This document shows, piece after piece, positions 1 to 33,120 of a stretch of DNA of 33,120 bases. Numbering within the stretch: the first letter of the stretch is position 1; every line of letters begins with the position of its first letter. This DNA is from an uncultured Elusimicrobiales bacterium (GTDB taxonomy: Bacteria; Elusimicrobiota; Elusimicrobia; Elusimicrobiales; Elusimicrobiaceae). The stretch covers positions 1 through 33,120 of the forward strand of contig CALVFE010000016.1 in the NCBI GenBank assembly GCA_944326765.1. Reading direction: 5' to 3'. The notes under the pieces were generated by a model, which was not told the origin of the DNA, did no database searches, and worked only from the letters and a program-made list of their open reading frames with translations. Position numbers and translations under genes: made by a program.

Positions 1-1
1 A

Positions 2-43
2 GACGCTACCGTCTATCAGGCTGGTGTGAACGTGAAATTCTAA
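2..43 (+). CDS. C-terminal end of an outer-membrane protein (partial)
   Basis: Only the last 13 codons are in the window, reading DATVYQAGVNVKF then TAA. Alternating polar and hydrophobic residues ending in phenylalanine resemble the final strand of an outer-membrane beta-barrel (the BAM recognition signal), and a strong terminator follows 17 bases later. The family cannot be named from so short a tail; calling it a porin-like barrel is inference. Confidence 0.5.
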   Translation, partial: DATVYQAGVNVKF

Positions 44-60
44 TCTGTTTTAACACAGAT

Positions 61-89
61 AAAACCCCGCCTTCGGGCGGGGTTTTTTT
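61..89 (+). terminator. Intrinsic terminator after the partial barrel gene
   Basis: The stem AACCCCGCC/GGCGGGGTT closes on a TTCG tetraloop and is followed by a run of seven T. It ends the leftmost + strand transcript. Confidence 0.9.
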
Positions 90-245
90 GTTGGAATAAA
101 AGACGATTGGTTTGACGAGAAATGGAAAACCAATATTCCTGCGGCGGTTGCGCTTGCGATGCTTTGCGCCGATCCCTCGGCAGCGCATTACTGCCGCCGC
201 CGCGAAAAATACCCCGATGAACCGCCGATTCGCTCTTATATTTCC
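90..245. other. Intergenic stretch without a supported gene
   Basis: This lies between two convergent terminators. A + strand frame stays open from about 102 to 328 (roughly 75 codons, beginning DDWFDEKWKTN) but has no ATG, GTG or TTG start with a ribosome binding site and runs through the hydG terminator. It may be a decayed gene end or chance. I see nothing else in it. Confidence 0.4.
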
Positions 246-276
246 GCAAAAAACCCGGCGCGCTTAGTGCGCCGGG
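246..276 (-). terminator. Intrinsic terminator of hydG
   Basis: On the minus strand an eight-pair stem CCCGGCGC/GCGCCGGG is followed by six T. It lies just downstream of the hydG stop codon. Confidence 0.85.
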
Positions 277-297
277 CGCGTCAGCAAAAAGATTTGC

Positions 298-1680
298 TTA
301 AAAGTACAAGTCCCGTTTTCCTTCCTTAATGGCTTTGAGGTTATTCTCTATCATTTTATGGATAGGCGAATCCTGCGGGAAAGCGTCTTTGGCGGTACTT
401 TCAATTAAGGCATAGCCTTTGGCTTTTAAGGGAGCAGGCGCAAAGTCCTCCAAATATTCAGCAAATGTGAACATCGCGTTGGGCAAACAGTGGGTTTTGA
501 TGAGCCCCGGTTTGGCCATATCCATAAAATCCTTGCCTACGCGTCCCAAGCGGTAGCAGCCCGTGCAGAAGGACGGCATATGCTTGGCGTCCACCACGGC
601 GTCTATCACTTCGGCCAGCGTGCGGTCGTCGGTCAGGGTAAACTGGCTGCCGTTTTGCTTGTCGTAAGAATAACCGCCCGGGTTGACGCGCGACGCGGCC
701 GAAATCTGCGAGACGCCCAGTTCCAGACAGGCGTTGCGCATCGCGGGCGATTCACGCGTGCTTAAAATAATGCCTGTGTACGGAACGGCCAAACGCAGGA
801 CGGCAATGCATTTTTTGAAGTCGTCGTCCGTCAGTACGTCGTTGGGGTGCAGGCTGAAGTCCGATCCTTCCGCCGGTTCAATGCGCGGAATGGAAATGGT
901 GTGCGGGCCGACGCCGTAGGTTTTATCCAGATACCAGGAATGTTCCAAGGTGGCCAAGATTTCGTATTTGTGGTCATAGAGCCCCAACAGCGGCCCGATG
1001 CCCACGTCGTTGATGCCGGCCTGCAAGGCGCGGTCCATTGCGTCCAGACGGAACTGATAATCTTTCTTCGCGCCGGCGATATGCAGTTTGGCGTAGGTTT
1101 CTTTATGATATGTTTCCTGGAACAGCTGATAAGTGCCGATGTTGCATTTTTTGAGTTCTTCAAATTCGGGTTCGCTCAGCGGTGCGATGTTGACGTTGAC
1201 GCGGCGGATGTTTTGTCCGTTCCAGCGCGTGTCGTAAATGGTTTTGATACTGTCGTACACATACTGCAGTCCGCCGCCGGGGTAGGCTTCGCCGGCCACC
1301 ATCAAAATGCGTTTGTGCCCTTGCTGCAAGAGGGCGGTTACTTCCTGCCGGATTTCGTCCTGCGTGCTGGCGTGGCGTTTTAAAGCCGTGTTAGACCGGC
1401 GGAACGCACAATAAATGCATTCGTTGGTGCAAATGTTGGAAATATACAGCGGCGCAAACAGCACGATGCGGTTGCCGTAAATGGCTTCTTTAACGTATTT
1501 GGCCGTATCAAAAAGGTCGTTTAAGAGTTTCTTATCCGTCAAGTTCAACAGAACCGCGGCTTCTTCCAGCGAAATACCTTTCAATTCGCGGGCTTTTTTC
1601 AAAATTTCCGTCACTTCGGAGTCCGAATGGGACTTGGCTTTTTCCAAAGTTCGTTGCAGTTTTTCGTCATCAATAATCAT
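298..1680 (-). CDS. hydG: HydG, radical-SAM maturase of [FeFe]-hydrogenase
   Basis: The 460-residue protein matches HydG in length and both cluster sites. The radical-SAM motif CTNECIYC gives cysteines 84, 88 and 91 for the SAM-binding [4Fe-4S] cluster. A C-terminal CTGC plus a cysteine 22 residues later (372, 375, 398) is the CX2CX22C site of the auxiliary cluster, which separates HydG from the related ThiH. Known HydG enzymes cleave tyrosine to give the CO and cyanide ligands of the hydrogenase H-cluster, so the cell should make an [FeFe]-hydrogenase. hydE, hydF and the hydrogenase are not adjacent here. The start is fixed by an extended -10 element ending 6 nt before the ATG, with no Shine-Dalgarno, so the message is probably leaderless. 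Confidence 0.95.
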   Translation of the reverse strand: MIIDDEKLQRTLEKAKSHSDSEVTEILKKARELKGISLEEAAVLLNLTDKKLLNDLFDTAKYVKEAIYGNRIVLFAPLYISNICTNECIYCAFRRSNTALKRHASTQDEIRQEVTALLQQGHKRILMVAGEAYPGGGLQYVYDSIKTIYDTRWNGQNIRRVNVNIAPLSEPEFEELKKCNIGTYQLFQETYHKETYAKLHIAGAKKDYQFRLDAMDRALQAGINDVGIGPLLGLYDHKYEILATLEHSWYLDKTYGVGPHTISIPRIEPAEGSDFSLHPNDVLTDDDFKKCIAVLRLAVPYTGIILSTRESPAMRNACLELGVSQISAASRVNPGGYSYDKQNGSQFTLTDDRTLAEVIDAVVDAKHMPSFCTGCYRLGRVGKDFMDMAKPGLIKTHCLPNAMFTFAEYLEDFAPAPLKAKGYALIESTAKDAFPQDSPIHKMIENNLKAIKEGKRDLYF

Positions 1681-1686
1681 ACTTAT

Positions 1687-1695
1687 ATCATAGCA
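1687..1695 (-). promoter_or_regulatory. Extended -10 promoter of hydG
   Basis: The minus strand reads TGCTATGAT followed by six bases and then the hydG ATG. Normal spacing would place transcription start at or next to the start codon. No clear -35 is seen, as is usual for extended -10 promoters. Confidence 0.6.
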
Positions 1696-1794
1696 CTTTT
1701 AAACCGGATATGCGGCGGCAAATAAAGAAAAGATTTTTCGTTATTTTACGAAGATGCTGACGGGAAAAATAAGGAAGATTCGGAATTTTAACCC

Positions 1795-1823
1795 TTGATT
1801 TCTGATAGTTTTTTTGCTAAATT
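1795..1823 (+). promoter_or_regulatory. Candidate sigma-70 promoter for the secreted protein gene
   Basis: TTGATT and TAAATT are separated by 17 bases that include a run of seven T next to the -10. It lies about 70 bases before the chosen ATG. Confidence 0.4.
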
Positions 1824-1895
1824 TAGGAAAAGTTATTTATAAGGTGTTTTTTGTCCATTATTACTTGCTCTGGACACAGGAGGCAAGGGTTTCGT

Positions 1896-2891
1896 ATGAA
1901 AAAATTTATATTTGGATTATTATTAATGGTATGTTCTTTCCCGACACCGGCTGAAGTGGTTTCTTCCGTATCGTTTAATCCTTCCCGTATGGGGGAATAT
2001 ACTTATTTAAAAGTTACGGATAAGGCGAATTTAAAGGGAGGGCTTGATACCCCTGTCCTTAATATTCAGTCTGGCGGTACGGTTTCTATGCAGACGGATT
2101 CTTCCAGCCGGCTTTATGAAATTCCTACGGTAAAGGGGGAAACGAACAGTCGTATTGATATGCCCAATACCGCTTTTCATGGCAATACGGCTAATACTTA
2201 TTCGTCCTATGAATCGGAAAGCAGTACGACGCCAACGGGGCTTTTAGCTGATGTAAACGTAAAGGGCGGTACGCAAACTTATAAGAAAGACTCTTATATA
2301 CAAACTTTGAGAGCCGTAAATATCCTAAAACAAAAAGCTACTACGCTGAAAGGCGGGACTTTGACGGTTAATGGAAATTCAGGGTCATCTGTGGAATTAT
2401 ATGATGATGATACTACATTAGGATTTCATCTGGCGGGAAATGATATCCCGGAGCCGACTTCCGCCCATACCAATACGAACAAAAATTTAACGAATTGCCA
2501 ATTGGTTTGGGAAAAGCGTAAAACCAGTGATAGCCCGGCGCAAGAAGTATATTTGCTCGCGTTAAAAAACTGTAGTACTTCTTCCGGAGAAGTTACATAT
2601 GATTGTGAATGGGAAAAAGGAAGTTTAATGGCTTGTTCGATACCCCATAATTCGTATTGCCAGCTGGTAGGAGACTGGCAATCCATTATGGAGGTGTCTT
2701 CCTGTGGAGCGCGTGGTTCTGTGGCAACTTCGCTTGCAGGCTGTCCAGCAGCTACTCCGGGCGGTATATGTGTCGTTCGAGAACAAAAGACATCCGTGTT
2801 TCAGTGTGCAACCGGCAGTTCTCCTGGTAGTGAGTTAATTACGGCTTGCCATGGGCGTATATATAATGCTGTATGTACTAGCCTCAATTAG
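1896..2891 (+). CDS. Secreted cysteine-rich surface protein, unknown family
   Basis: I do not recognise this 331-residue protein. It opens with a typical signal peptide (MKKFIFGLLLMVCSF, likely cleaved near PTPA). The first half is rich in Ser, Thr and Gly with beta-like phrases such as LKGGTLTVNG. The last third, from about CQLVWEKR on, carries many cysteines, suggesting disulfides. The ATG at 1896 is preferred over an upstream TTG at 1851 because it follows AGGAGG at 1878 and a GGG stretch and begins the signal peptide. It is a single-gene unit ending in a terminator. A gene of the same layout lies at 11416. An adhesin or pilus-associated role is speculation. Its AT-rich composition differs from the housekeeping genes nearby. 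Confidence 0.75.
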   Translation: MKKFIFGLLLMVCSFPTPAEVVSSVSFNPSRMGEYTYLKVTDKANLKGGLDTPVLNIQSGGTVSMQTDSSSRLYEIPTVKGETNSRIDMPNTAFHGNTANTYSSYESESSTTPTGLLADVNVKGGTQTYKKDSYIQTLRAVNILKQKATTLKGGTLTVNGNSGSSVELYDDDTTLGFHLAGNDIPEPTSAHTNTNKNLTNCQLVWEKRKTSDSPAQEVYLLALKNCSTSSGEVTYDCEWEKGSLMACSIPHNSYCQLVGDWQSIMEVSSCGARGSVATSLAGCPAATPGGICVVREQKTSVFQCATGSSPGSELITACHGRIYNAVCTSLN

Positions 2892-2950
2892 TAAAGGAGA
2901 AGTGGGTATTGCCGCTAATGGTATATCAAGCTTAGAATAAATGTTTTCCA

Positions 2951-2986
2951 AAAAACCCCTGCTTTATGATAAGGCAGGGTTTTTTG
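2951..2986 (+). terminator. Intrinsic terminator after the secreted protein gene
   Basis: The stem CCCTGC/GCAGGG, extended by TTT/AAG pairs, has the loop ATGAT. It is flanked by A and T runs, so it could act in both directions. Confidence 0.85.
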
Positions 2987-3025
2987 TGGGGAAAAATTTG
3001 TTTCGGCAGGAAAAGACTGATAATT

Positions 3026-3034
3026 TGCTATGAT
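3026..3034 (+). promoter_or_regulatory. Extended -10 promoter of smpB
   Basis: TGCTATGAT is identical to the hydG element and again ends 6 nt before the ATG. No Shine-Dalgarno lies between, so a leaderless smpB message is predicted. Confidence 0.6.
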
Positions 3035-3040
3035 ATATCT

Positions 3041-3511
3041 ATGCCGAAGAAAGAATCCGTTTTAGTGGTTTGTACCAACCGCAAAGCTTATCACGATTAT
3101 TTTATAGAAGATACTTATGAGGCCGGCTTGGAACTGTTGGGTGCGGAAGTAAAATCCATTCGCCAAAAAGAAGTGAGCTTAGACGGTAGTTTCGTGCGGG
3201 TGGAAAACGGCCAGGCGCGTGTGTATAATATGCATGTAAAGCCCTATAAATTTAATTCGCTGAGCGAAACGGATCCTACACGGGTGCGCAGGCTGCTGCT
3301 TAATAAGAAAGAAATCCGCAAATTAGGCGCCAAAGCTGAGCTGAAAGGATATGCGCTGGTTCCGGTAGAGGTCTATTTTAAGAACGGCTGGGCTAAGCTG
3401 AAATTGGGCGTAGCGAAAGGGAAACACTTGTTTGATAAACGCGAATCTCTGAAAAAACGCGATTTGAACCGAGAAATGGAACAAAGCTTTAAAAATAATA
3501 TCCGCTTTTAG
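3041..3511 (+). CDS. smpB: SmpB, tmRNA-binding protein of trans-translation
   Basis: The 156-residue product is a full-length SmpB. It has the characteristic GAEVKSIR and SFVRV segments, the basic KGKHLFDKRESLKKRD region and a short basic tail. SmpB binds the tRNA-like part of tmRNA and brings it to stalled ribosomes so that incomplete proteins are tagged for degradation. The reading frame is open further upstream, but the ATG at 3041 begins MPKKESVLVVCTNRKA as in other SmpB proteins and sits just after the extended -10. The tmRNA gene itself was not recognised in this window. A weak hairpin with a T run follows the stop. Confidence 0.95.
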   Translation: MPKKESVLVVCTNRKAYHDYFIEDTYEAGLELLGAEVKSIRQKEVSLDGSFVRVENGQARVYNMHVKPYKFNSLSETDPTRVRRLLLNKKEIRKLGAKAELKGYALVPVEVYFKNGWAKLKLGVAKGKHLFDKRESLKKRDLNREMEQSFKNNIRF

Positions 3512-3569
3512 TGTTTTTTGGGTTAAACATTTTTAGACGGCCATTTTCTTCGATAAAGAACAAAAACGC

Positions 3570-3598
3570 TGGATTTTTTCTTTGCAATTTTCTAAAAT
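3570..3598 (+). promoter_or_regulatory. Candidate promoter of tRNA-Leu and the fts run
   Basis: TGGATT and TAAAAT are 17 bases apart and would start transcription about 4 bases before the mature tRNA. The -35 match is poor (3 of 6). Confidence 0.35.
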
Positions 3599-3608
3599 AT
3601 ATTTACTT

Positions 3609-3692
3609 GGGCGGGTGGCGGAATTGGCAGACGCGTACGGCTCAGGACCGTATGGACGAAAGTCCTTAAGGGTTCAACTCCCTTTCCGCCCA
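3609..3692 (+). tRNA. tRNA-Leu (anticodon CAG)
   Basis: The 84-nt sequence folds as a class II tRNA. Acceptor GGGCGGG pairs with TCCGCCC (last pair G-T), the D arm contains GAATTGGCAGACGC, the anticodon stem TACGG/CCGTA encloses CTCAGGA with CAG at 3643-3645, a long variable arm follows, and the T arm is AAGGG TTCAACT CCCTT. The discriminator is A and CCA is not encoded. Only 23 bases separate it from the ftsQ start and no terminator lies between, so the tRNA is probably cut from the 5' end of the cell-division transcript. Confidence 0.97.
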
Positions 3693-3715
3693 TTTTTAAT
3701 TTGTGTTGGTTGACT

Positions 3716-4537
3716 ATGAAAAGGTATGACTATTATCGGCCGTCAGCGTCGTCTTTAGGAAAGAAAAAGCGCGTTGTCCGCCGGCAAGGGGCATCCTTTT
3801 TTTTTAAGCTTTTTTTGGTGCTTGTTGTATTGCTGGTGGTTGGCTGTGGGGGGTGGTTGGCGCTTTCGAAAGGATACCGCCTGTTGGTCAATTCCCAAGT
3901 AACCGATTGGCACGCTAAGACGATTGTCATAACGGGAGTAACCGGGCAGATCAATAAAGAAATTACGGCACTGGCAAAGCCTTATGAAGGCAAACCTTTT
4001 TCCGTTAAAGATGCTGCCGCCCTGCGGGAAGCCGTTAATAAACGCTATCCCATGCTTAAAGAGGTATCGGTTCGGCGCGGTTTATTAAGCGGGAAATTAA
4101 CGGTCTATGCTCTGCATCGCAATCCGGTCGCCAAATTTATACTGCCGGATGGAAGTATCCGCTATATCGACGAAGACAGTACGGTTTATTCCGATCCCAA
4201 TCCCAATTTGTTGACTCCAATTCCTTTTGTGGAACTTGATGGCTCCGTGCCTGAAAAATTAAGTCCGGAGTTTATTGATTTGGTAAAAAGTACATTGAAA
4301 TTAAATAAAGAATTGGATTTTGCGTTTTTAAAAATGGATTTAAACAATAATACGGTGCAGATGTATATGCCCGACGGTTGCATCATCGATTTTGGAGAGG
4401 CTGTTCAACTCAAACGCAAAGCTTCCTTGGCTGCCCAAATTTTAGCGTTTTCCCGTGAGCGGTATGGGGAATTAAAAAAACTGGATTTTCAGTTTTTTGA
4501 ACAAGGAAAAGTTTTTTTAACACAGAAGCCCCATTAA
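3716..4537 (+). CDS. ftsQ: FtsQ/DivIB-type division protein
   Basis: The 273-residue product has the FtsQ layout: a basic cytoplasmic N-terminus (GKKKRVVRRQ), one membrane segment around residues 30-50 (FFFKLFLVLVVLLVVGCGGW), a POTRA-like domain near residues 70-135 and a C-terminal beta domain. FtsQ links the early FtsA/FtsZ ring to the late septal peptidoglycan machinery in the periplasm. The sequence is diverged, so its place directly before ftsA and ftsZ carries much of the call. The ATG at 3716 is chosen over a TTG at 3701; neither has a good Shine-Dalgarno. It is the first protein gene after tRNA-Leu. Confidence 0.85.
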   Translation: MKRYDYYRPSASSLGKKKRVVRRQGASFFFKLFLVLVVLLVVGCGGWLALSKGYRLLVNSQVTDWHAKTIVITGVTGQINKEITALAKPYEGKPFSVKDAAALREAVNKRYPMLKEVSVRRGLLSGKLTVYALHRNPVAKFILPDGSIRYIDEDSTVYSDPNPNLLTPIPFVELDGSVPEKLSPEFIDLVKSTLKLNKELDFAFLKMDLNNNTVQMYMPDGCIIDFGEAVQLKRKASLAAQILAFSRERYGELKKLDFQFFEQGKVFLTQKPH

Positions 4538-4579
4538 GTTTTATAATAGAAGATAGGTATTTTTTTCCAGGTGGTTTTT

Positions 4580-5827
4580 ATGGCTAAAACAAATCTCATC
4601 GCCGGACTCGATATCGGCAGCGGTAAAATGACGTGCATCGCCGCCGCACACGATTTTGAAACAAATACATTAAAAGTCTTAGCGGGGCGAAGCGTGCCTT
4701 GCAAAGGCCTGCGGGGCGGAATGGTGGCGGATATTCGGGAAACTTCCGCCGCGGTAACCCATCTACTTGGCGGCATCGAACGCGAATGCAACCAGGAAAT
4801 CGGCAATTTGCTGGTGGGCGTGCGCGGGGCTCATTTGGAATCTTTTTCTAATCACGGTACCTACAACATTTCCCGCAAAGATCAGGAAATTACCCAGGCG
4901 GATATGGATTTGGCCATTGAAAATGCTAAAGCGATGCCGCTTAAAAATAATATCGAAATCATTAATGTTATTCCACAAGGTTATTCCATTGATAAACAGA
5001 AAGGAATTAATAACCCGGAAGGAATGGAAGGCGCTCTCTTGGAAGTAGATGTGCATATTACGACGGGATCTTCCACCCACTTGAATAATTTGGCCAAGGC
5101 CATTCAGCGCCCCGGTTACAAGATCGACGGCACTTTTTATGGGCTTGTTCCGCTGGCGGATACCGTATTAACGCAAGAAGAAAAAGAAATCGGTGCGCTG
5201 ATTTTAGATCTGGGAGGAGAGACAATGTCCGTAGGCATTTATATCGACGGCATCTTAAAATTCTCCCGGGATATCCCGTATGGTTGTGATCTGATTACGA
5301 GTGATTTGTCCCGCCTGTTGCACACCAGCCGCCAAAATGCCAAGGAAATCAAAGAAAAATATGGGGTCTCTTTCCCTACTTTCTTAGATGAAGAAGGGGA
5401 AATCCCCGTACCGTCTTTAGATGGCCGCAGCACGCATAATATTAAAAAAAGTTATGTGTTGGATATTATACAGCCGCGCGTGGAAGAATTGATTGAACAG
5501 GTGGCGCATTGCGTGGAACATTCCGGTTATAAAAATTTTCCGGTGGTAGGCGTAGTAACCGGCGGCGGTTCGCTGATGCCGGGCATTACGGAGCATTGCG
5601 TCAATATTTTGGGGCTTAAAGAAGCGCGCCGCGGCGTAGTCCAGCGTGATTTGATTACCAGCGATGATGAATTTTTTGATCCGCAATACAGTACGGCGAT
5701 GGCGTTGGCCATTTATGCTTCTGAAAATTCCGGCTATGAAGACTATTCCGGCGGATCCTATGAGAGAAGCGGTTTCTTCGGCAAATTGGGGAAACTGTTT
5801 AAAGGCGTAGATATTTTCGGCGGCTGA
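4580..5827 (+). CDS. ftsA: FtsA, actin-like membrane anchor of the Z ring
   Basis: The 415-residue protein has the actin/FtsA ATPase signatures: phosphate 1 GLDIGSGKMTC near the N-terminus, phosphate 2 LILDLGGETMSVGIY in the middle, and the adenosine motif VVGVVTGGGSLMPG. The last residues (GFFGKLGKLFKGVDIF) form the amphipathic membrane-targeting helix expected of FtsA. FtsA polymerises under the membrane and binds the C-terminal peptide of FtsZ, which is encoded next. The ATG at 4580 is preferred to a GTG at 4571 because AGGTGG at 4569 is a well-placed ribosome binding site that the GTG would overlap. Confidence 0.97.
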   Translation: MAKTNLIAGLDIGSGKMTCIAAAHDFETNTLKVLAGRSVPCKGLRGGMVADIRETSAAVTHLLGGIERECNQEIGNLLVGVRGAHLESFSNHGTYNISRKDQEITQADMDLAIENAKAMPLKNNIEIINVIPQGYSIDKQKGINNPEGMEGALLEVDVHITTGSSTHLNNLAKAIQRPGYKIDGTFYGLVPLADTVLTQEEKEIGALILDLGGETMSVGIYIDGILKFSRDIPYGCDLITSDLSRLLHTSRQNAKEIKEKYGVSFPTFLDEEGEIPVPSLDGRSTHNIKKSYVLDIIQPRVEELIEQVAHCVEHSGYKNFPVVGVVTGGGSLMPGITEHCVNILGLKEARRGVVQRDLITSDDEFFDPQYSTAMALAIYASENSGYEDYSGGSYERSGFFGKLGKLFKGVDIFGG

Positions 5828-5840
5828 TGACGGAGTGATT

Positions 5841-6995
5841 ATGAAAGATTTATTTATGCCGGCAGACTTGTTTGAAACCAAGAAAGCTAAAATAAAAGTA
5901 ATTGGCGTAGGCGGCGGCGGCGGAAATGCCATCAACCATATGGTAAGCTCCGGCCTTAAAGATGTGGATTTTATTGCCGTCAATACCGATGCGCAGGATT
6001 TGCGGAAGAACCGCGCTCCTTATTTGGTGCAAGTGGGGGAAAAGATTACCAAAGGGTTGGGCGTAGGCGGAGATCCGGAAAAAGGGAAAAAAGCGGCCGA
6101 GGAATCCGAAGAAAAATTAAAACTCATCATTGGACAATGTGATTTATTGTTCATTACGGCGGGTATGGGCGGCGGTACCGGTACCGGGGTGGCGCCGTAT
6201 TTGGCGAAGTTGGCTAAGGATCTCTACGGAGATGAACTGTTGGTGGTGGGCGTGGTAACCCGTCCGTTCAATTTCGAAGGATATGTGCGGGAAAAACAAG
6301 CCGACGAGGGGATTAAGGAGATGCAGAAGTATGTGGATTCCATGATTATCGTGCCGAATGAAAAATTGTTTGATAATGTCGATCCGGAAACTTCCTCCAA
6401 AGACGCTTTTAAAATGGTAGATGAGGTACTGCTGCAGGCGGTGAAAGGTATATCCGAAGTGATTACCCAACCGGGCGAAGTGAATATAGATTTCAACGAT
6501 GTGCGCAAAGTGATGTGTCATTCCCATAAATCCCTTATCGGTATTGGCGAGGCCAGCGGCCCGGGCCGTCATTTGCAGGCGGTTAAAAAAGCAATTTCTT
6601 CGCCCCTTTTAGAAAATGCGGATATTCACGGCGCCCAAGGATTTATCGTTCATTTTTCTGCTGAAGAAAATCTAACGCTTTTGGAACAAGGCGAAGTAAT
6701 GAATTTGATTCGTCAGTATGCCAGCAATGATTCGGTAATTATGTTTGGCTATTCGTATGATTCGTCTTTAAATGGTATGTTTAAAGTAACGGTCATTGCT
6801 ACGGGGTTCAGCGCCGAGAAGGCCAAAGTGTTTAACGCGCGGCGGCCGCTTCCGTCGGAAATTGCTGGGGGATCCTCTGTTAAAAAGCCGTTGGCGCAGG
6901 AAGTATTTGCTTCCTTTGACGAACCAAAACCGGACGAGCCGGAGGATTCCATGATGATACCGGCGTATCTGCGCCGCAAAAAAAACCGGTCGTAA
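5841..6995 (+). CDS. ftsZ: FtsZ, tubulin-like division GTPase
   Basis: The 384-residue protein shows the N-terminal GVGGGGGNA loop (about 22-30), the tubulin signature GGGTGTG (about 110-116), the catalytic T7 region NIDFNDVR, and a C-terminal peptide IPAYLRRKK that binds FtsA. The linker before that peptide is short (about 50 residues). FtsZ assembles the cytokinetic ring at mid-cell. CGGAG lies 5 bases before the ATG at 5841, which decides against the in-frame GTG at 5835. ftsA ends 13 bases upstream and the pilT-like gene starts 12 bases downstream. Confidence 0.98.
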   Translation: MKDLFMPADLFETKKAKIKVIGVGGGGGNAINHMVSSGLKDVDFIAVNTDAQDLRKNRAPYLVQVGEKITKGLGVGGDPEKGKKAAEESEEKLKLIIGQCDLLFITAGMGGGTGTGVAPYLAKLAKDLYGDELLVVGVVTRPFNFEGYVREKQADEGIKEMQKYVDSMIIVPNEKLFDNVDPETSSKDAFKMVDEVLLQAVKGISEVITQPGEVNIDFNDVRKVMCHSHKSLIGIGEASGPGRHLQAVKKAISSPLLENADIHGAQGFIVHFSAEENLTLLEQGEVMNLIRQYASNDSVIMFGYSYDSSLNGMFKVTVIATGFSAEKAKVFNARRPLPSEIAGGSSVKKPLAQEVFASFDEPKPDEPEDSMMIPAYLRRKKNRS

Positions 6996-7007
6996 GAGGA
7001 GAATGAT

Positions 7008-8099
7008 ATGGCGGTAGGACTTCAAAGTTTATTGAGAACCGTAGTGGATAATAAGGCCAGTGGGCTGCATATTCGCGGCAACTCCAACGCTTATGTGCGT
7101 TTGAACGGACAAATTAAACCCATCGACGACAGTTTCGTTTCCAATGATGAAGCCAAAAAAATGGCCTATGCTTGTATGGGGGAGCGGGAACGGAAAATTT
7201 TTGAACAATACAGTACGGTGGATTTTTCGTTAGATGCCAAATCCTACGGGCGTTTCCGTTTTAACGTATTTCGCCAGATGGGCAAGATTTGTATGGCTAT
7301 CCGTCATATTCCTCTGAAAATTCCCTCTTTTGAAGATCTCCACTTGCCGGGTGATATTTTGCGCAAAATGTCGGACAGCCGCCGTGGTCTGATTTTGGTC
7401 ACGGGTATGACCGGATCCGGGAAAACTTCCACCCTGGCTGCGATGATTGACCACATTAATAAAACCCGTCCGGGGCATATTTTAACCGTAGAAGATCCTA
7501 TCGAATTTATGCATGTGGACAGCCGGTGTATCGTCAGCCAGCTGGAACTGGGAGTGGATACCCCGTCTTATACCGGCGCCCTGCGGGCGGCTATGCGTCA
7601 AGATCCAGATGTTATTTTGATCGGCGAATTGCGCGACGGGGAAGTTATGAAAGCCGCCATCAGCGCCGCCGAAACGGGGCAATTGGTGTTGGGTACCATG
7701 CATACCGTGAACGTTACCCAAACGTTAGCCCGGTTGATTGATGCTTTTCCCGTGGAGCAACACGAACAGATTCGTTTGCAGCTTTCTGAGTTGGTGCGTG
7801 GAATTGTATGCCAGCGTTTGCTTCCCACCATTAAACCGGGAATGCGCCCGGCATTGGAAATTTTGGTTTCCACCCCGCAGGTTCGTAAGTTGATTTTGGA
7901 GAATAAACCCAGCGATTTGTACAAGATGATGCAGGGCGGCGAATTCTACGGAATGAACACGTTCGACCAATCGTTGGCGAGATTGTATAAAGAAGGTTTT
8001 ATTGATTTGGAAACGGCGCAGGCGGCCGCTACCAGCCCGGACGCCATTATGCTGGCGATTCGCGGGGTAACCGGAAGTTTGGAAGCGGTGAACGAATAG
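7008..8099 (+). CDS. pilT: PilT/PilU-family type IV pilus retraction ATPase
   Basis: The 363-residue protein is a secretion ATPase of the PilT/PilU class. It has Walker A GMTGSGKTS (133-141), the Asp box TVEDPIEF, Walker B DVILIGELRD (201-210) and the His box GQLVLGTMHT (224-233). These hexamers drive pilus retraction for twitching. Length and the lack of the long N-terminal domain of PilB argue for the retraction type; PilT and PilU cannot be separated here. GAGGAG precedes the start. Its position between ftsZ and cmk suggests co-transcription with division genes. Two pilin genes lie later in the window. Confidence 0.93.
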   Translation: MAVGLQSLLRTVVDNKASGLHIRGNSNAYVRLNGQIKPIDDSFVSNDEAKKMAYACMGERERKIFEQYSTVDFSLDAKSYGRFRFNVFRQMGKICMAIRHIPLKIPSFEDLHLPGDILRKMSDSRRGLILVTGMTGSGKTSTLAAMIDHINKTRPGHILTVEDPIEFMHVDSRCIVSQLELGVDTPSYTGALRAAMRQDPDVILIGELRDGEVMKAAISAAETGQLVLGTMHTVNVTQTLARLIDAFPVEQHEQIRLQLSELVRGIVCQRLLPTIKPGMRPALEILVSTPQVRKLILENKPSDLYKMMQGGEFYGMNTFDQSLARLYKEGFIDLETAQAAATSPDAIMLAIRGVTGSLEAVNE

Positions 8100-8100
8100 T

Positions 8101-8781
8101 ATGCGTGTAAATGGAATGCTTATTGCGATTGACGGAACGGCCGGAACGGGGAAATCTTCCGTCGGAAAGCTGATTGCGGCTAAATTGGGATACGGGTTTT
8201 TGAGCACGGGCGAAATGTACCGGGCTTTAGCTTATAAAGTATATGAAAAACACATTGAACCCGAAAACCATGATGCCGTGTTGGAAGCCGCGCGCCAGCT
8301 GCATTTTACATTTGTGCGCCAGCCAGACGCTTCTTTAAAGATGTATGTAGATGGAGAATATCTGGGCGCTAAACTGCACCTGGAAGAAGTGGGCAATGTG
8401 GCCAGCCGCGTTTCCACTAACGGGGAGGCCCGCCGGGTGCTGACGGAAAAAATGCGTGATGTGGGGGAAGACGGCGGCATAGTGATGGAAGGGCGCGACG
8501 TGGGAACCGTGGTGTTTCCCGACGCTGAGATGAAGTTTTACTTAGATGCTTCCGCTGAGGAACGTGCAAAGCGCCGCGTGAAACAGTTGCAAGAAGCGGG
8601 CGAACGTCCGGATTATCAAAAAATTTTAAAGATGATTGAAGAGCGGGATTACCGTGACTCCCATCGGGCGGTGGCGCCGCTTAAGCCGGCGGAAGATGCC
8701 GTTATTGTAGATACCTCTTTGCTTAATTTGCAACAAGTAGTCGAGGCCGTGTGGGAGAAAATCCAGCACTATGTTGCTTAA
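8101..8781 (+). CDS. cmk: Cytidylate kinase
   Basis: The product has the P-loop GTAGTGKSS, the LSTGEMYRALA region and GRDVGT, all typical of CMP/dCMP kinase, which turns CMP into CDP for nucleic acid and lipid precursors. The total of 226 residues is normal. The first ATG begins one base after the pilT stop, implying translational coupling. An alternative ATG at 8116 would start MLIAIDG, closer to the usual family N-terminus. It overlaps plsC by 11 bases. Confidence 0.96.
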   Translation: MRVNGMLIAIDGTAGTGKSSVGKLIAAKLGYGFLSTGEMYRALAYKVYEKHIEPENHDAVLEAARQLHFTFVRQPDASLKMYVDGEYLGAKLHLEEVGNVASRVSTNGEARRVLTEKMRDVGEDGGIVMEGRDVGTVVFPDAEMKFYLDASAEERAKRRVKQLQEAGERPDYQKILKMIEERDYRDSHRAVAPLKPAEDAVIVDTSLLNLQQVVEAVWEKIQHYVA

Positions 8782-9364
8782 TTTGATAAAATTAATAGCA
8801 CGGATCTATTTCAAAGTCTGTTACGATTTTAAAGTCGAGGGATTGGAAAATATTCCCAAAACAGGCGCTCTTATTATTGCGGGGAATCATCTTTCCAATG
8901 CAGATCCGCCAGCCATTGGCAGCTTTGCCGGATTGGTGCGCGATTCACGCTTCGTAGCCAAAAAAGAGCTGTTTTCCGTACCGGGATTGGGGTGGTTTTT
9001 TCGCCGAAGCGGTTATATTCCGGTGGACAGAACGCGTACCATTGGGGATTTCGGAGCGTTAAAAGAGGTCGTGCACGCTTTGGAAAAAGGCGAAAGCGTG
9101 GTGATGTTTCCCGAGGGAACACGCAGCCGTACCGGAAAGCCGCAGAAACCTAAGAGCGGTATCGGATTTTTGGTGTATAAAACGGGTGCGCCGGTATTGC
9201 CTGTAAAGGTTGAAGGCACTTTCGGCTGGCCGTGGGTGCGCCGGATTCGGGTAAAATTTGGACAAGTAATGCATTTGGAAAAAAATTCTTCTTTAGAACC
9301 CAAAATGCAATATAAACAATTTGCAAATCAAATAATGGATGCAATAAATTCTATAAATATCTAA
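8771..9364 (+). CDS. plsC: 1-acyl-sn-glycerol-3-phosphate acyltransferase
   Basis: The 197-residue membrane-associated enzyme has the catalytic NHLSNAD motif (H40, D45, the HX4D pair) and FPEGTRSRTG (about 113-122) that binds glycerol phosphate. It acylates lysophosphatidic acid to phosphatidic acid in phospholipid synthesis. The N-terminus is hydrophobic and basic, fitting membrane attachment. The start overlaps the cmk end, and the order cmk-plsC-rpsA recurs in many bacteria. The stop TAA overlaps an ATG (TAATG) that opens a small upstream ORF for rpsA. Confidence 0.94.
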   Translation: MLLNLIKLIARIYFKVCYDFKVEGLENIPKTGALIIAGNHLSNADPPAIGSFAGLVRDSRFVAKKELFSVPGLGWFFRRSGYIPVDRTRTIGDFGALKEVVHALEKGESVVMFPEGTRSRTGKPQKPKSGIGFLVYKTGAPVLPVKVEGTFGWPWVRRIRVKFGQVMHLEKNSSLEPKMQYKQFANQIMDAINSINI

Positions 9365-9405
9365 TGGAGGTTTACGCAGTCCTTTCCCATCGGAAAGGCC
9401 TGTAA
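9364..9405 (+). CDS. Candidate 13-residue upstream ORF in the rpsA leader
   Basis: The ATG at 9364 overlaps the plsC stop and reads MEVYAVLSHRKGL before TAA at 9403. It spans both arms of the leader hairpin at 9381-9398, so ribosomes reinitiating here would open that structure just before the rpsA ribosome binding site at 9407. There is no ribosome binding site of its own beyond termination-reinitiation. It could be chance, but the position is suggestive. Confidence 0.35.
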   Translation: MEVYAVLSHRKGL

Positions 9406-9413
9406 TAAGGACT
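9378..9413 (+). promoter_or_regulatory. rpsA leader with two mutually exclusive helices
   Basis: CCTTTCC (9381-9387) pairs with GGAAAGG (9392-9398) around CATC. Alternatively AGTCCTT (9378-9384) pairs perfectly with AAGGACT (9407-9413), which contains the rpsA Shine-Dalgarno AAGGA. The two helices share bases 9381-9384 and cannot coexist. This looks like an on/off translation switch; autogenous control of S1 is known in other bacteria, but with different leaders. Confidence 0.5.
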
Positions 9414-9414
9414 T

Positions 9415-10605
9415 ATGACGACAAACGAAGAAATTAAAAATACGGAAGAAACAATTAACGAACAAGAAATGACGATGGATCAGTTAATTGCGCAGCAAGA
9501 GTCTTTATCGGAGAAACTGTACAAAAAAGAAATTGTAGAAGTACCGGTGGTACAGGTTAATCAAGATTATATTTTAGTGGATACCGGCGCAAAAAAAGAG
9601 GGGGCAATCGCCGTGTCCGAATTTGAAGGAAAAACGCTTCCTTCCGTGGGTGATACGATTTCAGCTGTACTCGTTAAACGTGGTTCAGACGAAAGACCTA
9701 CCATTCTTTCTCATAAAAAAGCGTTGGAAGCCTTGGGTTGGGATGTATGCAAAAAAGCGTATGAAGAAAAAGAACGCGTAAAAGGCACTATTGTTCAATG
9801 CGTAAAAGGCGGGTATATTGTAGAAGTGTTTGGGGTAAACGGATTTATGCCGCTTTCTCTGTCCGAATTGCATACGGCTTACAAACACTATCTGCCGGTA
9901 GGCGCCAAAATCAAAGCTCAAATCGTGGAATTTGCTAAAGAAAAACAGAAACTCATCATTTCCCGCAAACAAGTATTGGAAGAAGACGAAGCCGTTCGCC
10001 GCGAACAAGTGCTAAGTGAAATTAAAGAAGGCGATGTGCTGCGTGTGGTGGTTTCCAAAGTGGACAAGGAAAAACTGTTTCTGCGTTTTCACGGGATTGA
10101 AGGTGTTGTAAATCTGGAAAACATCGCTTGGAAAGAACCCGAAACCGCTATCGCCAATTATCGCCGCGGGCAGCGTTTAAAAGCCAAACTGCTTTCCTTG
10201 GATAAAGAAACGCCGAGATTGGAATTTGGCTTGAAACAGCTTTTCTTGAACCCGGCCGATGCGCTCAAACGCCGCTATCCGTACAAAAGTTCCGTTAAAG
10301 CTACGGTTACGAAAGTGGACGCTGAAAACGGCGTAGAATGCACGATTGGAAAAAATAATACCAAAGGTTTCATTAGCCCCTTTGAAATGGGACGCGACTT
10401 CTCCGCAAAAGAAGGTGATACCATTACCGCTTTAGTGGTGGGAGTCGATCCGGAAACTTTTACAGTAAATCTTTCCGTCAAAAAATATGATCAGGTGCAG
10501 AACCGCAAAGTGGTTGCCCAGTATTTGAAACAGGCTCCTCGCCCGACATTGGGTCAGCTTTTGCAGGATTCTTTCAAAACGGAAGACGAAGAAGAAAACA
10601 ACTAA
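9415..10605 (+). CDS. rpsA: 30S ribosomal protein S1, four-domain form
   Basis: The 396-residue protein carries four S1/OB-fold repeats, roughly at residues 38-105, 118-185, 200-275 and 285-360. The second has the usual KGGYIVEVFGVNGFMPLS and the third GIEGVVNLENIAW. The acidic N- and C-terminal tails are typical. S1 helps mRNA bind the 30S subunit. E. coli S1 has six repeats; four-repeat forms occur in other phyla. AAGGA lies just before the ATG. It ends the long + strand run and is followed by a strong terminator. Confidence 0.95.
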   Translation: MTTNEEIKNTEETINEQEMTMDQLIAQQESLSEKLYKKEIVEVPVVQVNQDYILVDTGAKKEGAIAVSEFEGKTLPSVGDTISAVLVKRGSDERPTILSHKKALEALGWDVCKKAYEEKERVKGTIVQCVKGGYIVEVFGVNGFMPLSLSELHTAYKHYLPVGAKIKAQIVEFAKEKQKLIISRKQVLEEDEAVRREQVLSEIKEGDVLRVVVSKVDKEKLFLRFHGIEGVVNLENIAWKEPETAIANYRRGQRLKAKLLSLDKETPRLEFGLKQLFLNPADALKRRYPYKSSVKATVTKVDAENGVECTIGKNNTKGFISPFEMGRDFSAKEGDTITALVVGVDPETFTVNLSVKKYDQVQNRKVVAQYLKQAPRPTLGQLLQDSFKTEDEEENN

Positions 10606-10624
10606 GTTAGATATTGTAGAATAA

Positions 10625-10657
10625 AACACCCGCCTCTGTAACGGCGGGTGTTTTTTG
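10625..10657 (+). terminator. Intrinsic terminator after rpsA
   Basis: The ten-pair stem AACACCCGCC/GGCGGGTGTT is followed by six T. The minus strand also has a short T run after it, so it may serve the convergent DksA-like gene too. Confidence 0.92.
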
Positions 10658-10701
10658 TGTTATGGGGAAAAATTCATCTGGCAGCCTTGATAGAGATGAG
10701 C

Positions 10702-10736
10702 AAACGGACTCCTCATTCCAAGCGGAGCCGTTTGTT
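10702..10736. other. Imperfect inverted repeat between convergent genes
   Basis: CAAACGG-A-CTCC pairs with GGAG-CCGTTTG with one bulged A, between the rpsA terminator and the DksA-like stop. Neither strand has a clear T run, so it may be a 3' end stabiliser for the minus transcript rather than a terminator. Confidence 0.5.
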
Positions 10737-10749
10737 AAATTAACGTGAG

Positions 10750-11127
10750 CTATTCGCGATGCTTTTCCGTCGAGTGTTGGCAGTTGACGCAGTAACGGGC
10801 AAACGGGAGTGCTTTAATGCGTTTTTTGGGGATTGGCTGACGGCAATATTCGCATATACCGTAAATGCCTTTATCGATTTTGCGCAAAGCGGCTTCAATT
10901 TGTTCAATGGTATTATGAGCATTGCCGGATAATTCAAATAAAATTTCTTTGTCTAGGCTTTTGCTGGCATCGTCAATAGGGTCGCCTACTTCTGCCTCGG
11001 GCATATCCATATTTTTCTTGTCTTTCAAGCGAGCTGCGGCGTCTTCTTTTAATTCCAATAGATGTTTTTTGATTTCTTTTAATTCGGCAGCAGTAAGCGC
11101 TTCTTTGTTTGTTTTTTTAGTAGCCAT
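10750..11127 (-). CDS. DksA/TraR-family zinc-finger regulator
   Basis: The 125-residue protein has a lysine- and glutamate-rich helical N-terminus and a C4 zinc finger with C92, C95, C113 and C116 (CEYC and CVNC). Its GIYGICEYCRQPIPKKRI segment is typical of DksA/TraR proteins. Family members bind RNA polymerase through the secondary channel and adjust rRNA and stress transcription with ppGpp. Whether this one responds to ppGpp cannot be told, since the short class has many variants. It is a single gene with a good promoter (TTGAAA, 17 bases, TACACT) and a leader of about 60 bases with an AT-rich hairpin. Confidence 0.88.
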   Translation of the reverse strand: MATKKTNKEALTAAELKEIKKHLLELKEDAAARLKDKKNMDMPEAEVGDPIDDASKSLDKEILFELSGNAHNTIEQIEAALRKIDKGIYGICEYCRQPIPKKRIKALPFARYCVNCQHSTEKHRE

Positions 11128-11192
11128 AAAATACCCCTGTTGGGAAAAATGTATGTGCTGAAAAATAATATTTTTTCAGGCACCGTTTGATT

Positions 11193-11221
11193 AGTGTAGC
11201 AAAGTAAAATTTCTTTTTCAA
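11193..11221 (-). promoter_or_regulatory. Sigma-70 promoter of the DksA-like gene
   Basis: The minus strand reads TTGAAA, a 17-base spacer, then TACACT. The transcript would begin about 60 bases before the ATG, and the leader contains CTGAAAAA/TTTTTCAG as a small hairpin. Confidence 0.7.
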
Positions 11222-11350
11222 CCCCTGTTTAAGCGGTGGCGGAAAAGAAAAATTGTAAAAATAAAGATTATGAAAGAATATATAAAAAAATAATAGTATT
11301 TTTTAAAAAAATCATTATACTTAATATAGCTTGTAGTAGAAGGTTCGGTA

Positions 11351-11381
11351 TTGACTCTATTTTTTTGTTTTTTGATAGAGT
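11351..11381 (+). promoter_or_regulatory. T-rich spacer promoter and dyad before the second secreted protein gene
   Basis: TTGACT is followed by a T-rich spacer and GATAGAGT, similar in order to the sequences before both pilin genes. ACTCTAT (11354-11360) and ATAGAGT (11375-11381) form a perfect seven-base inverted repeat over the putative -35 and -10, so it could also be an operator or hairpin. The 19-base spacing to TAGAGT is long. Confidence 0.45.
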
Positions 11382-11415
11382 AAAAATAGAGAAAAATAAC
11401 TAATTTGAGGGAATT

Positions 11416-12588
11416 ATGCATAAATTTTTATTTTTTGTCTTTTTAATGGGAATTTCTATCTCTGGATTTGCTGAAGAGATGCAATTTGTAACGACACTTT
11501 CTTCTCCTGTTGGCACGTTTTCTCAGTTGGAAACTGCAAATCCTGAAATTGCAACCGTTGCGCTGGTGGTAAATTTTTGTAATACCCGTTCAACGACTGG
11601 TAAGATCCTTTTATATGGGGCAAATGCCTATCTTCAACAGCTGACCCTTAAAAGCGGAACTGTTCTGGGTGGAAATGTGGCGGAATATCGAATTGCAACA
11701 AATGGCCTGAATGTAAATAGCGGTGGTTCTATTATTGGAGGGCGTTTGATGGCGGCTGATGTTGAATTGTCTGGTTCGCTTAGCGCAACAAGTGAAGTTA
11801 AAAATACTTTATATATGAGTAGTATGGAAGTAAAAGGGGCAAAGACGAGTTCTTTAATTATTCCTTCGAAAGTAGCAACATCTGGCATGGGGGAAGATGA
11901 AGAGTTACATTGGAGTGATATCTATAAAAGAGATTATTCCTGTAGCGGCAGTTCCTGTTCAGAAAAGGGAAGTACTTATACCTCTTATTTGCTTAAAACG
12001 GTCACGGCGGCGGAGCCGGAAGATCCGTGTGAGGATTACACTTATAAAGTAGGACATAAATCAGAATGCTGTCCTTCAGCAAGTCAATCGGACTCTGTTT
12101 GTTATACCTCTTGTCCGGCCTCTTACAAATGGCAGCCCTATAAAGATTATACTTTCGGAGTATATGATGGTTACGAATATATTATTGGAACTTCGGCCTT
12201 GTCGCAGAGTTGGTTTGGTGCTGCTGACTGGGTTGAAAAAGCTTGTAGACAGGGTGAGTTTTATCGAACGACTCAGGGGCCAATTACTTGTAATTCTGCG
12301 GTAACTTCTACCTGGTGTTGGAATCCGTTAGCTTTAAATCCCAATTTTAAGGTGGTTTTTAGGGCGGCAGAACATAGTGTTAATATTGGGCAGCCGGATA
12401 CTTTTTTGGGTACTTGTTCCAGTGTTGGAGCGCGGGCTCTTTTACTCTGGGGGTCGACGTACACTGGCTATTTTGCCGAAGAAATAATGTGCCAATTTAA
12501 CGCGCATGCATATAATCTTTATGCCAATGCTTACTATTATGAGTGTATAAATGAAAATTCAGGGAAACTCTGTAAAAACGGTTGGTAA
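11416..12588 (+). CDS. Secreted cysteine-rich surface protein with beta-helix-like repeats, unknown family
   Basis: The 390-residue product is unrecognised. It starts with a signal peptide (MHKFLFFVFLMGISISGFAEE). Residues about 70-160 contain short repeated beta phrases (LTLKSGTVLGGNV, LNVNSGGSIIGGRL, VELSGSLSA) resembling one-sided beta-helix or bactofilin-like coils. A cysteine-rich region follows from about residue 175 (SCSGSSCSEKG, ECCPS, CYTSCP), then an aromatic-rich C-terminal part. The layout parallels the gene at 1896. GAGGG precedes the ATG. It stands alone between an AT-rich upstream region and a terminator. Its low GC suggests fast evolution or transfer. A surface or pilus-tip role is inference from the shared promoter signature. 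Confidence 0.75.
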   Translation: MHKFLFFVFLMGISISGFAEEMQFVTTLSSPVGTFSQLETANPEIATVALVVNFCNTRSTTGKILLYGANAYLQQLTLKSGTVLGGNVAEYRIATNGLNVNSGGSIIGGRLMAADVELSGSLSATSEVKNTLYMSSMEVKGAKTSSLIIPSKVATSGMGEDEELHWSDIYKRDYSCSGSSCSEKGSTYTSYLLKTVTAAEPEDPCEDYTYKVGHKSECCPSASQSDSVCYTSCPASYKWQPYKDYTFGVYDGYEYIIGTSALSQSWFGAADWVEKACRQGEFYRTTQGPITCNSAVTSTWCWNPLALNPNFKVVFRAAEHSVNIGQPDTFLGTCSSVGARALLLWGSTYTGYFAEEIMCQFNAHAYNLYANAYYYECINENSGKLCKNGW

Positions 12589-12597
12589 GTGAATATG

Positions 12598-12628
12598 TAA
12601 AATCCCCGGGAAAACCGGGGATTTTTAT
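12598..12628 (+). terminator. Intrinsic terminator after the second secreted protein gene
   Basis: The stem AATCCCCGG/CCGGGGATT encloses GAAAA and is followed by a T run. Confidence 0.9.
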
Positions 12629-12635
12629 GTCTGCT

Positions 12636-12664
12636 CAGACAATTTTTTCCTGAATTGTTATAAT
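12636..12664 (+). promoter_or_regulatory. Extended -10 promoter of the msbA-like gene
   Basis: TGTTATAAT gives a perfect -10 with an upstream TG, and CAGACA 17 bases upstream is a partial -35. Confidence 0.65.
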
Positions 12665-12698
12665 AAAATAATCTAAAATTTCGTCAGGGTTAAGGTAT

Positions 12699-14486
12699 AT
12701 GAAAAAATTTTTTTCCCGTCCTATCGGGCAGCTGGTTGCCAAAAATCCTTTTGTAGAAAACTATAAAAAAATGTGGCCGTTTGTAAAACCGTACTGGTTT
12801 CGCGCGCTGTTGGGGCTGGCATTAGCATTACCGGTCGGGGCGTTAGACGCGACGGTAGCCATGTTTATGAAGTATTATACCGATGACGTATTGGTTGCCA
12901 AAGATGCTGCTTTTGCCGCTTTTATTCCGCTGTTAATTATCGTTTTTGTATTGGTACAAAGCGTGTTAACGTATGTGGTAAAGTACTTAAATTCTTGGGT
13001 AGGAAATAAAATCACGCTGGACGTGCGGAAAAAATTATTCCGCAAACTCCTCAGTATGCACAGCGGATATTTTGATACAACCGACTCCGGCTACATTATG
13101 ATGCGCTATAACGGGGACGCCGATACCGCCTGTAACGGCCTCATTAATAACTTGCGTATGATTGTTACGCGCGTGTTTTCTACCATTACGCTTATTTTTG
13201 TATTGTTTTACAATTCCTGGCAGCTTACGCTCATTGCCGTGGGGGCATTTTCGGCGGCGGGTGCTTTAATTTTTATTGTACGGCGCAAATTGGAGGAATT
13301 AGTCAGAAATACGGTAGTGATCAGTTCGATTGCCATGCGTGCCTATAATGAAATGTTCAACGGCAACCGTACGGTAGCGGCTTATAATTTGCAGGAAGAT
13401 CAGGAAAAACGTTTCAATCAGTTAATGGACGAGGTATTTAACCTCAATATGGGAATGGTTAAACACACGGGGTGGCTGTCGCCCGTGATGCATTTCATTG
13501 TTTCGCTGGGATTGGCGCTGGTATTTTGGCAGAGCAGTTCTATGATTGTAAACGGAACGATTACCAGCGGCAATTTTACTTCGTTTGTAGCGGCTCTTTT
13601 GATGCTCTATACGCCGGTTAAAACGATGGGGGATAATTATGTGGATATCAAAAAAGCGTTCCTAGCCATTGACCGTATTTTTGAAATTTTTGCTTTAAAG
13701 ACAGAAATTTTTGATAAACCCGGCGCGGTTACCTTGACGGGGCTTCACCAGGATATCCGGTTTTCGAATGTTTCTTTTGCGTATAAACCTGGAGTGTATG
13801 TGCTGAAGGATATTAATTTAACCGTTCCTGTTGGGAAAACGGTGGCCTTGGTGGGAAATTCCGGCGGCGGAAAATCCACTATCGTAAACTTATTGCCTCG
13901 TTTTTACAGTGTTTCCAAAGGGGCTATTACCATCGATGGAACCAATATAGAAAACTTTACACTCAAGTCCTTGCGAGATCATATTGCGGTAGTATTTCAG
14001 GATAACTTTTTATTTACGGGTACGATTCGGGATAACATCTTGATCGGCCGTCCCGGCGCCACGGAAAAAGATTTGCAGGAAGCCGTTAAAAACGCCCACT
14101 TAGACGATTTTATCCGTACGCTTAAAAAAGGGTTGGATACCGAATTGGGCGAACGCGGATTGACGCTTTCCGGCGGGCAGCGCCAGCGTGTGGCGATAGC
14201 CCGCGCGTTTATCCGCCAAGCGCCGATTGTTATTTTAGATGAAGCTACCAGCGCTTTAGATAATAAATCGGAAGCGGTTGTACAAAAGGCGTTGGATAAT
14301 TTAATGAAGAACCGTACCGTATTTGTGATTGCGCACCGCTTATCCACGGTGGTAAACGCCGACAAAATTGTAGTGCTTAATGAAGGCCATATTGTGGAGG
14401 AAGGAACGCACGAAGAATTGCTGCGCATTCCCAACGGCGCCTATGCGTCCCTGTACAATGCGCAATTTAAAAAGAAAGCTTCTTAA
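12699..14486 (+). CDS. msbA: MsbA-like ABC exporter (membrane and ATPase domains fused)
   Basis: The 595-residue half-transporter has an N-terminal six-helix membrane domain (about residues 30-320) and a C-terminal ATPase domain with Walker A GNSGGGKST (386-394), signature LSGGQ (490-494), Walker B VILDEATSALD (511-521) and the H-loop AHR. It acts as a homodimer in the inner membrane. The membrane part resembles lipid A flippase MsbA, which fits a diderm cell, but related type IV exporters for drugs or peptides are not excluded. It is a monocistronic gene with its own promoter and terminator. AAGG lies shortly before the ATG. Confidence 0.85.
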   Translation: MKKFFSRPIGQLVAKNPFVENYKKMWPFVKPYWFRALLGLALALPVGALDATVAMFMKYYTDDVLVAKDAAFAAFIPLLIIVFVLVQSVLTYVVKYLNSWVGNKITLDVRKKLFRKLLSMHSGYFDTTDSGYIMMRYNGDADTACNGLINNLRMIVTRVFSTITLIFVLFYNSWQLTLIAVGAFSAAGALIFIVRRKLEELVRNTVVISSIAMRAYNEMFNGNRTVAAYNLQEDQEKRFNQLMDEVFNLNMGMVKHTGWLSPVMHFIVSLGLALVFWQSSSMIVNGTITSGNFTSFVAALLMLYTPVKTMGDNYVDIKKAFLAIDRIFEIFALKTEIFDKPGAVTLTGLHQDIRFSNVSFAYKPGVYVLKDINLTVPVGKTVALVGNSGGGKSTIVNLLPRFYSVSKGAITIDGTNIENFTLKSLRDHIAVVFQDNFLFTGTIRDNILIGRPGATEKDLQEAVKNAHLDDFIRTLKKGLDTELGERGLTLSGGQRQRVAIARAFIRQAPIVILDEATSALDNKSEAVVQKALDNLMKNRTVFVIAHRLSTVVNADKIVVLNEGHIVEEGTHEELLRIPNGAYASLYNAQFKKKAS

Positions 14487-14508
14487 TCGTTTTCTGCAAC
14501 GATGATGT

Positions 14509-14537
14509 AAAAACCCGGTGCTTTTGCCGGGTTTTTT
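14509..14537 (+). terminator. Intrinsic terminator after the msbA-like gene
   Basis: The stem AAACCCGG/CCGGGTTT has a TTTT-centred loop and is followed by T residues. Confidence 0.9.
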
Positions 14538-14590
14538 GCATATGGAGATTCTGGATCGCGGTGCTTGCATTTTCCTTTGAAAATGGAATA

Positions 14591-14629
14591 TAAAAAGAGC
14601 CCTCCGCATTTATCCAACGCGGAGGACTC
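14591..14629 (-). terminator. Terminator of the minus-strand structured RNA
   Basis: On the minus strand GAGTCCTCCGC pairs with GCGGAGGGCTC (11 pairs, one G-U) around an 11-base loop, followed by five T. No minus-strand protein gene ends just before it, so it must end a non-coding transcript. Confidence 0.85.
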
Positions 14630-15001
14630 ATCTAGTCGACTCTTCCATGATTACTCACTATCCCCAAATTAGAGGTTTGGCTGACAGTCAAGAGTTTTGC
14701 GGTGCCGCCCGATACCTGACGCCGGTTGCTCCCTTCCATATCCTTGGCATACTCCCGCTGTCCTCAGACAGCAGGTCCAAAGCTTGTGAAACGGTCATTG
14801 CACCCCGTGCAATCCTGCTTCGTACGGTCTATTCCTCAAAGAACTCTTGTTTTCTGCTTTTTCGGTCTTCCGGCCGCCACGCTCTTCGCGCCCGCGTACC
14901 TACCAACTCGCAGCAGTTGTCATCCGTTCGCGTCGCCCAACGTCAACAGGAGAGGCTGGCGCGCCGGGGAAGTTTTCTGTACAACCACTTCCTCCGGGGA
15001 C
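14592..15001 (-). ncRNA. Unidentified structured RNA of about 410 nt
   Basis: A promoter (TTGAAT, 16 bases, TATACT at 15008-15035) and a strong terminator bracket a minus-strand stretch with no credible ORF but many clean helices. These include CCGG(A)GGAAG/CTTCCCCGG at the 5' end (14964-14997), ATTGCAC/GTGCAAT (14797-14813) enclosed by GCAGG/CCTGC, and GCTGTC/GACAGC on a TGAG tetraloop (14757-14772). The invariant strings of RNase P RNA (GAGGAAAGTCC, GGTAAGAGC) and a tmRNA tRNA-like end are not visible. A string GGAAGGGAGCAACC resembles the signal recognition particle RNA core, but its 5' partner does not pair canonically and 410 nt is long for that RNA. Identity is open. Confidence 0.7.
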
Positions 15002-15007
15002 ATTCAT

Positions 15008-15035
15008 AGTATAATGGATTTTGAGCCAAATTCAA
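15008..15035 (-). promoter_or_regulatory. Promoter of the structured RNA
   Basis: The minus strand has TTGAAT, 16 bases, then TATACT, placing the start at about 15001. It lies just past the stop of the upstream regulator gene, so the RNA can be made independently of it. Confidence 0.65.
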
Positions 15036-15044
15036 GAGGCGGAA

Positions 15045-15740
15045 TTAAAATACGGGGGATATTTTTTGTATGACTATTCCCACCGCCGACAATTCTTCCG
15101 GCCTAAAAATTTTAAATAAAGTGTTTTTTCCTGTGTAAAGAGCGATTTTGTTATGCTGCCGGCTCACCCGCTTTACGGTATAACCCTGCGGGGTTTTTAT
15201 CAGCATTACTTTTCCTTCCAAAAAATCTTTTTCCGGAACAATGAAATACAAGTCATCAAGCGTTTCCAATTCGTCGCGAAACAGGTATTTTGCCCCTTTG
15301 GCGTAACGTCGCGGAACCGTCCACCATTCGGCGATTTCGCTTTCCTTGTTGTTGGGATAGTTTTCCGGAGAACAGGTTAAAAAAGGCAGTGATACGCTGT
15401 TGCTTAATGGAACGGTACTTTCTTCCCTTTCGTTTAGACTATTGTCAGTACTGTAAGTATTTTCCGGTAATTGGGCGTCTCGCAAAGAGGCGGCTGTTTG
15501 GACAGGCTGCAATTCCGGATAAGTTGTAGTAGGGGTAAATAGACGCATTACGTCATAAGCGTCTAACCCAAATAACTGAGCCATTTGGGCGGCATACCCC
15601 TTGGAAGGGCGCCTTTTCCCGGTTGTCCACAAAGCCACCGTGGCGGTGGATACATGAAGAAGCCTTGCTAACTTTGCTTGAGCTCCGCGCAATACGCCGT
15701 TATTCCATTTTTCCAGTTGCTTCTCAAATTTGTTTATCAT
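15045..15740 (-). CDS. LexA/CI-like regulator, helix-turn-helix plus S24-like domain
   Basis: The 231-residue protein has an N-terminal helix-turn-helix (about 15-60: KLARLLHVSTATVALWTTGK), a polar linker, and a C-terminal domain resembling S24 peptidases of LexA and phage CI repressors. The segment GYTVKRVSRQHNKIAL matches the region with the catalytic lysine, and SAVGIVIQKI matches the end. The GDSM serine motif expected before it is not visible (there is YLFRDELETLDD), so self-cleavage is probably lost. Such proteins repress DNA until damage or another signal. AAGGAGG precedes the ATG. A perfect palindrome GTCCT-CAT-AGGAC at 15764 lies in its leader and may be its operator. Confidence 0.8.
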   Translation of the reverse strand: MINKFEKQLEKWNNGVLRGAQAKLARLLHVSTATVALWTTGKRRPSKGYAAQMAQLFGLDAYDVMRLFTPTTTYPELQPVQTAASLRDAQLPENTYSTDNSLNEREESTVPLSNSVSLPFLTCSPENYPNNKESEIAEWWTVPRRYAKGAKYLFRDELETLDDLYFIVPEKDFLEGKVMLIKTPQGYTVKRVSRQHNKIALYTGKNTLFKIFRPEELSAVGIVIQKISPVF

Positions 15741-15763
15741 CGGCTCCTCCTTATAAAAAATAG

Positions 15764-15776
15764 GTCCTCATAGGAC
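15764..15776. promoter_or_regulatory. Candidate operator palindrome upstream of the LexA/CI-like gene
   Basis: GTCCT CAT AGGAC is a perfect five-base inverted repeat with a three-base centre. It lies 24 bases before the regulator start and about 10 bases outside the -35 of the divergent promoter at 15787. An autoregulatory role is inferred. Confidence 0.4.
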
Positions 15777-15786
15777 TAAAAAACGC

Positions 15787-15816
15787 TTGACAAACACTAA
15801 CAATACTTACTATACT
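15787..15816 (+). promoter_or_regulatory. Near-consensus sigma-70 promoter reading into the folded region
   Basis: TTGACA is a perfect -35, followed by 18 bases and TATACT. The start would be near 15824, about 295 bases before the nearest + strand ORF. It therefore drives either a small RNA or a long structured leader. Confidence 0.75.
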
Positions 15817-15823
15817 AGCTTTT

Positions 15824-16106
15824 GTAAGAGGCGCCGCAACCGCCTCTTATCTTACGGACGTACTTGGTTTTATCTTCCATCCAATGAAGAATTCCAAACA
15901 CGGAGCGGTTTAGCCATATAAACCGGCGCCGCGCCAGCGGCGTGTTGGCTCCGTTACGTCTAAATTGCGCAATTCTGCCAGGAAGGCGCAATTCTATTGT
16001 AGCAAATAAAAAGCCGTTTGGGTTAGTAAAGTTAAGGTTTTAGGAGATCCGCCCCCATGTGAAAAGGGTTTGTCGGCTGCCTAACTTGACTTTACTGCCC
16101 GACGGT
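15824..16106 (+). other. Strongly folded non-coding region (RNA candidate)
   Basis: Successive helices are TAAGAGGCG/CGCCTCTTA; GACGTA (15857) with TACGTC (15955) enclosing a CTTGG-type side hairpin and ACGGAGC (15900)/GCTCCGT (15948), which itself encloses GGTTT/AAACC and GCGCCGC/GCGGCGT; then AATTGCGC/GCGCAATT; then an imperfect 25-plus-pair hairpin at 16013-16106. The nested junctions are what a structured RNA looks like. The strand is uncertain: the + promoter at 15787 is strong, but the minus strand has TGCTACAAT near 16000 and a TTTTTATTT run after the long hairpin. No known RNA family was recognised. Confidence 0.6.
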
Positions 16107-16118
16107 TGGAGAAGAAGT

Positions 16119-16214
16119 ATGGGCGTTATTTTATTAAAAATACTCGTCAGCGGGGTGGTGTTTGTCGGGATTTTGGGGTTTCTTTCCGATGTGATTGATT
16201 TTTTGGGAGAATAA
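16119..16214 (+). CDS. 31-residue single-span membrane peptide
   Basis: ATG at 16119 follows GGAG at 16108 with ideal 7-base spacing and encodes 31 residues starting MGVILLKILVSGVV. A hydrophobic stretch of about 20 residues is followed by an acidic end (SDVIDFLGE), typical of small inner-membrane peptides. It sits after the folded region and 43 bases before the YfcC-type carrier. It could be a regulatory subunit of that carrier or a toxin-like peptide; no family was recognised. It is short enough for most gene callers to miss. Confidence 0.6.
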   Translation: MGVILLKILVSGVVFVGILGFLSDVIDFLGE

Positions 16215-16245
16215 AAATTGAAGGCGGGGGAAAAGAGAAATAATC

Positions 16246-16251
16246 TATAAT
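16246..16251 (+). promoter_or_regulatory. -10 element placed for a leaderless YfcC message
   Basis: A perfect TATAAT ends 6 bases before the ATG at 16258, the same spacing as hydG and smpB. No ribosome binding site lies in between. Confidence 0.55.
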
Positions 16252-16257
16252 ATATAA

Positions 16258-17646
16258 ATGCAATCTCGATTCTCCTTAAATATCTACGGTCTCATTTTTT
16301 CGATTATGATTGTGATGGCCGTGCTTACTTACCTGCTTCCCGCCGGCCAATACGATACCGTTCAAAAAGACGGGCGTTCCTATACGGTCGCTGGGTCTTA
16401 TCATCGGGTAGATGCCAACCCGCAAGGGTTAGCCGCCGTGCTGACGGCTCCTGCCAAAGCGTTTGGCGATTGTGCCGATATTATCGTATTTATTTTTATT
16501 ACGGGTGCGATTTTTACCATTTTGGAACGCACCGGTACGGTCAATGCGGTTATTTTGGGAACCAGCTACTTGTTTTCTCGCCGGGAACGGCTGAAGAAAT
16601 TTTTTATTCCGGCCAGTATGCTGTTGTTTTCGCTGGGCGGAGCGGTATTTGGTATGGAAGAAGAAACGCTTATTTTCATTCCGCTTTTCATACCGCTTGC
16701 ACTTTCGTTGGGATACGACACCGCGGTGGGAGTCAGCATTCCTTTTCTGGGGGCATGGGTCGGTTTTGGGTCGGCGTTTATGAACCCGTTTACGGTGGGA
16801 ATTTCGCAAGGCATTGCCGAATTACCTCTCTATTCCGGGTTAGGCTATCGGCTGATTGTATGGGCGATTTGTACGGCAGTGGTCATTTTGTTTGTTACGC
16901 TTTATGGCGAGCGGGTACGCAAAGACCCCAAGAAAAGCATTACCTATGAGGCTGACCGCGAAAAACGAAAACACCTGCATTTAAATGTGCTGGAAAAGCC
17001 GGAATTTAAACGCTCCCATATTTTGATTTCCATTGTGTTTGCGTTGGGAATGGCCGGGTTAGTATATGGCGTGGCGGTATATCATTGGTATATTATTGAA
17101 ATTTCCGGTTTATTCTTGGGAGTCGGGCTTTTTGCGGCAGTAATCGGGCGGCTGACGTTGAACCAGACGACAGACGCCATTATTGACGGGGCGCGCAGTA
17201 TGGTAAGCGTGTCGATTATGCTGGCGCTGGCGCGGGCGATTGTGGTAATTGCTTCCGACGGGCGTATCTTAGATACGGTGCTGCATTCCATTGCGCAGGC
17301 GATTGGGCAGCTTCACCCGCTGGCGGCCGTGGAAGGAATGTTTTGGGCGCATACGTTTATTAACTTTTTTGTAGCGTCCGGATCCGGGCAGGCGGTGCTC
17401 ACGATGCCCGTTATGATTCCTCTTTCCGATTTGATGGGTATTAGCCCGCAGCTCTCTATTTTGGCGTATCAGTTTGGCGAAGGCTGGACAAACGCCGTCA
17501 TTCCTACGGCTCCGGTTACGATGGCCGCCATTGGTATGGCGGGGATTCCGTGGCTTAAGTGGGCGCGCTGGAATGTGCCGCTGCAAATTGTACTGGCTAT
17601 TCTTTCGATGTTGTTGTTAATCCCTCCTTATTTAATGAAGTGGTAA
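16258..17646 (+). CDS. YfcC-family membrane carrier
   Basis: The 462-residue protein has about 12 hydrophobic segments and YfcC-type features: an N-terminal LTYLLPAGQYD, a first-half hairpin region (GGAVFGMEEETLIFIPLFIP) and a matching second-half region (NFFVASGSGQAVLTMPVMIP, then TNAVIPTAP). The family belongs to the ion transporter group and is linked to uptake or exchange of amino acids or C4 dicarboxylates, but substrates are poorly known, so none is assigned. It acts in the inner membrane. It has its own promoter and is followed by a clear terminator. Confidence 0.85.
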   Translation: MQSRFSLNIYGLIFSIMIVMAVLTYLLPAGQYDTVQKDGRSYTVAGSYHRVDANPQGLAAVLTAPAKAFGDCADIIVFIFITGAIFTILERTGTVNAVILGTSYLFSRRERLKKFFIPASMLLFSLGGAVFGMEEETLIFIPLFIPLALSLGYDTAVGVSIPFLGAWVGFGSAFMNPFTVGISQGIAELPLYSGLGYRLIVWAICTAVVILFVTLYGERVRKDPKKSITYEADREKRKHLHLNVLEKPEFKRSHILISIVFALGMAGLVYGVAVYHWYIIEISGLFLGVGLFAAVIGRLTLNQTTDAIIDGARSMVSVSIMLALARAIVVIASDGRILDTVLHSIAQAIGQLHPLAAVEGMFWAHTFINFFVASGSGQAVLTMPVMIPLSDLMGISPQLSILAYQFGEGWTNAVIPTAPVTMAAIGMAGIPWLKWARWNVPLQIVLAILSMLLLIPPYLMKW

Positions 17647-17667
17647 CTTTCCGCTGAAACTCTTTGC

Positions 17668-17698
17668 AAGGACCCTTTCTGCGGGGTCCTTTTTTTTT
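17668..17698 (+). terminator. Intrinsic terminator after the YfcC-type gene
   Basis: The stem AAGGACCC/GGGTCCTT is followed by eight or more T. Confidence 0.92.
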
Positions 17699-17739
17699 CT
17701 GAAAAATTTTATTGTTTTTCTCGTGTGGGAGAAAGGCTT

Positions 17740-18060
17740 ATGGTTTGGAATAAAATTGAGCTGGAAAATGCTATCTTTGCCCGTGCGGCCGGATTGGGAG
17801 CCGCGGTGGACGGCGTGCAAGGAACCTTGGTGGCGGAGGGAAACGATGTATGTTTGCATTTGTTGATTTGTGTATATAATGCTTTTTTTGAAACGGAAAA
17901 CCGTGCGTTTTGGGAGGAGAGCTGGGAGGGGGGAAAATGCGGGTTTTGGGAAAATTTTTGTGCCCAGCAGCGTTACCCGCCGCTGCCGCTGAAACGGGCG
18001 TTTGACGTGCCGTTTTTTGCCATTGACACAGAGGCGGAATTATTCTTATCTAAAAATTAA
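17740..18060 (+). CDS. Hypothetical 106-residue protein
   Basis: I do not recognise the family. The ATG at 17740 follows GAGAAAGG, which decides against a GTG at 17725. The product is soluble-looking and rich in Trp, Phe and Glu (FWEESWEGGKCGFWENF), with an N-terminal part that repeats Ala and Gly. It resembles small phage- or accessory-type proteins in style only. It lies alone between two terminators, convergent with dacB. Confidence 0.6.
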   Translation: MVWNKIELENAIFARAAGLGAAVDGVQGTLVAEGNDVCLHLLICVYNAFFETENRAFWEESWEGGKCGFWENFCAQQRYPPLPLKRAFDVPFFAIDTEAELFLSKN

Positions 18061-18092
18061 ACCCCCGCATTTGCCGGTACAATGCGGGGGGA
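18058..18092 (-). terminator. Intrinsic terminator of dacB
   Basis: CCCCGCATT pairs with AATGCGGGG. On the minus strand it is followed by TTTAATTTTT, so it ends the dacB transcript. Confidence 0.85.
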
Positions 18093-18112
18093 AAACCGTA
18101 TGCGGGGAGTGT

Positions 18113-19576
18113 TTATTGACCGGTTTGCAGGAGTTGCTTGATAATATCTTCGTGTATGCGCAGCAGGGTTTCATCTTTGGACGCCAAATTATTGGCCATC
18201 ATGGCAAAAGCAATGGGATTACCGTTTTTATCAGGTACATAGCCGGCTACCGCTTTTACGCCGTCGATAGTGCCGCCCTTTATGCGTACGTCTTGCACTT
18301 GGTGTTTCGGTTTTAAAAAATAACGCAGAAGCAGCAGGTCGCCGCGGTCGTCGGGAGTGGCAAGGGATTGGTAGTAGTAGGCAAAATGGGGGCTTTGCGT
18401 CATAAAAGACAGCGTGTTTACCAGTACGCGCGGGGTAAGCATATTGTCGCGCGAGAGGCCGCTCCCGTCATATATTACGGCATCAGAGGAGGTTGCCAGT
18501 TTATTTTTTTGTAAGAATTTTTTCAATTCTTCCAGACCGTTTTGCAGGCTTCCCTTTTTTCCGGCTTGCAGCGCCAACTGCCGCAAAAGCATTTCGGCAT
18601 ATAAGTTAAAACTGCGTTTGTTGACAATGACAATAATATCTTTCAGTTCTGGCGATTGATAGGTGTGCAAAAGCGTCATACGGGTATAATCGGGTGCATC
18701 GGAAAGGGTTTTTGCATGCCCGCCGACGGCAATTCCTTCTTCCCGCAAGGCATTATGCAGCGATTGTGCCGCGAAAAGCGCTGGATCCGGCATGGCCGCT
18801 TGTATGGAAAACCCGGTAAAATTTGTGGGGATCGTGCCGTAGATTTCCATTTCATATTGTTTGGGAGCTCCATAGACATAGGCGTTGTCGCGTTTATTTT
18901 TAGCGTCAGTAGTAACAAAGCTTTTCAGTTTCAGTTGAGCAATCTCCGGGTCGGTGTAGGAAACTTCTGCTCGTTTTGCGCCCAAAGGCTGTGGTTTAAA
19001 AAAAATTTTAAAAGAATTGTCATTAAAACAGAGCGGACTTACCGGTGCGGCATAGTAGTTGCCTATATTTTCCCAATTTACTTTAGGCGCGATGGAAGGC
19101 CCCTCAAAGGCGGACACATCGGCATAAATATTTCCTTCCACTTGCTTAATGCCGGCTTTTTTAACCGCTTTTGTCCATTTGGAAACAACCGCCTGCCAGG
19201 TTTCCGCTCCCGTAACGCGTTTCGAACCTAACGTAGGATCGCCCCCGCCCTGTAGATACAAATCCCCTTTCAGGATCCCTTTTTCATCGGGCAAGGAGGA
19301 GGCGTACAGCCGGGTTTTAAAGCGATGGTGAGGGCCGAAAGTTTCCAACGCGGCGGCAGTAGTAAGCAATTTTAGAGTGGAAGCGGGGGTAAGGCGCAAA
19401 TCGGGATTGACGGAAAAAATCTCCTCTTGCGGATTATTGGTATAGATGGCTAAGCCGCCCCACCAAGCGCCGTCCAGTACAGAATTTTCTAAACGCGTGT
19501 TCACAAAGGGCTGTATATTTTGCGCCGGCGCAGTAACGGTAAGGAATGACAGAAACAGGGGAAAAATATATTTCAT
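18113..19576 (-). CDS. dacB: PBP4-type D-Ala-D-Ala carboxypeptidase/endopeptidase (S13)
   Basis: The 487-residue exported enzyme begins with a signal peptide (MKYIFPLFLSFLTVTAPAQ). It shows the S13 serine-protease triad of motifs: STLK at 66-69, SGLSRDN near 372-378 and KGGT at 433-436. PBP4 enzymes cleave terminal D-Ala or peptide cross-links in periplasmic peptidoglycan. The frame is open 33 codons further upstream, but the ATG at 19576 starts the signal peptide. TGATATCCT lies 7 bases before this ATG and there is no Shine-Dalgarno, so a leaderless message is possible here too. Confidence 0.93.
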   Translation of the reverse strand: MKYIFPLFLSFLTVTAPAQNIQPFVNTRLENSVLDGAWWGGLAIYTNNPQEEIFSVNPDLRLTPASTLKLLTTAAALETFGPHHRFKTRLYASSLPDEKGILKGDLYLQGGGDPTLGSKRVTGAETWQAVVSKWTKAVKKAGIKQVEGNIYADVSAFEGPSIAPKVNWENIGNYYAAPVSPLCFNDNSFKIFFKPQPLGAKRAEVSYTDPEIAQLKLKSFVTTDAKNKRDNAYVYGAPKQYEMEIYGTIPTNFTGFSIQAAMPDPALFAAQSLHNALREEGIAVGGHAKTLSDAPDYTRMTLLHTYQSPELKDIIVIVNKRSFNLYAEMLLRQLALQAGKKGSLQNGLEELKKFLQKNKLATSSDAVIYDGSGLSRDNMLTPRVLVNTLSFMTQSPHFAYYYQSLATPDDRGDLLLLRYFLKPKHQVQDVRIKGGTIDGVKAVAGYVPDKNGNPIAFAMMANNLASKDETLLRIHEDIIKQLLQTGQ

Positions 19577-19695
19577 ATATAATAGGATATCAAAAATCAG
19601 TTTCGGCGCATATATGTCTTTTCTGGTTGATTTTTTATATGGACGTATCGCCGCAGACGCATGAAAGCGATTCAAAAAGCCAAGGAAAAATAAAA

Positions 19696-21291
19696 TTAAT
19701 TAAACCAAGGGTACCACTTGTCTTTGTCGCGGATGTTAATCAGAAGGGAAACTGCTAATAAATCGCGTGCATTTAAGGCTTGGGGTTTGTCGATGTTGCA
19801 GATAAACCGGTCGAAAGGGGCGTGTGCATTTTCAATGCCGCCTTTACAGTCCATTTGACCGTTGATATCGTAATCGGCACGCAGTAATCCCCACAAGTGG
19901 CCGCAGATTTTGCGCAATACCGCCCGCCAGGCGCTCCTCTCGGTAATGGCAGCCAGGGCATTTCCTTCGCGCGTGAACATGCGCCAGGTACGGCGCAGGG
20001 CAAAACGTTTACGGGTAATGACCAAGACCTCTTTCGAGCGGGCAAAATAAATTTCGTAGCGTTCCAACGTGAATCCAAATCCTTTTTGCAGAATGATAGC
20101 GGCTTTCTTCCCTTTTCGGTCAAATAGCGTAATTTCCCGTAAAATTAACTGAGACCAGATGACTCCGCAAAAAAATACCACCGCACCTAGCGGAATCAAC
20201 AGTGAACACGCGGAATAGATAGTGCTGTAGGCAAAAGGGGAAAGCGGCAGCAGTCCGCAATTCTGTCCCAATCCGGCGCCCGCCAAGACCAGTAACGTCA
20301 GCACGATGATGGCCAAGCCTGAAAATAAAAACAAACTGTCCCATCGCGCCGAAAGCGACGTCAGTACGTTTCCCTGGTTGTCTTTTGCACGGAAAATGAG
20401 CGACGGTGTGCCATATAGACGTTTAAACTTAATGGGATAAAGCGAATTGGGGTTAGCGGGCGGATTTATTTTTCTGCGGTATAAAAACGGACGCACGCAG
20501 CCGACAGTGAATAACAGCAAGGCAAATAAGAATAAAAGTACAATTAATCCGTCAAAGAGGTGTCCCAGCTTTTGTATATACGGCGGCATACTGTCGGAAA
20601 TTAACGTGCGGATTTTCAGTTTGGCCAGTTTTTCCTTCCAAGCCGCGGGGGACACGCTGGCCGTTTTTGATGCCGCCTGCGGTTGAGCGGAGGTGGTTTC
20701 CGCCGGTATTAGCGCAAGGGATTCTTCCTGTACCGCCGGCAAGGCCGTTATGTCATAAGCGCGGGAAGAAGTTAAATCCATTTCCAAGGAAACAGGCGTT
20801 TCTTTTTTTACCGGAGAAATAAAAGAAAAAATGAGGTCAGTTTCCGCATAGGTTAAATCTTTGGCCAAAATAGAATAACCTTTCTTGTCGATTAAAAAGT
20901 AACCGGCGCCAAAGTCGTTTTTAGGAGTAAAAAAACTAATGTAGAAAAAAGGTTCTCCGGTGGAAAATTCGATGCGTTTAATTTCCTCACCCGTATAGGA
21001 GTTGCCAATGACTTGCATTTTCTTGCTTTTTACGTCGGCCAAATCATTGGTGATTTTTTGTTCGATACACGTTTCGGAAGAACAATCTACCGCTTTGATA
21101 TCAATGCGGGAAGCGTCTTTTTGGATAGAAAGCACACTGTCCTGCGGGGGATTTTTGAGGAGAGTCCAACCCGCCGGCATATCAATCGTAAATGCCCCGT
21201 CCTGCGAGGTAAACACACCCGCCCAAGCGAGTGGGGCGGTTACCCATAACAGCAGTACTAAGACGGTTTTGTATATCGGACTGTTTGCCAT
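19696..21291 (-). CDS. Exported membrane protein of unknown function
   Basis: This 531-residue protein is not recognised. It starts with a signal peptide (VLVLLLWVTAPLAWA). A periplasmic domain to about residue 165 begins FTSQDGAFTIDMPAGWTLL, like PsbP/DcrB-type folds, which is a loose resemblance. A proline/alanine linker follows, then a transmembrane segment near 245 (LIVLLFLFALLLFTVGC), two more near 330-395, and a basic cytoplasmic C-terminal domain. It may relay an envelope signal inward, but that is only architecture. Two overlapping TATAAT hexamers lie 9-20 bases before the ATG and no Shine-Dalgarno is seen. Confidence 0.75.
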   Translation of the reverse strand: MANSPIYKTVLVLLLWVTAPLAWAGVFTSQDGAFTIDMPAGWTLLKNPPQDSVLSIQKDASRIDIKAVDCSSETCIEQKITNDLADVKSKKMQVIGNSYTGEEIKRIEFSTGEPFFYISFFTPKNDFGAGYFLIDKKGYSILAKDLTYAETDLIFSFISPVKKETPVSLEMDLTSSRAYDITALPAVQEESLALIPAETTSAQPQAASKTASVSPAAWKEKLAKLKIRTLISDSMPPYIQKLGHLFDGLIVLLFLFALLLFTVGCVRPFLYRRKINPPANPNSLYPIKFKRLYGTPSLIFRAKDNQGNVLTSLSARWDSLFLFSGLAIIVLTLLVLAGAGLGQNCGLLPLSPFAYSTIYSACSLLIPLGAVVFFCGVIWSQLILREITLFDRKGKKAAIILQKGFGFTLERYEIYFARSKEVLVITRKRFALRRTWRMFTREGNALAAITERSAWRAVLRKICGHLWGLLRADYDINGQMDCKGGIENAHAPFDRFICNIDKPQALNARDLLAVSLLINIRDKDKWYPWFN

Positions 21292-21300
21292 ACTTAATTT

Positions 21301-21311
21301 ATTATATTATA
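21301..21311 (-). promoter_or_regulatory. Overlapping TATAAT elements of the orphan membrane protein gene
   Basis: Two perfect minus-strand TATAAT hexamers share one base. The nearer ends 9 bases before the ATG, which would give a very short or absent leader. Confidence 0.5.
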
Positions 21312-21384
21312 TTCCAAGAGTTTTTTGAGCGGATTTCTCTCTACGCGCGCGAAACTTATTATTGTGCGTGGGGGGGTAAAATTG

Positions 21385-21390
21385 TATGAT
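21385..21390 (+). promoter_or_regulatory. -10 element of the peptidase-efp run
   Basis: TATGAT with a preceding TTG lies 33 bases before the ATG. Unlike the leaderless set, a good Shine-Dalgarno AAGGTGG (21410-21416) follows. Confidence 0.5.
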
Positions 21391-21423
21391 ATCTATATAG
21401 CAGTTTTCTAAGGTGGTGAAACC

Positions 21424-22482
21424 ATGGCTCAAAAAAACTATACCAATGAAAGATTTGCAGCATTGAAAAAAATGTTGCGTAAAAACAAGTTGGACGGGTT
21501 TATCGTTACCAATAACCTGGATCAATTTTATTTGACGAATTTCTTTTTCTACCCGAATGAGGCGGTCTTCTTAGTTCATAAAAAAGGCGTTACTTGCTAT
21601 ACGCGGGAGCTGTATGTGGAGTCTTTTGGCAAATACGCCCCGTATATCGAAGTGGTTGCCGACGAAAACCGTATCGTTTCCGCCATTGATAAAGCCCGCA
21701 AATTGGGGCTGGCGCGCCCCGGGTTTGATGCGGCTAAAGAATCTTACGTTTCCGGCGGGCTGCTGCGTGCCAGCGGGTTTGTGGAGGCCGGCAGTTTGAT
21801 TACTACGCTGCGCGAAAATAAGGACGCGGCCGAACTGAAATTGCTGCGCGAATCCAACCGGATCGCCTATTTGACTTACGAATATATCAAGCCGCGCGTC
21901 AAAACCGGTATGACCGAATTTGAAGTGGCGGCCGAAATGGAACGGTTTATGCGCGCCCACGGGGCGACTACCACCTCGTTCTATACCATTGTGGCGTTCG
22001 GCGAAAATACCGCCAATCCGCATCACGAAACGAGTGCTCGCAAACTCAAAGCGAATGAAGCGGTGCTGATGGATTTTGGCTGTGTGTATAAAGGATATTG
22101 TTCCGATATTACCCGCAGCTGGTGGCATGGAAAAAACGAACCGGCGGAATATACGAAAATTTGGAACATTGTTGATAAAGCCCGCAAACAAGGAATTAAA
22201 GCGGTGGGAATTGGCGTACCGGCTAAAAAGGTAGATGCTACTTCCCGCGGTATTATCAGCGCGGCCGGTTACGGCGAGTATTTCACGCATGGTACGGGGC
22301 ATGGGGTAGGCATCGAAATTCACGAAGATCCGTACAACAGCCAGCAGTCATCGGCTATTTTATCGGAAGGCAATATCGTTACGGTGGAGCCGGGTATTTA
22401 CCTGTCCGGCAAATACGGCGTGCGGCTGGAAGATACGGTAGCGGTTGCCAAATCCGGCGCCAAAATTTTAACAAAGAAATAA
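21424..22482 (+). CDS. M24 Xaa-Pro-type metallopeptidase, first copy
   Basis: The 352-residue protein has a creatinase-like N-terminal domain and a pita-bread catalytic domain with all five metal ligands: D217, D228, H293, E322 and E336 (MDFG, SDITRS, HGTGHGVG, TVEPGIY, RLEDT). These enzymes remove residues next to proline from peptides. It is either a Xaa-Pro aminopeptidase or a dipeptidase. AAGGTGG is well placed. The second copy starts 4 bases after its stop and efp follows, so peptide and polyproline functions are together. Confidence 0.92.
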   Translation: MAQKNYTNERFAALKKMLRKNKLDGFIVTNNLDQFYLTNFFFYPNEAVFLVHKKGVTCYTRELYVESFGKYAPYIEVVADENRIVSAIDKARKLGLARPGFDAAKESYVSGGLLRASGFVEAGSLITTLRENKDAAELKLLRESNRIAYLTYEYIKPRVKTGMTEFEVAAEMERFMRAHGATTTSFYTIVAFGENTANPHHETSARKLKANEAVLMDFGCVYKGYCSDITRSWWHGKNEPAEYTKIWNIVDKARKQGIKAVGIGVPAKKVDATSRGIISAAGYGEYFTHGTGHGVGIEIHEDPYNSQQSSAILSEGNIVTVEPGIYLSGKYGVRLEDTVAVAKSGAKILTKK

Positions 22483-22486
22483 ACTT

Positions 22487-23551
22487 ATGGCCATTAAAAG
22501 TTTAGCTTCCCAGCGAATGGTTGATTTCCGCCGCGTGCTTAAAAAAGCGGGGTTGGACGGATATCTTACGGCTGCCCATTTGGAACAGCGTTATCTTTCC
22601 GGCATTGATTTGTATGATGGCGAAGCCGTTTTCTTGATTACGCCGCGCAAAGCCTATTGTATTACCAAACGACTGATTGCCAGTAAAATGACGCCGGCTG
22701 CTTCCTTTTTAAAAACTGAAATCGTACCGTATGGCGGCATGTTGGAAGGGACTCTTGAAAAAATAAAAAAAATGGGTCTTAAACGGGTGGCGTTCGATCC
22801 GGCTTTAATTGATTTGGAACGGGGGCAGAAGTTGCTTCAAGCCGGTCTTTGCAGAACTTCCAGTTTGATCGGTGAAATGCGTATGGCTAAATACGCCGAT
22901 GAAGCGGCCAAACTGCGCAAGGCTTGTCAAATTGCGTGGCATTCGTTTGAAGAAGTAAAACCGCAAATAAAAACCGGTATGACGGAAGAAGAGGTGCGTA
23001 TTTTAATGGCGCTGGCGATGCATAAACGCGGGGCGGATTCCATTCCGTTTAACATCGTTTGTTTTGGCGAAAACACCGCAGATGCTCATCATACGCCTTC
23101 CAAAACGCGCAAACTGAAACCGGAAGAGGCCGTACTGATGGATTTTGGCTGCTATTATGAAGGCTATACGTCCGATATGACGCGCAGCTGGTGGCACGGT
23201 AAAAAAGAGCCGGTGGGATATACCCAGATCTGGAACATTGTTGACCGTGCCCGTCAAGCGGGGATCAAAGCCCTGCGCGCGGGTGTAAGCGCGGGTGCGG
23301 TGGACGCGGCGGCACGCTCCGTCATTGAAGCGGCCGGTTACGGAAAAGAATTTTTCCACACCACCGGCCACGGCATCGGGCTGCAGGAGCACGACCGGCC
23401 TATTCTTCGGGCGGGTGCGCCGGATATATTGGAAGAAAATTATGTAGTTACCGTAGAACCCGGCATTTATTTTGACGGACGCTGGGGGATACGCTTGGAA
23501 GACAGTTTTTTAGTAACCAAGAACGGTTCCAAAAAATTGACGCAAAAATAA
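22487..23551 (+). CDS. M24 Xaa-Pro-type metallopeptidase, second copy
   Basis: The 354-residue protein is a clear paralogue of its neighbour, with ligands D219, D230, H295, E324 and E338, and shared strings such as TRSWWHGK and YTQIWNIVD. The N-terminal domain is far more diverged than the catalytic domain, suggesting different substrate specificity after duplication. Translation is probably coupled to the first copy. efp begins 31 bases after its stop. Confidence 0.92.
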   Translation: MAIKSLASQRMVDFRRVLKKAGLDGYLTAAHLEQRYLSGIDLYDGEAVFLITPRKAYCITKRLIASKMTPAASFLKTEIVPYGGMLEGTLEKIKKMGLKRVAFDPALIDLERGQKLLQAGLCRTSSLIGEMRMAKYADEAAKLRKACQIAWHSFEEVKPQIKTGMTEEEVRILMALAMHKRGADSIPFNIVCFGENTADAHHTPSKTRKLKPEEAVLMDFGCYYEGYTSDMTRSWWHGKKEPVGYTQIWNIVDRARQAGIKALRAGVSAGAVDAAARSVIEAAGYGKEFFHTTGHGIGLQEHDRPILRAGAPDILEENYVVTVEPGIYFDGRWGIRLEDSFLVTKNGSKKLTQK

Positions 23552-23582
23552 TTTCGGGCTTCTGCCCATAAAGAGGTATAAA

Positions 23583-24149
23583 ATGCTTAGTACAACAGAA
23601 TTTCGCGAAGGTCTTATTTTTGAAGACGAAAACGGCCAGTTGGTGGAAATTATTGAATTCCAACATCACCGCAAAAGTCAAGCCCGCGCCGTAGTGCGTG
23701 TGAAACTCCGCAATATCAATACGGGATCTGTGATTGAAACTTCTTACCGTCCGGAAGACAAATTTAAAGAAGTGGAAGTGGAAAAACGCCCGTTTCAATA
23801 TCTCTATACCAATGGCGATATGGCTACTTTCATGAACACGGAAACTTACGATCAAGTGGAAGTGGAAGTAAAAAAACTGGGCGATTTGGTCAAATACTTA
23901 AAAGATAATATGGACGCAATCGGTATCTACATCAATGACAAACTTTTCAACGTAGAATTGCCGATTAAAGTACCTTTGAAGGTTGCCTCCACCGTTCCCG
24001 GGGTAAAAGGCGATACCGTGGCCAACACTACCAAGGAAGCCACTTTGGAAACGGGCGCGGTTATCAAAGTGCCGCTTTTTATCAACGAAGGCGATACCGT
24101 GTTGGTGGATACCCGCACCGGCAGCTATGTGGAACGTGTGGCTGCATAA
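23583..24149 (+). CDS. efp: Elongation factor P with atypical domain I tip
   Basis: The 188-residue protein has the full EF-P form: a KOW-like domain I, an OB domain (RPFQYLYTNGDMATFMN) and the terminal OB domain (PGVKGDT and TGAVIKVPLF, ending VDTRTGSYVERV). EF-P enters the ribosomal E site and relieves stalling at polyproline. In common EF-Ps the domain I loop reads KPGKG with a modified lysine or arginine. Here the aligned stretch is RKSQARAVV, putting Q33 at the tip. AGAGG precedes the ATG. The stop overlaps the next gene (TAATG). Confidence 0.95.
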   Translation: MLSTTEFREGLIFEDENGQLVEIIEFQHHRKSQARAVVRVKLRNINTGSVIETSYRPEDKFKEVEVEKRPFQYLYTNGDMATFMNTETYDQVEVEVKKLGDLVKYLKDNMDAIGIYINDKLFNVELPIKVPLKVASTVPGVKGDTVANTTKEATLETGAVIKVPLFINEGDTVLVDTRTGSYVERVAA

Positions 24150-24634
24150 TGTTTTTGAGGCGCACAGTCTTAACGGTTTGTTTGATGGGAGTGGCGTGCG
24201 GACTGTGCGCTTTTGATTTGCAGTACGGTTCTTTTTTTAGAGTCAAAGATATCGTTTTGGAACAGGGCAGACCGGTGTTGCCGCTGACGCGTGGAAAGTA
24301 TGCCGATGTGCGCGTGTTAGACCGCGAAACTTTTGATCTTTTAAAAAATTGTTCCGTTCCCTGTCGGCAGGAAGCAGATTCGGCGGGCACTGAAATTTTT
24401 GACATACGCGCCGCTTTGACGCGCCCGGGAATGTGGATTGCCGAGGTTTCCTTTGGCGGTCAATGGCTGGTTACTTTTTTGATTTTTCAAAACAAAAGCG
24501 GATATGATATTAAAGAGCCGGAGAAATTTGTTTTTTTAGATCGTTTGCTTAAAAAGAAAGTGGAGAATATGCTTTCTTCGGCGGCAGCCCGTACCGGGCA
24601 GAAAGTTGTTGCCCCGGCGGAGGAAGATAAATGA
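24149..24634 (+). CDS. Secreted protein of unknown function
   Basis: I do not recognise this 161-residue protein. It has a signal peptide (RRTVLTVCLMGVACGLCAF), then a compact domain with beta character and one cysteine pair (NCSVPC), and a lysine- and alanine-rich tail. The ATG overlaps the efp stop and its own stop overlaps the next start, so it is translationally coupled on both sides. A periplasmic location is likely. Confidence 0.75.
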   Translation: MFLRRTVLTVCLMGVACGLCAFDLQYGSFFRVKDIVLEQGRPVLPLTRGKYADVRVLDRETFDLLKNCSVPCRQEADSAGTEIFDIRAALTRPGMWIAEVSFGGQWLVTFLIFQNKSGYDIKEPEKFVFLDRLLKKKVENMLSSAAARTGQKVVAPAEEDK

Positions 24635-24969
24635 AGTGTACGTTAAAACGCACCGGCGAGATATTGGCACAAGAAATAGAAATAGCCAATACTTATTTTA
24701 CCCGATTAAAAGGCTTGATGTTTCGCCGGGAATTGCCGAACGGAAGCGGGTTGTTGTTGGATCCTTGCCCGCAAATACACACCTGTTTTATGCGTTTTAA
24801 CATTGATGCCATATTTTTTGACAGAAACGGGTTAGTATTATATGTAGCCGAGCAGATGAGGCCGTGGCGGTTTGGAAAATTCGTGCGCGGATCGCGCTAC
24901 ACCTTGGAACTGCCGGGCGGTACATTAGCCGGGCGGGTACGAAAAGGAGATCAGGTGGTTTTGTCGTAA
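24631..24969 (+). CDS. DUF192 family protein
   Basis: The 112-residue protein carries the DUF192 core: RLKGLMFRREL, GLLLDPCPQIHTCFMRF and IDAIFFDRNG, ending in the usual LELPGGT turn. The biochemical role of DUF192 is unknown. Most members are exported, but this one has no signal peptide and follows a secreted protein gene with a four-base overlap (ATGA). Confidence 0.88.
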   Translation: MKCTLKRTGEILAQEIEIANTYFTRLKGLMFRRELPNGSGLLLDPCPQIHTCFMRFNIDAIFFDRNGLVLYVAEQMRPWRFGKFVRGSRYTLELPGGTLAGRVRKGDQVVLS

Positions 24970-25009
24970 ACCGGGAAAATCCGGCGATTATCCAATTTTG
25001 AGGTTTGTG

Positions 25010-25777
25010 ATGAATATAAGAAAAATACTATTTGCATTTACGGTCTTAGTGCTGTGCGTTTCGGGAGCGTCCGCCCGGAATATATGGGACGATTTCGGCG
25101 CCAATGTCACGCGGGATAATGTCCGTGCGTTTACGAAAGATTTAGGCGGCTTAATCGGATCCGGCACTTATACGACCGGCCGCGTATTGGGGTGGGGCGG
25201 TTTCCAGATTGGTCCTCGCGGCAGTATGGTTTTCCGAATGAGCCAAGGAAACGGCGAGGATTACGCCACCAAACAGCATACGGCTTTGGGCGACCGCGAT
25301 GAAGTGGGAGAGGTTTTTTATCCGTGGCTGCAGGCCGATATCGGAATGCCTTTCCGTATTGACGGGTTTATCCGTGCGAGCAGTTATCAAGGCTTAACGA
25401 TTGCCGGCGGCGGTCTGCGCTGGGGGATCACGCGTCCCAATGAAATGCTGGGCTCTTTTCAGCCGATGCTGGTGGTTGCCGCTCATAGCGCGAGCGCGCG
25501 GGACTTTTCCGCTACGCACTATAATGCCAGCTTGGTGTTGTCTATGAAATTTAAGTATTTTGTGCCGTATATCGGCGGCGGGGTGGATTATACGACGCTG
25601 AATATCAATCAAGCCCAGTCCGATCCGTCTATGGAGGGAGAGAGCGAACATACCGCTACCGCACGCGCTACGGCGGGGTTTAACTTTAAACTGCCTTCCT
25701 ATATGGACTTGAGTTTGGCCGCCAACTATGCCTATTATGGCTTGGGAGCGGAAGCTTCGCTGACGCTGCGGTTTTAA
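25010..25777 (+). CDS. Outer-membrane beta-barrel protein
   Basis: The 255-residue protein has a signal peptide (KILFAFTVLVLCVSGASA) and a body of alternating beta strands with Gly and aromatic residues. It ends in SLTLRF, whose terminal phenylalanine is the barrel-assembly signal. It should sit in the outer membrane, but the substrate or function is unknown. The ATG at 25010 is preceded by GAGG with 6-base spacing, which decides against a TTG at 24998. It is probably the last gene of the peptidase-efp run, and a terminator follows. Confidence 0.8.
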   Translation: MNIRKILFAFTVLVLCVSGASARNIWDDFGANVTRDNVRAFTKDLGGLIGSGTYTTGRVLGWGGFQIGPRGSMVFRMSQGNGEDYATKQHTALGDRDEVGEVFYPWLQADIGMPFRIDGFIRASSYQGLTIAGGGLRWGITRPNEMLGSFQPMLVVAAHSASARDFSATHYNASLVLSMKFKYFVPYIGGGVDYTTLNINQAQSDPSMEGESEHTATARATAGFNFKLPSYMDLSLAANYAYYGLGAEASLTLRF

Positions 25778-25797
25778 GAAACACTGCTTTTATAATA

Positions 25798-25828
25798 AAA
25801 AGGCCGGGAAATTATTCCCGGCCTTTTT
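25798..25828 (+). terminator. Intrinsic terminator after the barrel gene
   Basis: The stem AAGGCCGGGAA/TTCCCGGCCTT has a short loop and is followed by six T. Confidence 0.92.
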
Positions 25829-25874
25829 TGTTGGAAAAATTTGTTGTTTTTATTCCGGCGGAGAACTAACTATC

Positions 25875-25949
25875 CAAAAATAGTGTGATTTAAATTAGTC
25901 CGATAAGTGGGCAAAGAGTCGGGAGGCCAGCCTCTGGCTTGTTTTTTTA
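25875..25949 (+). repeat. Folded tandem element, copy A
   Basis: A 52-base core (25875-25926) ends in GGGCAAAGAGTCGGGAGG and runs into a seven-pair hairpin AGGCCAG/CTGGCTT with loop CCT, then a T-rich tail. Copy B begins 91 bases later. The core aligns without gaps, with about 37 of 52 bases identical. The form is that of a small regulatory RNA or attenuator ending in a terminator. Confidence 0.65.
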
Positions 25950-25965
25950 TTAGGGTGCAACAATG

Positions 25966-26047
25966 CAAAAGCAGTGTGGCCTAAACCAGTCGTGTTAACG
26001 GGCAAAGAGTGGGGAGGGGCGGCTCGCCCCTTGACTTTTTTTTTTTT
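25966..26047 (+). repeat. Folded tandem element, copy B
   Basis: The core at 25966-26017 keeps AGTGTG, TAAA, AGTC and GGGCAAAGAGT in register with copy A. The following hairpin AGGGGCG/CGCCCCT with loop GCT has the same length and place but different paired bases. Another stem changes from GA/TT to GG/CC. Such paired changes support a conserved RNA fold. The tail merges with the TTGACT and T11 sequence before the pilin gene. Confidence 0.65.
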
Positions 26048-26055
26048 GATACACT
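26031..26055 (+). promoter_or_regulatory. T-tract promoter-like sequence before the first pilin
   Basis: TTGACT, eleven T, GA, TACACT. The spacer is only 13 bases, short for sigma-70, but the string matches the one before the second pilin, where the spacer is 16. It overlaps the tail of the copy B hairpin, so a terminator U-tract is the alternative reading. Confidence 0.4.
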
Positions 26056-26133
26056 GCCTCTAGCGTTGATTTGTTGGCAGTAAATTATTAAACTGTAAAT
26101 AAGCCTTTAAATCATCGCCCTGAGGAGTTTTCT

Positions 26134-26628
26134 ATGAAAAAGGGTTTTACGTTAATAGAGTTGTTGGTCGTGGTTTTGATTATTGGGATATTGGCGGCAA
26201 TAGCGTTGCCGAAATATGAAGCCGCTGTGATGCGTTCCCGTTTCCAGAAATTGGTAATAATGGCGGATAGTATTGCAACGGCAGAACAAATTTATTATAT
26301 GGCAAATGGAATTTACACTACTGATGTCAGCCAGCTGGATTTAGATTTTGGGGAAGGCTCCCGATCTGAGGAAAACGCAGGAGAATTAACAACAGTTTAT
26401 TTTGGTGATTTTTATTGTAGATTACGGGATTATCAGATGGGTACGGTGCAATGTTCTTGTGGGAGTAAAGGGTGTCCAGTCCTAGAAATGAAGTTTGATC
26501 GGTCTAGAAAAGTATGTCACGCGTATTTCAATAGAAATCCATTATATTCCAAGATTTGCCAGCTGGAGACCGGGAAGAAAACGCCCTATTCCAAAAATAG
26601 TGAATATGAAACCTATGATTATTTATGA
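26134..26628 (+). CDS. Type IV pilin-like protein
   Basis: The 164-residue protein begins MKKG then FTLIELLVVVLIIGILAAIA: a short basic leader, a prepilin peptidase site after G4, and the conserved E5 of the mature hydrophobic helix. The C-terminal domain has several cysteines (FYCRLRDY, QCSCGSKGC), suggesting disulfides, and differs entirely from the second pilin. It could be a minor pilin or pseudopilin. GAGGAG precedes the ATG and a terminator follows, so it is monocistronic. PilT-type ATPase is encoded at 7008. Base composition is lower in GC than the major pilin candidate. Confidence 0.92.
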   Translation: MKKGFTLIELLVVVLIIGILAAIALPKYEAAVMRSRFQKLVIMADSIATAEQIYYMANGIYTTDVSQLDLDFGEGSRSEENAGELTTVYFGDFYCRLRDYQMGTVQCSCGSKGCPVLEMKFDRSRKVCHAYFNRNPLYSKICQLETGKKTPYSKNSEYETYDYL

Positions 26629-26630
26629 TT

Positions 26631-26663
26631 CAAAAGCCCCGCTTTAACGAGCGGGGCTTTTTT
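26631..26663 (+). terminator. Intrinsic terminator after the first pilin
   Basis: The twelve-pair stem AAAAGCCCCGCT/AGCGGGGCTTTT is flanked by A and T runs, so it may also end the convergent DJ-1-like gene. Confidence 0.92.
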
Positions 26664-26674
26664 GCGTAGAGTAA

Positions 26675-27220
26675 TTAATTCCCTTTATAATAGATTGCTT
26701 TTTTGGTTTGGTCGGCTGCTTCTTTGCCGGCGGCGTCTTCCAAGACGAGGAAGGCAAAATCAATCGTGGCGGCGGCGGATTTGCCGCTGATAATGTTGCC
26801 GTCTTTCACGGCGTAATCTTCCTGATAGTGACCGCCAAAGTCTTCGTTCATGGCGGTAAAGCAAGTGTAGTTGCGGCCTTTTAAATAGCCGTCGTGTCCT
26901 AAAATCGTCGGCCCGGCGCAGATGGCGGCTATGGTTTTGCCGGCGTCCATAAACTGCTTAATCAGCGCGTGTACTTTTGCACTGGCTTCCAGCGCTTTAT
27001 ATTGTGCTCCGCCGGGAATGACCAGCAGCTCATATTGGGAAGCGTCCAGCTTGGAAAACGGCAGCAGTTGGGTACAGGTTAAACCAAAGCGGCCGGTGGC
27101 GTCTTTGTCCAACAGCGAATAGATATCTACCGTTACGCCGCCGCGGCGCAAAATAGCGAAAGTGCCGATCGCTTCAATTTCTTCAAAACCGTCTGTAACA
27201 AGCATACATACTTTTTTCAT
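26675..27220 (-). CDS. DJ-1/PfpI family protein
   Basis: The 181-residue protein has the family glutamate in GFEEIEA (residues 11-17), the nucleophile elbow AAICAGPTIL with C101, and the typical IPGG turn. DJ-1-type proteins act in deglycation, chaperoning or oxidative stress. The exact activity is not settled from sequence. It ends a minus-strand pair with the cysteine-rich redox protein, overlapping it by one base. Confidence 0.92.
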   Translation of the reverse strand: MKKVCMLVTDGFEEIEAIGTFAILRRGGVTVDIYSLLDKDATGRFGLTCTQLLPFSKLDASQYELLVIPGGAQYKALEASAKVHALIKQFMDAGKTIAAICAGPTILGHDGYLKGRNYTCFTAMNEDFGGHYQEDYAVKDGNIISGKSAAATIDFAFLVLEDAAGKEAADQTKKAIYYKGN

Positions 27221-27675
27221 TATTCTTCCTCCGGATGTCTTTCTTCATAGGATTCAAATTGCCCCGGGAACAGAAAGTCCTCTACGATGCGTGCGCAGTC
27301 CGCCACGCAGCCGCGGCAGGAGCGGATGCGGTCGGTTTTGCCGTCTGTTCCGCGCAGAAGCGCACAGCAGGAAGTTTTATTCCAGTCTTCAAATTTTTCA
27401 GTCATCTTATGTCCAAGTTCAAACGTGGCAAACTTGGAGCCTGGCGCTTGCAAATTGCCGTCGCTGTTTTTAAGGCCGGCCAACATCATCATCGCGCAGA
27501 TAGATCCGCACGTTTCGTAGCGTTTGGCAATGCCCAGGCCGTATGCTTCCACGGCGCGGAAGGCTGTTTTTTCGTCCATACCCAGTAAGTCGCAATAGGT
27601 GCAGGCGACGGCTTGGGCGCAATTGTAACCCTGTTTATGTTTATTTTTGGCTTCTTGTACGCGTGATTTCATCAT
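27220..27675 (-). CDS. C_GCAxxG_C_C family putative redox protein
   Basis: The 151-residue protein carries the cysteine pattern that names the family: YNCAQAV near residue 17, ETCGSICAMMMLAG, a CC pair, and CRGCVADC near the end. The family is thought to bind metal or act in redox reactions, often in anaerobes. No enzyme activity is established. It is translationally coupled to the DJ-1-like gene downstream. The first codon could be either of two adjacent ATGs. It starts shortly after the metK terminator. Confidence 0.85.
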   Translation of the reverse strand: MMKSRVQEAKNKHKQGYNCAQAVACTYCDLLGMDEKTAFRAVEAYGLGIAKRYETCGSICAMMMLAGLKNSDGNLQAPGSKFATFELGHKMTEKFEDWNKTSCCALLRGTDGKTDRIRSCRGCVADCARIVEDFLFPGQFESYEERHPEEE

Positions 27676-27680
27676 AGTTA

Positions 27681-27709
27681 TAAAAAACTCCGCGCGAAAG
27701 GGCGGAGTT
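27681..27709 (-). terminator. Intrinsic terminator of metK
   Basis: On the minus strand AACTCCGC pairs with GCGGAGTT, followed by TTTT. It separates metK from the redox protein gene, which starts only about 6 bases later. Confidence 0.85.
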
Positions 27710-27715
27710 CCTAAA

Positions 27716-28876
27716 TTATTTGGCGGCTTTTTGGAGCGCGCTTACCTTGTCGGTCGCTTCCCAAGGGAATTCCTTGCGGCCAAAATGCCCAAACGAAGCG
27801 GTGGCAAGATAAATGGGATTTCTGAGTTTAAAGTACTCAATAATTCCCCGCGGCGTAAGCGGGAAAATCTTTTGCGCAATTTGTGCCAGTTTTTCGTCTG
27901 GCAACGCACCTGTTCCGTCGGTATCTACATAGAAACCGACCGGTTCTTCGCGCCCGATGGCGTAGGCGATTTGTACGGTGCATTCTTTGGCCAGTTTGGC
28001 GGCTACGATGTTTTTGGCGATATAGCGCGCCATATAGGCGGCGGAACGATCCACTTTGGTGGGGTCTTTGCCGGAGAAAGCGCCCCCGCCGTGCGGGCAG
28101 CGCCCGCCGTAGGTGTCCACGATGATTTTGCGGCCGGTAAGTCCGGTGTCGGACTGCGGGCCGCCAATCACGAATTTTCCCGTTGGGTTGATGTAGATTT
28201 TGGTGTCTTTGTCAATCCATTTTTTAACGGCGGGAATAATGGCCGCGGCTTCAATTTCTTTTTTGGATTTTTCGGTAATTTTGCTGCCGGTGCGGTCTAA
28301 AATTTCTTCGGTGTGCTGGGTGGAAACCACAATCGTGTCCACGCGCACGGGTTTACCGTCTTGATATTCCACGGTAACTTGGCTCTTGGCGTCCGGCCCT
28401 AAATAAGGCAGTATTTTGGTGCGGCGCGCTTTTTCCAGATTTTTCAGAATTTCGTGGGAAAGCACCAGCGACAGCGGCATATATTCCAGCGTTTCATCTA
28501 CGGCATATCCCACCATCAGCCCTTGGTCTCCTGCGCCGCCGACGTCCACCCCTTGGCTGATGTCGGGCGATTGTTTGCCGATCACGTTGATTACCGCGCA
28601 GGTTTTATAGTTAAAACCGTATTGGGCATCGTCGTAACCGATGTTTTTAATCACGTCGCGCGCGATTTGCTCCACATCTACCCAAGTGCGCGTTGTGATT
28701 TCTCCGCCGACGACGACGAGCCCCCTCGTAATATAGGTTTCGCAGGCTACGCGGGCGGTTTTGTCCTTCTTTAAAATTTCGTCCAAAATAGCGTCGGAAA
28801 TTTGGTCGCAGACTTTATCCGGATGTCCTTTGGAGACGGATTCGGAGGTAAAAAAGCATTTTCCTTGTTTAATCAT
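27716..28876 (-). CDS. metK: S-adenosylmethionine synthetase
   Basis: The 386-residue protein has both family signatures, GAGDQG and [12 protein letters not shown], and the N-terminal [19 protein letters not shown]. It makes S-adenosylmethionine from methionine and ATP in the cytoplasm. AGGAG lies 9 bases before the ATG. The leader is about 50 bases and holds no recognisable SAM riboswitch. It is divergent from the exonuclease III gene, with facing -10 elements. Confidence 0.98.
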
Positions 28877-28923
28877 AAGTACGGACTCCTGACGCCGTTT
28901 TGAGGGGAAGCGGCAGTTTAATT

Positions 28924-28940
28924 TATAATATATTATACCA
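28924..28940. promoter_or_regulatory. Facing -10 elements between metK and the exonuclease gene
   Basis: TATAAT at 28924-28929 reads rightward and TGGTATAAT, an extended -10, reads leftward from 28932-28940. Only two bases separate the hexamers, so the two promoters probably compete for polymerase. Confidence 0.6.
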
Positions 28941-28959
28941 TTTCAATAAGAGGCCAAAA

Positions 28960-29730
28960 ATGACTAAAAAATTTATATCGTGGAACGTGAACGGCATCCG
29001 CGCGGCGGAGAAGAAAGGGTTTTTGGATTTTCTGTCTTCCTGCGGAGCGGATATTCTGGCCGTACAGGAAACCAAAGCCTGCCCCGAACAGCTTTCCGCC
29101 GCTTTGCAAAATCCGCCCGGCTACTTTGCTTATTACTGCTGCGCCGAACGGAAGGGATACAGCGGCGTGGCGTGTTTTTGTAAAGAGAAACCGCTGGCGG
29201 TTTCCTACGGACTGGGCGTGGAAGAATTTGACCAAGAAGGCCGCACGCTTATTTTGGAATATCCCGATTTTTATTTTTTAAACATTTATTTTCCCAACGG
29301 TGGGCAGGGGGAAGAACGAATCGCTTTTAAACTGCGTTTTTACGAGCGGTTTTTGGAAAAGAGCCAAGAACTTTTTAAGACGGGTAAAACCGTGATTGCC
29401 TGTGGGGACGTGAACACCGCCCACCGGGAAATAGATCTGGCGCGTCCGAAAGAAAATTCGGATGTAACGGGATTCCTGCCAGAAGAACGCGCGTGGTTAG
29501 ACCGCTTTTTTACGGAAGGCTATACAGACGCGTACCGCGCGTTTGAAACCTCCGGCGGGCATTACACCTGGTGGGATTACAAAACCCGTGCGCGCGATCG
29601 CAACGTGGGCTGGCGGATTGATTATTTTATGGTGGACGCAAAATCGCTGCCGAACGTAACGGGTGCGGCTATTTTAACGGAAGTAATGGGTTCAGACCAT
29701 TGCCCCATCCAGCTGGAGATGAAATTGTAA
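28960..29730 (+). CDS. xth: Exodeoxyribonuclease III-type AP endonuclease
   Basis: The 256-residue protein belongs to the ExoIII/APE1 group, with ISWNVNGIRA, the metal glutamate in LAVQETKA (E37), GDVNTAHREIDLA, WRIDYFMV and the terminal SDHCPI. It cuts DNA at abasic sites in base excision repair. AAGAGG precedes the ATG at 28960; the frame is open upstream, but that region contains the promoter. It is followed by a strong terminator. Confidence 0.95.
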   Translation: MTKKFISWNVNGIRAAEKKGFLDFLSSCGADILAVQETKACPEQLSAALQNPPGYFAYYCCAERKGYSGVACFCKEKPLAVSYGLGVEEFDQEGRTLILEYPDFYFLNIYFPNGGQGEERIAFKLRFYERFLEKSQELFKTGKTVIACGDVNTAHREIDLARPKENSDVTGFLPEERAWLDRFFTEGYTDAYRAFETSGGHYTWWDYKTRARDRNVGWRIDYFMVDAKSLPNVTGAAILTEVMGSDHCPIQLEMKL

Positions 29731-29757
29731 AACGTATTTGAAAGTTCGTCGCAAAGA

Positions 29758-29791
29758 AAGCCGCTTGGGAGAAAATCCCAAGCGGCTTTTA
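29758..29791 (+). terminator. Intrinsic terminator after the exonuclease gene
   Basis: The stem AAGCCGCTTGGGA/TCCCAAGCGGCTT (13 pairs) has the loop GAAAA and is followed by TTATT. Confidence 0.92.
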
Positions 29792-29845
29792 TTAGGTCTA
29801 ACGGCTTACTGTTGAAGCTTTTGCTCGTTGGAATCTTAAAAGGGC

Positions 29846-29873
29846 TTGACTCGTTTTTTTTTTTTGATACAGT
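29846..29873 (+). promoter_or_regulatory. T-tract promoter of the second pilin
   Basis: TTGACT, a 16-base spacer made of CG, twelve T and GA, then TACAGT. The predicted start is about 29880, directly at the base of a 5' hairpin. Confidence 0.65.
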
Positions 29874-29880
29874 GGGGTAA

Positions 29881-29931
29881 CGGCCCGGGAAAGGTTATAT
29901 AAAAACTCCTACAGTACCCTTTGCCGGGCCG
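29881..29931 (+). promoter_or_regulatory. 5' stem-loop of the second pilin mRNA
   Basis: CGGCCCGG pairs with CCGGGCCG and AAAGG with CCTTT, giving 13 pairs with one mismatch around an open loop. It begins where transcription is expected to start, the position of known mRNA-stabilising hairpins such as that of ompA. The ribosome binding site AAGGAG is outside it. Confidence 0.65.
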
Positions 29932-29955
29932 CCAACAAAAAAGGAGATAAAGCTT

Positions 29956-30552
29956 ATGAATAATAAAAAGGGTTTCACCCTGATTGAATTGCTGGTAGTC
30001 GTCTTGATTATCGGCATCTTGGCCGCGATGGCCATGCCCGCTTACTTCAAAGCGGTGGAACGCGCCCGCGCGGCGGAAGCCGATACGATGATTGGTACTG
30101 TCGTCAACGCTCAACAGCGCTACAAAATGAAAACCGGGAACTACACCACCACGTGGACTGCGTTGGACGTAGCCCCGGCGAATGCTGCGGCGCAAGCCTT
30201 GTATTGCACCAAGCTGACCAAAGCAAAACAAGGTGATTGCAAGAAAGACGAAAAAGACGCTTCTAAAGTGGGCAACGGTTTTGCGATGGAACTGATTGGT
30301 ACCGCAACCAATACGGGCAACAGCTCTGGTGTGGTGGCCTCCCGCGTGGGTACGGGTCAATATACGTATAAGATCTACAAGAAATACGATGATCCGGGCC
30401 AAGCCCAGTGCGAAGGTACTTCCACTGACGACAAAGAACTCTGCGCCGATTACAAAGGCGTGGACACCTATCCCACCCCGGATTACGCTTCCAGTGCTAT
30501 TGGCGGTGCGGGGACCGGTGGCAGTACAGGGACTGGTGGCGGCGGTGTATAA
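29956..30552 (+). CDS. Type IV pilin, probable major subunit
   Basis: The 198-residue protein begins MNNKKG then FTLIELLVVVLIIGILAAMA, with the prepilin peptidase site after G6 and the glutamate at position 5 of the mature chain. The body is alanine-, lysine- and threonine-rich with few cysteines, and the end is a glycine/threonine tail (GGAGTGGSTGTGGGGV). A strong ribosome binding site (AAGGAG), a 5' stabilising hairpin, GC-rich codons and its own terminator suggest high expression, hence the call as major pilin. Pilin subunits assemble into fibres across both membranes. Assembly genes other than pilT are not in the window. Confidence 0.93.
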   Translation: MNNKKGFTLIELLVVVLIIGILAAMAMPAYFKAVERARAAEADTMIGTVVNAQQRYKMKTGNYTTTWTALDVAPANAAAQALYCTKLTKAKQGDCKKDEKDASKVGNGFAMELIGTATNTGNSSGVVASRVGTGQYTYKIYKKYDDPGQAQCEGTSTDDKELCADYKGVDTYPTPDYASSAIGGAGTGGSTGTGGGGV

Positions 30553-30574
30553 GACCTTCGCTTAAACAAGTTTT

Positions 30575-30607
30575 ACCCGCTCCCGAATTTCGGGAGCGGT
30601 TTTTTTA
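30575..30607 (+). terminator. Intrinsic terminator after the second pilin
   Basis: The stem CCGCTCCCG/CGGGAGCGG is followed by seven T. Confidence 0.93.
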
Positions 30608-30747
30608 TGCCCTAAAAATAAAAAATTTTTCTTCCATATACATAAGTGGGGAAAAGAAATTCCTTTCGGTTAGAGAGAAATCTTTTTCGCGGTGGGTTTG
30701 ACGGCCGGCGAAGAAAGAGCGGCGGAGACGGTCGATGGATATTTTGA

Positions 30748-30780
30748 TAAATAAAAACCGCGCCGTTTCCATCGGCGCGG
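30748..30780 (-). terminator. Intrinsic terminator of the ferritin-like/VIT gene
   Basis: On the minus strand CCGCGCCG pairs with CGGCGCGG, followed by TTTTTATTT. The stretch 30608-30747 between the two terminators holds no feature I can name. Confidence 0.9.
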
Positions 30781-30799
30781 CTCTAAATATCAGAGCAGC

Positions 30800-31666
30800 T
30801 TAAGCTTCTATTCCCGTAAACGTTTTCAGCGCAAAACCGATTAAAAAGCTTACCGCCGCCACGCCGAAACTCAAACACGTCATTTCTATAAAACGGTGTT
30901 TAAAACTTTCGCCGCGCGCCACGGAATAATAAAACATAAATCCGGCAATTAACAGAAGCGCAAAAAATAACATCAGTCCCAACGCTGCAAATACGTTGGA
31001 GAGTACCGCAAACGGCGCAACCAAAAGCGCTACCGTAATTACATACGCGCCGCCCGTGTAAACGGCGGCTTTGAGGGGGTGTTTGCCAGAGTCTTTTTCC
31101 GTCTTGGAAGATAAATACTCCGACGACGCCATAGACAACGCCGCCGCAATCCCCGTAATGGCGCCCGTCAATGCAATCAGTTTGGGGTTGGATAAGGCCA
31201 GCGTAAAACCGGCCAATGCGCCGGTAAATTCCACCAGCGCGTCCGACAGCCCCAAAATGACCGAACTCATATATGCCAAGCGTTCTTCGTTAATCAGCGC
31301 AATCAGTCTGCCTTCGTGCGCGTCTTCTTCTTCGGCCAGTTGGGCGATGCGCGGATATTCGCTGAAGGCGCGGTACGAGCCGGAAGCGTGGTGTTCGCCC
31401 GATTCCATTAACTTAATGGCAAACGTCAGCCCCAGGGTTCCGGCTAAAAAGGAGTACCAAAAAATTTTAAAACGGTCGGGCGAGGCGGCTACGCCCGTTT
31501 CTTCTTTAATTAAATCGTAATGGCGTTTTTCGTCGGTGGACAGTGTTTCCAGCACGCGGCGGTTTTCCTCGTTTTTTTCGCGTGCGGCCAGTTGTTTGTA
31601 AATATAGTGTTCGGTAATTTCGTTGCGTGAAAATACTTCTAAATTTTGTTTTGTTTCTGCTAACAT
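30800..31666 (-). CDS. Ferritin-like plus VIT-type membrane protein
   Basis: The 288-residue protein joins an N-terminal ferritin-like helical domain (about 1-145, with NEITEHYIYKQL and DEKRHYDLI as likely di-iron ligands) to a C-terminal VIT1/CCC1-type membrane domain with about five helices (SSVILGLSDALVEFTGALAG is the family start). Related membrane-bound ferritins export iron or manganese and protect against metal and peroxide stress. GAGG lies before the ATG. It follows the M20 peptidase gene, separated by a short hairpin CCCGGC/GCCGGG with a T-rich tail. Confidence 0.88.
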   Translation of the reverse strand: MLAETKQNLEVFSRNEITEHYIYKQLAAREKNEENRRVLETLSTDEKRHYDLIKEETGVAASPDRFKIFWYSFLAGTLGLTFAIKLMESGEHHASGSYRAFSEYPRIAQLAEEEDAHEGRLIALINEERLAYMSSVILGLSDALVEFTGALAGFTLALSNPKLIALTGAITGIAAALSMASSEYLSSKTEKDSGKHPLKAAVYTGGAYVITVALLVAPFAVLSNVFAALGLMLFFALLLIAGFMFYYSVARGESFKHRFIEMTCLSFGVAAVSFLIGFALKTFTGIEA

Positions 31667-31675
31667 AATATCCTC

Positions 31676-31699
31676 ATTAAAATACCCGGCGTTGCCGGG
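31676..31699 (-). terminator. Weak terminator after the M20 peptidase gene
   Basis: On the minus strand CCCGGC-AAC-GCCGGG is followed by TATTTTAAT. Some readthrough into the ferritin-like/VIT gene, which starts 10 bases later, is likely. Confidence 0.6.
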
Positions 31700-31712
31700 A
31701 AAATAAAACGGT

Positions 31713-33119
31713 TTATTTTTGGGAGTTGTTGGCCGCTGGCGGTGTGGGTGAAACGGAGCCGGACGGTTCTTGCTGAGGCGTTAACGCAAGCAGGTCTTTC
31801 CCGAAGGCGAAATCAAACACGATACCTGCGACGAACTGCAATTGGTTGTACAGGTCTTTTTCGCTGATAAATTCATCGGGCGCGTGGGCGGTGTTTTCCG
31901 CCAACGGATCCATATCCGGTCCTAAACCGTAGGTAATTACACCCAGTTTGCGCAGGAATTCGTTGTCGCCCGAAGCCGGACTCATCCCCGGTACGGTAAT
32001 GGCGTTTGGAAACAGTTTTTCGGCGGTTTTGGAAATGGACGCAAACAAATCGTCCGTCCCGTCCATCGGGGTTGGGAAAGGCGTTTGCGGACGTTCCAGC
32101 ATTTCCAAAGTGATGCCGTCTTGTTCGGTAAATAAATTCTTTAAATTTTCAAAAAATTCGTCTGGGTCAGATCCCGGCAAAAGACGCACATTTAAAATGG
32201 CGCTGGCTTCGCCGCTGGTGGATCCGGTATCGTTGCTGGCGGAAAGAACGGTGGGGTTGATAGTATCTTTGAGCTGCGTTCTAAAAAACGGATCTAACGC
32301 CATTACTTCGGCAGCTGATTGGCTGTTTTGCGGCGTTCCGTTTAACAAGAAATTTATTGTGGTTCTGCCGTCTTCATCCTGCAGCGGCGCAATTGCTTTA
32401 AAGAATGTTCGGGCGGTTAGCGTCAGTTTGGCCGGTGGATTGTAATTGGCGATTTTCGCCAACGCCTGCGATAATAAATAGACAGCGTTGTCGTTGACCG
32501 GCATAGAGGAGTGTGCGCCCGTTCCGTAAGCGGTTACTTTGATGTCCATATACATCTTGGTGGAAGCTTCGGCAAACACAATGTCCGTACCGTCTTTGTT
32601 TTTGATAATGCCGCCGCCTTCATTTAAAGCGTAGCCGGGATTGATTTTATCCCAATGAGCGCCGCCCAGCCATAAAAGACCCGTTTCACTGCCGGATTCT
32701 TCGCCGGAAGTTGCCAGAAAAATAATATCGCGCACGGGCGTAATTTTTTGGTCTTTTAACCACGTAAACAGCGCCAGATAAGTAGCGGTATAATTTTTGG
32801 CGTCGGTTGCGCCCAACCCGTAAATATTGCCGTTTTCAACGGTGGCTTTAAAGGGGGGATAGCTCCAGCCTTCAGCTGCAGGAGCAGTATCCAAATGGGA
32901 AATCAGCATCAGCGGTTTTAGATCGGGGTCACTGCCTTTGATGCGCGCCATTAAGTTGGCGCGGCCTTGGCTGGGGATAAAAATATCCCAGTCTATGCCG
33001 TGTTTGTTGAGTTCTTTGTAAATGTAGCGTGCGGCGGAAAGTTCATCCGGCTCCGGAATAGAGGTATCAAGGTTCAGTAAATTAATTAAGTGGCGTTTGG
33101 CTTCGGCGTTGAGCGTATC
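31713..33119 (-). CDS. M20-family metallopeptidase (partial, 5' end outside window)
   Basis: The frame runs off the right edge, leaving 468 codons. The M20 metal site is clear: LISHLDTAPA with H and D, GLGATDAKN with the bridging D, and SGEESGS with the catalytic and ligand glutamates. An inserted dimerisation domain includes YGTGAHSSMP. Family members remove acyl groups or cleave dipeptides and N-acyl amino acids. The substrate here is unknown; the sequence resembles the long PM20D1/carboxypeptidase subgroup. An internal ATG at 32951 is not the start, because coding continues upstream (IFIPSQGRANL). The C-terminus ends in a low-complexity proline/serine tail. Confidence 0.9.
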   Translation of the reverse strand, partial: DTLNAEAKRHLINLLNLDTSIPEPDELSAARYIYKELNKHGIDWDIFIPSQGRANLMARIKGSDPDLKPLMLISHLDTAPAAEGWSYPPFKATVENGNIYGLGATDAKNYTATYLALFTWLKDQKITPVRDIIFLATSGEESGSETGLLWLGGAHWDKINPGYALNEGGGIIKNKDGTDIVFAEASTKMYMDIKVTAYGTGAHSSMPVNDNAVYLLSQALAKIANYNPPAKLTLTARTFFKAIAPLQDEDGRTTINFLLNGTPQNSQSAAEVMALDPFFRTQLKDTINPTVLSASNDTGSTSGEASAILNVRLLPGSDPDEFFENLKNLFTEQDGITLEMLERPQTPFPTPMDGTDDLFASISKTAEKLFPNAITVPGMSPASGDNEFLRKLGVITYGLGPDMDPLAENTAHAPDEFISEKDLYNQLQFVAGIVFDFAFGKDLLALTPQQEPSGSVSPTPPAANNSQK

Positions 33120-33120
33120 C

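Follow-up and report, generated by a model that had tools for sequence, protein, structure and literature searches.

Within the 33,120-nucleotide stretch of DNA analyzed here (the window), a structured RNA of about 410 nt, which we call RNA-1, lies on the minus strand at positions 14592 to 15002, its 5′ end being placed from the promoter. This promoter, TTGAAT-N16-TATACT (15008 to 15035, minus strand), consists of TTGAAT at 15035-15030 and TATACT at 15013-15008, with 16 nt between them, and at the other end of the RNA is an intrinsic terminator (14592 to 14629, minus strand). The gene immediately upstream of RNA-1, also on the minus strand, encodes a 231-aa regulator with HTH_3 and LexA/S24-like domains (P0001; 15045 to 15740). 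Running divergently from the regulator is RNA-2 (15823 to 16118, plus strand), a second conserved structured leader. Its promoter, TTGACA-N18-TATACT (15787 to 15816, plus strand), overlaps GTTAG/CTAAC repeats that form a putative operator for the regulator. Behind RNA-2 lies a small hydrophobic open reading frame of 31 aa, MGVILLKILVSGVVFVGILGFLSDVIDFLGE (16119 to 16214, plus strand).

An earlier note on this DNA, made from the sequence alone, had described RNA-1 as a 410-nt structured RNA that forms its own transcription unit, with a TTGAAT-16-TATACT promoter and a terminator, and that belongs to no recognized family. Both elements are indeed there (the terminator at about 14629-14592), and both are conserved in relatives. 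A promoter of the TTGWTTTT...TATACT type, nearly invariant, was found at all 62 of 62 RNA-1 homologues. One genome of the genus (G070) has kept an intact RNA-1 although the regulator and RNA-2 have been lost, so RNA-1 can stand alone. We considered the idea that RNA-1 is an attenuator of a downstream gene and rejected it, the downstream gene of the window being convergent and the downstream neighbors varying among relatives.

Of the 66 genomes of the genus Candidatus Avelusimicrobium, about 63 have a single copy of RNA-1, as judged from search models and synteny together. The 1.49-Mb genome to which the window belongs (G000) likewise has one copy. Of 61 genomes screened with blastn, 17 had RNA-1, and each of these belonged to the same genus. 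A covariance model built on its core (R1) gave matches in 48 genus genomes. Another 15 genomes of the genus carried the neighboring regulator without an R1 match, and in 14 of these synteny revealed a more diverged RNA-1 at the equivalent place. These diverged forms have the same type of promoter, the terminator, and the very short reading frame (mini-ORF) described below. A wider model (R2), run on 295 genomes of the phylum from 90 genera, recovered RNA-1 in 54 members of the genus and gave no credible match outside it. Among weak matches, one genome outside the genus (G108, E 0.03) was rejected, as it had no such promoter, regulator, or mini-ORF, and another match to R2 (G117, E 0.084) was taken as chance. 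The records of genomes with RNA-1 are those of uncultured Elusimicrobiales, including Candidatus Avelusimicrobium, and come largely from gut samples.

We then compared RNA-1 with known RNA families. An Rfam covariance-model search of the minus strand, as the earlier note had proposed, returned no family at E ≤ 10 inside RNA-1, and none of the Rfam 15 families, OLE, ROOL, and GOLLD included, reached its gathering cutoff there. The diverged RNA-1 forms of eight relatives were also without a match at E ≤ 1; the same search gave two chance-level matches in the flanking DNA of one locus. We found no description of RNA-1 in the literature searched. With its promoter, terminator, genus-wide conservation, covariation (see below), and lack of an Rfam match, RNA-1 is well shown to be a new RNA family, and the description in the earlier note stands.

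The candidates named in that note were a ribozyme, a large regulatory RNA, and a highly diverged housekeeping RNA. A housekeeping RNA, that is, an RNase P RNA, transfer-messenger RNA (tmRNA), or signal recognition particle (SRP) RNA, would suit a genus-wide, single-copy gene, and the SRP RNA models RF00169 and RF01854 find no SRP RNA in 41 genomes of the order, although the two models fail in some of the control genomes too. However, the genome of the window has a canonical RNase P RNA elsewhere (G000:C10:29219-29559, 210 bits), as well as a real tmRNA (G000:C12:11463-11809). RNA-1 itself matches neither RF00010 nor RF00023, and no tRNA-like part was found in it. These two identities can be excluded. 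Neither RF00169 nor RF01854 matched RNA-1. Profiles of the SRP54 GTPase (PF00448) and M domain (PF02978) gave nothing over cutoff in 13 of 13 genomes (G000-G008, G037-G040) and were positive in 14 of 14 controls; a scarcity of Ffh and FtsY in Elusimicrobia has been noted previously (PMC7987157). A 14-base string, GGAAGGGAGCAACC, had been likened to the SRP RNA core, but it is peculiar to this genome, its sisters reading GGGACGGAGCAACC or similar, and we therefore regard the resemblance as due to chance. Because the SRP RNA models and SRP54 profiles fail and Ffh and FtsY are scarce, it is very unlikely that RNA-1 is a diverged SRP RNA, and a housekeeping RNA of any of the three kinds is scarcely credible. 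A ribozyme or a large regulatory RNA remains from the original list. As a separate observation, the order Elusimicrobiales seems to be without an SRP pathway, judging from the missing SRP54 domains and SRP RNA in the genomes just mentioned.

The predicted folding energy of RNA-1 was −159.2 kcal/mol, compared with −136.1 ± 4.7 kcal/mol for shuffled sequences (z = −4.9), and RNA-1 folded better than every shuffle. The individual helices named in the earlier note are all present. The alignments of the RNA-1 groups have a common plan, in which a helix, P1, pairs the 5′ end with sequence immediately in front of the mini-ORF. In the window, the 5′ strand of P1, UGUCCCC (14996 to 15002, minus strand), pairs in the group fold with the 3′ strand, GGGGAU (14660 to 14665, minus strand), directly upstream of the ribosome-binding region, and the alignment contains compensatory changes. 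P1 is not universal, local hairpins being found instead in group D. The domain has multiple helices with two CAGAAAA...AACUG closures, a GCGCGAAGAGCGY hairpin, and a long arm in which the conserved strings UUCACAAGC and GGAUAUGGG surround a variable apical hairpin. The conserved core, CAGAAAA...CUUGACUG (14685 to 14856, minus strand), was the basis of models R1 and R2.

Consensus folds lay far below column-shuffled controls in the alignments of five RNA-1 lineages; the value for group D was −167, compared with −63 ± 6 after column shuffling. Pairs changed on both sides numbered 35, 38, 47, and 55 in groups A to D, respectively, and 0 of 300 shuffles reached these counts. In a separate count of pairs in the core, 94.9% were paired, and both sides had changed in 20 of 35 pairs, as against 0 of 500 shuffles; slid structures collapsed. 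Covarying pairs, which the earlier note had suggested looking for among homologues, therefore exist beyond shuffled controls. Since the lineage alignments covary this heavily, the fold is under selection, and our data show that the base pairs of RNA-1 are held by it.

The earlier note had seen no credible protein in RNA-1. This is correct for proteins, but a conserved six-codon frame, ATGGAAGAGTCGACTAGATGA (MEESTR and a stop codon; 14648 to 14628, minus strand), had been overlooked. Preceded by an SD-like GTGAG, this start-and-stop frame is wedged between the structured domain and the terminator of RNA-1. An ATG, 4 to 5 further codons, and a stop codon were present in 62 of 63 homologues, with total lengths of 5 or 6 codons only; the sole exception (G030) had no recognizable mini-ORF and no recognizable terminator. 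In the window, pairing in the terminator starts with the second base of the stop codon, and the same holds for 54 of the 62. The stop codon is TGA in 27 homologues, TAG in 23, and TAA in 12, and a minimum spanning tree of the RNAs implies about 10 switches from stop to stop and several changes in length, every one of them of 3 nt. A comparable mini-ORF arose in 0.9% of shuffled segments. The Shine-Dalgarno sequence is clear in group D (GGGGAAGGAAAACAAATG), a good match in group A, and weak in groups B, C, and E. The encoded peptides have a recurrent polar composition, M-[EKN]-[EQK]-[SCLA]-[TA].

To look for a selected peptide, we sought an excess of synonymous change in the mini-ORF. It was absent: on tree edges that are not fully independent, there were 14 synonymous and 78 nonsynonymous codon changes, compared with a neutral expectation of 19 synonymous changes. 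Since the start, stop, and frame are retained and the peptide varies much as neutral sequence would, we take the mini-ORF to be translated, a conclusion that is strongly supported by these comparisons. The case is strong rather than proof, because the tree edges are partly dependent and because A-rich sequence, which raises the frequency of stop codons above average in front of terminators, favors stops there. Given the near-neutral codon changes, selection appears to act on translation of the mini-ORF and not on its peptide. This suggests that a ribosome sitting at the mini-ORF matters more than the peptide made.

The regulator, which adjoins RNA-1, was found in 63 of the 66 genus genomes. 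The linkage is tight, yet natural deletions separate the two: G070 has RNA-1 beside dcuC (locus L184), and G071 has the regulator and no RNA-1 (locus L185) and so lives without this RNA. The outer neighbors vary: of 56 cases, 26 have dcuC on one flank and 17 have an ABC transporter on the opposite flank. In lineage C, which is deep, the regulator has an intact S24 GDSM motif and scores against LexA (E value 1.5e-9), though under the LexA cutoff. This autocleavage motif has been lost in most lineages, including the copy in the window. RNA-2, which had no Rfam match, has copies upstream of the regulator in relatives (L127-L182), and all 55 matched genomes have a TTGACAAA-TATACT promoter that overlaps GTTAG/CTAAC repeats. 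We rejected the idea that the regulator controls RNA-1 through such GTTAG sites, as they are absent from 53 of 62 RNA-1 promoters and present at 48 of 55 RNA-2 promoters. Look-alikes of the small hydrophobic ORF occur behind RNA-2 in many relatives in lineages A, D, and E and resemble TisB/DinQ-type peptides by eye.

This neighborhood invites a reading in which the regulator acts as a LexA-like switch, repressing RNA-2 and a TisB/DinQ-like membrane peptide, while RNA-1 serves as the constitutive counter-RNA, as IstR-1 does for tisB. The LexA-like S24 domain, the conserved repeats at the RNA-2 promoter, the hydrophobic ORFs behind RNA-2, and the position of RNA-1 beside the regulator in nearly all genomes are consistent with it. 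Cognate RNA-1/RNA-2 pairs, however, formed duplexes hardly better than noncognate ones (−167 versus −164 kcal/mol; the test, on unconstrained duplexes, is an insensitive one), no hydrophobic ORF turned up in most of lineages B and C even though RNA-1 is retained there, and G070 has RNA-1 without RNA-2. We consider such a switch quite unlikely. Less likely again is that RNA-1 is an mRNA in which a long regulatory leader precedes the frame for a product of 5 or 6 residues, perhaps a signal peptide or the precursor of an antibiotic in the manner of the microcin C7 peptide MccA. A conserved start-stop frame beside a regulator gene and the recurrent polar composition would agree with this, but the codon changes are about neutral, RNA-1 persists without the regulator in G070, and no constant modifying enzyme adjoins RNA-1, since the outer neighboring genes vary.

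RNA-1 could also be a purely noncoding structured RNA or ribozyme that functions wholly through its large domain, the reading frame in the tail being an aid to stability or a by-product of the terminator sequence. Most of the covariation and conserved strings do fall in the domain, the peptide is not conserved, and the Shine-Dalgarno sequence is weak in some groups. Against this, the ATG, the frame, and the in-frame stop have been kept in 62 homologues despite stop switches and 3-nt length changes, and group D has its clear Shine-Dalgarno sequence. We think a wholly noncoding function unlikely. The GGA motifs in RNA-1 also led us to consider a CsrB-type sponge.

The reading that we favor, while holding it tentatively, is that RNA-1 is a translation-dependent regulatory RNA working through a ribosome at the mini-ORF; its cellular role is something that we infer only. 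RNA-1 would be made as an independent RNA from its own strong promoter, and a ribosome initiating at the mini-ORF would be its working element, as either ligand or load. When a 70S ribosome initiates, its leading half covers the message to about +16 from the AUG; in RNA-1, the foot of the hairpin stands at +17 from the A of the AUG when the frame has 5 codons and at +20 when it has 6. The space between domain and hairpin thus fits about one ribosome, which could be parked there or turned over. Where P1 exists, the ribosome might compete with this helix, and its occupancy would then switch the fold or the stability of the domain, with RNA-1 acting in trans. Somewhat more tentatively still, RNA-1 may represent a new class of large bacterial RNA, a ribosome sensor or trap, whose action depends on a ribosome translating a sequence-indifferent frame of 5 or 6 codons. 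If this is true, RNA-1 would be unusual in that its ligand is the ribosome itself, with translation kept and the peptide left free. In any case, RNA-1 adds a large, genus-wide structured RNA to those in Rfam and, as far as the literature searched shows, to those published, and its host lineage seems, in addition, to have lost the pathway that depends on SRP.

Several known systems share features with RNA-1. Like it, tmRNA (RF00023) is structured, about 350 to 400 nt long, and engages the ribosome through a short internal reading frame; tmRNA, however, includes a tRNA-like domain, and its tag frame lacks a start codon, whereas the RNA-1 frame would be initiated at an AUG. OLE, GOLLD, ROOL, and raiA resemble RNA-1 in their size of several hundred nucleotides (less for raiA), their complex covarying folds, and their lack of a protein product. 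RNA-1 differs from them in having no Rfam match, in its confinement to one genus, and in the mini-ORF at the foot of its terminator. The type I toxin systems hok, tisB/IstR-1, and dinQ/agrB also have structured transcripts with very short ORFs, and tisB and dinQ are under a LexA-type regulator, a further likeness to the RNA-1 locus, but the RNA-1 peptide is hydrophilic, 5 to 6 residues long, and not conserved in sequence. Frames of a few codons are found in the bar minigenes of phage lambda, which act through peptidyl-tRNA drop-off, and in mccA of microcin C7. Neither of these has a conserved structured domain of 350 nt, and MccA is a defined heptapeptide, whereas the peptide of the RNA-1 mini-ORF drifts.
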